Of a stretch of 64,000 nucleotides of DNA, positions 1 to 64,000 are shown in pieces (position 1 is the first letter of the stretch; the number at the start of each line of letters is the position of its first letter). The notes beneath the pieces are model-generated. The model saw only the letters and a program-made list of their open reading frames with translations. It made no database searches and was not told where the DNA came from. Made by a program: the position numbers and the translations under genes. The stretch is from Roseobacter fucihabitans (lineage in GTDB: Bacteria; Pseudomonadota; Alphaproteobacteria; Rhodobacterales; Rhodobacteraceae), in assembly GCF_014337925.2 (NCBI RefSeq), contig NZ_CP143423.1:2324501-2388500 (forward strand), in the 5' to 3' direction.

Positions 1-2
1 AT

Positions 3-362
3 CTGTCTCAGGAGATGCTTGATCACGCCAGAGCCAAGCGCCTTTACCGTCATTTGCAGGCCATCGAGGCGGATGCCCCCTTGCCTTTCAAGCAAGGCAC
101 ATATCCCGCCATCGCCGCCATTGGTGTGATCGGCGCGGGCGCTGCGCCGATTTCGCTGCTGGATAGGCTGTTGCATGCGCTGGGTCCGGGGGGGATGTTG
201 GTGTTCTCCCTGAATGATCACGCGCTTGAAGACCGTGCCAATGAGGGGCGGATCAATGAATGGACTGATTGCTGTGCAGCCCATTTGTTGTTTTGCGAAC
301 ATGGGCCGCATCTGCCTGGTATTAACTTGAACTCAAACGTCTACGTGCTTGAAAAGGCGTGA
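3..362 (+). CDS. C-terminal part of a SAM-dependent methyltransferase (5' partial)
   Basis: The reading frame is open from the first bases of the window, so the start lies upstream; the codon frame begins at base 3. The visible residues begin LSQEMLDHARAK, which matches the segment after strand 2 of class I SAM methyltransferases (D-L-S-x-x-M-L-x-x-A). Further on, LLHALGPGGMLVFSL matches the post-motif III segment. The enzyme would transfer a methyl group from S-adenosylmethionine; the acceptor cannot be told from this part. It resembles the methyltransferase half of TPR-methyltransferase proteins (inference). Its stop overlaps the GTG start of gluQ by four bases (GTGA), so the two are probably co-transcribed. 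Confidence 0.75.
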   Translation: MSQEMLDHARAKRLYRHLQAIEADAPLPFKQGTYPAIAAIGVIGAGAAPISLLDRLLHALGPGGMLVFSLNDHALEDRANEGRINEWTDCCAAHLLFCEHGPHLPGINLNSNVYVLEKA

Positions 363-1219
363 CTCTTAGCACAAGGTTTGCACCTTCGCCGACGGGGCCG
401 CTGCATCTGGGTCATGCCTATGCGGCTTGGGTTGCCGCTGATCTGGCGAGCCGTGAACGGGGACGTTTCCAGCTGCGGATCGAAGACATCGACCAGACCC
501 GTGCCCGCGCGGAATGGGAAGCGCAAATCTATCTGGATCTGAGTTGGCTGGGGCTTGAGTGGGAAACACCCGTGATGCGCCAATCGGATCGCCTTTCCGA
601 ATATCAGCGCGCGCTGGACCGGCTGTGGCGTGACGGGCTGCTCTATCCCTGCAACTGCAATCGCCGTGACATTCTGAACGCCGCCACTGCGCCACAGGAG
701 GGCGCGGCGCAGAGTTTTGGACCCGATGGGCTGATCTACCCCGGCACTTGTCGCGATAAACCAAGGCCGAAAACCCGCCCCCCAGATCTCGCCTTGCGGC
801 TGGATATGGCGCAGGCCCTGGGACAAGCGCAGTACTGCTTTACGGAAACCGGCAGGGGGCCGGATGGTCAAACTGGCGACATAACGCTGGCGCGGGATCA
901 TATCCTGCGAAACACCGGCGATGTGGTTTTGGCGCGGCGCGACATGGGCACCTCTTACCACCTGTCGGTCGTGGTTGATGATGCTGCACAGGGGATCACC
1001 ACCGTCACACGCGGGCATGATCTGTTTGACGCGACGCAGATTCACATCGTTTTGCAAAGTCTTCTGGGGTTCGACGTGCCGCGATACCATCATCACCGCC
1101 TTATCCGGGATGACGCAGGCAAACGGCTTGCCAAACGCGATGATGCGCGCGCGATCCGCACCTATCGTGACGACGGATATTCCGTATCCGACATCAAAAC
1201 GATGATCGGCTTGGGTTAA
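359..1219 (+). CDS. gluQ: Glutamyl-Q tRNA(Asp) synthetase
   Basis: This 286-residue protein is the paralogue of glutamyl-tRNA synthetase that lacks an anticodon-binding domain. The family activates glutamate and attaches it to the queuosine base of tRNA(Asp). The class I HIGH motif is seen as HLGHAYAA near residue 17 and the KMSKS-like motif as KRLAKRDDA near residue 256. CNCNRR near residue 100 is part of the usual zinc site. The length fits the family (about 290). The start is a GTG that overlaps the upstream methyltransferase stop by four bases. The 3' end overlaps the end of convergent hisI by four bases. Confidence 0.92.
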   Translation: MTLSTRFAPSPTGPLHLGHAYAAWVAADLASRERGRFQLRIEDIDQTRARAEWEAQIYLDLSWLGLEWETPVMRQSDRLSEYQRALDRLWRDGLLYPCNCNRRDILNAATAPQEGAAQSFGPDGLIYPGTCRDKPRPKTRPPDLALRLDMAQALGQAQYCFTETGRGPDGQTGDITLARDHILRNTGDVVLARRDMGTSYHLSVVVDDAAQGITTVTRGHDLFDATQIHIVLQSLLGFDVPRYHHHRLIRDDAGKRLAKRDDARAIRTYRDDGYSVSDIKTMIGLG

Positions 1220-1596
1220 CCTATAGGTTCCGGCTTCATCAGTTCGCGCTCAACGCCTTGCGATACTTCGGTGTAAAAACACGAACGTCGATTGGTGTGA
1301 CAAGCCGGTCCGGTCTGGCGTACCTGCAACAGCAGACAATCGCGGTCACAATCCACCCGCGCATCAATCAACTCCTGCACATGCCCGCTGCTCTCGCCCT
1401 TGACCCAAAACGCCTGCCGCGAACGGCTCCAATAGGTGACGCGCCGTGTCTCCATCGTGCGCGCCACGGCGTCGCGGTTCATCCAGGCCATCATCAGGAC
1501 CTCGCCGCTTACGCTGTCCTGCGCAATGGCCGGGATCAAACCAGCACCGTCATATTTGAGTGTGGCAGGATCGAAGGGCTTGAGAGCGTCAGACAT
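1216..1596 (-). CDS. hisI: Phosphoribosyl-AMP cyclohydrolase
   Basis: HisI opens the adenine ring of phosphoribosyl-AMP, the third step of histidine synthesis, in the cytosol. The family signature is clear: MAWMNRDAV, then TYWSRSRQAFWVKGESSGH, then DCDRDCLLLQV and GPACHTNRRSC, which hold the zinc-binding cysteines. I chose the ATG at 1596 (126 residues) because AAAAGG lies about eight bases upstream and the HisI fold begins soon after. An in-frame ATG at 1626 would add a Cys/Lys-rich stretch not typical of the family. It is a stand-alone HisI without a fused HisE domain, and no other his gene is in the window. Confidence 0.93.
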   Translation of the reverse strand: MSDALKPFDPATLKYDGAGLIPAIAQDSVSGEVLMMAWMNRDAVARTMETRRVTYWSRSRQAFWVKGESSGHVQELIDARVDCDRDCLLLQVRQTGPACHTNRRSCFYTEVSQGVERELMKPEPIG

Positions 1597-1674
1597 TGTG
1601 AAAACCTTTTTGCATCTTTGGCACAAGGACTTATGTATGGGTTTGAGCGTTGATGGAAAGAGTTAAGGTAATAC

Positions 1675-2127
1675 ATGTCTGGTGAAAACGACCTGATCAA
1701 TCTTTATTCCGGCCGCATCCTGGCGCTGGCTGCGGATATTCCACATGTGGGCCGGCTTGATGCGCCCATGGCCACGGTCAAGAAACGCTCGCCGCTTTGT
1801 GGCTCCGCCATCACCGTTGATATTGATGTGCGCGAGGGCCGGGTCAGCGGTTTCGCCCAGGACGTCAAAGCCTGCGCCCTGGGCCAGGCCGCCGCCGCCG
1901 TGACGGGGGGGGCATTGATCGGGCGGACCCTGAGTGAGCTGGAAGCGGCGCGCGATCAGCTGCGCGCGATGCTAAAGGCAAACGGCGCGGTGCCAGATGT
2001 CCCCTTTGACGGGTTCGAGGTGCTGCAGCCTGCACGCGAATACAAGAATCGCCATGCCTCTATCCTGTTGAGCATCGAGGGCGCCTGCGAGGCCATGGAG
2101 CAGGCATTGCGCGCGGATTGCGCCTGA
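1675..2127 (+). CDS. NifU/IscU-like iron-sulfur cluster scaffold domain protein
   Basis: This 150-residue protein looks like the NifU N-terminal (IscU) fold, on which Fe-S clusters are built before transfer to target proteins. The pattern SPLCGSAITVDIDV (Cys about 42), then VKACALGQAAAAV (Cys about 67) and a late cysteine (SIEGACEAM) corresponds to the three cluster cysteines of IscU, although the spacing differs from true IscU. Roseobacters commonly carry this variant outside an isc or suf operon (family knowledge), so its client is unknown. The ATG at 1675 follows AAGG at a good distance. It diverges from hisI and is followed by a minus-strand terminator. Confidence 0.75.
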   Translation: MSGENDLINLYSGRILALAADIPHVGRLDAPMATVKKRSPLCGSAITVDIDVREGRVSGFAQDVKACALGQAAAAVTGGALIGRTLSELEAARDQLRAMLKANGAVPDVPFDGFEVLQPAREYKNRHASILLSIEGACEAMEQALRADCA

Positions 2128-2148
2128 CGGCTGACGTCTTACCAAGAC

Positions 2149-2183
2149 AAAAAAACGCCGCACGTTCCGGACAGAACGGCGGC
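2149..2183 (-). terminator. Rho-independent terminator of the small gene at 2326-2454
   Basis: Read on the minus strand, GCCGC-CGTTC, a short loop, then GAACG-(T)-GCGGC forms a ten-base-pair stem with one bulge, followed directly by G and seven T (2155-2149). The T-run is only on the minus-strand side, so it serves transcription arriving from 2454 rather than the plus-strand gene that ends at 2127. Confidence 0.8.
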
Positions 2184-2325
2184 GCAAGTTAGAGCAATTA
2201 TCGCGTGGAACCCGGAGACGCGTGTTGAGGAAAACCTCCGTAAGACATCGAACAGGCAGTGTTTGTCTTACACATCATTTGGGGAAAGGACGCACGCCCC
2301 TCCGGCGCGAAATCGCAGGCAGAAA

Positions 2326-2454
2326 TCAGATAAACGCAGGCAGATGAAGTCCGACGACGAGCATCACAATCAAAGCGGCCACGCCTGCCGCATCTTGCAA
2401 CAATGTGGCCTGTGAGCGCGCTGCGATGGATTTGAGTTGTGACATCGTCGACAT
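2326..2454 (-). CDS. Small single-span membrane protein, 42 aa
   Basis: The ATG at 2454 has a strong ribosome binding site (AGAGGAGAG, spacing about 5-8), which decides this start over a longer open frame reaching 2601. The product begins MSTMSQLKSIAARSQ and ends in a hydrophobic segment (AAGVAALIVMLVVGLHLPAF), so it should sit in the inner membrane with a basic amphipathic N-terminus in the cytosol. I do not recognise a function. A dedicated terminator (2149-2183) follows, so it is probably a real single-gene transcript. Similar tiny proteins occur in Rhodobacteraceae genomes (from memory, not checked). Confidence 0.7.
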   Translation of the reverse strand: MSTMSQLKSIAARSQATLLQDAAGVAALIVMLVVGLHLPAFI

Positions 2455-2552
2455 GGTACTCTCCTCTATTTGTTGCCACTTTGTTCTCATATTCTTAACT
2501 CTCTGTAAAGAACTTAATGAGAACATTAGCGAACAAATTGACCGAAAATTCC

Positions 2553-6826
<4,274 letters not shown>

Positions 6827-6882
6827 TCAGAAACACAGCACGCGCATAGCCGGCTCGATTGTTTCAATGGCGTATTGCGTCC

Positions 6883-7602
6883 TTAGGCACCAACAGCCAG
6901 GCGGTGTGGATCATCTACCTGGCTAGGCTCCGGGTCCCGCAGAACATATCCCCGGCCCCAGACCGTTTCGATGTAGTTCTCACCACCGGTTGCGACACTT
7001 AGTTTTTTGCGCAGCTTGCAAATGAAAACATCGATGATTTTTAGTTCAGGCTCATCCATCCCGCCATATAGATGGTTAAGAAACATCTCTTTGGTCAGTG
7101 TCGTCCCCTTACGCAGCGACAAAAGCTCCAACATCTGATACTCCTTGCCCGTCAGATGGACCGCCTTATTGTCAGAGCTGACTGTTTTGGCGTCCAGATT
7201 GACAGAAATCAGCCCGGTATCGATCACCGATTGCGAATGCCCCTTGGAACGGCGGATGATCGCATGGATCCGTGCAACAAGCTCTTCTCTGTGGAAAGGT
7301 TTCGTCAGGTAATCATCCGCGCCAAAGCCGAACCCTTTGATCTTATTCTCGGTATCATCAGCACCCGATAAGATCAGAATGGGTGTCTCAATCCGGGACA
7401 ATCGAAGCTGCCGTAAAACTTCATGACCATTCATATCCGGCAAATCAAGATCCAGCAGTATCAGATCATAGTCGTACAATTTCGCAAGATCGATCCCTTC
7501 CTCCCCAAGATCCGTCGCATAGACGTTCAGATTTGCATGAGTAAGCATTAGCTCAATGCTTTTTGAGGTGGTCGGATCGTCTTCCACTAGAAGTACGCGC
7601 AT
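6883..7602 (-). CDS. ctrA: Cell-cycle response regulator CtrA
   Basis: CtrA is an OmpR-type response regulator; in alphaproteobacteria it is phosphorylated by the CckA-ChpT relay and controls cell division, flagellar and, in Rhodobacteraceae, gene transfer agent genes. The receiver domain has the acidic pocket (EDD, residues 7-9), the phospho-acceptor D51 in LILLDLDLP and the conserved K in LTKPF. The winged helix has [12 protein letters not shown] and the [11 protein letters not shown] end typical of CtrA. The length (239) fits. GGAG lies eight bases upstream of the ATG. The neighbour upstream is sciP, the gene for a CtrA inhibitor, in the same direction. A possible CtrA box lies at 7658-7672. 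Confidence 0.96.
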
Positions 7603-7657
7603 AATAATCTCCGCATCGGATGAACGTTTAACTTGTAGTAACCTTGAACAAAAAAGG

Positions 7658-7672
7658 TTAACTACACGTTAC
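7658..7672 (-). promoter_or_regulatory. Putative CtrA box upstream of ctrA
   Basis: The sequence TTAA-N7-TTAC differs at one base from the CtrA consensus TTAA-N7-TTAA and sits 56-70 bases upstream of the ctrA start. A second, weaker TTAA-containing copy lies at 7628-7642, and both are in AT-rich DNA. CtrA is known to control its own promoters in Caulobacter, so autoregulation is plausible. Only the match itself is seen here. Confidence 0.45.
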
Positions 7673-7699
7673 CGTATCCGGGAAACTTACGTTAACAAC

Positions 7700-7978
7700 T
7701 TATGGTTGTCTATATTTTTGTAGCGCCGTCGCTTTCAGAGCATTTTCACCATGCTCAGACACCGCTTTGACCCATTCATGAAACTCATCTTCACTGATCT
7801 GATACTTCTTCAACGCGTCACTTTGCGTTATCAAACCATAGGCAACACCGCGCACAACCGCTGCCTTTCGGGATGCAACCCACCGCCTGGTATTATCGGG
7901 CGGCAAATCCGCAAGCGTCATGACACTGCCATCCGCTAGCGTTACTGACCGCGGACCATCTACTTTTTTCAGATACAT
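7700..7978 (-). CDS. sciP: SciP-like CtrA inhibitory protein (DUF1153)
   Basis: This 92-residue protein matches the DUF1153 family, whose Caulobacter member SciP binds CtrA and blocks its activation of target promoters. Recognisable segments are the N-terminal GPRSVTLADGSVMTLADLPP, then RRWVASRKAAVV, and a helix-turn-helix-like segment around ALKKYQISEDEFHEWV. The length is almost that of Caulobacter SciP. It lies 97 bases upstream of ctrA in the same direction, so the regulator and its inhibitor could share transcription. No terminator is visible between them. Confidence 0.88.
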   Translation of the reverse strand: MYLKKVDGPRSVTLADGSVMTLADLPPDNTRRWVASRKAAVVRGVAYGLITQSDALKKYQISEDEFHEWVKAVSEHGENALKATALQKYRQP

Positions 7979-8103
7979 TACTCATACCCATCATTACTAA
8001 TTTGAACAAACCTTGACCTTATCGGCTTAAAGACCCATGAAGCGCGCTCTTGAGAGTAGTTAGGATTTTCCTATATTTCCTCGAAATACCCGGAGATTTA
8101 GAT

Positions 8104-9246
8104 ATGCCGCTGGATCACGTGCACCCGTTGAACTCACTTGGCTTTGCCAAATCCCCCGCCGAAACACGCGTGGTCGTTGCGATGTCGGGCGGCGTGGATA
8201 GCTCTGTTGTCGCTGCTATGCTGGCCGAAGAGGGCTATGATGTGGTCGGTGTCACGCTGCAACTTTATGATCACGGCGCGGCTCTGGCCAAGAAAGGTGC
8301 GTGCTGTGCGGGCCTTGATATTCACGACGCACGGCGGGTCGCAGAGAAGATGGGCTTCCCCCATTACGTCCTGGATTATGAGAACATTTTTAAGGATGCG
8401 GTGATTGACGAGTTCGCTGACAGCTATCTGGGCGGTGCAACCCCGGTGCCCTGTATCCGCTGCAACGAGAGGGTGAAGTTCAAGGATCTACTGGAAACGG
8501 CAAAGGACCTGGAGGCGGATTGCATGGCCACAGGGCATTACATCCAGCGACATGAGGGAAGCAAAGGTGCCCAATTGCACGCCGCCGCGGACGGTGTGCG
8601 CGATCAAAGCTACTTCCTGTTTTCCACCACCCCCGAACAACTCGACTTCCTGCGCTTTCCGCTGGGACATCTGAAATCCAAGGCCGAAACCCGCGCGCTG
8701 GCCGCCAAATATGATCTCAGCGTTGCGGATAAACCCGACAGCCAGGACATCTGCTTTGTGCCAAACGGGGATTATGCTTCCGTGATCCTGAAACTGCGCC
8801 CGGAAGCCGCTGACCCGGGTGAAATCATCCATACAGACGGGCGCGTTCTGGGACGGCATGACGGCGTGATCAACTATACGATTGGCCAAAGGCGCGGCCT
8901 CGGGATTGGCGGGCTTGCCGATCCGCTTTACGTGGTAAAGCTGGACCCGGACACGAAATCCGTCGTTGTCGGCCCCAAAGAAATGCTTGCGACAAGAACA
9001 GTGCCCGTACGCGAAATCAATTGGCTCGGCGATGAAGACTTCATGTCCCGAGAAGAATGGCATCTGGCCGTGAAGGTGCGCTCAACCCGCCCGCCGACCG
9101 ACGCCATCATCCGTCCTCTGAGCGCGACACAAGCCACCGTGGAGCTCGTGACCCCTGAACAGGGCGTCTCCCCCGGTCAGGCCTGCGTCTTTTATGACCC
9201 CGACAGCACGCGCATCTACGGCGGCGGCTGGATCCACAAAGGCTGA
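8104..9246 (+). CDS. mnmA: tRNA-specific 2-thiouridylase MnmA
   Basis: MnmA installs the 2-thio group on the wobble uridine of tRNA(Lys, Glu, Gln), taking sulfur from a persulfide relay. Seen: the PP-loop [10 protein letters not shown] near residue 27, the catalytic cysteine in [12 protein letters not shown], and the second catalytic cysteine in SQDICFVP. The length from this start is 380. I chose the ATG at 8104 because GGAG lies about nine bases upstream; an in-frame ATG at 8050 would add 18 hydrophobic residues not expected for the family. TusA, a sulfur carrier that can feed this pathway in other bacteria, is also in this window (56189). Confidence 0.95.
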
Positions 9247-9289
9247 AAAGCGCGTCATTCACCCAACACGACCACATTGGCGACAAACT

Positions 9290-9312
9290 GTTTGACCCTC
9301 TCAGGGTCAAAC
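9290..9312. terminator. Perfect inverted repeat between convergent mnmA and lpxB
   Basis: GTTTGACCCT and AGGGTCAAAC form a perfect ten-base-pair stem with a three-base loop. It lies in the 110-base gap between two genes that end towards each other, where a bidirectional terminator is expected. There is no clear T-run on either side, so the terminator role is inferred from position and symmetry only. Confidence 0.45.
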
Positions 9313-9356
9313 GCATGGCGTCAGGCGTAGCCTGTCCTTTTAACAAAAGCACTTGG

Positions 9357-10508
9357 TCACAAACGCGCCAGAACCGCTTTTGCCGCGCGTAAACCGGGGT
9401 CTTCTCCGCCTTCACCAAGGCGCTGCATGGTCACCTCCATCGCCGCCAATTGCGCCTCTGGAGCGCGCAGCAACCCCAAGAGCGCCTCGGCAATGCGGTC
9501 AGGCTGACACTCCGGTCCCAGAAAATCGGGGACAACGCGCGTGTCCGACACCAAATTGACCAAGGTGACCGTATCCACCAGCGCCATCGCCTTTATCAAC
9601 CGAAAGCTCAACCAATTCATCTTATAGGCAATCACCATCGGCGTGCGCGCCGCCGCCAATTCCAGCGACACGGTGCCAGAGGCCGCCAGCGCAATATCGC
9701 CAGCCTGGAACGCTGCGCGCTTCAAACGCCCCGCATCCATCAACGACATACCACGCGGATCCAACACTGTCGCGTTCACAGGCCATTTCGACACTTCCGC
9801 GCGCACCAGCTCCACAACAGGGGCCGCCGCCGGTACAACCACCTTCAAATCCTCATGCTGCGCTTTGAGCGACGCAATCGACTGCCCAAACACTGAGGCC
9901 AAACGCGCAACCTCACCCCGCCGCGATCCCGGCAAGACCAGAAGCATGGGGCCCGTACCGATCTCATGTGCGGCTCGAAACGCCGATACCTCTTCGGGGG
10001 TCGCCCTGGGCTCTGCAACCACCGGATGCCCGACAAAATCACACACCATGCCATCGACTGACATCAAGGGCGGCTCAAAGGGAAACAGGGCCAGAACCTG
10101 ATCGATGACCTGCGCCATCTTTTTCGCACGCCCCGCCCGCCACGCCCAAACCGTGGGGGCCACATAATGCACCGTTCTGATCCGACTGACCGATTTCACA
10201 CGGCGCGCCACGCGCAGACAAAAGTCCGGGCTGTCGATGGTGATCAACACATCCGGTTTTGAACGCACCACCGCCGCCGCCGTCTCATTGATCCGCGCCA
10301 TCAGGGAGCGGTATTTCGGCAATATCTCGGCAATCCCCATGACGCTTAACTCTTCCATGGGAAACAGGCTTTGCAGCCCCTGTTCCTGCATGTCCGCGCC
10401 GCCAATACCCTCGAACGCAACGTCAGGGCGCAATTGGCGCAACCCTCGCATCAACGCACCGCCCAATTTGTCGCCCGACGGCTCGCCTGCAATGATGAAA
10501 ACGCGCAT
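9357..10508 (-). CDS. lpxB: Lipid-A-disaccharide synthase
   Basis: LpxB joins UDP-2,3-diacylglucosamine and lipid X to make the lipid A disaccharide at the inner membrane. Typical features are the N-terminal IIAGEPSGDKLGGALM, YVAPTVWAWRAGRAKKM in the middle, VLPGSRRGEV and, near the C-terminus, SGTVSLELA and YKMNW. The length is 383 residues. I chose the ATG at 10508, which overlaps the lpxI stop by one base (TGATG), over one at 10529. It is the last gene of the lpxA-lpxI-lpxB group. Confidence 0.95.
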   Translation of the reverse strand: MRVFIIAGEPSGDKLGGALMRGLRQLRPDVAFEGIGGADMQEQGLQSLFPMEELSVMGIAEILPKYRSLMARINETAAAVVRSKPDVLITIDSPDFCLRVARRVKSVSRIRTVHYVAPTVWAWRAGRAKKMAQVIDQVLALFPFEPPLMSVDGMVCDFVGHPVVAEPRATPEEVSAFRAAHEIGTGPMLLVLPGSRRGEVARLASVFGQSIASLKAQHEDLKVVVPAAAPVVELVRAEVSKWPVNATVLDPRGMSLMDAGRLKRAAFQAGDIALAASGTVSLELAAARTPMVIAYKMNWLSFRLIKAMALVDTVTLVNLVSDTRVVPDFLGPECQPDRIAEALLGLLRAPEAQLAAMEVTMQRLGEGGEDPGLRAAKAVLARL

Positions 10509-11308
10509 CAGGGGCTTTTGCGCGCCCAAAGCACCAAACCCGCCGCATCCGCAGCGGCGATGGTGGCATCGGGTTCCAACAAAATGACCGACCCTGCCTC
10601 AACGCGTATCCCCGCAAGGCCCGCAAGGCCCGCACGGGCTGCGGCGGCGATAGTATCGGGGCCGATTGTGGGCATATCGACACGGCGATCCTGACCTGTT
10701 TTCGCCTGTTTGACCAAAATGGCCCGCGTCTTTGCGACGCCAGACGGCAAGGTTTCCAAAAGATGATCCGTCCCCCCCAGCGTCTCGATGCCCCAGACTA
10801 ATCCAGCCCCGACGACACAACCCTGCCCGACATCCAAGGGGGCCAGAGCCGCCAGCACCGCCGCGCCCCGATCCGCATCCAACAGCATCCGCTCATCCGG
10901 TTGCACAGCACTCAAAACGCCCTCGCCCACCAGGAGGTCCGCGGCCAGATCCTGCGCCGCCGTTACCTTGAAACCTTGGGCCTCAAACACCGCGATGACC
11001 GCGCGCAGCGCCCCGTCATCTCCCGTACTCATCGCCTTCATGATCGTGGGAACCAACGGGAGGGTTGCGCCGTCCAATGCCGAAGGGTCCAGCGGCGGGC
11101 GTTCAATCGCCCCGCAAAGGCAGATCTCATCCACCCCGCGCGCCTTCAGATCCGCCAGAAGCGAACCCAGATGTTCCAGACGAAACACGATCTCGGCCTC
11201 TAGACCTTCGGGCTCAAACCCCCGCAAGGCGCAGATCAGCGGTGCCACCGGTTGCGCCCCTGCGATCCGTGCGGGCAGCCCCCCGCGTCCTGCGATAAGG
11301 GCAAGCAT
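10508..11308 (-). CDS. lpxI: UDP-2,3-diacylglucosamine pyrophosphatase LpxI
   Basis: LpxI (formerly DUF1009) hydrolyses UDP-2,3-diacylglucosamine to lipid X. It replaces LpxH in alphaproteobacteria. The 266-residue protein begins LALIAGRGGLPARIA, has the LCGAIERPPL segment, and in the C-terminal domain GVAKTRAILVKQAKTGQD followed by DMPTIGPDTI, all family hallmarks. It sits between lpxA and lpxB with one-base overlaps on both sides, which fits its place in the pathway. Confidence 0.94.
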   Translation of the reverse strand: MLALIAGRGGLPARIAGAQPVAPLICALRGFEPEGLEAEIVFRLEHLGSLLADLKARGVDEICLCGAIERPPLDPSALDGATLPLVPTIMKAMSTGDDGALRAVIAVFEAQGFKVTAAQDLAADLLVGEGVLSAVQPDERMLLDADRGAAVLAALAPLDVGQGCVVGAGLVWGIETLGGTDHLLETLPSGVAKTRAILVKQAKTGQDRRVDMPTIGPDTIAAAARAGLAGLAGIRVEAGSVILLEPDATIAAADAAGLVLWARKSP

Positions 11309-12090
11309 CAGCGCGGCGTCAGAAAATGACGACCGCTGTCGGCCAGAATGAAATCAACGATCTGGCGCACGTAATCGCTTGTGGTTTCCTCTGACAGACG
11401 CACTGCACGATCATGGAACGTCCCCTCGCCCTGCGCCAACATCTGAAACGCCGCGCGCAAGGCGGTGATGTCGGAGCGCGCCACGCCGCGCCGCTTCAGC
11501 CCGACCAGATTGAGCCCATCGAGTTCGCCCCGCGGAGCCTGCACCAGACCATATGGGATCACGTCATTCGTCACCATCGTGACCGCCCCGATGATCGCCC
11601 CGCGTCCGATGCGCACGAATTGATGCACGCCCGACAACCCGCCGACGATCACATCATCCTCCAGCACGCAATGCCCGGCAATCGCCACCGAATTCACGAT
11701 GATGCAACGATCCCCAATGACCGCGTCATGCGCGATATGGCAGCCCGCCATGAACAACCCATCATCACCGATGCGCGTCACACCGCCCCCCGCCTCGGTG
11801 CCACAATTCATCGTCACATGCTCACGGATACGATTGCGTTTACCGATCACCAGCCGCGTCGCTTCGCCCTTGAACTTGAGGTCCTGTGGGATTTCGCCGA
11901 TGACCGCAAAGGGGAACACCACCGTATCCGCACCAATTTCGGTGCGCCCGGTCACAACCACATGGCTCTTGAGGTGCACACCCGCGCCCAGCGAGACATC
12001 CGCACCAACCATGCAAAACGGGCCGATGATGGCCGTTTCATCAATCTGTGCGCCCTCTTCAATTACGGCGCTGGCATGAATGTTGCCCAT
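11308..12090 (-). CDS. lpxA: UDP-N-acetylglucosamine acyltransferase
   Basis: LpxA transfers a 3-hydroxyacyl chain from ACP to UDP-GlcNAc, the first step of lipid A synthesis. The 260-residue protein consists of left-handed beta-helix hexapeptide repeats (for example IGADTVVFPFAVIG, IGDDGLFMAGCHIAHD). The catalytic histidine is expected in the MAGCHIAHDAVIGD segment. GGLSGVHQFVRIGRGA is the usual conserved block, followed by a helical C-terminus. Three bases separate it from the fabZ stop and one base overlaps with lpxI. Confidence 0.96.
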   Translation of the reverse strand: MGNIHASAVIEEGAQIDETAIIGPFCMVGADVSLGAGVHLKSHVVVTGRTEIGADTVVFPFAVIGEIPQDLKFKGEATRLVIGKRNRIREHVTMNCGTEAGGGVTRIGDDGLFMAGCHIAHDAVIGDRCIIVNSVAIAGHCVLEDDVIVGGLSGVHQFVRIGRGAIIGAVTMVTNDVIPYGLVQAPRGELDGLNLVGLKRRGVARSDITALRAAFQMLAQGEGTFHDRAVRLSEETTSDYVRQIVDFILADSGRHFLTPR

Positions 12091-12093
12091 GCG

Positions 12094-12552
12094 CTAGCCT
12101 AGGTCCATCATCGCGGTGAATTCACATTCCGCCGCCATTTCACCCTCCACCGACGCCACGCCGCCAAAGCGCCAGACCTTGCCGCCGGGCTTGCCACGCA
12201 GGGTCTGCAGGCGCATCTCCAACACATCGCCCGGCACGACTTTGCGCCGGAACTTGGCCTTGTCGATGGCCATGAAATAGACCTTCATCTCTTTATCCGC
12301 CATCTCCAGCGTCACGCCAACCATGACCGCCGCCGTCTGGGCCATGGCCTCCACGATTGTAACGCCCGGCATGATCGGCAAGCCCGGAAAATGCCCCTGA
12401 AAATGGGGCTCGTTCATCGTCACATTCTTGATGCCCATGGCGGAAGCCGTGCCGTCGATATCGACCACCTTATCAACCAGAAGGAAGGGATACCGATGCG
12501 GCAGGATGCGCTGGATCATCTGAATATCGGCGCTGGTTTGAGGGCTCGTCAT
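12094..12552 (-). CDS. fabZ: 3-hydroxyacyl-ACP dehydratase FabZ
   Basis: FabZ removes water from 3-hydroxyacyl-ACP in fatty acid elongation. The hot-dog fold signature [14 protein letters not shown] is near residue 16. The catalytic His-Glu pair is in [18 protein letters not shown] followed by IVEAMAQ. The length from the ATG at 12552 is 152 residues. AAAGGAG eight bases upstream decides this start; the open frame continues upstream to 12621 without support. Between ompH and fabZ one often finds lpxD in other bacteria, and it is absent here. Confidence 0.95.
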
Positions 12553-12629
12553 GATAGGGCTCCTTTGGTCCTCAAGGGCTTGAGCATCTGAGTAACAACT
12601 CAACCGCGACAGGGCAAGCAAGCGCTGTC

Positions 12630-13193
12630 TCAGGGTTGTTCGGGTGCCGCAATGCCGTCCCCGAGGACGCTGTCCAGACGCGCGATGGCGGTGCGGGTGA
12701 TATCGATGGCAGTGGCGCTCAGAAAAATCGACCGCCGCTCCAGGATGACGGCGGCACCGGATTCCCGCATCAGCGTTTCAAGGATCGGTGCTGCCGCATT
12801 GAGGAATACAACCCTGCGTCCCTCCAGCGCCACATTCAGGTCTCGCGTCTTGGCGTCCTGCGTGCGCCGCGTCGCCTGCACCTTCTCGTCAAACTCATCG
12901 GCAAGCAGTCGGAAATCCGCCGGCGGCAACGTCTCTCGGGTCTCGGTCAGCGCCTTTTCTTCGGCGCTCAAAGCCTCTTCGATCCTGCGGTTTTCCGCGG
13001 CAAGTGTTGCGCCGCGCGCCTCGAACTCCTCCACCACACGTTTCCCAAAAGCGCTCTCCGCAAATAAACGATCCGAATCAATGGTCAGGATCGGCGTTTG
13101 CACAGGACCGATACGCGTAGATTGCGCTGTGGATTGCCCCCCCCAGATCGACAGGCAGATCAGGAGTGTGAAAAGCGCCGCCGCATGCCGCAT
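12630..13193 (-). CDS. OmpH/Skp-family periplasmic chaperone
   Basis: Skp-family proteins hold unfolded outer-membrane proteins on the way to BamA. This 187-residue protein has a signal peptide (hydrophobic [11 protein letters not shown], cleavage likely after QSTAQ), then the family opening [20 protein letters not shown] long charged, coiled-coil-forming region (about 60-130) makes up the tentacles. It starts four bases after the bamA stop, the usual arrangement. Sequence conservation in this family is low, so the call rests on N-terminal pattern, helix content and position. Confidence 0.88.
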
Positions 13194-13197
13194 CGGA

Positions 13198-15555
13198 TCA
13201 GAAAGACGTACTGAGCGTCAGTTCAAACGTCTGGTCCCGGTCGAAATCTTCCTTGACCAGCGCGTCCGTGAAGTTGAACCGCAGCGGGCCTACAGGCGTG
13301 TTCCACAGGATCGCAAAGCCGATGACATGGCGGAACGACCCCCCCTCGCCCACGATGTTTCCGCCCGCAACATTCACATCGCTCAGATCCCACAGGTTGC
13401 CCACGTCATAGAACAAGCCCCCGGTGATCCCGTATTCCTCTGGCAGACCGAGCGGGAACTCCGCCTCAAAACGCGCCGCCACATAAAGGTTACCGCCAAG
13501 CGGATCTTCGCCGCCCGTGGTCAGATCGCGCGGGCCAATCCCGCCGGGCTCAAAGCCCCGGATGATGTTGGTGTTCAGCAAGAAGCGGTCCACGGCCCGG
13601 TTTGTCCCCCCCGACCACGACAATGCGCCGCCCTCAAGCGTGGCACGCAGGGTCACTTCTTCGCTCAGCACTTTTGTCTGCCCGACAATGCGACCCGTGG
13701 TCTTGATGAATTGCGCATCCCCGCCCAGACCCGCGAAATCCTGGCCGAATTCCAACAAATAGCCGGAATTGGGATCCAGCCCGGTCAGACGGGTATCATA
13801 GGTCAACTCATATCCAAGCGAACTGGTCAGCTGCTCGCCCACGGCGATCTCATTGCCAATGACCGGGCCGTTGATCGGTGTGCTGCGAGCCTGCATCTCG
13901 GACTCGTCCAGAGTGTAGCGCAACTGGAGACGGGTGTTTTCGGCCACCGGGAAGGTCAGGGAGGGCTGAAACAGGAAGCGCTCGGTGTCATAGGTGGTAA
14001 AGGAGCTGTCCGTCTCTGCAATATCCAGTCGCAAACCAAAGGCCAGTTCGCGCCCCAAAAAGGCGGGCTCCACAAAATTGATCCCATAGCGACGCGAATC
14101 TTCGGTAGTCTGCACGTTCAATGCCAGGCGCTGGCCCCGCCCGAGAAAGTTCTCTTCGGCAAAGCGAATGGCAAAGCCGATACCGTCGTTGTTGGAGAAG
14201 GACGCACCAAAGCTAAAGGATCCGGTTGGGGCCTCCACCACATCGACATCCACAATCACCTGATCGGGCGAGGACCCTTCGCGCGCGTTCACCTCGGCAT
14301 TTTCAAAATACCCCAACGCCCGGATGCGCTCAGCGGCCTCGCGGATTTCGCGCGGGTTGAACGGGTCGCCCTCGACACTGTTGAACTGGCGGCGGATCAC
14401 CTGATCCAGAGTGGTCGTGTTGCCCTCCACATCAATGCGCTCAACAAAGATGCGCGGCCCGCGGGTCAGCACATATTCCACATTTAGGCGCAGGTTCTGG
14501 TCATCGCGTGTCACGCGCGGCTCGACCCGCAGAAAATCTACGCCATCGCGCAGCGATTGGCGCTCCATGCGGGCGATGTCGGCCTCCAGCAAGGAGGGCG
14601 AATAGACCACGCCCGGCTTGATCTTGGCAATGGCGCGGTAGATATCGGACTCCGCCCCCGGCACATCGCTGGTCACGGTAATTTCGCCGAAACGGAACTG
14701 CTGGCCTTCCTGAACATCAAAGACCAGGAAATAGGCGTCCCGCTCTTCGGTCAGCTCGGCATTCACGGAATTCGTGCGGAAATCAACATAGCCCCGCGAG
14801 AGATAGAAATCGCGCAAGAGTTGCTTGTCGAACTCGATGCGGTCTGCCACCAGCAAATCCGAACGTACAAAGGCACGCAGGAAACCCGCCTGCTTGGTAT
14901 CCAGAACACGCCGCAACCGGCGATCCGAATAATTGCGGTTACCGACAAAGCTGAGGCGTTCGATTTCGATGTTATCGCCCTCAAAAATCTCGAACACCAG
15001 ATCGACACGGTTGTCGGACCGGCGGATGATGGTCGGCGTCACCTTGGCCGCAAGACGCCCTTCATTGGCATAGGCATCCGCGATCAACCCCGCGTCGCGC
15101 TCCGCCTCAGAAGGATTGAACACGCGCCGCTCATTGGAATTGATTGCCGCGGCGAGCGCTTCATCATCGATGCGCGCATTGCCCTCAAAGCTGATCCGGT
15201 TGATCGTGGGGAATTCCACCACCGTGATACGAAGCGAATTGCCCTGCGGGTCGAAATTCACGGATTCAAACAATCCGGACCCGTTCAACCGCTGAAGTGC
15301 TGCGTTCAACTGCGCCGCGCTCAGCGTCTGACCCGGAACGATTCCCGCGCGTGTCAGGATCGCTGCATCCCCCACCCGCACGTTTCCGTCGATCGAGACC
15401 GAATTCAAAGTGTATTGTTGCGCCAGAACCTGCGTCGCGGGTGCGATCCAAGCCGCTGATAAAACCAGACAAACGCTTCCAAGTTGCAGCGATTGTTTCA
15501 GTTTTTTGAATTGCTTAAGCCTTTGCGAGCCGTTGCTCGATGTGCCCTCTGTCAT
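13198..15555 (-). CDS. bamA: Outer membrane protein assembly factor BamA
   Basis: BamA is the Omp85 channel that inserts beta-barrel proteins into the outer membrane. The 785-residue protein has an N-terminal cytoplasmic-looking stretch then a signal sequence (LGSVCLVLSAAWIAPATQVLA), POTRA repeats (about 50-430), and a 16-strand barrel. Conserved barrel marks include GGTNRAVDRFLLNTNIIRGF, which carries the RGF motif of loop 6, and a C-terminal strand ending in phenylalanine. It heads ompH, fabZ and the lpx genes, and follows rseP after a gap holding a 43-residue ORF. Confidence 0.97.
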   Translation of the reverse strand: MTEGTSSNGSQRLKQFKKLKQSLQLGSVCLVLSAAWIAPATQVLAQQYTLNSVSIDGNVRVGDAAILTRAGIVPGQTLSAAQLNAALQRLNGSGLFESVNFDPQGNSLRITVVEFPTINRISFEGNARIDDEALAAAINSNERRVFNPSEAERDAGLIADAYANEGRLAAKVTPTIIRRSDNRVDLVFEIFEGDNIEIERLSFVGNRNYSDRRLRRVLDTKQAGFLRAFVRSDLLVADRIEFDKQLLRDFYLSRGYVDFRTNSVNAELTEERDAYFLVFDVQEGQQFRFGEITVTSDVPGAESDIYRAIAKIKPGVVYSPSLLEADIARMERQSLRDGVDFLRVEPRVTRDDQNLRLNVEYVLTRGPRIFVERIDVEGNTTTLDQVIRRQFNSVEGDPFNPREIREAAERIRALGYFENAEVNAREGSSPDQVIVDVDVVEAPTGSFSFGASFSNNDGIGFAIRFAEENFLGRGQRLALNVQTTEDSRRYGINFVEPAFLGRELAFGLRLDIAETDSSFTTYDTERFLFQPSLTFPVAENTRLQLRYTLDESEMQARSTPINGPVIGNEIAVGEQLTSSLGYELTYDTRLTGLDPNSGYLLEFGQDFAGLGGDAQFIKTTGRIVGQTKVLSEEVTLRATLEGGALSWSGGTNRAVDRFLLNTNIIRGFEPGGIGPRDLTTGGEDPLGGNLYVAARFEAEFPLGLPEEYGITGGLFYDVGNLWDLSDVNVAGGNIVGEGGSFRHVIGFAILWNTPVGPLRFNFTDALVKEDFDRDQTFELTLSTSF

Positions 15556-15720
15556 GACCTGCCCCGATCCTCAGATTTTTATGTCTATCTGAGTACCCAT
15601 TATGGCAAGTGTTGTCAAAACCATGTGGCCAAAAAACCTGCGACAACTACATGAGCGCAACACTCCGGGTTTGCGCCTATCGCGGATTTTTCGATTTAGG
15701 GGCCGAAAATACCAGGAAAT

Positions 15721-15852
15721 TCAACCAATGATGGCATTTATCCAAGTCGCCGCCCCCAGGGCCAGCATGATGGTTGTGATATAAAGGACCCGGTCCCCAT
15801 TGAGTTCCAACAGAAGGCTCAGGCTTTGGTGTCCGCGTTCAATCGTCTGCAT
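15721..15852 (-). CDS. Small single-span membrane protein, 43 aa
   Basis: A 43-codon frame lies in the 390-base gap between rseP and bamA, on the same strand as both. It starts with ATG at 15852, seven bases after GGAGA, and stops with TGA at 15723-15721. The product begins MQTIERGHQSLSLLLELNGD, then has one hydrophobic stretch (VLYITTIMLALGAATWINAI). It should be an inner-membrane protein with its N-terminus in the cytosol. The function is unknown. The rest of the gap (15556-15720 and 15853-15947) holds no gene I can support. Confidence 0.65.
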   Translation of the reverse strand: MQTIERGHQSLSLLLELNGDRVLYITTIMLALGAATWINAIIG

Positions 15853-15947
15853 CGATCATCTCCAATGGTTCGATTTACAGATTAAAACGTGAATATGGCG
15901 TGACTATGACATAATAAAACGGGATCAAGGCATCTTTTAGGCACCAA

Positions 15948-17300
15948 TCAGGGGCAGAAGAGGTCATTCCCCAATGCAAAGACCATCAAGGTCAAAACCG
16001 TGGCCAATCCAAAAGTCATCAACACCCGCAGCGCCTTGTCGCTGGGCGGTTTGCCGGTCACGGCCTCATAAGCGTAAAAAACCAGGTGACCGCCATCGAG
16101 CGCGGGAACCGGAAAGAGATTCAAGAGCCCAACCGCCGTACTCAGCACCGCAATGAACCAGATGAAGGACTGCGCGCCCTGACTGGCCATGGCACCGGAT
16201 GTCTGCGCGATACCGATGGGGCCGCTGAGATTGCAGGTGCTGATCGCACCGGTGATCATATGGCCTAGACCCGAAAGCGACCCTTCGATGATGCGCCCGG
16301 TCTGGCGCACACCGCTCATCAATGCCTCACCCACGCCGGGGGTCTGTGTGGCGGCCTCAAAGGCCAGCCCACCCGCGATGCCGATGCGCCATTGCGTGGC
16401 AAAGCCGCCCTCGGGCTGGGGTTCATCCACGCGTTTGGGTGTGAGCGTCACATCGAGTGTATCGCCAGCGCGCCAGATTGTCAGAGCCAGCGGCGCGCCA
16501 TTGCCGCCCTCAACCGCCACCTTGAGTTCCGCAAAAGAGAAGATCGGCGCGCCATCAATCGCGGTGATGACATCACCAACTTCCAAACCGGCGCTCAAGG
16601 CAGGGCTCTGCGGGCTGACCCCGTTCACCAGCGGCGGCAGGATATAGGCATCCGCAACCCGGCGCTCGGAGCCGTCCCGTCGCACGGTATACTCGAGGAT
16701 CGCTTCCTGCGGGATCGCATCGATGAAATCCGCATAGGCCTGTGCGTCCTGCGTACTTGGGACCACGGCCCCGTTGATGCGCAGGATTTCATCGCCGACT
16801 TCAAGCCCGCGCTGCTCCACCGGCAAGGGGCGCAATTCGCCAACGGCCAGTTGATCACGCGCCACACCGCTGGTCAAAACCACAGCCGCAAAAACAAGGA
16901 TGGAGAGCGCAAAGTTGAACAGAGGCCCCGCCGCAACGGTTGCCGTGCGCGCCCAGAGGGGTGCGCCGTGCATGGTCGCGCGCAGCCGCACCGGATCATT
17001 TGCGGCCTGCGCCATCGCCGCATCATCGCGCCCGGAGGCCGCATTCGCGTCACCGGCAAATTTCACGTAACCGCCAAAGGGGAGTGCTGCGATCTGCCAC
17101 CGCGTGCCGCGCCTATCCACGCGGGAATAGAGCACCGGACCAAAGCCAAGCGAAAATACATCCGCATGGATACCCGACCAGCGCCCCACGATATAATGAC
17201 CGTATTCATGGATCGCCACGATCACCGAGAGCGCCAGGACAAACGCCGCAATCGTCCAGATGAACCCGCCAAATTGCGGTATCAACGCCAAAATATCCAA
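15948..17300 (-). CDS. rseP: RIP site-2 metalloprotease RseP
   Basis: RseP cuts membrane proteins within the bilayer, typically anti-sigma factors in an envelope-stress cascade and leftover signal peptides. The zinc motif HEYGH is at residues 31-35 and the third zinc ligand is in NLFPVPALDGGHLVF near residue 395. Two PDZ-like regions (about 125-300) lie between; GLEVGDEI and GLEVGDVI are their carboxylate loops. Membrane segments flank both motifs. The start is a TTG at 17300, with AGCAGGG upstream, three bases after the dxr stop. Confidence 0.94.
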   Translation of the reverse strand: MDILALIPQFGGFIWTIAAFVLALSVIVAIHEYGHYIVGRWSGIHADVFSLGFGPVLYSRVDRRGTRWQIAALPFGGYVKFAGDANAASGRDDAAMAQAANDPVRLRATMHGAPLWARTATVAAGPLFNFALSILVFAAVVLTSGVARDQLAVGELRPLPVEQRGLEVGDEILRINGAVVPSTQDAQAYADFIDAIPQEAILEYTVRRDGSERRVADAYILPPLVNGVSPQSPALSAGLEVGDVITAIDGAPIFSFAELKVAVEGGNGAPLALTIWRAGDTLDVTLTPKRVDEPQPEGGFATQWRIGIAGGLAFEAATQTPGVGEALMSGVRQTGRIIEGSLSGLGHMITGAISTCNLSGPIGIAQTSGAMASQGAQSFIWFIAVLSTAVGLLNLFPVPALDGGHLVFYAYEAVTGKPPSDKALRVLMTFGLATVLTLMVFALGNDLFCP

Positions 17301-17303
17301 ACT

Positions 17304-18476
17304 TTACCCTGCTCTTTTCTTTGCGACCCTATGGGCCTCCTGCCTTGCGACATGGTCCACTTGCGCGACGTTATCAAGGGTCATGGCGGCATCAATGTGA
17401 CCGGGCATGCCCGCAACGCTGTCCAGAACATCCTCCACAATGCTTGCCATTTCGTTGAAAGCGATGCGAGCGGCGATGAATTCATCCAGCGCGGTTTCCT
17501 TGGCCGCGTTGAAAATCGCCCCCGCCAGCCCCCCGGTTTGCATCACCTCGCGCGCCAGGCGCAGCGCGGGCCAGCGTGTCTCGCAGGGCGCGCGGAAGGT
17601 GAAACTCCCGATCCCCGCCAGATCAAGGCGCTCCACCGGTAAGCCACGCCGTTCGGGCCAATGCAGCGCATAGCCGATGGCGTGGCGCATATCGGGCGGC
17701 CCCACATGCGCCATCAGGCCCCCATCGACAAATCCAACCATCGCGTGGATCAGCGATTCGGGGTGCACCAGCACTTCGATCTGATCCGGTCGAACACCAA
17801 AATATTCACGGGTTTCAATGAGCTCCATAGCCTTATTGAACATGGAGGCGGAATCGATTGTGATCCGCTGCCCCATGTCCCAATTGGGATGGCTGGAGGC
17901 CTCATCCAGCGTCGCATGGGCGAGGTCCTCAATGGGCCAGTCGCGAAAGGCACCCCCGCTGGCAGTGATGATCACCCGCTCCACAGACTCGATATCCTCA
18001 CCGACGAGCGCCTGAAAAACCGCTGAATGTTCGCTGTCCACGGGCAAAAGCCGCGCCTGATGCGCCCGCGCCGTTTCCAGCATCAAGGCCCCGGCACAAA
18101 CCAGCGACTCCTTATTGGCCAGCGCCAGAATGCCACCGTGTTTGAGGGCTTCAAGCCCCGGTGCCAGCCCTGCCGCGCCGACGATGGCAGACATGGTCCA
18201 ATCGCTCGGACGCGCGGCGGCCTCAATCAAGGCCTGACTGCCCGCCTGCGCCTCCACGCCAGATCCGGCCAGAGCCGCACGTAAGTCCGACAGTAAATGA
18301 TCATGCGCGGTGATGGCGATTTCCGCGTTCAGACGGATCGCATCCGCCGCCAGTTGCGCGATGTTTGACGCGCCGGTCAGCGCCACCACGTGATATTCAC
18401 CCGGCACCCGTGCAACGAGATCGATTGTGTTCTGCCCGATGGATCCGGTCGCACCAAATATGCTGATCCGGCGCAT
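17304..18476 (-). CDS. dxr: 1-deoxy-D-xylulose 5-phosphate reductoisomerase
   Basis: Dxr is the second step of the non-mevalonate isoprenoid pathway and uses NADPH. The N-terminal nucleotide-binding motif is IFGATGSIGQNT (residues 6-17). LPVDSEHSAVFQAL and ITASGGAFRDWP hold the metal and substrate residues, and SHPNWDMGQRITIDSA is strongly conserved. The length is 390. It lies between cdsA and rseP with three-base gaps, so it belongs to one transcript that also makes the undecaprenyl carrier (uppS), which uses its product pathway. Confidence 0.97.
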   Translation of the reverse strand: MRRISIFGATGSIGQNTIDLVARVPGEYHVVALTGASNIAQLAADAIRLNAEIAITAHDHLLSDLRAALAGSGVEAQAGSQALIEAAARPSDWTMSAIVGAAGLAPGLEALKHGGILALANKESLVCAGALMLETARAHQARLLPVDSEHSAVFQALVGEDIESVERVIITASGGAFRDWPIEDLAHATLDEASSHPNWDMGQRITIDSASMFNKAMELIETREYFGVRPDQIEVLVHPESLIHAMVGFVDGGLMAHVGPPDMRHAIGYALHWPERRGLPVERLDLAGIGSFTFRAPCETRWPALRLAREVMQTGGLAGAIFNAAKETALDEFIAARIAFNEMASIVEDVLDSVAGMPGHIDAAMTLDNVAQVDHVARQEAHRVAKKRAG

Positions 18477-18479
18477 CGC

Positions 18480-19271
18480 TTAGCCAGACACCACTGGCGC
18501 GCCCATCAAAGGGCCGCCAATGATCAATATAAACACTGCTGCTCCCAACATCCCGTCAAACCGATCCAGCAGACCACCGTGGCCGGGTATCAGGTTCGAG
18601 CTGTCCTTGACCCCGACGCGCCGCTTGATCGCGCTTTCGGCGATATCGCCCATCTGGCTGGCCATGGAGACGGCGACCGATATGCCGATCAGCTGCGCCC
18701 CTGCGCCGGTATTGGCCATGAACACGGCCCCCACAAGTGCTGCACCAACCCAGCCGAAGCCAGTGCCGGACCATGTCTTCTTGGGGCTGACACGCGGCCA
18801 GAATTTTGGCCCGCCGATCATGCGGCCCGCGAAATACCCCACCACATCCGTGACCACAACGACCAGCACCAGCCATAGCATCCAGTGAAAGCCCAGATCA
18901 TCGCGCACCGACATCATACCGTAACCGGCCAACAGGACCATGACGGAAAACATCATGTAGATCGTCCTGAACTGGCGCAATTGACCAAAACCAACCAGCG
19001 CCGCCGCCAGCAATATCGGCAGGGCAAAGCCGATGGGCAGGTAAATCGCCACAAGTGTCGCAGCACCTGTAATGCCCCCCAACTGTATCGCCTTGCCCGA
19101 GCCTGCGCGCAGCATGATCGCCAGTTCCCAGATCATCAGCCCGCATATCGCTGCCACCATCACGTGGAAAATATGGCCCCCGACCCAAACACCCCAGAGG
19201 CCGAAAACCACCATCGCCGCCCCGGAGCCCAGGCGCGCGGCAAGATCGGACCATTTTTCGGGCATCGCCAT
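18480..19271 (-). CDS. cdsA: Phosphatidate cytidylyltransferase
   Basis: CdsA makes CDP-diacylglycerol, the precursor of all phospholipids, in the inner membrane. The 263-residue protein has seven or eight hydrophobic segments and the C-terminal family signature spanning IKRRVGVKDSSNLIPGHGG and LLDRFDG (about 215-240), which carries the metal-binding acidic residues. Its ATG overlaps the uppS stop by one base (TAATG). Confidence 0.94.
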   Translation of the reverse strand: MAMPEKWSDLAARLGSGAAMVVFGLWGVWVGGHIFHVMVAAICGLMIWELAIMLRAGSGKAIQLGGITGAATLVAIYLPIGFALPILLAAALVGFGQLRQFRTIYMMFSVMVLLAGYGMMSVRDDLGFHWMLWLVLVVVVTDVVGYFAGRMIGGPKFWPRVSPKKTWSGTGFGWVGAALVGAVFMANTGAGAQLIGISVAVSMASQMGDIAESAIKRRVGVKDSSNLIPGHGGLLDRFDGMLGAAVFILIIGGPLMGAPVVSG

Positions 19272-20011
19272 TATCCGCGCACGCCGCCGTAGCGCCGCTC
19301 GCGCCCGCCGTAAGCCGCGCAGAGCGTTTCAAATTCCTCGCCGGTGAAATCCGGCCAGAGCGTATCGACGAATTCATATTCCGAATAGGCCGACTGCCAG
19401 AGCAGAAAATTGGAAATCCGCGCCTCACCGCTGGTGCGGATCACCAGATCAGGATCGGGCAAAACATGCGTATCCAGATAGCGCGGCAGGGTTTCTTCGT
19501 CCACGTTCTCGGGCAGCAACCGTCCCGCCGCCACATCCTCTGCGAGGCGTTTGGTGGCGCGCGCCACCTCATCGCGCCCGCCGTAATTCAGGGCAATCGT
19601 CAGATGGACGCGGGTGTTTTGCGCGGTCACGGCCTCCAGATCGTTCATCATGGAGATCAGCTTGTCATCCAGCCGCAACCGATCCCCGATAAAGCGCACC
19701 CGCACGCCCGAGGTGATCAGCGCGCGCGTTTCCTTGACAATGTAACGGCGAAACAGGCTCATCAACCCGGCGACCTCTACCTGCGTGCGCTTCCAGTTTT
19801 CAGTCGAAAAGGCAAAGATTGTCAGGTAATCAACGCCGATGCGCGGGCAACTCTCAACGATTTCGCGCACCCGTTTTGCGCCAGCGTGGTGGCCATAAAG
19901 ACGCGGGCGTCCGCGCTGTGTCGCCCAGCGGCCGTTGCCATCCATGATGATCGCAACATGTCGCGGACATCCGTCGATCAGGTTGAGTTTCGCTTGGGGC
20001 ATACCTGCCAT
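19271..20011 (-). CDS. uppS: Undecaprenyl diphosphate synthase
   Basis: UppS adds isoprene units in cis to make the C55 carrier lipid of peptidoglycan and O-antigen. The catalytic aspartate lies in AIIMDGNGRWA near residue 20, HHAGAKRVREIVE follows, and FAFSTENWKR and RTSGEARISNFLLWQ are present. The length is 246 from the ATG at 20011, chosen because AGGAG lies about six bases upstream. An open extension to 20065 lacks a ribosome site. Confidence 0.96.
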   Translation of the reverse strand: MAGMPQAKLNLIDGCPRHVAIIMDGNGRWATQRGRPRLYGHHAGAKRVREIVESCPRIGVDYLTIFAFSTENWKRTQVEVAGLMSLFRRYIVKETRALITSGVRVRFIGDRLRLDDKLISMMNDLEAVTAQNTRVHLTIALNYGGRDEVARATKRLAEDVAAGRLLPENVDEETLPRYLDTHVLPDPDLVIRTSGEARISNFLLWQSAYSEYEFVDTLWPDFTGEEFETLCAAYGGRERRYGGVRG

Positions 20012-20180
20012 TATCTTCTCCTGCTGCCCACTCGCCTGTGTCAATATAGACAGCCCGTTACCCAACGGTAAATCGCTTTTACACGTAGAACGTGGCTAAT
20101 TCATAGCGTTTCAGGTAATAATACGTCGCAATATAAGACCTTATCGACCACAGGTCGGCAGAATTGCAACGCCTTCCCGC

Positions 20181-20744
20181 TCAGACCTGCATGATTTCGC
20201 CTTGCTTGGTCTCCAGCATTTCATCCACTGACTTGATCGCGCGGTCGGTGATTTCCTGCACTTCGCCCTCCCAAATCTTCTGATCGTCCTCGGAAAGCCC
20301 GTCCGATTTGGCCTTTTTGATCTGATCCATGCCGTCACGGCGCACATTGCGCACGGAAACGCGCGCGTTTTCGGCGTAATGGCCCGCAACCTTGGTCAAC
20401 TCACGGCGCCGCTCCTCGTTCAACTCCGGGATCGGCAGCATGATGATCGTCCCATTAAGCTGCGGGTTGATCCCCAGACCGCTTTCGCGAATGGCCTTTT
20501 CGACCTTGCTGACCAGCCCCTTGTCCCAAACGTTGATCGTGACCATGCGCGGCTCTGGCACGTTCACCGTGCCGACCTGATTAATCGGGGTCATAGAGCC
20601 GTAAGCATCCACCATCACCGGTTCCAACATGGAGGCCGAAGCACGCCCGGTGCGCAATGAGGCAAATTCCGTGCGCAGATTGGCCATTGCCCCATCCATC
20701 CGGCGTTCCAGGTCATCGGTGTCGAGCATAAAGTCGTCTGACAT
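20181..20744 (-). CDS. frr: Ribosome recycling factor
   Basis: Frr splits post-termination ribosomes together with EF-G. The 187 residues match the family length. [20 protein letters not shown] near residue 14 and the C-terminal [12 protein letters not shown] segment are typical. The ATG at 20744 fits the family N-terminus, with an AGGA site about seven bases upstream; the longer frame to 20789 is not supported. It lies 136 bases downstream of pyrH in the usual pyrH-frr-uppS-cdsA order. Confidence 0.96.
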
Positions 20745-20880
20745 AACATTTTCCTGCCACAAGTTTCTGAGGTGCCGACGCGAGGACACCGTGGTTAGCG
20801 ACCTTATAATTCAGGATGATCGCGAAAGGCCAGCGCGAGTTGTAAGGGTTTGTGACACCCCGGCTTCCTGAATTCCCGTC

Positions 20881-21609
20881 TTATCCCTGGACCCGCGTGT
20901 AAGTCCCCTGCCCGGCCAATATCCCCTTGAACCCGCCCGGCTCATCCAGAGAGAACACGATGATCGGCAGGTTGTTATCACGCGCCAGCGCAATGGCGGA
21001 GGCATCCATCACCCCCAGGCGCTTGGCCAGAACGTCGTCATAGCTGACCGTGTCATAGCGTTTGGCATCTGCGTGTTTGACCGGGTCCTTGTCATAGACA
21101 CCATCGACCTTGGTGCCCTTGAAGATCGCCTCGCAGGACATCTCATTGGCGCGCAGCGTCGCCGCCGTATCCGTGGTGAAATAAGGGTTGCCGGTTCCGG
21201 CGGCAAAAATGCAGACACGCTTTTTTTCCAGATGTCGCACGGCGCGGCGGCGAATATAGGGCTCGGCGACTTCATTCATGGTGATGGCCGAAATCACGCG
21301 TGTATGGATGCCAAGCCCCTCAAGCGAGGACTGCATGGCCAGCGCGTTCATCACCGTGGCCAGCATCCCCATGTAATCCGCCGTGGTGCGCTCCATGCCC
21401 TGCGCGGAACCTTGCAGGCCGCGAAAAATATTGCCGCCCCCGATCACCATGCAAATTTCGACGCCCAGATCATGCACCGATTGGACTTCGCGCGCGATGC
21501 GCTCGACCGTGGGCGGATGCAGGCCAAACCCCTGATCCCCCATGAGCGCCTCACCGGAGATTTTCAGCATGACCCGTTTGAAGGCCGCAGGTTGGTCTGT
21601 TTCTGTCAT
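20881..21609 (-). CDS. pyrH: UMP kinase
   Basis: PyrH phosphorylates UMP to UDP. The bacterial enzyme is a hexameric amino-acid-kinase fold protein controlled by GTP and UTP. Typical blocks are [40 protein letters not shown] and [13 protein letters not shown]-like [13 protein letters not shown]. The length from the ATG at 21609 is 242. AGGAG lies nine bases upstream. It is the first gene of the long minus-strand envelope run, and it diverges from miaA. No tsf or rpsB gene is seen upstream, though they often precede pyrH elsewhere. Confidence 0.96.
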
Positions 21610-21704
21610 GGGGGCGGGCTCCTGAGGCGCGGGGTTTCGTTTGGCCGCAAAATGTCGCAAAAGCGGGCGGACTTCAATGCATCCTGACAGGAGCGCGCGC
21701 AAAA

Positions 21705-22604
21705 ATGACATCCACAGGCGATCAAACCCTGCAGGGGCTGCTCAAAACCCTGTCGCGCGAGCGTCCGGTACTGATTGCGGGGCCGACCGCCTCCGGAAAA
21801 TCCGCGCTGGCGCTGGAAATTGCCGCGCGCCATGGGGGTGTCATCGTCAATGCCGACGCAAGCCAGGTCTATGACTGTTGGCGCATCCTGACCGCGCGCC
21901 CCTCCCCAGCCGAAGAGGCCGGTGCGCCGCATCGGTTGTACGGGCATAAAAGCGCGCGCGCGCCCTATTCCACCGGGCATTGGCTGCGGGAGGTCTCCGC
22001 GCTGTTGGAGGGGGAACACCGCCCCATCATTGTCGGGGGCACCGGTCTCTATTTCACCGCCCTGACACAAGGCCTCGCCGATATCCCCCAGACACCTGAG
22101 GCGATCCGCGCGCAGGGCGATGCCATGGAGATGCAGGCGCTTCTGGACGCGCTTGATCAGGAAACGAGAACCCGGATCGACATTGCCAACCGCGCGCGGG
22201 TGCAACGCGCCTGGGAGGTGCAGCGCGCCACGGGCCGCAGCCTGATCGAATGGCAACGCCAGACCCCGCCCGCCATATTGCCCACGGCACAGGCCGATAC
22301 GGTCGTGATTGATACAGACAGGGACTGGCTCAATACGCGCATAGAAATGCGTATCGACCAGATGATTGCGGCGGGGGCCGTGGAAGAAGCGCGCGCCGTC
22401 CAGCCCGATTACGACCCGACCCTGCCCGCGCACCGCGCCATTGGTGCCCCGGAACTCATGGCGCATCTGCGCGGCGAAATTTCGCTCAAAGAGGCCTGCC
22501 AGCGCATCAATATCGCCACGCGCCAGTTCGCCAAGCGTCAAAGGACATGGTTTCGCTCCAAAATGAGCGATTGGCCGCCTTTCAGCGCCCGTTCACAGCA
22601 ATGA
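21705..22604 (+). CDS. miaA: tRNA dimethylallyltransferase MiaA
   Basis: MiaA adds a dimethylallyl group to A37 of tRNAs that read codons starting with U. The P-loop [10 protein letters not shown] is near residue 27, [12 protein letters not shown] follows, and GGTGLYF and the RAIGAPEL segment are family marks. The C-terminal [14 protein letters not shown] is the tRNA-binding end. The length is 299. The ATG at 21705 has AGGAG about ten bases upstream. It diverges from pyrH. Confidence 0.95.
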
Positions 22605-22693
22605 TACTTGCATATATTAAACTGCTGTTAACTAATTTGATGGTTAATTTATGATAATTTTGTCTCAAATGTGATGCGTCACGGGAGAAACTC

Positions 22694-23500
22694 ATGCACC
22701 AGGGCGCGCTGTCGATCATGTCGCTGTCTCAACTGAGCAAAGGTCAGGACTGGCGTCTCTCGCTGGCCCATGACCGCGCGGAGCATCTGGTGATCTGGAT
22801 CACGCGCGGACAAGGACGCCTGCTGCTGGATGGGCAACGTTTCGGTGTCGGGACCCATAACGCAATCATCATCCCGTCGCGCGCGCTTTTCGCACTCGAT
22901 CTTGGCAGACAGGGCGTCGGTCAGGCGGTCGTCATCCCGGAGGCGACGGAATTGACAGTGCCGCAGGTGCCGCGCCTGCTGCGCATCCGGGACGGCAATG
23001 TGATGAACGAACTGACCACCCTGATTGATGCGGCCACGCGCGAACAGATCAGCGGCAAACCACTGCGGGCGCAATCCATGGACGCTTATGGTGCGTTGAT
23101 CGCCGTTTGGGTGCATCGCCAATTGGCGCTTGATGAGCATGCCGCAGAACGCCGCCGGGCGGGCGTGCGCTTGTGTGCGGCCTATTGCAAGCGGATCAGC
23201 ACCTATTTCGCCGAGCCGATGACGATGGCAGATCATGCCGATGCCCTTGGCGTGACACCGACCCATCTGACGCGGGCCTGCAAGGCGGCGATGGGCAAGA
23301 CGGCGGCGGATTTGCTGACGGAGCGGATCTTATATGAAGCACGATGCCTGCTCGCGACCACAAAAGTACCCGCCCAGGATATTGCGCGTCATCTCGGCTT
23401 TGGGAGTGCGGCCTATTTCACCCGCTTCATGCTGCATCACACCAAAGCCACACCGACCGCTTTGCGCAAGGCCTCAAGACCGTTGGAGGTTGCGGCCTGA
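22694..23500 (+). CDS. AraC-family transcriptional regulator
   Basis: This 268-residue protein has a cupin-like sensing domain (about 10-110; GRLLLDGQRFGVGTHNAIIIPS is the jelly-roll) and a C-terminal double helix-turn-helix (about 165-265). The second recognition helix region, VPAQDIARHLGFGSAAYFTR, matches the AraC signature. The ATG has GGGAG seven bases upstream. It lies 192 bases before a peptide ABC transporter operon on the same strand, so it may regulate it (inference). The 89-base gap before it is AT-rich and contains GTGA-TGCG-TCAC, a small inverted repeat. Confidence 0.85.
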   Translation: MHQGALSIMSLSQLSKGQDWRLSLAHDRAEHLVIWITRGQGRLLLDGQRFGVGTHNAIIIPSRALFALDLGRQGVGQAVVIPEATELTVPQVPRLLRIRDGNVMNELTTLIDAATREQISGKPLRAQSMDAYGALIAVWVHRQLALDEHAAERRRAGVRLCAAYCKRISTYFAEPMTMADHADALGVTPTHLTRACKAAMGKTAADLLTERILYEARCLLATTKVPAQDIARHLGFGSAAYFTRFMLHHTKATPTALRKASRPLEVAA

Positions 23501-23692
23501 GGCAGCACCCGCCCGCTTGCGCACATCCATTTGCGACCTGTTCATGCCGCAAACAGACAACCAAATGATCGCCGATGCATTGACGCTGGGCGTGAAACCG
23601 TGCCTGATGGGCGCGCAATACAAAGCAAGGATCCGCTTGGGTTCCGAAAACCGGTGTGATCAACGCACCAGAGCCTGACAACAGGGGCACAA

Positions 23693-24736
23693 ATGGGACT
23701 ATTCATACTCAGACGGCTGAGTGTCATGGTATTGACGGCGCTTTGCCTGACCTTCGTGGTCTTCTGGCTGACGAACCTTTATCCAAACCTCGAAAAACTC
23801 GCCAAAACCCAAGGTAACTTCCGCATGTCCGATGAGGCCGTGACCAGTTACCTCGGCAAGAACGGATATCTGCAACCGCTGCCGGTTAAATTCGGTCAAT
23901 GGCTGGGCGTCTTGCCGGGCTGGACGCTGGACACTGACGGGGTGATGACGGGCAAATGTTTCGATGCGAACACAGCCGAACAGGAGCGCCGCGAATTTTG
24001 TGGGATCTTGCAGGGCGACTGGGGGCAATCCACCGTTTTCAAGGATGAGGTCGGCTCGATTGTCGCCACCCGTCTGGGGCTGACGGGCAAGCTGATGTTC
24101 TTTGTGATGATCGTGATGGTGCCGATGGCGCTGCTGATCGGGGTGCTGGCGGGGATGCGGGAGGGCTCAAAGCTGGACCGCTCGCTCTCCACCTTCTCGA
24201 TCGCCTCCACGGCGACGCCTGAATATGTCTCGGGCGTCATTTTCATCGCGGTCTTTGCCTCCTCCGCCTTTGGGCTGAAATGGTTCAAGGGCTCGGCGAC
24301 CTCCGCCATGGAGAGTGTCACATTTGAGAATTTCACCCTGCCGGTGATCACCATCGCGCTTTATGGCATGGGATATATCGCGCGGATGACACGCGCCAGC
24401 ATGACCGAGGTGATGACCGCGCAATACATCCGCACCGCCCGGCTCAAGGGCGTGAAATTCTCCGACATCGTCCTCAAACACGCGCTCAGGAACGCGCTGA
24501 TCGCGCCCTTCACGGTGATCATGCTGCAATTTCCCTGGCTGCTGAACGGCGTTGTGATCGTGGAGACGCTCTTTAACTACAAGGGCTTTGGCTGGCTGCT
24601 GGTACAGGCCGCCTCCAATAATGACATCGAATTGCTGCTGGCCGTTTCGGTCGTCTCGGTGATCGTGGTGCTGGTGACGCAGCTGATATCGGATATCGGC
24701 TATGTCTACCTCAACCCACGCATCCGGATCGCATAA
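23693..24736 (+). CDS. Peptide-type ABC transporter permease (DppB-like)
   Basis: This 347-residue inner-membrane protein belongs to the DppB/OppB permease family. It starts with the typical MGLFILRRLSVMVLTALCLT transmembrane segment, then a periplasmic insert (about 45-120), then five more spans. The ATPase-docking loop appears as VLKHALRNALIAPF near residue 260. AGGGG precedes the ATG. It is followed 15 bases later by a second permease. No gene for a substrate-binding protein lies next to it, so the substrate (peptide, opine, metal chelate) cannot be told. Confidence 0.88.
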   Translation: MGLFILRRLSVMVLTALCLTFVVFWLTNLYPNLEKLAKTQGNFRMSDEAVTSYLGKNGYLQPLPVKFGQWLGVLPGWTLDTDGVMTGKCFDANTAEQERREFCGILQGDWGQSTVFKDEVGSIVATRLGLTGKLMFFVMIVMVPMALLIGVLAGMREGSKLDRSLSTFSIASTATPEYVSGVIFIAVFASSAFGLKWFKGSATSAMESVTFENFTLPVITIALYGMGYIARMTRASMTEVMTAQYIRTARLKGVKFSDIVLKHALRNALIAPFTVIMLQFPWLLNGVVIVETLFNYKGFGWLLVQAASNNDIELLLAVSVVSVIVVLVTQLISDIGYVYLNPRIRIA

Positions 24737-24751
24737 GGGAGGGCTGGTTCA

Positions 24752-25969
24752 ATGGAAGAACTCACCTGGGGGGCCATTTTTAGCCGCATGTTCATGCAGC
24801 TCGGCCCCGTCTGGATCGCGCTGGTCGTGCTTTTTGCCGTCTCGATCATCTATAAACGCCGCCTCGGCCTTTACGGCAAACTTTTTGACAGCACGATCGG
24901 GATGATCGGTTTCGCGCTGGTCATGTTCTGGGTCTTTGTCGGCATCTTCGGCGGCCCACTGGATATGCTGGTGACCCATGACCCGCTCAGCCAGGTCTCG
25001 GGGATGAAAAACAAACTCCCCGGCACCCCGATGCGCGGCGCACAAGAAGGCGAATATGCCTATTTCCTGCTCGGCGGAGATAACCTCGCGCGCGACGTCT
25101 TCAGCCGCCTGATCAAAGGTGCCTGGGTCGTGGTGCAGATCGCGCCCGTTGCCACGCTCTTTGCCTTTATGGTCGGGATCACGCTGGGCCTGCCGGCGGG
25201 ATATTACGGCGGGCGTCTGGACACGGTCATTTCGTTTCTGGCCAACCTCATCCTCGCCTTCCCGGTGATCTTGCTGTTCTATCTGCTGGTCACGCCGGAA
25301 ATCGTGCTGACGGGCATCCCCAACTACATGGCGCTTTTCCTCTTCGTATTCCCGCTGATATTCATGTGCATCCTGCTGAACTCGCGCTATTATACGCAGC
25401 CAAAGGTGCGCACACCGCTTCTGCTGGTGGTGCTGACGGGGCTGGGCTGGCTCTATCTGTCACTGGTCTCGAGCAATGGCGCGGTAGTGGCGACGCCGAC
25501 CTATGTCATCCCCGGCATTCCCGCGAGCTTTGATCTTTTCGACATTGATCCGGGCATTCTGGTGGTCTTCGTCTCCGTCGTATTCGTCAATTCGCCCACG
25601 GTCTTTCGGATCGTGCGGGGCCTCGCGATGGACATCAAAACGCGTGACTATGTGGCCGCCGCCCAGACCCGCGGCGAGGGGCCCTGGTACATCATGCTCT
25701 GGGAAATCCTGCCCAATGCGCGCGGGCCGCTGATTGTCGATTTCTGCCTGCGCATAGGCTATACTACCATCCTGCTCGGCACTTTGGGCTTTTTCGGGTT
25801 GGGGCTGGAATCTGAAAGCCCAGACTGGGGTAGCACCATCAACGCGGGGCGTCGTTTGCTCGCGCTTTATCCGCATGCCGCGATTGCACCGGCGCTGGCG
25901 CTTTTGACGCTGGTGTTGGGGTTGAACCTGCTGGCCGATGGGCTGCGCGAGGAGAGCTTGCGCGATTGA
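24752..25969 (+). CDS. Peptide-type ABC transporter permease (DppC-like)
   Basis: This is the partner permease of the DppC/OppC family, at 405 residues longer than the usual 300. The extra length is an N-terminal pair of hydrophobic segments and a middle insert (about 185-260) with further spans. The core is recognisable from RDVFSRLIKGAWV, and the docking loop is MLWEILPNARGPLIVDF near residue 325. GLNLLADGLREESLRD is the family C-terminus. GGGAGG gives a strong ribosome site 15 bases after the previous gene. Confidence 0.88.
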   Translation: MEELTWGAIFSRMFMQLGPVWIALVVLFAVSIIYKRRLGLYGKLFDSTIGMIGFALVMFWVFVGIFGGPLDMLVTHDPLSQVSGMKNKLPGTPMRGAQEGEYAYFLLGGDNLARDVFSRLIKGAWVVVQIAPVATLFAFMVGITLGLPAGYYGGRLDTVISFLANLILAFPVILLFYLLVTPEIVLTGIPNYMALFLFVFPLIFMCILLNSRYYTQPKVRTPLLLVVLTGLGWLYLSLVSSNGAVVATPTYVIPGIPASFDLFDIDPGILVVFVSVVFVNSPTVFRIVRGLAMDIKTRDYVAAAQTRGEGPWYIMLWEILPNARGPLIVDFCLRIGYTTILLGTLGFFGLGLESESPDWGSTINAGRRLLALYPHAAIAPALALLTLVLGLNLLADGLREESLRD

Positions 25970-25976
25970 TAAAAGT

Positions 25977-26008
25977 CGGACCGGTTCCCGGTCCGGATGA
26001 GTATTTTT
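25977..26008 (+). terminator. Hairpin with T-run inside the ABC operon
   Basis: CGGACCGG-TTC-CCGGTCCG is a perfect eight-base-pair stem with a three-base loop, followed after nine bases by five T. It lies in the 89-base gap between the second permease and the ATPase gene. It could reduce transcription of the ATPase or stabilise the upstream message. The tail GATGAGTATTTTTGG resembles a motif that I recall following many genes in Rhodobacteraceae, so it may be a dispersed element (inference). Confidence 0.55.
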
Positions 26009-26058
26009 GGCCAAAAGAAGCAAAGCGCGACTGATCGGCCCTCCTCAAGGACAACACC

Positions 26059-28149
26059 ATGCCAACAACCGACTATGACGGGCCCATCCTTGAAATCGAC
26101 AAGCTGTCGATTTCCTTTTTCACGCGGTTGCGCGAAATCCCCGCCGTGATGGATTTTTCGGTTCATGTGCAACCGGGCGAAGCGGTCGGGCTGGTGGGCG
26201 AATCGGGATGCGGCAAATCGACTGTGGCTTTGGGTGTCATGCAGGATCTGGGCAAAAACGGGCGTGTTGTCGGCGGGTCGATCAAGTTCAAAGGCCAGGA
26301 CCTCTCCCAGATGAGCCGTGATGAATTGCGCGCCATTCGCGGCTCGGAAATCGCGATGATCTATCAGGAGCCCATGGCCTCGCTGAACCCTGCGATGAAG
26401 GTCGGCAGGCAGTTGATGGAAGTTCCGATGATCCATCAGAACATGAATGAAAAGGACGCGCGCGCGCGCGCCTTGCAGGTCGTCACCGATGTCAAACTCC
26501 CCGACCCCAAACGCATCCTGAACGCCTATCCGCATCAGCTTTCGGGCGGGCAACAACAGCGCATCGTGATCGCCATGGCGTTGATGTCTGAACCCTCGCT
26601 CTTGATCCTGGATGAACCCACCACGGCACTTGATGTGACGGTGGAGGCCGCCGTGGTCGAACTGGTCAAGGATCTGGGCAGGAAATACGGCACCTCCATG
26701 CTCTTTATCTCACATAACCTCGGTCTGGTGCTGGAAACCTGCGACCGGATTTGCGTGATGTATTCCGGGGAAGCGGTGGAGCGCGGTGCCATCGGGGATG
26801 TGTTTGACAAGATGCGCCATCCCTATACGCAAGCTCTGTTCCGCTCGATTCCCCTGCCGGGTGCGGATAAAAACGCGCGCCCGCTGGTGGCGATCCCTGG
26901 CAACTTTCCCCTGCCCCATGAACGGCCTCAGGGGTGTAATTTCGGACCCCGTTGTGATTATTTTGAAGCGGGGCGTTGCGATGACCGGCCGATGCCGATG
27001 TTTCAGCTGAATTCCAAAGAACTGCATGAAACACGCTGTGTCAAATTCGACGAGATCGACTGGGACGCGCCGCTGGAACTGGCCGCCGTCAAGACCAAGG
27101 GCGAGATCGGCGATGTCGTTCTCAAGATGGATAACCTCAAGAAATACTATGAGGTGGCGGGCAACGCGCTCTTTGGCGGGGGCAGCAAAAAGGTCGTGAA
27201 GGCCAATGAAACCCTGAGCTTTGAAGCGCGCGAATCCGAGACATTGGCCATCGTGGGCGAATCCGGCTGCGGCAAATCCACCTTCGCCAAAGTGTTGATG
27301 GGCCTGGAAACCGCCACTGAGGGCAAAATCCTGCTGGGCAACCGCGAAATTCAGGACATCCCCATCGAGGCCCGCGACACCAAGACGATTTCCGAGGTGC
27401 AGATGGTGTTTCAGAACCCTTTTGACACGCTGAACCCCTCCATGACCGTGGGGCGGCAAATCGTGCGGGCGCTCGAAATATTCGGCATTGGCGATTCGGA
27501 TCAGGCGCGCCAGAGCCGGATGCTGGAACTGCTCGATCTGGTGAAGCTGCCCCGCGAATTTGCCCGTCGCATGCCGCGCCAGCTCTCGGGCGGACAAAAA
27601 CAACGCGTCGGCATCGCGCGCGCCTTCGCGGGGGATGCGCGTATTGTGGTGGCCGATGAACCGGTCTCCGCACTCGATGTATCGGTGCAGGCCGCCGTGA
27701 CCGATCTGCTCATGGAAATCCAGCGTGAACATAAAACCACGCTGCTGTTCATCAGTCATGATCTGTCCATCGTGCGCTATCTCAGCGACCGCGTCATGGT
27801 GATGTATCTGGGGCATGTGGTCGAATTGGGCACCACCGATCAGGTCTTTGCCCCGCCTTATCACCCCTATACGGAAGCGCTTTTGTCGGCGGTGCCGATT
27901 GCGGATACATCGGTGAGAAAGAAGCGCATCGTGCTGGACGGGGATATTCCATCGGCCATGAATCCGCCCTCGGGGTGTCCGTTTCAAACCCGGTGCAACT
28001 GGAAAGCGCAAGTTCCGGGCGGGCTTTGCGAAAAAGAGGTTCCGCCCGTCCGCATGCTCGCAGGGAATCATCAGATCAAATGCCATCTGAGCGACGAAAA
28101 GCTTGCTGAAATGGAACCGGTTATCGAAGTAGGCGTCGCGGCGGAGTAA
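26059..28149 (+). CDS. Fused double ATP-binding protein of a peptide-type ABC transporter (DppD-DppF)
   Basis: The 696-residue protein carries two complete nucleotide-binding domains, corresponding to DppD and DppF. Domain 1 has Walker A GESGCGKST near residue 52, signature LSGGQQQR near 170 and Walker B LLILDEPT just after. Domain 2 repeats these near 396 (GESGCGKST), 513 (LSGGQKQR) and 530 (IVVADEPV). Each half ends with the oligopeptide-transporter C-terminal region with a cysteine cluster (CNFGPRCDYFEAGRC; CPFQTRCNWKAQ). AAGGA precedes the ATG. It should energise the two permeases just upstream. Confidence 0.93.
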   Translation: MPTTDYDGPILEIDKLSISFFTRLREIPAVMDFSVHVQPGEAVGLVGESGCGKSTVALGVMQDLGKNGRVVGGSIKFKGQDLSQMSRDELRAIRGSEIAMIYQEPMASLNPAMKVGRQLMEVPMIHQNMNEKDARARALQVVTDVKLPDPKRILNAYPHQLSGGQQQRIVIAMALMSEPSLLILDEPTTALDVTVEAAVVELVKDLGRKYGTSMLFISHNLGLVLETCDRICVMYSGEAVERGAIGDVFDKMRHPYTQALFRSIPLPGADKNARPLVAIPGNFPLPHERPQGCNFGPRCDYFEAGRCDDRPMPMFQLNSKELHETRCVKFDEIDWDAPLELAAVKTKGEIGDVVLKMDNLKKYYEVAGNALFGGGSKKVVKANETLSFEARESETLAIVGESGCGKSTFAKVLMGLETATEGKILLGNREIQDIPIEARDTKTISEVQMVFQNPFDTLNPSMTVGRQIVRALEIFGIGDSDQARQSRMLELLDLVKLPREFARRMPRQLSGGQKQRVGIARAFAGDARIVVADEPVSALDVSVQAAVTDLLMEIQREHKTTLLFISHDLSIVRYLSDRVMVMYLGHVVELGTTDQVFAPPYHPYTEALLSAVPIADTSVRKKRIVLDGDIPSAMNPPSGCPFQTRCNWKAQVPGGLCEKEVPPVRMLAGNHQIKCHLSDEKLAEMEPVIEVGVAAE

Positions 28150-28276
28150 AAAACGATGGCGGGCCAAGCACCCCAGTGCGGCGACCTTAGGCGCGACCAC
28201 AATCCACTTCGTTTGGTCAGAATGGTATTAACATCAAACAGAAGACCAGCCGCGACGCGATATCAGCCCGGCGCCC

Positions 28277-28888
28277 CTATGGCCCGGCGATAATTTTCAC
28301 GTAATTACGTGTTTCCTTGAAAGGCGGTATGCCACCGTGTTTCTTCACGGCACCGGGTCCGGCATTATAGGCCGCCAAGGCCAATGGCCATGATCCAAAT
28401 TCGCGAAACTGCGCTTTGAGATAACGCGCACCCCCTTCGAGGTTCTGTTCGGGGTCCAGCGGGTTGACGCGCAGGCTGCGCGCGGTGCCGGGCATCAACT
28501 GGGCAAGGCCCAATGCGCCTTTGTGTGATTTTGCCGAGGGGTTCCAGTTGGATTCCTGTTGCACCAGGCGCAGAAAGAGGTTTTCCGGCACGCCGTGCTT
28601 GCGCGCCGCACGCTTGGCCATCTCCAGAAACTCGCCACGATACGCCCCCTCATATGCCGGGTTGCCCCATTTGCTGGGCGTGTAGACCGTTGGCGGTTTG
28701 AGCCTGACGGAGTTGTTATACTGCCCCGCCGCACGCGTATCCAGAACGCGCTTTTGCGAGGAGAACAGCTTGGCACGGTTCTTGCTGGACACCGTCTGGG
28801 CTTGCACCGGCACGCTCACGGCGATGAACGCCGCCATAAACGCACCGCAGCACGTCAATTTGCCCCAAGTCTTGCACAATTCCCTCAT
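28277..28888 (-). CDS. Lytic murein transglycosylase (SLT domain)
   Basis: This exported enzyme cleaves peptidoglycan between MurNAc and GlcNAc to form anhydro ends. A signal peptide ([14 protein letters not shown]) is followed by a 60-residue linker and the SLT domain (about 95-200). The catalytic glutamate is in [14 protein letters not shown], followed by [13 protein letters not shown] and [13 protein letters not shown], all textbook motifs. The ATG at 28888 follows a GTG codon and has GGGGAA upstream. It ends towards the ABC ATPase gene; the 127-base gap between them shows no clear terminator. Confidence 0.93.
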
Positions 28889-29057
28889 CACATTCCCCGA
28901 TACCCTGAAAACACATAGGATTCCAGCATTTTGAACCGGACAAATGATTGTTCAACCCCAGGCATAGTCGTGTTTAATTCCCCTCGCCCGGTGTATAGGG
29001 TCGGGGCATTCGAATTTTTCGGGATTCGCACAGCAGCACGAGGTCAAAGGGGGCACC

Positions 29058-29558
29058 ATGGCAGGCTCAGTCAACAAAGTAATTCTCATCGGCAATCTGG
29101 GGCGTGACCCGGAGGTCCGCAGCTTTCAGAACGGTGGCAAAGTGTGCAACCTACGCATTGCGACCTCTGAGACCTGGAAAGACCGCAATAGCGGCGAGCG
29201 CAAAGAGCGCACGGAATGGCATTCGGTGGCGATCTTCCAGGAAGGGCTCGTGCGCATCGCCGAGCAATACCTGCGCAAAGGCTCCAAGGTCTATATCGAA
29301 GGCCAGCTTCAGACCCGCAAGTGGCAGGACCAATCCGGTCAGGACCGCTATTCCACCGAAGTCGTGCTGCAAGGCTACGGCGGCACGCTGACCATGCTGG
29401 ATGGTCGCGACGGCGGCGGTAGCGGTGGCAATTATGGTGGTAACGACGGCGGTGGCTCGATGGGGTATGACGACCGCGGCGGTGGCGGCGGGGGCAGCAG
29501 TTCGGGTGGCGGCAACCAGGCCCCTTCGCGCGATCTGGACGATGAAATCCCGTTCTGA
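29058..29558 (+). CDS. ssb: Single-stranded DNA-binding protein
   Basis: SSB coats single-stranded DNA in replication and repair. The OB fold covers about 1-115 ([20 protein letters not shown] at the start; [11 protein letters not shown] inside). A glycine-rich linker follows (about 117-155). The acidic tip DDEIPF recruits partner proteins. The length of 166 is normal. GGGGG gives a good ribosome site. The tail of the gene overlaps the likely start of the next gene by 17 bases. I see no properly spaced SOS box upstream. Confidence 0.97.
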
Positions 29559-29988
29559 TGAACCGGCAGTCCGGCCGCTGACCCCGGCGGACCGGCACGA
29601 TCTCGTTTCACTCTACGATGCGCTGACGCTTGGGCCGAAAACGGCCCGGCCCAAACAAATCGCTGAAATCATGGCGCATCCGGGCACCTCGGTTTTCGGG
29701 GCTGAGGTTGACGCGCGTGTGGTCGCAATGGCCACACTGCACGTTCTGCCGAACGCGACCTTTGGCGGGCGGCCCTATGCGCTGATCGAAAACGTGGCGA
29801 CTGAGCAGGCCTTCCGCCTGCGCGGGCTTGGACGCCACGTCATGCAGGCCGCAATCAACACGGCCTGGGACCAGAATGCGTATAAAATCATGCTGATGAC
29901 CGGCCAGAAACGCGGCGCGCAGGGCTTCTATCAGGCGCTGGGATTTGACAGCGAGGATAAATTCGCCATGGTCCTGCGACGCCCCTAG
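29542..29988 (+). CDS. GNAT-family N-acetyltransferase
   Basis: This 148-residue protein matches the GNAT fold, which transfers an acetyl group from acetyl-CoA. The CoA-binding motif A appears as [16 protein letters not shown] near residue 95 and the motif B end as [15 protein letters not shown]. The ATG at 29542 overlaps the last 17 bases of ssb, and no better start is seen. The substrate is unknown. The 3' end overlaps the end of aroB, on the other strand, by four bases. Confidence 0.82.
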
Positions 29989-31100
29989 GGTCGCGCGCGC
30001 AGGGCGTCGTGCAACACGTCACGGACCGCGTCCCCCGGCACATCCGACGTGATGAATGCCTCACCGATGCCGCGCGACAGGATAAACCGCAACCGGCCTT
30101 GCTCGACCTTCTTGTCCTGCCCCATCAGATGCAACAGACCTTCCGCATCCGGCAGATCGCCGGGGATATCGGCGATATCGGTTTTCATGTCCATGCCCCT
30201 GAGATGCGCCCGCACGCGGCTGGGATCTTCCTGTGAACAAAGCCCCAAACGCGCCGAAAGTTCAAAAGCCAGCGCGCAGCCCACGGCCACGCCTTCACCG
30301 TGCAGCAACCGGTCCGAATATCCCGTGGCCGCTTCCAGCGCATGTCCGAAAGTGTGGCCAAGGTTCAAAAGCGCGCGGTCCCCGTGTTCCTTTTCATCAC
30401 GGGTGACGATATCGGCCTTCATCTGCACCGACCAGCGTACAGCCTCGACGCGTGCGGCCATATCCCCCGCCGCCAGTGCCGGCCCTTGCGCTTCCAGCCA
30501 GTCGAAAAATGCCGCATCCCCCAGCAAGCCGTATTTCACCACTTCGCCGTAACCGGCAAGAAAATCGCGCGCGGTCAGCGTTCCCAAAACGCTTGTATCC
30601 GCCAGCACCAGCGAGGGTTGATGGAAGGCCCCGATCAGGTTTTTACCCTGCGCTGCGTTGATGCCGGTCTTGCCGCCAACAGAACTGTCCACCTGCGCCA
30701 AAAGCGATGTGGGGATCTGCACAAACCGCACGCCGCGCCGCAAAATGGCGGCGGCAAATCCCGCCAGATCGCCGATGACACCGCCGCCAAAGGCAATCAC
30801 AATATCGCCGCGCTCGACGCGTTGATCCAGCAACCACCCCACGGCACGTTCCAGCGGTGCCCATGATTTGGTCGCCTCGCCTGCGGGGAGCGCCAAAGCC
30901 TGCGCCGTGATCCCTTCGGCCGCCATACCCGCCTTCAGCGTTTCAAGATGCAGAGCCGCCACCGTCTCATCGGTCAGGATCGCAACCTTGGGACGGGAAA
31001 GAAGCGGCGCGATATGTGCGCCCGCCACAGCGACAAGACCCGGCCCGATGCGCACCTCATAGGCGCGCCCCGGTAAATCAACGTTTACGGTTTCAAGCAT
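29985..31100 (-). CDS. aroB: 3-dehydroquinate synthase
   Basis: AroB makes 3-dehydroquinate in the shikimate pathway with NAD+ and a divalent metal. Seen: GGGVIGDLAGFAAAILRRG, IPTSLLAQVDSSVGGKTGIN, KYGLLGDAAFF, and the metal histidines in LNLGHTFGHALEA and LHGEGVAVG. The length is 371 from the ATG at 31100; a short extension to 31118 is possible. It overlaps the end of aroK by eight bases, and the two form the common aroK-aroB operon. Confidence 0.96.
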   Translation of the reverse strand: MLETVNVDLPGRAYEVRIGPGLVAVAGAHIAPLLSRPKVAILTDETVAALHLETLKAGMAAEGITAQALALPAGEATKSWAPLERAVGWLLDQRVERGDIVIAFGGGVIGDLAGFAAAILRRGVRFVQIPTSLLAQVDSSVGGKTGINAAQGKNLIGAFHQPSLVLADTSVLGTLTARDFLAGYGEVVKYGLLGDAAFFDWLEAQGPALAAGDMAARVEAVRWSVQMKADIVTRDEKEHGDRALLNLGHTFGHALEAATGYSDRLLHGEGVAVGCALAFELSARLGLCSQEDPSRVRAHLRGMDMKTDIADIPGDLPDAEGLLHLMGQDKKVEQGRLRFILSRGIGEAFITSDVPGDAVRDVLHDALRARP

Positions 31101-31686
31101 CCGGGCCTTCCAAGACATCTGGTCGCGTCAATAAAACCGACGCCACACGTTTCGCCATATTCTCAAGCGATACCGGCGGCGCACAGGACACGCGCAAATC
31201 GGCCTTGGCATATTCCGGCACGCGCTTGGCATAAAGTTCCGCGAGGGTCGCTTTGGGATCAGCGGTTTGCAAAAGCGGGCGCGTGTCGCGGTGACGCACA
31301 CGGCTCCACAACAACTCCAGTTCCGCATCCAGCCACACCGCAACACCGCTGTGCGAAATATTGGCGCGGTTCTCGGGTGACAAAAACGCCCCGCCCCCCG
31401 TGGAGAGCACACATTTGCGATCCTGCAAAAGCCGGTGGATGACCTCAGTTTCGCGCGCGCGGAAAAACGCCTCCCCGTCACGGGCGAAAATTTCCGGCAC
31501 GCTCATATTGGCCGCCGCTTCGATCTCCAAATCCGAATCAAGAAAGCTCACATTCAGCAATTGCGCCAGCGTACGCCCCACGGCGGTCTTGCCCGCCCCC
31601 ATCATTCCAACCATCACAACGGTTTTTTTCAGCACATATGGGCGCGTCTGGGCCTCATTGGCCACGGATTGCTGAATTTCGCTCAT
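31093..31686 (-). CDS. aroK: Shikimate kinase
   Basis: Shikimate kinase phosphorylates shikimate at O3. The P-loop is VGMMGAGKTAVGRTLA near residue 27, the substrate-binding aspartate is in SFLDSDLEIE, and LSTGGGAFLSPENR and RDTRPLL are typical. I chose the ATG at 31686 (197 residues), preceded by an AGAGA site; upstream in-frame codons to 31785 do not look like the family. It diverges from the small gene at 31769. Confidence 0.94.
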   Translation of the reverse strand: MSEIQQSVANEAQTRPYVLKKTVVMVGMMGAGKTAVGRTLAQLLNVSFLDSDLEIEAAANMSVPEIFARDGEAFFRARETEVIHRLLQDRKCVLSTGGGAFLSPENRANISHSGVAVWLDAELELLWSRVRHRDTRPLLQTADPKATLAELYAKRVPEYAKADLRVSCAPPVSLENMAKRVASVLLTRPDVLEGPDA

Positions 31687-31768
31687 AATTCTCTGAATGA
31701 CGTGATATTGCTCGAAAGGCCATATATAAGTTGCGAAAAATCGGCAGGCAATCAAGGCAGACTTTATA

Positions 31769-31918
31769 ATGTCGCGCGTATTCAAATTTCTGGCCTATCT
31801 CATCGTCATCGCCCTGATCGGGCTGGTGGGATATGCCTATATCGGTCCCTATTTCGGGGCTGATTTTTCGCCCCCCCAAAACGAAGTGCGCGTGCCTGTA
31901 ACGCTGGATGCCAATTAA
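31769..31918 (+). CDS. Small single-span membrane protein, 49 aa
   Basis: This 49-codon ORF begins with ATG at 31769 after an AAGG site and ends with TAA at 31916-31918. The product has a basic start (MSRVFKF), one strongly hydrophobic segment (LAYLIVIALIGLVGYAYIG) and a short proline-containing tail (FSPPQNEVRVPVTLDAN), which would be periplasmic. It overlaps the start of the next gene by 11 bases, so the two are probably coupled. The function is unknown. Confidence 0.7.
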   Translation: MSRVFKFLAYLIVIALIGLVGYAYIGPYFGADFSPPQNEVRVPVTLDAN

Positions 31919-33461
31919 ACCCATTGCATATGTCGCCGTGCTGACCCTGAGCGCGATGCTCACGCCCGTGCTCGGGGCTATGGGGGTGCGTGCAAGCGAA
32001 CCCCTCTCCGTGATCGACTGGGTGCAGCAAAACCCGGATCAGCCTGCGATCACATCCGTCGCCATGCCGCGCACCGAGCCCGCGGTGGCGCAATCGGGGC
32101 AAATCCCGCAGGTAAGTGTCGAACCGCTCAAGGGTGACGCGTTGCGCATTATCGGTCTGGTGCCCTCGCGCGTGACCGGGTTGGGCGAAGACATCTGGCG
32201 CGGCAGCGACCCCGCGGAGTTAAGCGCCAGACTATTGAACCTGCCTGAGTTTCAACTGCCCGCAGCACAGGCGCTTTTGTATACCGTGCTGCTCACCGAG
32301 ACCCGTGGCCCCGGAAATGACGCGGCCGCCGAAGATCTCTTTACCCTCGCACGCGTGTCGGCTTTGCAGCGGTTTGGCGCGCTTGATCCCGCGCTGGCCC
32401 TCATCGAACAGGCCGGCGTGACGCGCGACAAGGCTCATTTCGCGACCTATATGGATGTGGCACTTCTGACTGGCCAGGAATGGGCTGCCTGCAATATTAT
32501 AGGCGCGCAGCTGCACCTCAGCCCCGGCATGGCGCATCGTATTTTCTGCGCGGCGCGCAAGGGGAATTGGTCTACGGCGGCGCTGCTGTTTGATACCGCA
32601 AGCGCCCTTGATGTGATCTCCAAAGAGGAAACCGCGCTGCTGGATCGCTTTCTGCACCCGGAATATTTCGAAGGCCTCGCACCTTTGCGCCCCCCTTCTC
32701 CGATCACACCGCTCTTGTTTCGCCTGCATGAGGCGATTGGTGAGCCGTTGACAACCCGGCTGCTGCCGCGCGCTTATGCCGTCGCGGACCTGCGCGACCT
32801 GGCGGGCTGGAAGGCGCAGTTGGAAGCCGCCGAGCGCCTGGCGCAAAGCGGTGCCTTGCCCGAAAACCGCCTGCTCGGGCTCTATACCGAACGTCTGCCC
32901 GCAGCATCCGGTGGCATTTGGGACCGGGTTGAGGCGATCCAGCAGTTGGATACCGCGCTGGACACCGGGTCCGCGAAGGCGGTGAACAAGACGCTTGTGA
33001 ATGCCTGGAACGCCATGCAGGACGCTGGTTTGGAGACCGCCTTTGCCGGGATTTTGGCCGAACGGCTTCAAGGGTTATCCCTGAGCGGACAGGCCGCACA
33101 GATCGCAGAGCGGCTGATCTATCTTTCCCCTCTCTACCGCGACGCCCGCTATCCCGAGGTGGCACCGCTGGTGCAGGCGGTGGCCACGGGGGATCCGTCG
33201 TTGATCACATCGGACGATTTGTTCGGGCAGGCGATCATTGAGGGGTTCAAACCGGATGCGGCGGATGCCCGTCTCATCACCATGGCCAAACAAGGCCGGG
33301 AGGGCGAGGTCATTTTGCGTGCGCTGGCCTTGTTGCAAGAGGGTATTGAGGGAGATGCCGGTGCCTTGCGCAAAGGCTTGGGCACCCTGCGCGCCTTGGG
33401 GTTCGAGGAAACCGCGCGGCGCGCCAGCCTGCAAATCCTGCTGCTTGATCGGTTCGGGTGA
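31908..33461 (+). CDS. Exported helical-repeat protein of unknown function, 517 aa
   Basis: A hydrophobic N-terminus (VAVLTLSAMLTPVLGAM) suggests export by Sec or a membrane anchor. The rest is rich in Ala and Leu, in short helical pairs that resemble TPR-like or solenoid repeats, with no catalytic motif that I can see. Proteins of this kind sit between aroK and xerD in other Rhodobacteraceae and are annotated as hypothetical (from memory). It is coupled to a 49-residue membrane protein upstream and touches xerD downstream (TGATG), so the three may be one transcript. A role in the cell envelope is only a guess. Confidence 0.8.
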   Translation: MPIKPIAYVAVLTLSAMLTPVLGAMGVRASEPLSVIDWVQQNPDQPAITSVAMPRTEPAVAQSGQIPQVSVEPLKGDALRIIGLVPSRVTGLGEDIWRGSDPAELSARLLNLPEFQLPAAQALLYTVLLTETRGPGNDAAAEDLFTLARVSALQRFGALDPALALIEQAGVTRDKAHFATYMDVALLTGQEWAACNIIGAQLHLSPGMAHRIFCAARKGNWSTAALLFDTASALDVISKEETALLDRFLHPEYFEGLAPLRPPSPITPLLFRLHEAIGEPLTTRLLPRAYAVADLRDLAGWKAQLEAAERLAQSGALPENRLLGLYTERLPAASGGIWDRVEAIQQLDTALDTGSAKAVNKTLVNAWNAMQDAGLETAFAGILAERLQGLSLSGQAAQIAERLIYLSPLYRDARYPEVAPLVQAVATGDPSLITSDDLFGQAIIEGFKPDAADARLITMAKQGREGEVILRALALLQEGIEGDAGALRKGLGTLRALGFEETARRASLQILLLDRFG

Positions 33462-34429
33462 TGGCCCGCACCCATTGGATTTCCGCCTTTCTGGAGGCGC
33501 AGGCCGCAGAGTTGGGGGCCGCGCGCAACACGCTTTTGGCCTATGGCCGCGACTTGAAGGACTTCGAAAGCTGGCTGGCGCGACAGGACAACGGTTTTGA
33601 GACCGTTGGCAAGCAAGACGTTGAAACCTATCTTGTGTATTGCGATGCCCAAGGACTGTCCAAAGCCACCCGCGCCCGCCGCCTGTCAGCGATCAAACAG
33701 CTGTACCGCTTTGCTTTTGAGGAAGGCTGGCGCAACGACAATCCGGCAATCCAAATCTCGGGCCCCGGACGTGACAAGCGTCTGCCCAAGACGCTGTCGG
33801 AGGCGGAGGTTGATCGCCTTCTGGAGGCCGCGCGCGCCTCGGCGCGCAAGGCGGCGGACCGGGTGCGCAACACCTGCCTGATGGAGTTGCTCTATGCGAC
33901 CGGCATGCGTGTTTCTGAACTGGTCGGCCTGCCGGTCAGCGCCGCGCGGGGCGATCCGCGCATGTTGCTGATCATCGGCAAGGGGGGCAAGGAGCGTATG
34001 GTGCCGCTGTCCCCGCCTGCGCGTGAAGCCCTCGCGGCCTGGCTAAAACTGCGCGACGCGAAAGATGACGCACGCCGCGCGACGGGCAAACCGCCTTCAA
34101 AATACCTCTTTGCCTCCGGGTCTGCGGCGGGTCACCTCACGCGGCACCGCTTTTATCTGTTGATCAAGGAGTTTGCCGTGGCCGCCGGCGTCTCGCCCGG
34201 CAAAGTCACACCGCATACATTGCGCCATGCCTTTGCCACCCATCTGCTGGCCAATGGGGCTGATCTGCGCTCCATCCAGACATTGCTGGGCCACGCCGAT
34301 GTGGCAACGACGGAAATCTATACCCATGTGCTGGAAGCGCGACTGTCAGACCTGGTGCTGACCCATCACCCGCTGGCCAATGATGCCCCCCGCAAGGCCA
34401 GGGGCAAAACATCCTCAGACGGCCAGTAA
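33461..34429 (+). CDS. xerD: Tyrosine recombinase XerD
   Basis: XerD resolves chromosome dimers at dif with XerC and FtsK. The N-terminal SAM-like core-binding domain (about 1-95) is followed by the catalytic domain with all active residues visible: Arg in ATGMRVSELVGL, Lys in GKGGKERMVPL, His-Arg in HTLRHAFATHLL, His in LLGHADVATT, and Tyr in EIYTHV. The length is 322. The ATG overlaps the stop of the previous gene by one base. The last 64 bases overlap the end of the convergent gene at 34366. Nothing suggests a mobile-element integrase. Confidence 0.93.
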   Translation: MARTHWISAFLEAQAAELGAARNTLLAYGRDLKDFESWLARQDNGFETVGKQDVETYLVYCDAQGLSKATRARRLSAIKQLYRFAFEEGWRNDNPAIQISGPGRDKRLPKTLSEAEVDRLLEAARASARKAADRVRNTCLMELLYATGMRVSELVGLPVSAARGDPRMLLIIGKGGKERMVPLSPPAREALAAWLKLRDAKDDARRATGKPPSKYLFASGSAAGHLTRHRFYLLIKEFAVAAGVSPGKVTPHTLRHAFATHLLANGADLRSIQTLLGHADVATTEIYTHVLEARLSDLVLTHHPLANDAPRKARGKTSSDGQ

Positions 34430-35181
34430 CCGCTGCGCAAAGCCCGCTCATACCCCTGCGTCAACCCGGCCGCGCGCATCTCCCGCACCGCCGCCTCGAC
34501 ATCATATTCCAAAGCGTGGAGCTGCACCGCCCCCTGTTCCAGAATTCCGTAGCGTGTCTGCATGCTGCCATCATGCGCGGGCATCCCGATCACACCGGGA
34601 TTGATCCAGCGCCCGCGCGACGTATCCTTTACGAATGCCAACCCACAATGCCCTGCGATCACATGATCCACCGGACCGATTGCGCTCTCAAGGGCCTGCC
34701 ATTCCTGCATGAACACCGCCTCCGGGTCGGTGGGCCATATGAAGCGCGCGATTTCTGTGACGCCGCCGTGGATCACCGCATATCGCGCACCCTGATGATG
34801 AAAGCTGATAATGTCGGGACACTCCCGCATCCATTTACGCGTGGTGTCATCCAATTGTGAGCGAGCAAAGGTATACCACCCCATGCTCAGCAGATCACAG
34901 GTGCTGCCCTCCTCAAACCCGCAGCCGCAATCCTGCGCCCCCTGCCCCAGTTGCTTTTCGCAATTCCCGGCTACCACCGCAGCACCACTGGCGCGCAACA
35001 TATCCGCCGTCGCCAGCGCCCCCGCACAATAGGCCACAACATCCCCGGTACAGATCATGTTATGCTCCGGGATCGTACGGACGCGAGCCGTGGCCAAAAC
35101 CGCCTCCAGCGCCTGAAGGTTCGAATAAGGCCCTCCAAACAGCAACAATGGCCCGTTGATTATGCCCAGATCACAATGCAT
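34366..35181 (-). CDS. Metallophosphoesterase-like protein with degenerate metal site
   Basis: The 271-residue protein follows the calcineurin-type phosphoesterase pattern of the YfcE-like group. However, the first metal motif, normally D-x-H-G-N, reads GGPYSNLQALEAVL, so both the Asp and the His are missing. The second (ICTGDVVAYC), third (VVAGNCEKQL) and fourth (YAVIHGGV) motifs are kept, and the last reads IAGHCGLAF, where G-H-x-H is usual. CGCGFEEGSTCD near residue 85 adds a cysteine group. It may bind one metal or have lost catalysis. GAGGAG gives a strong ribosome site. Confidence 0.75.
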   Translation of the reverse strand: MHCDLGIINGPLLLFGGPYSNLQALEAVLATARVRTIPEHNMICTGDVVAYCAGALATADMLRASGAAVVAGNCEKQLGQGAQDCGCGFEEGSTCDLLSMGWYTFARSQLDDTTRKWMRECPDIISFHHQGARYAVIHGGVTEIARFIWPTDPEAVFMQEWQALESAIGPVDHVIAGHCGLAFVKDTSRGRWINPGVIGMPAHDGSMQTRYGILEQGAVQLHALEYDVEAAVREMRAAGLTQGYERALRSGYWPSEDVLPLALRGASLASG

Positions 35182-35256
35182 ATGCTGCTCCTCTCTTGAA
35201 TGACGCTCCCGCGAACCCCATAACCTATTTATCCAAAATCAAAGGTAACATTCCAA

Positions 35257-36564
35257 ATGGAAACGGCAGGCGCAACGCTTGACAGTACTTTCTGGATCAC
35301 CGGTGGTGTGATCCTTTTTCTTCTCGTTCTTTCGGGGTTCTTTTCAGGCTCCGAAACCGCGCTGACGGCGGCCTCACGCGGCAAACTGCGCGCGCAGGCA
35401 GACAAGGGATCGGTCGGTGCAAAACGCGCGCTCAGGATTACCGAGGATAACGAACGCCTGATCGGATCGGTCCTGCTCGGCAATAACCTGGTGAATATTC
35501 TGGCGGCCTCCCTGGCCACGGTGATCTTTACCCGCGCCTTTGGCGAAAGCGGTGTGGCATGGGCCACGCTGGTCATGACCCTGCTGGTCCTGATATTTGC
35601 CGAAGTTCTGCCCAAAACCTACGCGATCACCAATTCAGAAACCGCCGCCTCCATGGTGTCCTTGCCAATTTCCCTCGTGGTAAAAGTATTTTCCCCGGTG
35701 GTCGCCGTGGTGCGCCTGCTGGTGCGCGGTGTGTTGCGGGTCTTTGGTGTGCAGATTGATCCCGATAGCAACATTCTCGCGGTGCGCGAGGAAATCGCCG
35801 GTGCCTTGCACCTTGGCCACTCCGAGGGCGTTGTGGAAAAGGAAGACCGTGACCGTATTCTGGGCGCGCTGGATCTCAACGATCGCACCGTTGAAGAAAT
35901 CATGCTGCACCGTTCCGGCATCGAGATGATCAACGCCGAAGACAGCCCGCAAGATATCCTGGAGCAATGCCTGACCTCCAACCATACCCGCCTGCCGGTC
36001 TATAAGGACGACCCCGAAAACATCATCGGCGTGATCCATGCCAAGGACCTGTTGCGCGCCATGTATAAAACCATCGGCGGTCCGGAAGGCGACGCGGGGC
36101 ACCTGCGCGATTTCAAGATCATCGACGTGGCAATGAAGCCCTATTTCGTGCCCGAAACCTCGACGCTGGATGAGCAGATGCGCCAGTTCCTGCGCCGCCA
36201 CACGCATTTTGCGCTGGTGGTGGATGAATATGGCTCGCTTCAGGGGCTGATCACATTGGAGGATATTCTGGAAGAAATCGTCGGCGAGATCACCGATGAA
36301 TTTGATCAGGACGCGGCGCAAAGCGTGACCAGCGACCCAGATGGGCAATTCGTGGTCGATGGGTCGATGACGATACGCGATCTCAACCGTGCCACCGATT
36401 GGAACCTGCCAGATGAGGAGGCAAACACCGTGGCCGGTCTGGTTATTCACGAGGCACAGATGATACCCACCTCGGGACAGGTGTTTTCTTTCCACGGCTT
36501 CCGCTTTGAGGTTTGCGCGCGCGAGGGCAATCGGATTACGGAGTTGAAGATTCGCCCTCTGTGA
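35257..36564 (+). CDS. HlyC/CorC-family (CNNM-type) transporter
   Basis: This 435-residue inner-membrane protein has the DUF21/CNNM membrane domain (about 10-195, with three or four spans and FFSGSETALTAASR near residue 32). A CBS-domain pair follows (about 205-335; HTRLPVYKDDPENIIGVIHAKDLL and GSLQGLITLEDILEEIVGEI), then a C-terminal CorC/HlyC domain. Family members are linked to magnesium or cobalt export. The CBS pair is where nucleotides bind in relatives. It stands alone, with AAAGG before the ATG. Confidence 0.9.
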   Translation: METAGATLDSTFWITGGVILFLLVLSGFFSGSETALTAASRGKLRAQADKGSVGAKRALRITEDNERLIGSVLLGNNLVNILAASLATVIFTRAFGESGVAWATLVMTLLVLIFAEVLPKTYAITNSETAASMVSLPISLVVKVFSPVVAVVRLLVRGVLRVFGVQIDPDSNILAVREEIAGALHLGHSEGVVEKEDRDRILGALDLNDRTVEEIMLHRSGIEMINAEDSPQDILEQCLTSNHTRLPVYKDDPENIIGVIHAKDLLRAMYKTIGGPEGDAGHLRDFKIIDVAMKPYFVPETSTLDEQMRQFLRRHTHFALVVDEYGSLQGLITLEDILEEIVGEITDEFDQDAAQSVTSDPDGQFVVDGSMTIRDLNRATDWNLPDEEANTVAGLVIHEAQMIPTSGQVFSFHGFRFEVCAREGNRITELKIRPL

Positions 36565-36874
36565 ACCGGCAAATATGTTCGGTTTTTAAATGATGAAAGG
36601 CGCAGAAACACGCGTGTAACCAGCAAACTGCCCCCGATTCCGAGGCCAGAAAATGTGCCCCCGCTTTGCACAGGGGGTCATCATTTCGCGCAAAAAGAGA
36701 TCAAATGAGACGTTGCAGCGCGTTCTGAGCGAAAAACCTCCAACCCTTTGGCCGTTTTAGGCGGATTTTTGCTGGACACATCGGTCGAAATTTCAGTATA
36801 AATCTTTCATTAACCAATTCTGGCGCGACGCACGTATTGCGGGCATCGCGCAGATCTTTTTCTGAGGTATTATT
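36565..36874 (+). other. 310-base intergenic region
   Basis: No gene is supported here. It contains a CCCCC...GGGGG inverted repeat around 36659-36678 and AT-rich stretches towards 36800, which may include the promoter of the VPLPA-CTERM gene. GAGG lies about seven bases before that gene's ATG. Confidence 0.5.
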
Positions 36875-37561
36875 ATGTATAGATCGTTGATTCTTGCCGG
36901 GGCATTGGCTCTTTCAACAACCGCCGCTTTTGGGGCCGTTGTGGATTTTGAGGACGAAGCACCGCTCGCCGCTGATCCGACCCTGTTCGGGGTCGGAACC
37001 GCATATATCAATGGGATGATTACCTTCACTTCCACAGAAGTGATGCAGCTCGTCGGTGTCGGCCCCAACCCGCGATCCGCTTTCGTACCCAATGACGATC
37101 CTGGCCAATCGGCGACCGGCCCTGCGGATTTCGGAAAGGTCTTTTTGACCGGCGATTTCAACGATGATACCGATATGACGCTGTCGTTCTCCAAAGCGGT
37201 GACCTCCGCAGCCTTTGATATCGTGGACATTGACGGCGGCAACGACAATAATGTCGGGGATAACAGCGAAGAGCAGTTCGTTTTTACATTTATCAACGGC
37301 CTGGACGTCCAAGCTTCGCAAACCTTTACGTCGCGCGACCTGACCGGCCCTCTGAATGACGCCGGTGTCATCCGCGTCAGCTATACCGGCTTGTTTGACA
37401 AGGTGACAATCGTTGGCACCACGCCGGGCGGAAAACGCAACATCGGCTGGGGCATCGACAATATTGAGCTGGCACCCGTGCCGCTCCCGGCGGCGGGGCT
37501 GATGCTTCTGGGGGCTTTGGGTGGCCTCGGTCTGATGCGGCGCGCCAAGCGCAAAAGCTGA
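36875..37561 (+). CDS. VPLPA-CTERM sorted exported protein
   Basis: This 228-residue protein has a signal peptide (LILAGALALSTTAAFG) and a C-terminal sorting tail: VPLPAAG, a hydrophobic stretch (LMLLGALGGLGLM) and a basic end (RRAKRKS). This is the VPLPA variant of PEP-CTERM, which is processed by an exosortase-like system in bacteria that make extracellular polysaccharide. The middle is acidic and beta-rich, with EEAP/DED and DDTD-like stretches as in surface carbohydrate-binding folds. No exosortase is in the window. A strong terminator follows. Confidence 0.85.
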   Translation: MYRSLILAGALALSTTAAFGAVVDFEDEAPLAADPTLFGVGTAYINGMITFTSTEVMQLVGVGPNPRSAFVPNDDPGQSATGPADFGKVFLTGDFNDDTDMTLSFSKAVTSAAFDIVDIDGGNDNNVGDNSEEQFVFTFINGLDVQASQTFTSRDLTGPLNDAGVIRVSYTGLFDKVTIVGTTPGGKRNIGWGIDNIELAPVPLPAAGLMLLGALGGLGLMRRAKRKS

Positions 37562-37581
37562 ACCCAACCTCAAAAATCTCC

Positions 37582-37613
37582 AAAGCCGCGCATGTCATTG
37601 CGCGGCTTTTTGT
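37582..37613 (+). terminator. Rho-independent terminator
   Basis: AAGCCGCGC and GCGCGGCTT form a nine-base-pair stem with an eight-base loop, followed by a T-run (TTTTTGTTTG). It follows the VPLPA-CTERM gene by about 20 bases and may also serve the gene that ends at 37629 on the other strand. Confidence 0.88.
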
Positions 37614-37628
37614 TTGCGAGCGATGTGT

Positions 37629-40049
37629 TTACCCGCGCAGCCGCAAGCCTTGCGGGTCAAAAGGCGGTTCGTGCAAAATGCGAGCACGGTGGGGTTGGCC
37701 CAACACCATGACATCCACCGCATCCCCCGGTTTGACCCCCTTCACAAAACCCATCGCAAGACTCATCCCGACGCAATAGCCATAAGCCCCGGAAGTCACC
37801 CGACCCACACCTTTTCCGTCCATGAAAATCGGCTCCCCGCCTGTTGCATCCGCGTTTGATGCGTTGGTGGGGCCATCCTCCAGAGCCAGGAGAACCAGTT
37901 TTTCGCGCGGCTCATTTGCCAAGGTCCGGACGACCGCCTGACTGTTCAAGAATTCTTTTTCGGTTTTACACAGGCGTTCAAGCCCCACCTCCTGGGGCCA
38001 ATATTCCGGAGAATATTCGCGCCCCCAAGATCCATAGCCTTTTTCCAGGCGCAAACTCATCAGCGCGCGCGAACCAACCGGGCCAGCTCCCACCGCGTCT
38101 CCTGCCTGCAAGAGCGTTTGCAACAAGCGGGGCTGATACTGTGCTGCGCAATACAACTCCCACCCCAGATCGCCCGTAAAGGAAACCCGCAGCGCCAAGA
38201 CGCGGATGCCCCCAACCCTCATCCACATTGAGCGCATGAAAGAAAAATCCTGCGTTGCCAGCGATGTATCGGCCAAAGGTTGCAGCATTTCGCGCGATTT
38301 GGGGCCGGCGACGTTGAACCCACACATCTCTTCGGTTTTGCTTTCGAAGGTGGTTCCATCGGGAAGGGGGACCGATTTGAAAAACCGTTTGTGATAGCGT
38401 TCTGCCATGCCTGAACCGATGATCCAGAATTCCTCCTCTGCGACGCGCGTCACGGTGAAATCCCCCGCGATCCCGCCGTTTTTGCCAATCAGCGGCGTCA
38501 AACAAGAGCGCCCAACCGCATGCGGCACGGTGTTTGCAAAGACTGCGTTCAGCCAATTTTGCGCGCCTGGACCTTTGCAAAGATACTTTGCAAAGTTTGC
38601 AATATCTATGATCCCCGCGGTGTCGCGCAACATTTTACATTCTTGGCCGACCGGCTGCCACCAGTTCTGGCGGGTAAAGCCCTCGGTTTCCCGCATCTCG
38701 GGCGACGGCGCATACCAAAGCGGATGTTCCCAGCCGTAATTCAACCCAAACACAGCGCCAAGATCCTTCTGGAAATCATAGGCTGGGCGTTTGCGCATCG
38801 GGCGACCTGCCGTGCGCTCCTCATTAGGAAAGTGAATCTTGAACCGGTTGGCGTATTGATCCCCGACCCGCGCCTTTGTAAAACTTTTGTCAGCCCAAAG
38901 CCCAAACCGCGCCATATCCCAGGCAAACATATCATAGCGCGTTTCGCCCGCCACGATCCAATCGGCTGCCAACAACCCCATGCCGCCCGATTGCGAAAAC
39001 CCCGGAATGATCCCGTTGCAACAGAAGTAATTGGATAATTCCGGCACTGGTCCGAACAGCACGTTGCTATCAGGCGACCAGATCATCGGACCATTGATCA
39101 CCCGCTTGATCCCCGCCAGCCCGACGGCTGGCACACGGTCGATCGCCCGCATCATGTTCTCTTCGATCCGCTCCAGATCATCGGCGAAAAGTTCATGACC
39201 GAACCCTTGCGGCGTGCCGTCTTCAGCCCAGAACCGCACGTCTTTTTCATAGGCTCCCACAAGCAGGCCCTTACCCTCCTGGCGCAGATAATATTCGCCA
39301 TCCCGATCCGCGACCGATGGCAACCGGCGGTCAAGTGCTGCAATTTCGGTAATGGTTTCCGTCACGAAATACTGATGCTCGGTCGGTTGCAACGGCAATG
39401 CGATCCCGGCAAGCGCGGCGACCTCGCGCCCCCAGAGGCCCGCGGCATTGATCACCCATTCGGTTGCGATGTCGCCCTTTGGCGTGCGCACAATCCAGGT
39501 CCCATCACCCTGCTGCTCTGTTGCGGTGACCGGGCAAAAGCGGATAATTTCCGCCCCATTCTGGCGTGCGCCAGCGGCATAGGCATTGGTCACGCCGGAT
39601 GGATCCACATTGCCACCATCAGGTTCCCACATGATGCAGCGGATGCCGTCAAAGTTCACCAGAGGATGCAGCCGCTCGGCCTCATCGCGCGATATTTCAT
39701 GGAAATTCATACCATAAAGCTTGGCCTTGGCCGCTTGCAGGCGCAGTTGATGTTCGCGCTCCACCGTCTGCGCCAGATAGAGTGAGCCGGGCTGAAAAAC
39801 GCCACAACTCTGCCCTGTCTCTTCCTCCAACGCCTTGTAAAGGTTCATTGTATAATGCTGGATGCGGCTGATATTTGTGCTGTCATGCAGGCCGTGAATA
39901 TTGGCCGCCGCATGCCAGGTGGAGCCGGACGTCAATTCATCTCGTTCCAGCAGAACAACTTCTCGCCAGCCCAACTTCGTCAGGTGATAAAGGATGGAAC
40001 AGCCGATAACACCGCCCCCGATGACAACGGCCTGAGCGTGGGTGCGCAT
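37629..40049 (-). CDS. FAD-dependent oxidoreductase with GcvT folate domain (dimethylglycine/sarcosine dehydrogenase-like)
   Basis: This 806-residue protein has the architecture of dimethylglycine dehydrogenase: an N-terminal DAO-type FAD domain (VVIGGGVIGCSILYHL near residue 10; GSTWHAAANIHGL, whose His matches the residue that holds FAD covalently in DMGDH), an FAO middle domain, and a GcvT tetrahydrofolate domain (about 430-806). Such enzymes oxidise N-methyl groups and pass the one-carbon unit to folate. The exact substrate is unknown. The start at 40049 has AACAGGA nine bases upstream. A LysR gene is nearby. Confidence 0.85.
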   Translation of the reverse strand: MRTHAQAVVIGGGVIGCSILYHLTKLGWREVVLLERDELTSGSTWHAAANIHGLHDSTNISRIQHYTMNLYKALEEETGQSCGVFQPGSLYLAQTVEREHQLRLQAAKAKLYGMNFHEISRDEAERLHPLVNFDGIRCIMWEPDGGNVDPSGVTNAYAAGARQNGAEIIRFCPVTATEQQGDGTWIVRTPKGDIATEWVINAAGLWGREVAALAGIALPLQPTEHQYFVTETITEIAALDRRLPSVADRDGEYYLRQEGKGLLVGAYEKDVRFWAEDGTPQGFGHELFADDLERIEENMMRAIDRVPAVGLAGIKRVINGPMIWSPDSNVLFGPVPELSNYFCCNGIIPGFSQSGGMGLLAADWIVAGETRYDMFAWDMARFGLWADKSFTKARVGDQYANRFKIHFPNEERTAGRPMRKRPAYDFQKDLGAVFGLNYGWEHPLWYAPSPEMRETEGFTRQNWWQPVGQECKMLRDTAGIIDIANFAKYLCKGPGAQNWLNAVFANTVPHAVGRSCLTPLIGKNGGIAGDFTVTRVAEEEFWIIGSGMAERYHKRFFKSVPLPDGTTFESKTEEMCGFNVAGPKSREMLQPLADTSLATQDFSFMRSMWMRVGGIRVLALRVSFTGDLGWELYCAAQYQPRLLQTLLQAGDAVGAGPVGSRALMSLRLEKGYGSWGREYSPEYWPQEVGLERLCKTEKEFLNSQAVVRTLANEPREKLVLLALEDGPTNASNADATGGEPIFMDGKGVGRVTSGAYGYCVGMSLAMGFVKGVKPGDAVDVMVLGQPHRARILHEPPFDPQGLRLRG

Positions 40050-40249
40050 TAAAAACATCCTGTTTGAGTGCCCTGCTTCAATTAGTGACGCAGGTGAATG
40101 TCACCGGATTGCGCGTTGGCGACATATTACGTCGCAAGTGCACAAGGCATCGGATTTTTGCGCCGCATTGTCATCGCGTTAATACTACGACCCGCGTGGT
40201 TTTGCGAAAGCTCATGTCTCAACCTGTCATCTCTCGCGCAGGCGAGGGA

Positions 40250-40465
40250 TCAAGTCAGACTGGCAGAACCGGATCTTACCCGAAGGATTTCGGGTTGCGA
40301 CTGCCTTGTGTTCTTTATTTCAAGGCTCGCCAAGATGCGTGCTTCCTCTACGGCGGATACAAGATTTGTCGCATTCAACCTTCGCGCACGGTCCGCTATG
40401 AAATCAAGCATTGCGCTCAGTGCCTGAAGTTCATCCAAATGTTTGCAAACTGATTTCTGTACCAA
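40250..40465 (-). CDS. Small helical protein of unknown function, 71 aa
   Basis: In the 490-base gap between the DMGDH-like gene and the LysR gene I see one plausible minus-strand gene. A TTG at 40465 has AGGAG seven bases upstream. The product is mostly helical (DELQALSAMLDFIADRARRL, then SAVEEARILASLEI) with an unstructured end. Its base use looks coding, but the start codon is weak and I know no family. The antisense frame over the same bases reads less like protein. The rest of the gap (40059-40249 and 40466-40548) shows nothing I can support. Confidence 0.5.
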   Translation of the reverse strand: MVQKSVCKHLDELQALSAMLDFIADRARRLNATNLVSAVEEARILASLEIKNTRQSQPEILRVRSGSASLT

Positions 40466-40548
40466 GGGATTGCTCCTGAAAAAGCCGGTCAAAGTATGGA
40501 ATAAAGAATGATCTTTACACAGATCAACGGATTGATCAGAAATAACCT

Positions 40549-41457
40549 ATGGAAAATTTCGATCTATTTCGTATTGATGGCCATACCATGCGCGTGTTCG
40601 TCTCGGTCTGTGAAACCGGGTCTGTCAGCCGAACGGCGGAGTTGTTTGAACTCAATCAATCCACTGTCAGCCACACTCTGGATAAAATGCGCGGCGCGCT
40701 GCGGGACCCCCTGTTCATCAAGAGTGGCCGCAACATCATTCCAAACGAAAAGTCGCTGGCGCTCATCCCCCGTATTCACAATCTGCTCGCCGATATCGAA
40801 GGGCTTGTTGCGACCGAAAACTACGATGTTACCTTGGATGCAAGGCCTGTTGTTCTCGCGATTGCAACGCCGGCCTTGCTGATTGAAATGAAAAACCTGC
40901 ACCGCTTACTGACGCAGCTGCAACCGCGCTTACTGCTTGATATTCGGCGGGTTTCTCCGCGCAATCGCATTGCAGATATGCTCACACAAAACGACGTGGA
41001 TTTGGCCATTACAGTTGCAGGGCACCGATACCCTTCGATCATCAATCATTGCTCTTATGGCAGCGAGGAACTGGTGGTGTTTTATGATCCAGCCTGCCGT
41101 GGGCCGGTCAGGACGGTGACGCAATATACCGATGCCCGCCATGCTGTCGTAGGCTTTGGCGGCAACGTAAAAAGTGAGATCGAAAAAGTGCTTGCCGCCC
41201 AGGGGTTGCGTCGCCACATCACCTTATCGGCACCGACGGCCTCAATGTTGGGAAACCTTATTCAAGGCACAGATATCATAGCGACAATGCCACGGCGTCT
41301 CGGAGATTTCACGTATAAGGGGCTGTCGAGCACCCCCCTGCCCATGCCAGTGCCAAGGATCATGTATGATCTTGTTTGGCATCGGCGCAACGACCAATCC
41401 GGTCGGAACAAGTGGCTCAGACAGTGTATTTTGGACGCGGGCGAAGCGGTAGAATAG
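40549..41457 (+). CDS. LysR-family transcriptional regulator
   Basis: The 302-residue protein has the LysR winged helix at the N-terminus (about 10-70; SVSRTAELFELNQSTVSHTL is the recognition region) and a periplasmic-binding-like effector domain (about 95-295). No strong ribosome site is visible. Its target is not clear: it faces away from the 71-aa ORF and DMGDH-like gene (divergent) and converges with acuI. A divergent LysR usually controls the gene it faces away from, which would be the DMGDH-like gene side (inference). Confidence 0.88.
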   Translation: MENFDLFRIDGHTMRVFVSVCETGSVSRTAELFELNQSTVSHTLDKMRGALRDPLFIKSGRNIIPNEKSLALIPRIHNLLADIEGLVATENYDVTLDARPVVLAIATPALLIEMKNLHRLLTQLQPRLLLDIRRVSPRNRIADMLTQNDVDLAITVAGHRYPSIINHCSYGSEELVVFYDPACRGPVRTVTQYTDARHAVVGFGGNVKSEIEKVLAAQGLRRHITLSAPTASMLGNLIQGTDIIATMPRRLGDFTYKGLSSTPLPMPVPRIMYDLVWHRRNDQSGRNKWLRQCILDAGEAVE

Positions 41458-41632
41458 CAGGATAACCCATCCAATACATGCCAGACCCGAAACCGGAAAA
41501 GAAGTTTGCAAAGCCCAAGGCCGAACTTTGCAAACCTTTCATTGCGCCATGATAAGCCGTGTTTCATGGTCGCAAAACACGCAACTCTCCTACACCTTAA
41601 ATACGCGAACACCGCATTGGAGGTCGCGCGCC

Positions 41633-42625
41633 TCAGGCGTTGACATCAACAACGACACGCCCTTTGACCTGACCCTTCAGGATATCTGCGCCAAGCTTCG
41701 GCAAATCCCCCAAAGTGGCGGGCACCACCATCGCTTCGAGTTTGTCCATCGGCAAATCGGCCGCGATGCGCGACCATGCCCGAACGCGATTACCATAGGG
41801 CTGCATCACGGAATCGATCCCAAGCAGGTTCACGCCGCGCAGCAGGAACGGAATGACCGTGCCCGGCAGGCCCGCACCACCCGCAAGACCAACCGCGCCG
41901 ACGGATGCACCATATTTCATCTGCCCCAGAACACGCGCCAGCATCGCGCCCCCCACAGCATCGACGCAACCGGCCCAAGTTTCAGCCTCCAGCGGGCGCT
42001 TGACCGTTTCGTTGATCTCCTCGCGCGCAACGATCTGTGTTGCCCCGAGCCCCGTGAGGTAATCGGCCGTTTCCGGACGCCCTGTCACCCCGGCCACCTC
42101 ATGACCCAGTGCTGCCAGCAACGCCACGGCAACCGAGCCGACACCACCCGCAGCCCCGGTCACAAGAACCGGACCATCGCCCGGTTTTAACCCGTGATCC
42201 TCAAGCGCCATGACCGCCAGCATCGCCGTGAAACCCGCCGTGCCCACGGCCATCGCCGCACGCGTATCCAGCCCCTCGGGCAAAGGCACCAGCCAATCCG
42301 CGTTAACGCGCGCCTTTTGCGAATACCCGCCCCAATGCGCCTCGCCCACACGCCAACCGGTCAACACGACCTTGTCGCCGGGCTTGTAGCGCGCATCCTG
42401 TGATGCCTCGACGGTTCCTGCAAAATCAATGCCCGGCACATGCGGATAGTTGCGCACCAAACCGCCACCCGGCCCGATGCACAGCCCGTCCTTATAATTC
42501 ACTGTGGAGTATTCCACAGCAACGGTGACATCCCCCGCAGGTAAGCGTTCCAGCGACATCTCCTCAATTGCAGCAGAGGTTTTGCCGCTCTCTTCGTCCT
42601 TGTTCACCACAAGTGCCTTGAACAT
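41633..42625 (-). CDS. acuI: Acrylyl-CoA reductase (NADPH) AcuI
   Basis: AcuI reduces acrylyl-CoA to propionyl-CoA, which removes a toxic product of DMSP breakdown. The 330-residue medium-chain reductase has the YhdH/AcuI hallmarks: STVNYKDGLCIGPGG near the N-terminus, YPHVPGIDFAGTV, the AVGTAGFTAMLAVMAL segment, the NADPH-binding VLVTGAAGGVGSVAVALLA (about 150-168) and ILKGQVKGRVVVD at the end. It follows dmdA by 66 bases on the same strand. In Ruegeria pomeroyi dmdA and acuI are adjacent and co-transcribed, which supports both calls. AAGGAAG is its ribosome site. Confidence 0.93.
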   Translation of the reverse strand: MFKALVVNKDEESGKTSAAIEEMSLERLPAGDVTVAVEYSTVNYKDGLCIGPGGGLVRNYPHVPGIDFAGTVEASQDARYKPGDKVVLTGWRVGEAHWGGYSQKARVNADWLVPLPEGLDTRAAMAVGTAGFTAMLAVMALEDHGLKPGDGPVLVTGAAGGVGSVAVALLAALGHEVAGVTGRPETADYLTGLGATQIVAREEINETVKRPLEAETWAGCVDAVGGAMLARVLGQMKYGASVGAVGLAGGAGLPGTVIPFLLRGVNLLGIDSVMQPYGNRVRAWSRIAADLPMDKLEAMVVPATLGDLPKLGADILKGQVKGRVVVDVNA

Positions 42626-42691
42626 ATCGTCTTCCTTTCCGAGGATAATTATCGCTAATGCTGGCGCCGATCAGAGGGGTTCACGCCGTCT

Positions 42692-43795
42692 TCAGGCCCA
42701 AAAACCCGGCTGTACGGTCGCGCTGCGCCTGCCCGCCGGCGTTTCAACTTCGAGCTTCGTGCCGCTATCCCAATGCGTCATGCGCACCATACCGATCGCG
42801 ACGTTTGTGCTGTAATCGGGGCTCCAGATCGCGGAGGTGACCTGCCCGACGCGCCGTCCCTGCGCAAACAGCGGCCAGACGCGATCACAGGGTGGCACCG
42901 GATCCCCATCAATTGTGATGGCCTGTACCTGCTGCACCGGCCCCTCTTTGGAGACCCGCAACAAGGCGTCCCGCCCGATACAACCAATCGCCGTCTGGGT
43001 GTCACAAAAGCGGCCCAGACCACATTCATGCGGCGTGTTGTCATCGGTCATATCATTGCCATAGGATAGTAATCCGCCCTCGATCCGTTCAATCGCATTG
43101 GGGCACCCGGCGCGCACATTCAGGTCCTCCCCGGCGGCGAAAAGCGTGTTCCAAATCGGCATGGCGATATCGCTGCCCTGCACGTAGATCTCAAAACCAC
43201 CCTGTTTGGAATAGCCCGAGCGTGCGATCACCAGATCACGGCCCTCAAACTGAAACAGACCAAAGCGGAAAAACCGGATGTCGCGGATCGTCTCGCCAAA
43301 GACGCGCGCCATCAACTCATCCGCCTTCGGACCCTGTATCGCCAGCGGTGACACATCCGGCTCATCCACCAGCACGTCCAGACGATACCCGTTGGCGATC
43401 CCCTTGACCCATAGCAAAAGATCACTGTCCGCGATAGAAATCCACCATCGGTCTTCGGCCAGCTTCACCGCGACAGGATCATTCAGCATGCCCCCCGTTT
43501 CATCGACGATGGGGACATAAAAGCACCGCCCCGGCAACATGCCACGCAGATCGCGGGGCGTCAGCATCTGCATCAGGCGCGCGGCATCAGGTCCGCGCAA
43601 TTCCACCTGACGTTCCACCGAAACATCCCAGATCTGCACGTGTTTCTTGAGGTGATGGTAATCCGCCTCCACGCTCTCAAACACGGTCGGTAACAGCATA
43701 TGGTTATAAACAGTATAGGCCTTGACGCCTGCGGCTTCGACACCGTCGGAGAAGGGCGTGCGACGCAGGCGACGTGAGGGAGAAATCAGCGCCAT
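42692..43795 (-). CDS. dmdA: Dimethylsulfoniopropionate demethylase DmdA
   Basis: DmdA moves a methyl group from DMSP to tetrahydrofolate, giving methylmercaptopropionate. It is a GcvT-family protein. Segments that match the Pelagibacter enzyme as I remember it are SRRLRRTPFSDGVE, YTVYNHMLLPTVFE, HVQIWDVSVERQVE, DRWWISIADSDLLLW and ARSGYSKQGGFEIYV. The length is 367. I chose the ATG at 43795, with AAAGGA upstream, over a frame open to 43828. It starts one base after the DinB-like stop, so it appears to be inside an operon. acuI follows. Confidence 0.9.
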   Translation of the reverse strand: MALISPSRRLRRTPFSDGVEAAGVKAYTVYNHMLLPTVFESVEADYHHLKKHVQIWDVSVERQVELRGPDAARLMQMLTPRDLRGMLPGRCFYVPIVDETGGMLNDPVAVKLAEDRWWISIADSDLLLWVKGIANGYRLDVLVDEPDVSPLAIQGPKADELMARVFGETIRDIRFFRFGLFQFEGRDLVIARSGYSKQGGFEIYVQGSDIAMPIWNTLFAAGEDLNVRAGCPNAIERIEGGLLSYGNDMTDDNTPHECGLGRFCDTQTAIGCIGRDALLRVSKEGPVQQVQAITIDGDPVPPCDRVWPLFAQGRRVGQVTSAIWSPDYSTNVAIGMVRMTHWDSGTKLEVETPAGRRSATVQPGFWA

Positions 43796-43796
43796 T

Positions 43797-44306
43797 TCAG
43801 GCATCCTTTGGCATGAATAACAGGTCACTCACCGGGGCTTTCTGTCCTGCTGCGGTCAGCATGGCGTGGATTTGTCCGCGATGATGGGTCTGATGGTTGA
43901 AGAAATGCACGATGCTCGACGCCACCGGGGTGGTCATGTTGCAATCCATAGTGCCAGAAAACCACGTCAAATCTCCCTTCAGATCAAGCGCACGCAGGCC
44001 ATCGGCCCAGAACCGGATCTTGCCGTCCATGCGAAAACGATCCGCCGACCAGGAGGTAATGGTCGGATGCAAATCAGTGCTTCGCGCACCCGTAACAGCG
44101 GGTGCCTCCACCGACGGATCAAACCGGCTCATCCAGATCGTATCCCCCCACAGTAAATGGTTCGCCGTCGCCAGAATACTGCCAAAGAAAGCACCCCTGT
44201 CGCGTATGAGGTCGTCGTGATCCATCGCTTCAAGAACCGGCTTCAACTGATTGTTTTGCCAAGTGTTATATTGCGCCATCATCCGAACAAATGCCGGATC
44301 AATCAC
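43797..44306 (-). CDS. DinB-family protein
   Basis: This 169-residue four-helix protein belongs to the DinB/YfiT fold, which includes metal-dependent thiol transferases that use bacillithiol or mycothiol, and many proteins of unknown role. Candidate metal histidines are in ATANHLLWGDTIW (near residue 50) and in HFFNHQTHHRGQIHAML (near 140), the usual positions. The start is a GTG at 44306 that overlaps the DUF1326 stop (GTGA), with GGAAAGG nine bases upstream. The dmdA start lies one base after its stop. Confidence 0.82.
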   Translation of the reverse strand: MIDPAFVRMMAQYNTWQNNQLKPVLEAMDHDDLIRDRGAFFGSILATANHLLWGDTIWMSRFDPSVEAPAVTGARSTDLHPTITSWSADRFRMDGKIRFWADGLRALDLKGDLTWFSGTMDCNMTTPVASSIVHFFNHQTHHRGQIHAMLTAAGQKAPVSDLLFMPKDA

Positions 44307-45010
44307 GGTTTGGGGCCTTTCCAATCAATCGGACAGATCTCAGCTGATTTGCCGCCAAAATCCCAGATGCGCCCGTAATCGCGCACCCGGCTTTTCAGGC
44401 CGGTCGCCGCGATGATATCCGGCCCCATCCAATATTTGGAATTGCTGACCATCACCGGGTGCTCGGGGTCCTTGCCCGTCAGCATTTCAATCTCGCCCTG
44501 AATTTTGCGTCCAATCATGATCGAGCGGCGATTGCCCTCCCGCACGATCTCTACCGGCGCGCGTTCGGCCCCGATGATCTCGCTGACCAGCATGGTAAAG
44601 AGCCCGGTTGTCCCCCCCGCGGCCCCGCTGAAAATTTGCAGGATCCCGTTATAGGCCTTGCCCGTGGCGCGCTCATCCACATAGGCGGCCACCTTCCAGT
44701 TGCCCTCCCCCATGCGGCCCGGAATATCCACCAGCAGCCCGATGTTCAGACCGGCAAGATCCTCGCCCTCATAATGGCCGGCGTCAATGGCGATGGCCAT
44801 CCAGGCGTGGCAATGCCCCTCCGTGGGCGGATGCGCGCCAAGGCTGACCACGCAGGGACAAAACACCGTGCAGGAGCAGTTCAGAAACAATTCACCCTTG
44901 ATCGCCCATTCCGTAGGCGTTGCAGAGCGGCGTTTCGGGTTGGGCATGCGCTGGTCGATCCGCTGACTGATCGGCAGCTTATCCGCGTCTTCGCGTCTGT
45001 TTGTCGCCAT
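44303..45010 (-). CDS. DUF1326 domain protein with cysteine cluster
   Basis: The 235-residue protein matches DUF1326. A metal-site-like motif is seen at residues 45-53 (CSCTVFCPC), followed by H66-C67-H68 (GHCHAW). The remainder is beta-rich, with GNWKVAAYVDERATG and LQIFSGAAGGTTGLFT. No transmembrane segment or signal peptide is seen. The ATG has GGGAGG nine bases upstream. It starts three bases after the DUF2182 stop. These two families often occur as a pair (from memory), which suggests that they act together, perhaps in metal handling (inference). Confidence 0.85.
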   Translation of the reverse strand: MATNRREDADKLPISQRIDQRMPNPKRRSATPTEWAIKGELFLNCSCTVFCPCVVSLGAHPPTEGHCHAWMAIAIDAGHYEGEDLAGLNIGLLVDIPGRMGEGNWKVAAYVDERATGKAYNGILQIFSGAAGGTTGLFTMLVSEIIGAERAPVEIVREGNRRSIMIGRKIQGEIEMLTGKDPEHPVMVSNSKYWMGPDIIAATGLKSRVRDYGRIWDFGGKSAEICPIDWKGPKP

Positions 45011-45013
45011 GGT

Positions 45014-45802
45014 TTATCCTCCCATCAACACAGGCCAGCCCATGACCGCGAGACCCGCGATGCACAGGGCGAAACCCATTGGTTTTGTAATATAATGCCC
45101 GACCTGGGGCAGTTTTTCGAGCACCATGAAAAGCGTCGCCAAACCCATCCACGCGAGGTTCATGACCCCGCCGACAAAGCCCAGCGACATGAAGCCCCAG
45201 CAACAGCCGACACAAAATGCGCCCAAACCAAGCCCCATGCGCAACCCACCCATGAAGCCCGTGCGCCAGTGGCCCAAGAAATACAGTGCCGGGGCATGAC
45301 ATACCCCGTGGCAGATTTCCTTGGCACGGCTGAACTGAAACAATCCAACAATCAGGAGTAACCCGCCTGCAACCCAGGGCGATTTTGCAATGCCCAGCAT
45401 GTCCACGACGCCCCCAAACAGCAAGGCCAGCTGCGCACCGGTAATCAGGGCCGCAAAGCCCACCCAGATGATGAAATACCCGAGCAACACGCCCAGCCAC
45501 CCGGCCCGCGTGCCATTGGCGCTGCGCATCAGGTCCTCATAGGCGCGCAAGGTCGGGACCAGCGTCGGCAACATCATCGCCGCCATCATGATCGCCCACA
45601 TCCAAAACAGGGGTCCGAAATTCGCCATCGGCATATACATGGGCATGCGCGGATCCATCGCCGCCATCGCGGCACCCATCTCACCGGGGCGACCCAGCAG
45701 ATCAAGGTCCATATCCACGCTCATGGCATACATCACCCACCATGCCGCCAATATTGCTGCGAAAAAGGCCAGCCAGAGGGTGGAGCGCAGAGTAACGTGC
45801 AA
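45014..45802 (-). CDS. DUF2182 integral membrane protein
   Basis: This 262-residue protein has about six or seven membrane segments, a Met-rich loop (DPRMPMYMPMANFGP, AIMMAAMMLPTLVPTLRA) and cysteine/histidine motifs: KEICHGVCHAP near residue 170 and FCVGCCWGFMSL near 205. This matches DUF2182, described as predicted metal-binding membrane proteins. I place the start at a TTG (45802), eight bases after AAGGA. The open frame reaches 46087, but that extension overlaps the divergent regulator gene and has no family likeness. Confidence 0.83.
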   Translation of the reverse strand: MHVTLRSTLWLAFFAAILAAWWVMYAMSVDMDLDLLGRPGEMGAAMAAMDPRMPMYMPMANFGPLFWMWAIMMAAMMLPTLVPTLRAYEDLMRSANGTRAGWLGVLLGYFIIWVGFAALITGAQLALLFGGVVDMLGIAKSPWVAGGLLLIVGLFQFSRAKEICHGVCHAPALYFLGHWRTGFMGGLRMGLGLGAFCVGCCWGFMSLGFVGGVMNLAWMGLATLFMVLEKLPQVGHYITKPMGFALCIAGLAVMGWPVLMGG

Positions 45803-45864
45803 GGGGTGAGTCCTTATTTCTTGCCAATCAAATGCCAGACAATTAGGTTTCGCACAAACATTAA

Positions 45865-45875
45865 ATGTAAGACAT
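45865..45875 (+). promoter_or_regulatory. Possible FadR-type operator
   Basis: ATGT-AAG-ACAT is a perfect inverted repeat with the GT-N3-AC core known for FadR-subfamily GntR regulators. It directly precedes the ATG of such a regulator, within the 73-base divergent region that also serves the DUF2182-dmdA operon. It is short, so chance occurrence is possible. Confidence 0.3.
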
Positions 45876-46610
45876 ATGAAAATTGATCCCGACAGCCCCG
45901 CCGATCTCTCTGCACAAATTGCTGCGGCCATCCGGGATGCGATTGTAGACGGCACGTTGATCGTTGATGCGCGCCTGCCCTCTGAGGCCGAATTGTCCGA
46001 ACAATTCGAGGTATCGCGCCCGACGGTGCGTGAAGCCTTGAAACGGCTGGCGGCGCAGTCGCTGATCCGCACGCAACGCGGGGCCACGGGGGGCGCGTTT
46101 GTGAACCGGCTGAGTTTCGAGGCCGCCTACCCGCAGCAGATCACCACCTCGACGCTGTTGCTGAGCATGAATGCGGTGAGTTTCAGCACCGCTTGCGAGG
46201 CGCGCTATGCATTGGAGCGGGCCTGCGCGCCGCTCGCGGCCGCCCGGCGCACGGCCGACCAGTTGGCGACAATGCGCGCCGAAATTCACCGCCAAGCTCA
46301 GCCGGGCCTGACGGATGAGGCCTTTTGTGCCTCCGATGTCGCCTTTCACCGCGCGTTGGTCGACGGTGCGGGCAACCCGGTGCTCAGCTATCAACTGGCC
46401 GGTGCCGTTGAGGCGATGCAGCCGCTGATGAACATGATCACCTTCACCGCGCGCGACCGGGCGCGGATTGTGTGCTTGCACACGAATGTGGCCGACGCGC
46501 TTGAGACGCAGGACGGCACGGCCACCAGCACGGCCCTCTCCGCCCTTGAGGCGGAGACCCAGACCCTGGCCGCCAGTGTGTTTGCCGCGCGCGCCGCCAA
46601 AAAGGCGTAG
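45876..46610 (+). CDS. GntR/FadR-family regulator with FCD domain
   Basis: The 244-residue protein has a GntR winged helix (about 10-75; LPSEAELSEQFEVSRPTVRE and LIRTQRGATGGAFV) and an all-helical FCD ligand domain (about 95-235) with metal-type histidine positions around DVAFHRALVDGAGN and CLHTNVADAL. It diverges from the DUF2182-DUF1326-DinB-dmdA-acuI run. In Ruegeria pomeroyi a GntR-type gene also adjoins dmdA (from memory), so it may control DMSP demethylation here (inference). An operator-like repeat precedes it. Confidence 0.88.
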   Translation: MKIDPDSPADLSAQIAAAIRDAIVDGTLIVDARLPSEAELSEQFEVSRPTVREALKRLAAQSLIRTQRGATGGAFVNRLSFEAAYPQQITTSTLLLSMNAVSFSTACEARYALERACAPLAAARRTADQLATMRAEIHRQAQPGLTDEAFCASDVAFHRALVDGAGNPVLSYQLAGAVEAMQPLMNMITFTARDRARIVCLHTNVADALETQDGTATSTALSALEAETQTLAASVFAARAAKKA

Positions 46611-46617
46611 AGCTGGT

Positions 46618-47681
46618 ATGTGGAACCCCGACTTTACCGCACTCAATAAGTGTGTTTCGGAATTCGAAAACGGGCTTTTCTATAGTCTGATGCGATTGCA
46701 GAATTTCACGGCCGAAAGTACTGACATCGAAGTCTTACCCGGTGTGCGTATCGTGCATTCCGAACATATGACCAACCCGATCAGTGTTGCGCTCAAAGGG
46801 GAGGCCTGCTGGCCCGAAGCGCGGCGACGTGAGTATCACACTAAACATGGCGCAAATAGCTTTGAAACAATTTCTGCATACCGTGGTGCAAAAGAGTCCA
46901 AACGGGAACCGTTCACTTATGAGTGTTGCTGAAAACATTCCAATCACTACATCGAAAGCGTCAGTTCTACGTTCAATGATATGGGTGCTTTTCAGATCGC
47001 ATATGAGCAAAAAACCGCGTAGCATTAATCGCCATGATCATATTTGCGCCAAAAACCTTTTCCTCAATAAGGCCTATCAGTTTTCTGGCGTGGCCCCGCC
47101 AGAAAATTAGCGCTAGCACGTCACATGATCACTTTTTGAAACGCATCCCGTTTCCGTCACCTGTATTCCACCTGAAAAAAACAGACGAACCTGCGCTCAA
47201 ATCCATCGCGCACAGCCTCTTTGAGCGCCAGCACCCGGAAGCCTATCTCGCTAGCCTCAGACTGTTCAGAGCTTTGAAACGAACCCAACTGGATGACAGT
47301 ATCCTCGATCTGGTGATCGCATTGGAGGCGTTGTTCAACGGTAATAACGAGATGGCGATTGCGCATAAGATCAGCCAGCGTTTGACGCGTCTGTTGGAGC
47401 AGCCCAAAAAGACGCGGCGGAACACAACCAAGATCATCAAGCAGGCCTATGGCCTCAGGAGCAGTCTGGTGCATGGCACCAAACGGCAGATTGATTTCAT
47501 CGAAGCCGCGCTCGAAAAAAACCCCCGTGATCGGAAGAAATTAATATACCACACCGAAATTAGTACGCTGCGGGACCACCTGATTGACCTTGTGAGCGCG
47601 GCATTGTTCGCCCGCTACACCACCCATCGAAACACGGCGACTGCTGACCTCATTACATCGCTCGATGACCGGGCGATTTAA
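46618..47681 (+). pseudogene. Broken gene for an ApeA-like HEPN-domain protein
   Basis: Three frames share this stretch. Frame one reads from ATG at 46618 (MWNPDFTALNKCVSEFENG) to a TGA at 46930; the same frame continues in coding style (KHSNHYIESVSSTFND) until about 47005. The rest switches frame and carries a clear C-terminal HEPN-type helical domain (about 47220-47520): ILDLVIALEALFNGNNEMAI, then IKQAYGLRSSLVHGTK with R-x4-H. It looks like one gene broken by a stop and a frameshift. HEPN proteins of this kind are often RNases with defence roles. The 3' half alone might still be translated from 47034. Confidence 0.6.
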
Positions 47682-47729
47682 CCCTTTGATGAGGTGTATT
47701 AACGCAGGCGCGATCTATATATATCAGGC

Positions 47730-48080
47730 ATGATTGATTTCCTGAACGTGACTTGCACCCTGTTGACCATCGGTTTTGGTCTCTTTGGCCTTCTGGCACC
47801 GCGCTACACGGCAAACGCGCTTGATCTGGAGCCGACCACATCCACCATGGGTCTGAGCGAAATGCGCGCCTCGGTGGGGGGGTTGTTCGTGGTGGCCGGT
47901 ATCGCCGCCCTGTGGCTGGACGCGCCCCTGGCCTACGCGATGATTGGATTTGCCTTTTTGGGCGCGGCCTTGGGTCGTGTGCTTTCCTTGATTTTTGATA
48001 AACCGCCTGTGGTCAAAGTGCTGGCCTTTGGCGGCATTGAGGCCTTCTTGGCGGCAGCGTTTTTAGCAGCAAACTTATAA
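47730..48080 (+). CDS. DUF4345-like membrane protein
   Basis: This 116-residue protein has four predicted membrane segments (LLTIGFGLFGLLAP, VGGLFVVAGIAALWL, YAMIGFAFLGAALGRVL, FGGIEAFLAAAFLAA) and the STMGLSEMRASVGG segment typical of DUF4345. No function is known. An AT-rich sequence (CTATATATATC) lies just upstream. It stands alone between the broken HEPN gene and ssrA. Confidence 0.8.
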   Translation: MIDFLNVTCTLLTIGFGLFGLLAPRYTANALDLEPTTSTMGLSEMRASVGGLFVVAGIAALWLDAPLAYAMIGFAFLGAALGRVLSLIFDKPPVVKVLAFGGIEAFLAAAFLAANL

Positions 48081-48252
48081 TGTGATCCGAGGGGCATAAG
48101 GGCTGCTGACACACAAAAAGCGGTAACTGACAAGAAAACGATATAATATCAGTAAATTTATAAATTAAGATCAATCCATTATGCGTTGTTTTATATACTT
48201 TAAATCTGAAATTTTTCTGAGACTGGAGGAACTGCAATACGACGCTTTCCCC

Positions 48253-48281
48253 TTGAGATGTCCACGCATCTCGCCTATATT
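48253..48281 (+). promoter_or_regulatory. Promoter of ssrA
   Basis: A -35 box TTGAGA and a -10 box TATATT are separated by exactly 17 bases, close to the sigma-70 consensus. The predicted start is about 48288. An AT-rich region (48140-48215) upstream could act as an UP element. A strong constitutive promoter fits a stable RNA gene. Confidence 0.8.
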
Positions 48282-48287
48282 TAGATT

Positions 48288-48610
48288 GTCCTTCGGGACT
48301 ATGAACATAAACGCGCTCGTAATACGCGGATCGGACCCGGGGGCGGTACCCGGCGACTCCACCAAACATCCTTCATTTGGGGATCATGGGGTCGAAATAG
48401 GATCGACGAACGTCTAAAGGGGTTTGCTTTGTTTCGGCTGTCTGCCACCGTTATCGGCGAAACATGTACAATTGCAAATGACAATCGTGCTCCAGTAGCG
48501 ATGGCCGCGTAAGCGGTCGGAGATACTGAAATCTAAGTCCTTACGTTTAGCGACCTAAGGCGGGGTTCGCAGGCACCTGGCAACAGAAGCCTGCACTTTC
48601 ACCCCTGACT
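48288..48610 (+). ncRNA. ssrA: Two-piece (circularly permuted) tmRNA
   Basis: tmRNA rescues stalled ribosomes and adds a degradation tag. In alphaproteobacteria the gene is permuted: the acceptor piece comes first. Here GGCGACTCC-ACCA (ending 48364) is the 3' acceptor strand with CCA, preceded by a T-arm (CCGGG...CCCGG). The 5' strand GGGGTCG starts at 48388 and pairs with CGACTCC over seven base pairs. The 23 bases between are presumably removed. The tag frame, 48474-48512, encodes ANDNRAPVAMAA then TAA. A long hairpin (GCAGGC...GCCTGC) closes the coding piece near 48605. The 5' end carries GTCC-TTCG-GGAC, a UUCG-type hairpin. The exact ends are estimates. Confidence 0.93.
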
Positions 48611-48742
48611 ACCATACACGCACTGCGGCATTGACGGCGCATTCCGTTTCATGCGACTTTTGCCGTAAGGGGATATCGCGATCGCCCCGTGAGGCTCAGG
48701 CCCAAGTATCGCATCCTGTTATGACGACAAAAGGATGCACGC

Positions 48743-49549
48743 ATGGCACAATTCGCCTCGATAAACCCGACCTCTCTTATGCGACTGATCGCAACACCAC
48801 AGGCCCCTGTGGTGCTTGACCTGCGCATAGATGAGGATTTTGACACTGATCCCTATCTGATCCCGACCGCCCGGCGCCACCCCTATGACCGGATCCAGGA
48901 TCTGGTGCCGGACCTCTTGGACAAACATGTCGTTGTGATCTGCCACAAAGGGTTGAAAATTAGCCATGGCGCGGCTGCGGTCCTGCGCGCCAAGGGTCTG
49001 CGCGCGCAGGTGCTGGAGGGTGGCAGCCTTGCCTGGCGCGCGCAGGATTTGCCGCGCATACCGGCATCACAGATGCATAGATCGGGCGCAGCCACGCGGT
49101 GGGTCACGCGGTGGCGGCCAAAAATCGACCGGATCGCCTGCCCCTGGTTGATCCGGCGCTTTATCGATCCCAGAGCGGAATTCCTGTTTGTGCCCCCCGG
49201 TGAAGTGGCCAGTGTTGCCGAAAAATTCGACGCAACCGCTTTTGATATCCCCGGCGCGCGCTGGACCCATGACGGCCCGCTATGCACATTTGACGCCATG
49301 CTGGCGGGTTTCGAGCTTCACACGCCAGCCTTGGATAAAATGGCGCGGATCATTCGCGGGGCGGATACAAATGATCACACCCTCGCTCCCGAATGCGCTG
49401 GTCTTCTGGCGCTCTGCGTCGGGCTGTCTAGCGGATTTCGGGAGGACCTGGCGCAACTGGAGGCGGGCATGACGCTCTTTGATGCGCTTTATCGCTGGGC
49501 GCGCGATGGTCAGAACGAAACCCACGACTGGCAGGAGGCCCCCGTATGA
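48743..49549 (+). CDS. Rhodanese-ChrB fusion protein, chromate resistance related
   Basis: The 268-residue protein joins a rhodanese-like domain (about 1-105; active-loop cysteine in VVICHKGLKISHG) to a ChrB C-terminal domain (about 115-260; WVTRWRPKIDRIACPWLIRR). ChrB proteins accompany ChrA and act as sensors or helpers in chromate resistance. The rhodanese part suggests a link to sulfur or sulfate chemistry, as chromate enters as a sulfate mimic (inference). AAAGGA precedes the ATG. Its stop overlaps chrA by four bases (ATGA), which shows translational coupling. Confidence 0.88.
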   Translation: MAQFASINPTSLMRLIATPQAPVVLDLRIDEDFDTDPYLIPTARRHPYDRIQDLVPDLLDKHVVVICHKGLKISHGAAAVLRAKGLRAQVLEGGSLAWRAQDLPRIPASQMHRSGAATRWVTRWRPKIDRIACPWLIRRFIDPRAEFLFVPPGEVASVAEKFDATAFDIPGARWTHDGPLCTFDAMLAGFELHTPALDKMARIIRGADTNDHTLAPECAGLLALCVGLSSGFREDLAQLEAGMTLFDALYRWARDGQNETHDWQEAPV

Positions 49550-50793
49550 AGGCACCGTCCACGCGCGAGATGATCCGGGTGTTCGGGCGCATCGGCCTTT
49601 TGTCATTCGGGGGTCCGGCAGCACAGATCGCGCTCATGTACCGCGAGCTGGTAGAGACCCGCAACTGGCTGAGCGAGGATGGTTTTCTGCGCGCGCTGTC
49701 TTTGTGCATGTTGCTGCCCGGCCCCGAAGCGATGCAACTGGCGACCTATGCCGGATGGCGGTTGCGCGGGACCCTGGGCGGGCTCATCGCGGGGGTGCTT
49801 TTCGTGGGTCCCGGCGCCTTGGTCGTTCTCCTGCTAGCGATGGGATATGCGCTTTATGGTCAACTCCCCTTGGTGCAAGCCGCATTTGAGGGGGTCAAGG
49901 CGGCGGTGATCATCATCGTTTTGCAAGCCCTTCTCAAGGTTGCGCGCAAGGCTCTGAACACGCGGGACGCCTGGGGGTTGGCGGGCGCGGCCTTCCTTGC
50001 GCTGTTTGCCCTTGGCCTGCCCTTTCCCCTGATCATCGCCGCGGCGGGCCTTTACGGTGCCTTCCTGCGCCAGACCACCGCGCCACCCGACCCCGCACCG
50101 ATGCGCGCAAATCCGAACACCCCGGCGACCCTCCTGATCTGGGGCGCGCTTTGGGTCCTGCCCGTTCTGGCCCTTTGGCTGACGGATCAGACCTTCCTGA
50201 CGCAAATCGCGTTGTTCTTTTCCAAACTCGCAGTCGTCACATTCGGCGGTGCCTATGCGGTTTTGGCCTATATGACGCAGACCGTCGTGCAGGATTTCGG
50301 CTGGATCACCACCCAGCAGATGATCGATGCGCTGGGACTGGCCGAAACGACCCCCGGCCCGCTCATTTTGGTCACGGAATTTGTGGCCCTGCTGGCAGGT
50401 TTTGCCGAGGGGGGCATCCCGATGGCTCTGGCGGCGGGGGCGGTCGCGCTCTGGGTGACCTTCATCCCCTGCTTTTTGTGGATCTTTCTGGCCGGGCCAT
50501 ATCTCGACGCCATATCCGAAAAACCCCGCCTCGCCTCTGCCCTCTCGGCCATTACCGCCTGCGTCGTCGGTGTGATCCTCAACCTTGCGATCTGGTTTGC
50601 CCTGCATGTGCTGTTCAAGCAAATCACAACCGCCCCCTGGCACGCGGCCCCGGTGCCTGTGCTTACCTCCCTGAACCCCGAGGCGCTGGCCCTGACCGGG
50701 TTGGCCGCGGTGCTGTTGCTGGGGTTCAAACGCGCCATGGTTGAAACGCTGATTATTGCGGCGCTGGCGGGTTTGGTGGTGAGCTTGATGTGA
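49546..50793 (+). CDS. chrA: Chromate transporter ChrA
   Basis: ChrA exports chromate from the cytosol. This 415-residue long-chain form has two homologous CHR halves (about 1-190 and 210-415), each with a conserved opening: FGRIGLLSFGGPAAQIALMY and FFSKLAVVTFGGAYAVLAYM. LPGPEAMQLATYAGW and LAETTPGPLILVTEF are the matched second motifs. It has ten or more membrane segments. It is coupled to the rhodanese-ChrB gene. Confidence 0.94.
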   Translation: MKAPSTREMIRVFGRIGLLSFGGPAAQIALMYRELVETRNWLSEDGFLRALSLCMLLPGPEAMQLATYAGWRLRGTLGGLIAGVLFVGPGALVVLLLAMGYALYGQLPLVQAAFEGVKAAVIIIVLQALLKVARKALNTRDAWGLAGAAFLALFALGLPFPLIIAAAGLYGAFLRQTTAPPDPAPMRANPNTPATLLIWGALWVLPVLALWLTDQTFLTQIALFFSKLAVVTFGGAYAVLAYMTQTVVQDFGWITTQQMIDALGLAETTPGPLILVTEFVALLAGFAEGGIPMALAAGAVALWVTFIPCFLWIFLAGPYLDAISEKPRLASALSAITACVVGVILNLAIWFALHVLFKQITTAPWHAAPVPVLTSLNPEALALTGLAAVLLLGFKRAMVETLIIAALAGLVVSLM

Positions 50794-50884
50794 CCATCCG
50801 CTTTTTTGCGCATGCAAGCTCTTTCTTCCGCGCGGGAATCGGCTATGCTCGGGTCAAGAAACCGGGATAGCTCAGAGGAAGCCG

Positions 50885-51391
50885 ATGAGCAGCAGCATTG
50901 ACTATGGAAACCTGATGCATGAGGCCATGCGTGGCCTCATCAAGAAGGTGCTTGAGGATATTTCCGCCAACGGCCTGCCCGGGTCGCATCACTTCTTCAT
51001 CACGTTTGACACCAGCCACCCGGACGCGGAACTGGCCGATTGGCTTTCGGACCGTTACCCGGGCGAGATGACCGTTGTGATGCAGCACTGGTATGAAAAT
51101 CTGGACGTGGGTGTGGATGGCTTTGCGATCACACTGAACTTTGGTGATGCCCCCGAAGCGCTTTATATCCCCTATGATGCCATCAAGACATTTGTCGACC
51201 CCTCCGTCGAATTCGGTTTACGCTTTGAAACCCAGGACGAGGAAGAAGCGCGCCCCGGCACGGAATTGGCAAAGCGGCCAAATGCGCCCTTGCCAGCGGT
51301 GAAAACACCAACCAAAACGGATGCGGATTCGAAAAAATCCGACGCAAAAGATGCTGAGATCGTGTCGCTGGACAGCTTCCGCAAGCATTAA
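50885..51391 (+). CDS. sspB: Alpha-type SspB, ClpXP adaptor
   Basis: SspB tethers ssrA-tagged proteins to ClpXP. The 168-residue protein begins with the helix YGNLMHEAMRGLIKKVLEDI, then the beta core SHHFFITFDTSHPDAEL and EMTVVMQHWYENL typical of the alphaproteobacterial form. A flexible charged linker (about 120-155) follows, and a C-terminal tail (AEIVSLDSFRKH) corresponds to the ClpX-binding XB motif. GAGGAAG is the ribosome site. ssrA, which makes the tag it recognises, is 2.3 kb upstream on the same strand. Confidence 0.92.
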   Translation: MSSSIDYGNLMHEAMRGLIKKVLEDISANGLPGSHHFFITFDTSHPDAELADWLSDRYPGEMTVVMQHWYENLDVGVDGFAITLNFGDAPEALYIPYDAIKTFVDPSVEFGLRFETQDEEEARPGTELAKRPNAPLPAVKTPTKTDADSKKSDAKDAEIVSLDSFRKH

Positions 51392-51421
51392 GGCGGCTAT
51401 ATTGCAGAACTGTGACGCTTG

Positions 51422-51976
51422 TTACTGCTTTTTCAGGAACGTGGAGACGGTACGCTGGATTTCACCATTTCGCACGCTTTTGTAGTCCAAATTCAGCCCG
51501 CCGACCGCCAAGGTCCGGTTGAACTGCTGGATTTCATACCCGCCATCTTCGGCCACGAATAGGGAATAAACACTCAACGTGTCACCGTCGATGCGGCTCC
51601 AGACATAGGGCTCGCCCTTCATCGGATCGAGCTGCACATCATGGCCAAATACGTTGCGCTTCATCGCGGCGGCATAGACGTCACCGCGATCAGAGGGGAC
51701 GAATTCAACGGAGTAGGATTTGGCCTTGGATGTCCCATCCGGGCGGTAGGTCGTAGAGGTCCAATCAACCCTAAACCCATTACGCGTATGGGAAATCACC
51801 ACATTCATATCACGGTCATGCGTCTTGCCATCCGCGGATGTCACTGTGGCGGACCCATCATATACCCCCAGAAAACGGGATATGTCGGCCTGCGCAGCAG
51901 CGGCGCTGGCAACCACCATCAAAACCAGCAGAAACCGCGCGACAGGCCATCGAAACGATCGAAGTGCGGATGTCAT
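51422..51976 (-). CDS. Secreted protein of unknown function, 184 aa
   Basis: The product has a clear signal peptide (VARFLLVLMVVASAAAAQA) then a mainly beta-strand domain that begins ISRFLGVYDGSATVTS, with DRDMNVVISHTRNGFRVDW and a late EDGGYEIQQFNRTL. It resembles small periplasmic lipocalin-like folds, but I do not recognise a named family. The ATG at 51976 is preceded by AAGGA eight bases away; the longer frame to 52051 lacks a signal-like start. It converges with sspB and diverges from fumC. Confidence 0.75.
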   Translation of the reverse strand: MTSALRSFRWPVARFLLVLMVVASAAAAQADISRFLGVYDGSATVTSADGKTHDRDMNVVISHTRNGFRVDWTSTTYRPDGTSKAKSYSVEFVPSDRGDVYAAAMKRNVFGHDVQLDPMKGEPYVWSRIDGDTLSVYSLFVAEDGGYEIQQFNRTLAVGGLNLDYKSVRNGEIQRTVSTFLKKQ

Positions 51977-52196
51977 GTCGGCGGTCCTTCTGGCGGCAGT
52001 CCCGCGGGGGTGCGGGGTGAGACGAGCTTCTTGCACCAAGTAAGATAGCACGTCGTCCCCTCACTTCAACGCCCCATCTGCAACACATGCCCGCAGCGCA
52101 GAGCAAACCACCCGTGATGCCCCGACCCCCAAGTGCATGTTGCGCCGCAGCACTGTCAACGCTACACCGCAGGTAGAAAAAAATACGGATGACATC

Positions 52197-53588
52197 ATGG
52201 CTCAGACCCGCATCGAAACCGACAGCTTTGGCCCCTTAGAGGTTCCCGCAGACAAATACTGGGGCGCGCAAACGCAACGTTCGATCATCAACTTCCCCAT
52301 AGGCTGGGAAAAACAACCCATCGCCCTGGTGCGCGCGCTTGGCGTGATCAAGAAAGCCTGCGCGCAGGCCAATGTTGAATTGGGCAAGCTGGACAGCGCG
52401 CGTGGCGATGCCATCGTGCAGGCGGCGGGCGAAGTCGTGGGCGGCAAATTCGATGACAATTTCCCATTGGTGGTCTGGCAGACCGGCTCGGGGACGCAAT
52501 CCAACATGAACGCCAATGAGGTCATCGCCAACCGCGCGATCGAAATCATGGGCGGCGTGATCGGCACCAAGGACCCGGTGCATCCCAATGATCACTGCAA
52601 CATGGGGCAATCCTCCAACGATACTTTCCCCACGGCGATGCATATCTCCACGGCGATGACGGCGCGCGATGTATTGCTGCCGGGGCTGGAAAAACTGCAC
52701 GCGGCCCTGCAAGCCAAGGTCGATGAGTTTGACGGGATCATCAAGATCGGGCGCACGCACACGCAGGACGCAACCCCCCTGACCCTGTCACAGGAATTTT
52801 CGGGCTATACCCATCAGGTCGCCATGGGCATCCAGCGCGTCAAAGACGCCTTGGGGCGTATTTATGAGCTGGCGCAGGGCGGCACCGCCGTGGGCACCGG
52901 GCTTAACACAACCAAGGGCTGGGACGTGATGGTGGCCGCGAATATGGCCGACATCACCGGCCTGCCCTTCATCACCGCGCCCAATAAATTCGAGGCGCTG
53001 GCGGCACATGACGCGATGGTCGAAATCTCCGGCGCGCTTAAAACCGTCGCGGCGTCGCTGTTCAAGATTGCCAATGACATCCGCCTGCTCGGCTCCGGGC
53101 CGCGGTGTGGATTGGGCGAATTGGTCCTGCCGGAAAACGAACCCGGCTCCTCGATCATGCCCGGCAAGGTAAACCCAACCCAATGCGAAGCGCTGACGCA
53201 GGTTTGTGCGCATGTCTTTGGCAATGACGCTGCCGTGGGTTTTGCAGGCTCTCAGGGGCATTTCGAATTGAACGTCTATAAGCCAATGATGGCCTATAAC
53301 GTCTTGCAATCCATGCAGCTTTTGGGCGATGCGGCCTCGGCCTTTACCGATAATCTGGTGGTGGACCTCAAGGCCGATCCCGAACGCATTGAACGGCTGA
53401 TGCGCGAGTCGCTGATGTTGGTGACGGCATTGGCCCCCGAGATTGGCTATGATAACGCGACCAAGGTCGCCAAGACCGCGCATAAGAACGGCACCACCCT
53501 CAAGGAAGAGGCCATTGCGCTTGGCTTTGTCGATGCAGAAACATTTGAGCGCGTCGTGCGCCCGGAAAACATGATTGGACCCAAATGA
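52197..53588 (+). CDS. fumC: Class II fumarate hydratase
   Basis: FumC interconverts fumarate and malate in the TCA cycle without an iron-sulfur cluster. The 463-residue protein starts [20 protein letters not shown]. It contains [43 protein letters not shown] and the superfamily signature [11 protein letters not shown] near residue 318. All substrate segments are intact. The ATG at 52197 fits the family start; a frame open to 52137 is not supported. Two small genes follow with four-base overlaps. Confidence 0.97.
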
Positions 53589-53761
53589 GCACGCCCATCA
53601 ACCTCAATAAGGTCAAGAAAGAACGCAACCGTGCCTCGCGCAAGGCACGGGCCGATGAAAACGCCGTCAGTTTTGGTCAGAGCAAGGCGCAAAAAGAGCT
53701 GCTGAAGGCGAAGGCCGAGAAGATCGCGCGCAATCTGGACGCTCACAAGCGCGAGACATGA
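53585..53761 (+). CDS. DUF4169-like small basic protein, 58 aa
   Basis: A 58-codon gene overlaps the fumC stop and the next start by four bases each (ATGA). The product is very rich in Lys, Arg and Ala: [20 protein letters not shown], then [22 protein letters not shown]. This agrees with DUF4169, small proteins found downstream of fumC in Rhodobacteraceae (from memory). It is probably helical and may bind nucleic acid, but nothing direct shows this. Confidence 0.82.
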
Positions 53762-53991
53762 ACGCGCGGCCCGTGAAGCATTCGGTGACCCTCAAGGGTC
53801 ATCGGACCTCTATCTCTCTGGAAGATGAATTCTGGCAGGCCTTGCGCGATCTGGCGCAGAAAAAGTCAATGCCGATCAATGCGTTGATCGAGGACATTGA
53901 CGTGGATCGCGGAACCACCATGGGGCTGGCCTCCGCGATCCGTCTTTATGTGCTGCGCGATTTGCAGGCCCGCTTAACCCGCTCAGACTGA
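53758..53991 (+). CDS. Ribbon-helix-helix domain protein, 77 aa
   Basis: The 77-residue protein has the RHH_4-type pattern: a beta strand (KHSVTLKGHRTSISLEDEFW), helix one (ALRDLAQKKSMPINALIED) and helix two (LASAIRLYVLRDLQARL). Such proteins are DNA-binding dimers or regulators; the target is unknown. It is the last gene of the fumC-DUF4169-RHH run. Its end overlaps the end of convergent fba by nine bases. Confidence 0.85.
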   Translation: MNARPVKHSVTLKGHRTSISLEDEFWQALRDLAQKKSMPINALIEDIDVDRGTTMGLASAIRLYVLRDLQARLTRSD

Positions 53992-54873
53992 GGCGCGATA
54001 GATTTTATCGATGTTGCCGCCCAGGGCCGCGTTGAACTCTGAATCGCTCATTTTGACGTTCAACCCTTCGGTCAAAGCGCGGCTGAAACTTGCAATCATG
54101 TGTTTGTTTTCGGCAAGCTTCGCCGAGGCCACATCTGTCGAATAGCCCCCCGATAGCGCAACAACACGCAAGACCCGAGGATGCGCAGCTAGACCGTCAT
54201 AAAGTCCCGGTTGATCCGGTAGCGTCAATTTAAGCATCACATCAACATCGCCCCCCAAAGAATTGAGATGTTTTGTAATTTCGGCCTCAAGGATTTTCTC
54301 CGCCTCGGCTTTGCTGGCGGAATGGATGTTCACCTCAGGTTCCAGAATCGGCACCAACCCGGCGGCAAGCACGGTCCGCGCGACCTCAAATTGTTGCGCG
54401 ACGATATCAGCGATCCCGGTGGCATTGGCTTCATTGATGACCGACCGTTCCTTCGTGCCAAAAATCCCCTTGGATTTGGCCACCTTCAGAACGTCCTCCA
54501 GGCCAGGCATCGGCTTGAGAAGCTGAACACCATTGGCTTCCTCTTCCAGGCCCTTGTCGATCTTTAGGAAGGGCACGACGCCCCGATTGCTCCAGAGCAA
54601 TTCCGCAACGGGTTTATCATTAATCGTATCATGCATCGTACGTTCAAACAGGATCGCCCCGATGATTTTCTGGCTGGTGAAATCATCGGCCAAAATGATC
54701 CGCGCACGCATGTCGTGCATCGCCCTGAACATCTCCACGTCACCAGAATAATCTTCGGGTTCAACGCCATAAAGGCTCAACGCCTTGGGGGTCGAGCCCC
54801 CCGATTGATCAAGGGCGGCGATAAACCCGGCACCGGATTTCATTTGATCTCGCATCGCGTTGGTGTCTGACAT
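53983..54873 (-). CDS. fba: Class I fructose-bisphosphate aldolase
   Basis: The enzyme cleaves or forms fructose 1,6-bisphosphate through a Schiff-base lysine, without metal. The 296-residue protein matches the bacterial class I group: GFIAALDQSGGSTPKAL at the start, ARIILADDFTSQKIIGAILF, VPFLKIDKGLEEE, LVPILEPEVNIHS, and VMLKLTLPDQPG, which is a likely place for the Schiff-base Lys. SGGYSTDVASAKL binds phosphate. AAGGA precedes the ATG at 54873. No other glycolysis gene is next to it. Confidence 0.93.
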   Translation of the reverse strand: MSDTNAMRDQMKSGAGFIAALDQSGGSTPKALSLYGVEPEDYSGDVEMFRAMHDMRARIILADDFTSQKIIGAILFERTMHDTINDKPVAELLWSNRGVVPFLKIDKGLEEEANGVQLLKPMPGLEDVLKVAKSKGIFGTKERSVINEANATGIADIVAQQFEVARTVLAAGLVPILEPEVNIHSASKAEAEKILEAEITKHLNSLGGDVDVMLKLTLPDQPGLYDGLAAHPRVLRVVALSGGYSTDVASAKLAENKHMIASFSRALTEGLNVKMSDSEFNAALGGNIDKIYRASV

Positions 54874-55343
54874 GATCGGTTTTTCCTTTTGATTCCGCCC
54901 CTGCGCCTCTGCATAGAACAGTCGCGCGCAGGATGGTACATGTTAGCGCCAGACAATACGCAACCAAATACCGCCCCGCGCCCGCACCGTCAGATACGCA
55001 ACAGGCGCGGATGGTGGGTAATTGCTCAATTTGACCCTCACTTCACGCAGGATATAGGCTCGCGTTTCGACGTGTTACAGGCGAAATCATGCAGCAGTTA
55101 TTGCGCATAAAAGCGATACTCCACGGGTTTGAACCACGAGAGTACGCCCCAGATGAGCATCACAAACACGGACCTCACCTCAAACCGTGTCTATCGCAAA
55201 GCCACTGGTGCGGTTGCGAGACCAGCTGGAACGGCCAAAGATGTAAATGAGTGTCGTGAGTTTCGCAGCAGAAAGGGCGCGCATGAACCAGCCTTGCACG
55301 CGCCCGAAAAGATCACCGGGGTTGGAGAGCCAATCTCCCCGGA
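54874..55343. other. 470-base region between fba and ccdA
   Basis: No full-size gene is supported. On the minus strand, just after ccdA, an open frame (55389-55180) runs through in another frame without family likeness, and a 23-codon ORF with a good ribosome site lies at 55098-55169 (separate entry). The part at 54874-55090 should contain the fba promoter; I see no clear consensus boxes. Confidence 0.4.
55098..55169 (-). CDS. Possible 23-aa hydrophobic microprotein
   Basis: GAGG lies eight bases before a GTG at 55169, and the frame ends with TAA at 55100-55098. The product, MFVMLIWGVLSWFKPVEYRF plus YAQ, has one hydrophobic helix and a WFKPVEYRFY end that looks like a membrane-interface anchor. 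It could be a real microprotein downstream of ccdA, or the remaining C-terminus of a frameshifted small membrane protein. The evidence is thin. Confidence 0.25.
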   Translation of the reverse strand: MFVMLIWGVLSWFKPVEYRFYAQ

Positions 55344-56096
55344 TCAGCCCAGCGTTGCCAAAGCCGGGAAACGCTCCAGCAACCACCACGAGAAAGTCGT
55401 GAAAGCACCCGTCACGAGGGCCAGCCCTACGACCACAAGCAGACCGCCCATTACACGTTCGATCATTTTCATGTGGCGTTTGAGGCGGTTCATGACGCCG
55501 ACGGCGCGGGTAATAAACATCGCGGCCAATAGAAACGGGATGCCCAGGCCCGCCGCGTAGATGCCAAGCAGCAACGTTCCCCGGCTCACTGAGGCCTCAG
55601 AGGCGGCCAGCGACAGGATCGCACCCAATTGCGGACCGATGCAGGGCGTCCAGCCAAAGGCGAAGGCGAGACCCAGGATATAAGCGCCAAAGCTGGACCC
55701 CCCCTTGTCGCCCGCATCAAGGCGGGCCTCCTGATCGAGGAACGGGATGCGGAACAGCCCCAGAAAATGCAGGCCGAATATGATGACCACAAGACCGGAG
55801 GCCTGCGCGAATATCACCTGATTTTGCAGGAAAAACGCCCCAAAGACCGAGGCGGTGAAGCCCAGGATCAGGAAGACAGTGCTCAGACCCAGCACAAAGA
55901 ACAGAGCGGCGATTACAGCGCGACGGCGCGCGGCAGTCTCCCCCGACATTTCGTTGAGCGATACGCCGCTCATATAGGCCAGATAGGGCGGCACGATGGG
56001 CAGCACGCAGGGGCTCAGGAAGCTGATGACGCCAGCAAGCAGCGCCACAACCATGGCAGGGACGAGGCCTGCGTCGATGATCTCGATTCCAAACAT
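55344..56096 (-). CDS. ccdA: Cytochrome c biogenesis protein CcdA
   Basis: CcdA carries electrons from cytosolic thioredoxin across the membrane to reduce apocytochrome c thiols. The protein has six membrane segments. The two redox cysteines are seen in FLSPCVLPIVPPYLAY (span 1) and GWTPCIGPQLGA (span 4), the defining pattern. The length is about 250. An ATG at 56096 is preferred over a TTG two codons earlier. It diverges from tusA. Confidence 0.93.
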   Translation of the reverse strand: MFGIEIIDAGLVPAMVVALLAGVISFLSPCVLPIVPPYLAYMSGVSLNEMSGETAARRRAVIAALFFVLGLSTVFLILGFTASVFGAFFLQNQVIFAQASGLVVIIFGLHFLGLFRIPFLDQEARLDAGDKGGSSFGAYILGLAFAFGWTPCIGPQLGAILSLAASEASVSRGTLLLGIYAAGLGIPFLLAAMFITRAVGVMNRLKRHMKMIERVMGGLLVVVGLALVTGAFTTFSWWLLERFPALATLG

Positions 56097-56188
56097 TCCC
56101 AACCCCTAGCCGATAAGCATTCAGACGTCACGCGGCGCGCAGTCACATCATTGTGGACAGATTGAAACATCGCGCCTATCTGAGGAGT

Positions 56189-56419
56189 ATGAGCGATGAT
56201 CTTAACACACTTGATGCCACCGGGCTGCTATGCCCCCTGCCCGTTCTGAAGGCGCGCAAACGTTTGCAGGCGCTTGCTGCGGGCGATGTTCTGACCGTTC
56301 AGGCCGATGATCCCGCCGCCGTCGTGGATGTGCCGCATTTTTGTGCCGAAGCAGGTCACACGCTTGTGTCCTCGCGCCAGGACGGTGCCGTGCAGGTCTA
56401 TGTGATCCGCAAGGCCTGA
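56189..56419 (+). CDS. tusA: TusA-family sulfur carrier protein
   Basis: TusA-type proteins carry a persulfide on a conserved cysteine, for tRNA thiolation and other sulfur transfers. C15 lies in the signature GLLCPLPVLKARKRL. The fold ends with the usual CAEAGHTLVSS and YVIRKA. The length is 76 from the ATG at 56189, which follows GAGGAG closely; the frame is open to 56153 but lacks a better site. It may serve MnmA-type thiolation (mnmA at 8104), but other TusA relatives act elsewhere. Confidence 0.92.
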   Translation: MSDDLNTLDATGLLCPLPVLKARKRLQALAAGDVLTVQADDPAAVVDVPHFCAEAGHTLVSSRQDGAVQVYVIRKA

Positions 56420-56422
56420 CGC

Positions 56423-56452
56423 AAAAAGGCGCGCCGATGTGGCACGCCTTTC
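56423..56452. terminator. Bidirectional rho-independent terminator between tusA and rne
   Basis: AGGCGCGCC and GGCACGCCT form a nine-base-pair stem with one G-T pair and a five-base loop. On the minus strand five T follow, and on the plus strand only two more T, so it is stronger for rne. It lies exactly between the two convergent ends. Confidence 0.85.
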
Positions 56453-56476
56453 GCTGTGATATCGGGTGTTTCGCGG

Positions 56477-59176
56477 TTAGCCCCCCAAGGACCACCAGCC
56501 CTTGCGCTTTGGCTTGGCAGGCTTGGGCTCTGCGGTGGGTTCGGGCGCAGCTGCAACCGTCTCTGGCTCGGCCTGCACAGGCGCGGCGGGTGCCACAGCG
56601 ACCGGCTCGGGCGCGGCAGCAGCGGCCTTAACCTCTGCGGGGGCCTCCTCAGGCGCGACCTCTGGTGTCGCTTGTGCGGGTGCGGTGTCCGCTGACGCGT
56701 CGGCGGCCCCGACCTCCTCAACCTTCGGCTTCTTGGCGCGGCTGGCACGTTTGCGCTTGGGCTTGGGTGCCTCCTCCGGCTCACCCTCTGTCGGGGCTGG
56801 CGCTTCGCTGGCCGCTCCTTCTGAGGCCGCGGCTTCACTCACGGCTTCGGCCTTTGCCTTGCTGGTGCGCGACCGCCGCCGAGGTTTCGGCTTTTCGGCC
56901 TCACCCTCCGGTGCCACCGCAACGGGCTCTTCGACCTTGGAGGCTGGTTCAGCTTCCGGCGCTGCGCCGTTCTCGGCGGGCTTGGACGTCTCTTCCTGCG
57001 CGGGTGCGCTTTCAGATGTCTCGCCAGAGGCCTCGTGGGACTGCTCACTCTCAGCACCATTGGATTTGTTGCGACTACGACGCCGACGACGGCGACGGCG
57101 CTTGGGTTTGGCGTCTCCATCACCGTCTTCACCGTTCTGGCGCGCGGACTCCGCTTCCGGTGCCTGCGGTGCAGGGGCTTCATCCTCGACAACGACGTCG
57201 GCGTCGTCATCCGCATCTACCTGATCCATCAGCGAGGTATCGACAGACACCACATGCGCAGAGACCACCGGCACAACACGCGTCGCCGTCTTGAACTTCT
57301 CAAGGCTGAAATCCGGGCTGACCAGCGTCGGATCCCCTTCGATCCGCACCGACAACCCATAGCGTGCTTCGATATGGGCGATGTGTTCGCGTTTCTGGTT
57401 CATCAGGAAATTGGCAATCCCGACGGGCGCTGTGACCAGCACTTCGCGTGACCTCTTGCGGGTGCCTTCCTCTTCGATCTGGCGCAGGATGGATAGCGCA
57501 AGATTGTCGTCTGAGCGGATCAGACCGGTGCCATGACAGGCCTGACAAGGCTGCGTCGTTGCCTCAATCATACCGGGGCGGAGACGCTGACGCGACATTT
57601 CCATCAGACCGAAACCGGAAATCCGACCGACCTGAATGCGCGCACGGTCGGTCTTGAGCTTATCCTTCATCATCTTCTCGACGGCGGCGTTATTCTTGCG
57701 CTCGTCCATGTCGATGAAGTCGATCACGATCAGCCCGGCCAGATCCCGCAGACGCAATTGGCGCGCCACCTCTGCGGCAGCCTCCAGGTTGGTCTTGGTC
57801 GCGGTCTGCTCAATCGAGCCTTCCTTGGTCGCGCGTCCAGAGTTCACATCAATCGCCACCAGCGCTTCCGTCACGCCGATCACGATATAGCCACCCGAGG
57901 GCAATTGAACCGTCGGATTGAACATCCCCGCCAGATAGCTTTCGACCTGAAAACGCGCGAAAAGCGGCAGGTTTTCAGTGTAAAGCTTCACGTTTTTCGC
58001 GTGGGATGGCATGATCATCTTCATGAAGTCCTTGGCGATGCGGTAACCGCGCTCGCCCTCCACAAACACCTCGTCGATATCACGATTATAAAGGTCGCGG
58101 ATCGAGCGTTTGATCAGATCGCCTTCTTCATAAATCTTCGCGGGTGCCACAGATTTCAGCGTCAGATCGCGGATTTGCTCCCACAGCCGTTGCAGATATT
58201 CATAGTCACGCTTGATTTCGGCCTTGGTGCGTTTGGCCCCGGCGGTACGCACGATGAGCCCGGCACCCTGGGGCACTTCGATCTCATTGGCGATTTCCTT
58301 GAGCTTCTTGCGATCCACCGCATTGGTGATCTTGCGCGAAATCCCACCGCCGCGCGCCGTGTTCGGCATCAGCACGCAATAACGACCCGCCAAAGACAGA
58401 TACGTGGTCAGAGCCGCGCCTTTGTTGCCGCGCTCTTCCTTGACGACCTGCACCAGCAGGATTTGACGGACCTTGATGACTTCCTGAATCTTGTAGCGCC
58501 GCGGGCGTGGTTTGCGCACGGGACGAATGTCTTCATGGTCATCATCATCGGCCACGGATTCGATGGTGTCATCCTTGGCGGCAGCATCGGTTTTGCGCGC
58601 CGGGGTGTCATCATCATCCTCATGCGCCTCGACATCTGCGCCCGCATCAGTTGGGTCCCCATCGGGCTCCTCCACCGGCGTCTCGGCCACGCGCTCCATT
58701 GGCGAAGAGCCTTCCTCATCGTCGAGATCAATGGTCTCCATCCCGCCGATCTGATCGGCGTCCACATCACGCGATGCGGTCGCATCATCATTGGCCGCCT
58801 CGGCAGCCTTTGGCTTGGCACGGCTGCGGCTGCGCGTGCGGCGCTTTGGTTTTTCTTCCTCGTCTTCCTTGGCCTTCTGCGCTTCGGCATAGGCGCGCTC
58901 TTCTTCCATCAGCGCCTGACGGTCTGCCACTGGAATCTGATAATAATCCGGATGGATTTCCGAGAACGCCAGGAAGCCATGGCGATTGCCGCCATAATCC
59001 ACGAAAGCCGCCTGAAGCGACGGCTCGACCCGTGTTACTTTTGCGAGGTAAATATTGCCAGCGAGCTGGCGTTTGTTTTCGGATTCAAAATCGAACTCTT
59101 CAACCTTGTTTCCATCCACCACCACGACGCGGGTTTCCTCCGCGTGGGTGGCATCGATAAGCATTTTCTTAGCCAT
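56477..59176 (-). CDS. rne: Ribonuclease E
   Basis: RNase E starts mRNA decay and processes rRNA and tRNA precursors. It also acts on tmRNA in other bacteria. The 899-residue protein begins MAKKMLIDATHAEETRVVVV. The S1 domain covers about 35-120, split by a large acidic and basic insert (about 95-230) as is usual in alphaproteobacteria. The catalytic core has VDVNSGRATKEG, then DLAGLIVIDFIDM with the metal aspartates, and CQACHGTG is the zinc link. The C-terminal 300 residues are Glu/Ala/Pro-rich with basic patches (KPKRRRRRRRRSRN), the degradosome scaffold. Confidence 0.96.
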   Translation of the reverse strand: MAKKMLIDATHAEETRVVVVDGNKVEEFDFESENKRQLAGNIYLAKVTRVEPSLQAAFVDYGGNRHGFLAFSEIHPDYYQIPVADRQALMEEERAYAEAQKAKEDEEEKPKRRTRSRSRAKPKAAEAANDDATASRDVDADQIGGMETIDLDDEEGSSPMERVAETPVEEPDGDPTDAGADVEAHEDDDDTPARKTDAAAKDDTIESVADDDDHEDIRPVRKPRPRRYKIQEVIKVRQILLVQVVKEERGNKGAALTTYLSLAGRYCVLMPNTARGGGISRKITNAVDRKKLKEIANEIEVPQGAGLIVRTAGAKRTKAEIKRDYEYLQRLWEQIRDLTLKSVAPAKIYEEGDLIKRSIRDLYNRDIDEVFVEGERGYRIAKDFMKMIMPSHAKNVKLYTENLPLFARFQVESYLAGMFNPTVQLPSGGYIVIGVTEALVAIDVNSGRATKEGSIEQTATKTNLEAAAEVARQLRLRDLAGLIVIDFIDMDERKNNAAVEKMMKDKLKTDRARIQVGRISGFGLMEMSRQRLRPGMIEATTQPCQACHGTGLIRSDDNLALSILRQIEEEGTRKRSREVLVTAPVGIANFLMNQKREHIAHIEARYGLSVRIEGDPTLVSPDFSLEKFKTATRVVPVVSAHVVSVDTSLMDQVDADDDADVVVEDEAPAPQAPEAESARQNGEDGDGDAKPKRRRRRRRRSRNKSNGAESEQSHEASGETSESAPAQEETSKPAENGAAPEAEPASKVEEPVAVAPEGEAEKPKPRRRSRTSKAKAEAVSEAAASEGAASEAPAPTEGEPEEAPKPKRKRASRAKKPKVEEVGAADASADTAPAQATPEVAPEEAPAEVKAAAAAPEPVAVAPAAPVQAEPETVAAAPEPTAEPKPAKPKRKGWWSLGG

Positions 59177-59653
59177 AAATCCAATTTGCATAGCCGCGCT
59201 CGCACCGATCCAGGAGGATCAGTGAGATGCGGAATATGTCTTGTCAGGGCGATCTGAGACGCACGGCTGACCCGGCCCGGTGGGGCCATGGTGTATCTGC
59301 TCAATGCATCGGCGCGCGTCATCGCGTTTCTTCTCCGACACGAGCGCGCATCAGCGGCCTCGCATCCATTTTGAACTGAGTGTTTTGGGGCGCTTCGCCT
59401 TGTGCCACATCAGCGGTTCGTTGGCCGTTTCCGGCCCAATCGGCCTGCGTTGGAGATGTGATAAGTCCACACCGCGCCCAACACAGCGAATCTCATAAGG
59501 AGGGTGTGCATCATCACGTAACGCGTCTCCTTCCCCCTAATTAATGCGACAGCGCCCCGAAACACAATGGGGAATGTGCAAAGGGGGACAGAAAACCTCC
59601 CTATCCCCCCGGTTTCACGCGGTTTTTCCGTAACTATACCGGCGCCGTCCCGC
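59177..59653 (-). other. 477-base region upstream of rne (probable 5' leader)
   Basis: No gene is supported. Read on the minus strand it leads into rne, and it contains several short inverted repeats, for example GATCC-TCCT-GGATC close to the rne start. In other bacteria a long rne leader lets the enzyme control its own message; here this is only inferred from length and position. The part next to 59653 may contain the end of the dctD transcript, but I see no clear terminator. Confidence 0.4.
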
Positions 59654-60988
59654 TCAGAGGTAATCGGAGCGTTGCAACCCGTATTTTGCCATTTTCTCGT
59701 TTAACGTGCGCCGTGGCAGGCATAATTCGTCCATGACGCTGGCAATCGAACCGCGGTGGCGCCGCATCGTATTGTCGATCAGCATGCGCTCGAACGCTTC
59801 GACATATTCCTTGAGCGGTTTGCCTTCGGTGGTCATGACGGGCTGCATATCCTCGTGATCATTCATCAGCAGCGAGGCGATCGTGCCTGAGCCGCGCCGC
59901 GATTGCAGCACCGCGCGTTCGGCGACATTGATCAACTGGCGCACATTGCCGGGCCAGGGAGCCTGCAACAATTGCGCCGCTTCCTGTGCCGAGACCTGCG
60001 GCGCGTCACAGCCATATTCATCGGAAAACTGCTCGGACAGGCGCGTGAAGAGCGTTAGGATATCCTCGCCGCGCTGGCGCAGCGGTGGCACGATGATGCG
60101 CAGAGCCGCCAATCGGTAAAACAGATCCGCCCGCAGCGCGTCCTCGGAGGTGCGCCCGGCCTCCTGCAAATTCGAGATCGCAACGATACGGGTTTCCGCC
60201 GGCGCGCCCTGCTCATTAATCACGCTCAAGAGCCGCGCTTGCAGAGTCTCGCTCAGCGCCTCGATGTCTTCGAGCACAAGCGTACCCCCACGCGCCTCCT
60301 CAATCGCAGGCAGCTGCGTGTCATCGGGCTGCATCGGGCCGAACAGACGCTTGCTCAGCGCCTCTTCCTCATAGGCACCGCAGCTGATCAGCACGAATTT
60401 CTTGCCCGCACGCGAGCCCACCGCATGCAGCGCATGCGCCACCAGCGTTTTACCCGTCCCGGTTTCGCCGTCGATCAACACATGGCCATCCGCCTGCCCC
60501 AGATCGAGGATATCCTCGCGCAGGCGCTCCATCACCGGGCTTTGGCCGATGAGCTTCTTCATCAGCTGACCGCCATCTGACAGCTCGCGGCGCAGCGCAC
60601 GGTTGTCCATCACCAGACGCCGCGCGCCGGTGGCTTTCTTGGCCAATTCGCTCATCCGATCCGGGTTGAACGGTTTTTCCAGAAAATCAAACGCGCCCAC
60701 CCGCATCGCCTCGACCGCCATGGGCACATCGCCATGCCCGGTGATCATGATGACGGGCAGCGCCGAGTCGTTGCCCATCAGCTTCTTAAGAAACTGCATC
60801 CCGTCCATGCCGGGCATCTTGATGTCGGAAATGACGATGCCGGGGTATTCAGGACCCAAGACCTTGAGCGCATCTTCCGCGCTGCCAAAGGTCTCCGTGT
60901 CATAGCCCGATAGGGCCAGCCACTGGCTGATGGATTGCCGCATGTCCTGTTCGTCATCCACGATCGCGATTTTCATTGCTTGTGCCAT
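59654..60988 (-). CDS. dctD: DctD-like NtrC-family response regulator without GAFTGA
   Basis: The 444-residue protein has a receiver domain (about 5-125; IVDDEQDMRQS, phospho-Asp in GIVISDIKMPGMDG, Lys in FLEKPF), an AAA+ domain (about 145-370) and a Fis-type helix-turn-helix at the end (RRHRGSIASVMDELCLPRRT). Walker A is DGETGTGKTLVAHAL. The Walker B segment is GGTLVLEDIEAL, where G-G-T-L-F-L-D-E-I is usual. The GAFTGA loop that contacts sigma-54 is missing: ISCGAYEEEALSKRLFGPM runs straight on. GGAG precedes the ATG. It pairs with dctB. Confidence 0.87.
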   Translation of the reverse strand: MAQAMKIAIVDDEQDMRQSISQWLALSGYDTETFGSAEDALKVLGPEYPGIVISDIKMPGMDGMQFLKKLMGNDSALPVIMITGHGDVPMAVEAMRVGAFDFLEKPFNPDRMSELAKKATGARRLVMDNRALRRELSDGGQLMKKLIGQSPVMERLREDILDLGQADGHVLIDGETGTGKTLVAHALHAVGSRAGKKFVLISCGAYEEEALSKRLFGPMQPDDTQLPAIEEARGGTLVLEDIEALSETLQARLLSVINEQGAPAETRIVAISNLQEAGRTSEDALRADLFYRLAALRIIVPPLRQRGEDILTLFTRLSEQFSDEYGCDAPQVSAQEAAQLLQAPWPGNVRQLINVAERAVLQSRRGSGTIASLLMNDHEDMQPVMTTEGKPLKEYVEAFERMLIDNTMRRHRGSIASVMDELCLPRRTLNEKMAKYGLQRSDYL

Positions 60989-60991
60989 GGG

Positions 60992-62752
60992 TTACTCCGC
61001 CGCTTGTGTTTCTTGGTCGCCGTCCAATATGGGCAGCTGCATTTCAAATACCGCGCCCCCTGCCTGTCCGTTGCGCGCAGTGAGCCTTCCCCCAAGGTCG
61101 TTAACGATCCCCGAAGAGATCGCAAGCCCCAGCCCAACGCCATCACCGGGCTGTTTGGTGGTATAAAAGGGTTCAAACAGCTGATCGAGGTCCTCGATGC
61201 CGGGGCCGTTGTCGCGCACCGTCAAGGTGGCCGTCTCCCCGGCGAAGAGCATGATTTCGACGCTGGGATGACGCTCTGATTTGGTGGCATCAAGCGCATT
61301 GCGCAACAGGTTCACCATCACCTGCTCGATGCGCAAACGATCCCCCATGACCTGCACGGGTGTATCCGGGACCACACGGACGATCTGCACATGTCGCTGG
61401 CGTAATTGCGGCTCCATCATCGAGAGGGCCGAGGCCAGCGCATCGCCCATATCTACAGGGGAAAACGCCTCCTGCCCCTTGCGGGCGTAGGATTTCAATT
61501 GCCGCGTAATCCCACCCATCCGCTCGATCAGATCATCAATACGGCCAAAGGAGGAGAGCGCCTCCTCATGACGGTTACGCCGCACCAAAAGCCGCGCCCC
61601 GGCAAGGTATGTTTTCATCGCCGCAAGCGGTTGGTTCAACTCGTGGCTAACGGCAGCCGACATCTCGCCCAAGGCCGCCAGTTTACTGGATTGCTCAAGG
61701 GTTTGCTCGGCCACGGCGAGCGTCTCCTGCACCCTTTTGCGCTCGGCAATTTCCCGCTGGAGCGCAACATTCAAAGCCCGCAATTCGGCTGATTCCCGCT
61801 GAAAAAGCGCCATGCGCAACGCGTTGCGACGGCTCAGTGCGTAAAAGCTCAGGGCCAGCAGAATTGCGAATCCCATAATCTCAAGCGCCAGCACCCCGTT
61901 CACCCGCTCGCGCACCGACGCATAGGTTGTGAACGATGCCATCCGCCATCCGCGAAACGGGATACGCGTCTCCAGGCGCATCACCGCCTCGCCCTGCAAA
62001 TAGGCATCCGGCGGCAGGGCGGTCCAATCCGCGGTGGCCTGAATGGCGCGCTGAATCGCGTTTTTGGGGGTCTGGCGCGCCAGCGCTTCTTCCTCAGTGC
62101 GCCCGCGCCAGCGCGGTTCCGTTGTCAGAATAATGTTGCCCGTGCTATCAGTCACAATGACCGCATCCGAAATCCCCGCCCAGGCCCGGCCGAATTTCTG
62201 CAAATCCACCTCGACCGCGATCACGCCCAGCACATCCGATCCCGATTGCACGCGGCGCGAATAGACAAAGCGGTAGCCGTTCGATTCGGTCTCCGCCACG
62301 GTGAAGATGGTCGCATTGGATCGGATCGCATCCACGAAATAAGGCGCGCCGCGATGGGGGGAGCCCAGACGCGTGCGATCCGTGGCCGCCACCGTGCGCC
62401 CGTCGATGTCCAGCAGCATGAGCGAGGCCGCCCCGATTTCATCCACAAAGGAAATCAACCGCCGTGTCGAGGCCGTGTAATCCGCAGAGTTCAGCGCGCC
62501 GATCAGCTCCGCATCGCGCGCCAAAAGCTGCGGGACAATCGCGTTCTGGCGCAATTCGGATAATAAGTTCCCGCTATAGAGCGCCAGACGCAATTCGGCG
62601 CGGTTGCGCGTGCTTTCCGTAAAACGATCAGTCAGCAGTTTGTTGGTGACAGACACCGTGACGATGGCAAAGGCCAACAGGACGCCAAGGGCGATGCGCA
62701 CCCGCCAGTTGATCGCCTGGGTCTGATTTTCCGGGTTCACCGCGTTGTTCAT
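60992..62752 (-). CDS. dctB: DctB-like sensor histidine kinase
   Basis: The 586-residue membrane kinase has a first span (RIALGVLLAFAIVTVSVTN, about 19-37), a periplasmic dCache/PAS-like sensor (about 45-270), a second span (ALEIMGFAILLALSFYAL, about 293), a coiled coil, and the kinase core. The phospho-histidine is in MSAAVSHELNQPLAAMKTYL near residue 380. The ATP-binding boxes are MVNLLRNALDATKS, VRDNGPGIED and GDGVGLGLAIS. DctB types sense C4-dicarboxylates, but no dctPQM transporter is in the window, so the signal is inferred. dctD follows after three bases. Confidence 0.88.
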   Translation of the reverse strand: MNNAVNPENQTQAINWRVRIALGVLLAFAIVTVSVTNKLLTDRFTESTRNRAELRLALYSGNLLSELRQNAIVPQLLARDAELIGALNSADYTASTRRLISFVDEIGAASLMLLDIDGRTVAATDRTRLGSPHRGAPYFVDAIRSNATIFTVAETESNGYRFVYSRRVQSGSDVLGVIAVEVDLQKFGRAWAGISDAVIVTDSTGNIILTTEPRWRGRTEEEALARQTPKNAIQRAIQATADWTALPPDAYLQGEAVMRLETRIPFRGWRMASFTTYASVRERVNGVLALEIMGFAILLALSFYALSRRNALRMALFQRESAELRALNVALQREIAERKRVQETLAVAEQTLEQSSKLAALGEMSAAVSHELNQPLAAMKTYLAGARLLVRRNRHEEALSSFGRIDDLIERMGGITRQLKSYARKGQEAFSPVDMGDALASALSMMEPQLRQRHVQIVRVVPDTPVQVMGDRLRIEQVMVNLLRNALDATKSERHPSVEIMLFAGETATLTVRDNGPGIEDLDQLFEPFYTTKQPGDGVGLGLAISSGIVNDLGGRLTARNGQAGGAVFEMQLPILDGDQETQAAE

Positions 62753-62789
62753 GCCACTAGGCTACGCTAAAGCGCCCGTCCGGCTCAAG

Positions 62790-63458
62790 TCACGCCGTCA
62801 CGAGCCCGTCGGCCAATGCGCGGAAGAGCGCCTGCCCATCGGTGCCGCCATGGCCCACATCCGCCGCCCGTTCCGGGTGCGGCATCATGCCCAAAACGCG
62901 ACGGTTTTGCGACAGGATGCCCGCGATATCGGCGCGCGCGCCATTGGGATTGTCGGTATAGGTAAAGGCAATGCGATCCTCGCCCTTGAGCCGCGCAATG
63001 GTATCTTCATCCGCGAAATAATTGCCATCATGATGGGCGATGGGGATGTTGATCACGTCACCCGCATTGTAGCCTTGTGTATAGATGGAATTGGAGGTTT
63101 CCGTTTTTAAACCAACGGTTTGACAGATGTACTTCAACCCCGCGTTACGCAGCAAGGCACCGGGCAACAGCCCCGTTTCGGTCAGGACCTGAAAGCCATT
63201 GCACACGCCCAGAACATAGCCACCCCGCTCTGCGTGGTCCGCCACCGACCGGCAGATCGGCGAATTCGCAGCAATCGCGCCGCAGCGCAGATAATCCCCA
63301 AAGGAGAACCCACCCGGTATGCCAATGATGTCCACACCGTCTGGCAGATTGCTGTCCTTGTGCCACACAAGGCTGACCTTGGCCCCTGCCGCCTCAAAGG
63401 CCACGGCAAGGTCGCGGTCACAGTTGGATCCGGGAAAGACAACGACCGCTGCGTGCAT
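62790..63458 (-). CDS. purQ: Phosphoribosylformylglycinamidine synthase, glutaminase subunit PurQ
   Basis: PurQ supplies ammonia from glutamine to PurL in the fourth step of purine synthesis, together with PurS. The class I glutaminase features are [30 protein letters not shown], the nucleophile Cys in [14 protein letters not shown], and the His/Glu pair in [11 protein letters not shown]. The length is 222. Its ATG overlaps the purS stop by one base (TGATG). The small-subunit form agrees with the separate purS gene. Confidence 0.96.
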
Positions 63459-63688
63459 CAGAGGATCTCCACCGTGTAGGATTCGATCACCGTATTGGCC
63501 AAAAGCTTATCGCACATGGCGGCGACATCCGCCTCGCTGGCACCCTCTTGGAGGTCCAATTCAATGACCTTACCCTGACGCACGCCCTTGACGCCCTCAA
63601 AGCCCAAAGCGCCCAGAGCGTGGCGCACGGCCTCGCCCTGCGGATCCAACACACCGTTCTTCAGCATCACATGCACCCGCGCCTTCAT
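63458..63688 (-). CDS. purS: Phosphoribosylformylglycinamidine synthase subunit PurS
   Basis: PurS bridges PurQ and PurL in the three-part FGAM synthase of most bacteria. The 76-residue protein shows the family pattern [20 protein letters not shown], then [17 protein letters not shown] and [18 protein letters not shown]. An AGGAG site lies upstream. It lies between purC and purQ. Confidence 0.95.
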
Positions 63689-63729
63689 GGTGATCTTAAC
63701 TCCTGTTTTTGTCGTGCCTAAAGATGGGT

Positions 63730-64000
63730 TTAATTGATCAAGGTCGGTTTGCTCACCGGGGTCGCGTTCTTGGGCATGACGCCCAGACGGCGCGCCACCT
63801 CGGTGTAGGCGTCCTTGAGGTCACCCAGATCGCGGCGGAACACGTCCTTGTCGAGCTTCTGGCCGGTCTCGATATCCCACAGGCGGCAGCTGTCCGGACT
63901 GATTTCATCGGCCAGGATCAGGCGCTGGAAATCACCGTCATAAACGCGGCCCACTTCGATCTTGAAATCGACCAGACGGATGCCGACGGCCATCATCACG
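63730..64000 (-). CDS. purC: Phosphoribosylaminoimidazole-succinocarboxamide synthase PurC (N-terminal part outside window)
   Basis: The frame runs off the right edge of the window. The visible 89 or so residues are the C-terminal part of Pur[15 protein letters not shown], then [20 protein letters not shown], and [12 protein letters not shown], all typical of SAICAR synthase, which joins aspartate to CAIR. It is the first of three purine genes in the order purC-purS-purQ. The stop is at 63730-63732. Confidence 0.94.

Follow-up and report, generated by a model that had tools for sequence, protein, structure and literature searches.

A DUF2182-DUF1326 gene pair probably belongs to a GntR-controlled DMSP/acrylate operon in Roseobacter fucihabitans and other Rhodobacteraceae

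The little-studied DUF2182 and DUF1326 proteins encoded ahead of dmdA and acuI in Roseobacter fucihabitans are probably working parts of the DMSP/acrylate pathway because their genes share a switch with the cluster through which marine bacteria degrade the sulfur compound DMSP and acrylate, the toxic by-product of DMSP. The account that we favor, with moderate confidence and from sequence comparisons, is that of a single GntR-driven operon in which a metal-passing DUF2182-DUF1326 pair would serve this pathway. The window is the whole stretch of 64,000 nucleotides that was analysed, and within it five minus-strand genes follow one another with gaps of 3, -4 (a GTGA overlap), 1, and 66 bases by their ORF coordinates, exactly the array and the spacings described in the first-pass annotation. 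The array and its promoter region contain the following features.

45876..46610, plus strand: GntR/FCD-family regulator, divergent, promoter region common with the operon (244 aa; PF00392 66.1 bits, PF07729 68.8 bits)
45863..45877, no strand: second predicted operator for GntR (one mismatch; lies 33 bp from the first and reaches the GntR start codon)
45830..45844, no strand: first predicted operator for GntR (one mismatch against AWWTGTCWGACAWTT)
45014..45802, minus strand: DUF2182 / PpoB2-family integral membrane protein (262 aa, TTG start; PF09948 196.4 bits, gathering score 28.7)
44303..45010, minus strand: DUF1326 protein (235 aa; PF07040 172.2 bits, gathering score 25)
43797..44306, minus strand: DinB-family protein (169 aa, GTG start; PF05163 80.2 bits, cut-off 23)
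42692..43795, minus strand: dmdA, DMSP demethylase (367 aa; NF009133 697.6 bits, cut-off 410)
41633..42625, minus strand: acuI, acrylyl-CoA reductase (330 aa; TIGR02823 443.5 bits, cut-off 297)

The five genes are very probably carried on one transcript, as judged from their arrangement. A terminator or promoter between DinB and dmdA was considered and rejected, the spacer there being a single base. Across the wider region promoter-like matches are not in excess (2 found against 3.1 expected from shuffles) and terminator-like matches are barely above shuffles (10 against 6.9 expected, sd 2.8). DmdA scores at most 161.3 bits on GcvT models as opposed to its score on the equivalog NF009133, and its identity thus goes beyond mere GcvT-likeness. 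AcuI aligns over its full length (residues 1-330) with the solved "Acrylyl-CoA reductase AcuI" structures 5gxe/5gxf at 633 bits. On the narrower equivalog NF051456 it reaches 416 bits, below the cut-off of 440, but this model may exclude the present AcuI branch since three further AcuI proteins from related cassettes also fall under the cut-off (411-436).

The linkage was surveyed in 295 Rhodobacteraceae genomes, roughly one for each genus. DmdA and DUF1326 occur together in 106 genomes, DmdA alone in 19, DUF1326 alone in 45, and neither in 125 (Fisher p 2e-24). DUF1326 is absent from 19 of the 125 genomes with DmdA, so a genome can have DmdA without needing the pair. In 99 of the 106 genomes with true DmdA and DUF1326, the gene immediately ahead of dmdA, in the same orientation, is DUF1326 (91 by coordinates, which covered part of the 151 DUF1326 genomes, and 8 with DmdA but no listed DUF1326 coordinates that were checked by fetching the sequence around dmdA); in 7 the two are non-adjacent in the assembly. 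DUF2182 is directly upstream of DUF1326 in all 133 cassettes examined, a set that does not include G032 and G185, which are linked by coordinates but whose fetched loci are too short. The neighbourhood counts leave out eight dmdA-less genomes (G014, G067, G130, G153, G168, G180, G197, and G262) that are counted as cassette type in the SBP56 test described below, and eight genomes with the divergent DUF1326 type alone were set aside.

The steadiest partner of the pair is acuI, present in 106 of the 120 cassettes with sufficient downstream sequence (13 loci, hand-picked as ending too soon, were dropped), and DmdA is found in 97 of the 133. When dmdA is missing the pair usually stands ahead of acuI, or ahead of a crotonyl-CoA carboxylase/reductase gene in G090, G172, and G281. 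Four cassettes carry an acyl-CoA ligase and dmdA with acuI absent within the fetched 6 kb. On the DUF1326 tree, a quick FastTree on which change counts may be inflated, DmdA presence changes at least 24 times and DinB at least 34 times while the DUF2182-DUF1326 pair stays. The unit is also carried whole on two plasmids, one of which, pMaD9 of Marinovum, reads GntR|DUF2182-DUF1326-ligase-DmdA-AcuI-SBP56. The linkage is not dmdA-specific, because dmdA-less genomes mostly keep the pair with acuI. The reading of the upstream genes as helpers, made in the first-pass annotation, is thus upheld, but their coupling to demethylation in particular is not. When dmdA neighbourhoods are compared, the DUF2182-DUF1326 part of the anticipated three-gene linkage recurs, whereas DinB is an optional cassette member, found in 69 of the 133 cassettes and not found in 64, one of them cut right after DUF1326.

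The idea that an unrelated two- or three-gene unit simply landed upstream and stayed through inherited chromosome order is highly improbable. Partial synteny does extend around the cassette within the Rhodobacteraceae (the most frequent of the other neighbour families is in 23 of 51 loci used, with 62 given and 11 skipped), but this reading is countered by the family-wide, tight head-to-tail linkage with acuI, the repeated gain or loss of dmdA and DinB around the pair, the whole plasmid copies, and an operator upstream of whichever gene comes first.

That predicted operator (AWWTGTCWGACAWTT) stands ahead of DUF2182-first, dmdA-first, DinB-first, and acuI-first operons. Of 150 distinct GntR|DUF2182 regions, 126 carry the pattern TGTCWGACA exactly (shuffles have a mean of 0.19 and at most 2) and 149 carry it with at most one mismatch; at that tolerance it is also present in the GntR|dmdA (4/4), GntR|DinB (1/1), and GntR|acuI (2/2) regions. 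The regulator combines GntR and FCD domains with a divergent placement and a conserved palindromic predicted operator at the promoter, and GntR control of the operon is accordingly graded as likely from these features; the divergent GntR gene is present in only 61 of the 104 cassettes with long enough flank. A literature search on GntR with dmdA found no link between a GntR protein and dmdA in the excerpts that it covered. The genome of the window has four copies of the operator with at most one mismatch: two at the cassette promoter, a third 48 bases ahead of the gene for a PRK08162-like acyl-CoA synthetase, and a fourth at no assigned gene. The reversed pattern gives one match per strand.

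In relatives the operator precedes acyl-CoA ligase genes, dmdB-like genes, and genes for SBP56, a protein of the methanethiol oxidase family. It stands before a dmdB-like ligase gene in two genera and before what is apparently the same acyl-CoA synthetase in three more, the synthetase being of the PRK08162 kind and not the NCBIfam 3-(methylthio)propionyl-CoA ligase. The operator-side ligases in L319, L349, and L369 are locus-end fragments that score below model cut-offs (664/677; 685 and 677 of 822), and those in L377 and L384 were equated with the one in L319 solely from their opening residues. Among 18 same-genus relatives the exact operator precedes the SBP56 gene in 6 and is at the cassette in 2. 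Across 69 genomes there are 55 distinct exact sites, which hand classification places as 29 at GntR promoters (27 near DUF1326 or DmdA, plus G160 and G003), 7 at pathway-like genes, and 19 at no recognised gene. Because the same predicted operator precedes variously headed operons and pathway genes of relatives, DUF2182, DUF1326, and DinB are probably members of a GntR-controlled DMSP/acrylate regulon.

The first-pass annotation gave DUF2182 no accepted role, which is corrected here, as PF09948 now bears the Pfam name "PpoB2, copper chaperone". A simple hydropathy scan of DUF2182 finds several hydrophobic segments, and C164, C168, C197, C200, C201, M68, M72, M76, and M77 are invariant in an alignment with 22 homologues (A2). 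In DUF1326 the cysteines of C45-x-C47-x3-C51-P-C53 together with C67 are invariant in 24 of 24 homologues (A1). Family membership and these residues support the earlier suggestion that the two proteins handle a metal, and a metal-handling pair is a slightly better than even reading, with copper in particular falling a little short of even. Near divergent DUF1326-DUF2182 pairs elsewhere, copper genes are only scattered. A sequence search returned no solved relatives of DUF1326 or DUF2182 up to E 1, a literature search found no paper naming either domain, and one scan found no viral copies. DinB is the least conserved gene of the cassette, although the identities are biased in that loci had been picked by DUF1326 similarity. 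Its histidine triad H50/H138/H142 is kept, with H50 invariant and H138 and H142 each conserved in no fewer than 90% of 35 rows (alignment A4), and the solved-structure match found for it by sequence, 3di5, is weak (E 0.08).

In the proposed explanation, DUF2182-DUF1326-(DinB)-dmdA-acuI would form a single operon driven by the region between the GntR and DUF2182 genes, where the GntR protein would bind tandem TGTCWGACA operators. A metabolite of DMSP breakdown, which we guess to be acrylate, acryloyl-CoA, or a related thioester, would release the regulator and so turn on the operon, together with further pathway steps in relatives. The DUF2182 and DUF1326 proteins would act as a membrane/cytosol pair that binds and passes a metal, most likely Cu(I), by way of the Met/Cys ligands of DUF2182 and the C-x-C-x3-C-P-C...C cluster of DUF1326. 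The pair may feed the metal to, or shield the metal sites of, enzymes that handle the thiol and acryloyl-CoA end of the pathway, and DinB would be a dispensable metal-dependent accessory. A bolder and rather doubtful version holds that this is a new copper-delivery pair, dedicated by GntR to DMSP/acrylate catabolism across Rhodobacteraceae, that matures an unrecognised pathway copper enzyme (methanethiol oxidase in some species and something else elsewhere).

The genes may instead serve as a defence against acryloyl-CoA by shielding protein thiols and metal sites, with DUF1326 as a thiol/metal buffer and DinB as an acrylate-conjugating thiol transferase. The constancy of acuI once dmdA is gone, its replacement by crotonyl-CoA carboxylase/reductase in three genomes, the retained DinB histidines, and the acrylate sensitivity of acuI mutants reported in the excerpts of PMC3338564 all suit this reading. 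It is nevertheless unlikely given the cassettes in which DinB is not found, the four with a ligase and dmdA but no nearby acuI, and the lack of association between cupin DMSP lyases and the cassette (15/29 with it as opposed to 21/51 without it, p 0.48, in 80 of 170 dmdA-less genomes and for PF16867 only, DddP and other lyases lying outside the search).

Methanethiol oxidase is the obvious candidate client, yet it is also quite unlikely that DUF2182-DUF1326 is a dedicated chaperone that loads copper into SBP56/MtoX, the enzyme that destroys the methanethiol formed after DmdA. Hyphomicrobium MtoX requires copper (PMC5739008, in excerpt) and Roseobacter-type SBP56 proteins degrade methanethiol (PMC10936201, in excerpt). 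SBP56 shares the gene array on pMaD9, directly follows dmdA in G066, is next to a GntR gene not far from the cassette in G043 and G240, and has the operator in the same-genus relatives noted above. However, SBP56 is absent from 41 of the 106 genomes with DmdA and DUF1326, and among DmdA genomes DUF1326 and SBP56 are not associated (OR 1.43, p 0.61, with 96 of 101 SBP56 matches kept and five distant ones set aside), so that MtoX as the sole client is unsupported by co-occurrence. The pair also persists with acuI where dmdA is absent, the NCBIfam MtoX model gives the operator-linked SBP56 protein only 112 bits against a cut-off of 650, and the SBP56 gene in the genome of the window is about 1.4 Mb from the cassette and has no operator (5 mismatches at best). 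In R. pomeroyi, mtoX sits with its own SCO1/SenC gene according to the excerpts of PMC5739008.

DmdA and AcuI help decide what share of marine DMSP sulfur is kept by bacteria and what share leaves as DMS. If the DUF2182-DUF1326 pair belongs to the operon in about a hundred genera, then the usual account of the DMSP pathway misses components, copper supply may affect the fate of DMSP, and the switch between the two DMSP routes gains a candidate regulator and operator.

The arrangement resembles that of Ruegeria pomeroyi and other Roseobacters, where acuI immediately follows dmdA in what is likely one transcription unit (PMC3338564). The excerpted text of that paper reports that acuI adjoins dmdA in 24 of 26 dmdA strains and that acrylate or DMSP induces dmdA-acuI about 12-14 fold in R. 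pomeroyi; it contains no GntR, DinB, DUF2182, or DUF1326, whereas in the window these precede dmdA and have one common operator. Another acrylate-responsive unit in the same excerpts also pairs acuI with a DMSP enzyme but differs in having a TetR-family regulator and a DMSP lyase, with DUF2182/DUF1326 unmentioned there. The mtoX-SCO1/senC-mauG operon, as excerpted from PMC5739008, likewise couples a putative copper chaperone to an enzyme of DMSP-sulfur breakdown, but the chaperone is of another family, R. pomeroyi has an IclR regulator upstream, and the operon includes the gene of the enzyme. By family, DUF2182 resembles PpoB2 of Marinomonas mediterranea (COG5486), the namesake of PF09948, which the excerpts of PMC2855505 describe as the product of the second gene of its operon and a putative transmembrane metal-binding protein in copper transfer. 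Unlike the situation here, the Marinomonas protein serves the tyrosinase of its own operon; the five genes of the window include no such copper oxidase, and the constant partner of DUF2182 is instead DUF1326.

The five minus-strand open reading frames proposed in the first-pass annotation are reproduced to the single base in their starts, stops and gaps, and a plausible ribosome site, read by eye, lies 5' of each. Family searches assign the first three genes to DUF2182 (PF09948), DUF1326 (PF07040) and DinB (PF05163). DmdA exceeds its equivalog model cut-off by a wide margin. AcuI passes the family model, matches solved AcuI structures over its full length and is slightly below the narrow AcuI equivalog cut-off, as are three further cassette AcuI proteins. 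A GntR/FCD gene is divergent from this array, and its start is 73 bases from that of DUF2182. The features are as follows.

41633-45802, minus strand: DUF2182-DUF1326-DinB-dmdA-acuI cassette
45830-45844: predicted operator site in the cassette promoter (15-base pattern, at most one mismatch)
45863-45877: second predicted operator site in the cassette promoter (15-base pattern, at most one mismatch)
45876-46610, plus strand: GntR/FCD regulator gene

The window also encodes an FAD-dependent oxidoreductase that carries a fused GcvT-like domain (37629-40058, minus strand); on the Marinovum plasmid a similar-sized gene, annotated as glycine cleavage T protein, adjoins the regulator. The gene at 48743-49549 (plus strand) joins a rhodanese domain to a ChrB C-terminal domain. 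The ChrB C-terminal domain is linked with chromate resistance, and in 12 of 51 loci genes resembling chromate transporters lie a few kb 5' of the cassette.

Among 295 Rhodobacteraceae genomes (approximately one per genus; G-numbers below), DmdA is present above its cut-off in 125, DUF1326 in 151 and both in 106. Comparison of dmdA neighbourhoods, as the first-pass annotation had proposed, places a same-strand DUF1326 gene no more than 2 kb upstream of dmdA in 99 of the 106 (91 from listed coordinates and 8 from fetched loci, numbered L). The two are non-adjacent in G001, G090, G128, G136, G146, G158 and G172, some contigs of which are short. Background synteny is present, the commonest other neighbour family occurring in 23 of the 51 loci used. 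The 91 listed gaps comprise 38 of at most 215 bases, one of 329, 42 of 545-601 (mostly occupied by DinB), three of 665-818 and seven of 1501-1702, six of which contain an acyl-CoA synthetase.

The constant part of the cassette is the DUF pair. A census that took a single cassette from each of 133 genomes has DUF2182 directly upstream of DUF1326 in every one, with DmdA in 97, DinB in 69, an acyl-CoA synthetase in seven and AcuI in 106 (106 of 120 after removal of 13 loci that end too early). On the DUF1326 tree, presence changes at least 24 times for DmdA, at least 34 times for DinB and at least 11 times for AcuI. Linkage to dmdA recurs, but the proposed coupling of the first three genes to DMSP demethylation in particular is not supported: in most genomes lacking dmdA the DUF2182-DUF1326(-DinB) block stands directly 5' of acuI. 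A role for the cassette in defence against acrylate would fit and agrees with acuI as the linked gene, although cupin DMSP lyases are not enriched with the cassette in the dmdA-less genomes tested. In three small genomes (G090, L103; G172, L108; G281, L081) a crotonyl-CoA carboxylase/reductase (545-554 bits versus a cut-off of 379) follows DUF1326 directly where acuI would otherwise stand, and their best acrylyl-CoA reductase family match reaches only about E 1e-30 versus about 1e-130 in most others. The whole unit is also found on plasmids of Marinovum and Antarctobacter; in the Marinovum record the two genes already bear the label "(transmembrane) protein involved in DMSP breakdown", which shows that the link had been noticed by an annotator. 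In L086 and L096, GntR, DUF2182 and DUF1326 share one strand with acuI divergent, and a DSBA-like (PF01323) protein adjoins DUF1326 (by Pfam in L086, by sequence likeness in L096).

DinB is accessory. It is not found in nearly half of the cassettes, and among loci picked by DUF1326 similarity it is the most divergent member (median 51% identity to the window versus 77-85% for the other genes). It is downstream of DmdA in G005 and G093, and upstream of dmdA without the DUF pair in G100, G096 and G271. The metal-binding His triad is retained in DinB, with degenerate copies in some loci, such as L212, where two of three conserved His are lost. A shortened remnant lies between DUF1326 and dmdA in G043 (L015/L050). 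From these sequences, DinB appears to be decaying in G043 and L212. One cassette without the DUF pair (L331 of G003, 5516-8999) consists of GntR, the operator, an acyl-CoA dehydrogenase-like gene, DinB and AcuI, with a gene of the methanethiol oxidase family SBP56 nearby.

The sequences that separate GntR from the first operon gene contain a predicted operator with the core TGTCWGACA, exact in 126 of 150 distinct GntR|DUF2182 regions (shuffles: mean 0.19, maximum 2) and present with at most one mismatch in 149. At the same tolerance it occurs in GntR|dmdA (4/4), GntR|DinB (1/1) and GntR|acuI (2/2) regions. Sites are often paired, with a spacing that is most commonly 15 bp or, as in the window, 33 bp. 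The 15-base operator, with at most one mismatch, occurs at four places in the window genome: the two cassette promoter sites listed above, one 48 bases upstream of a PRK08162-kind acyl-CoA synthetase and one at no assigned gene; a reversed control pattern gives one match per strand. Among 69 genomes carrying the SBP56 type of the window genome, 36 have exact operators. Of the 55 distinct places, 29 lie at GntR promoters, seven at pathway-like genes (dmdB-like ligase in G043 and G073, acyl-CoA synthetase in G036, G141 and G294, acyl-CoA dehydrogenase in G278, crotonase in G187) and 19, some intragenic, at no recognised gene. The reversed control gives four matches. In G035, CGGGCAAATTGTCTGACAAT occurs three times, scattered (L372, L373, L386), and resembles a repeated element that happens to include the operator core.

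The first three genes had been described as lacking an accepted role, which no longer applies to DUF2182, as Pfam now names PF09948 the PpoB2 copper chaperone. PpoB2 of Marinomonas is involved in passing copper to a tyrosinase (PMC2855505). In alignments, the Cys and Met residues of DUF2182 that could bind Cu(I) are all invariant, as are five cysteines of DUF1326. These residues are kept both in the acuI-linked type and in a divergent type found elsewhere, which is mostly ordered DUF1326-DUF2182 and has scattered neighbours with no acuI alongside. Divergent DUF1326 (L064, L070, L080, L084, L085 and others) occurs in Proteobacteria, Actinomycetota, Cyanobacteriota and haloarchaea, and plasmids carry many of the copies; a copper-related name lies within about 5 kb in three of ten annotated plasmid contexts (Chroococcidiopsis, Caballeronia and Mycobacterium gallinarum), a count without a control comparison. 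The earlier suggestion that the pair handles a metal gains from the PpoB2 family assignment and the invariant Cys/Met residues. Together with the divergent type elsewhere, the PpoB2 role and these residues suggest, as the best reading, a generic metal-handling pair recruited to the predicted GntR regulon.

Methanethiol oxidase would be a natural client: the Hyphomicrobium enzyme requires copper (PMC5739008), Roseobacter SBP56 proteins degrade methanethiol (PMC10936201), a gene of this family lies in the cassette array on the Marinovum plasmid pMaD9, and in relatives the operator is common to cassette and SBP56. The exact operator is directly 5' of SBP56 in six of 18 same-genus relatives and at the cassette in two of 18. 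However, SBP56 is absent from 41 of the 106 genomes with DmdA and DUF1326, and given DmdA, DUF1326 and SBP56 are not associated (OR 1.43, p 0.61). Moreover, the operator-linked SBP56 scores far under the NCBIfam MtoX cut-off (112 versus 650), and the copy of the window genome has no operator.

A search of open-access PubMed Central found no earlier account of DUF2182-DUF1326 as a fixed pair in this upstream position, of the GntR operator or of the wider predicted regulon. What was already known is the pairing of dmdA with acuI and its induction by acrylate. DMSP and acrylate, unlike MMPA, induce the dmdA-acuI operon of Ruegeria pomeroyi (PMC3338564), and we infer that this induction by DMSP and acrylate is connected with the GntR regulator described here.
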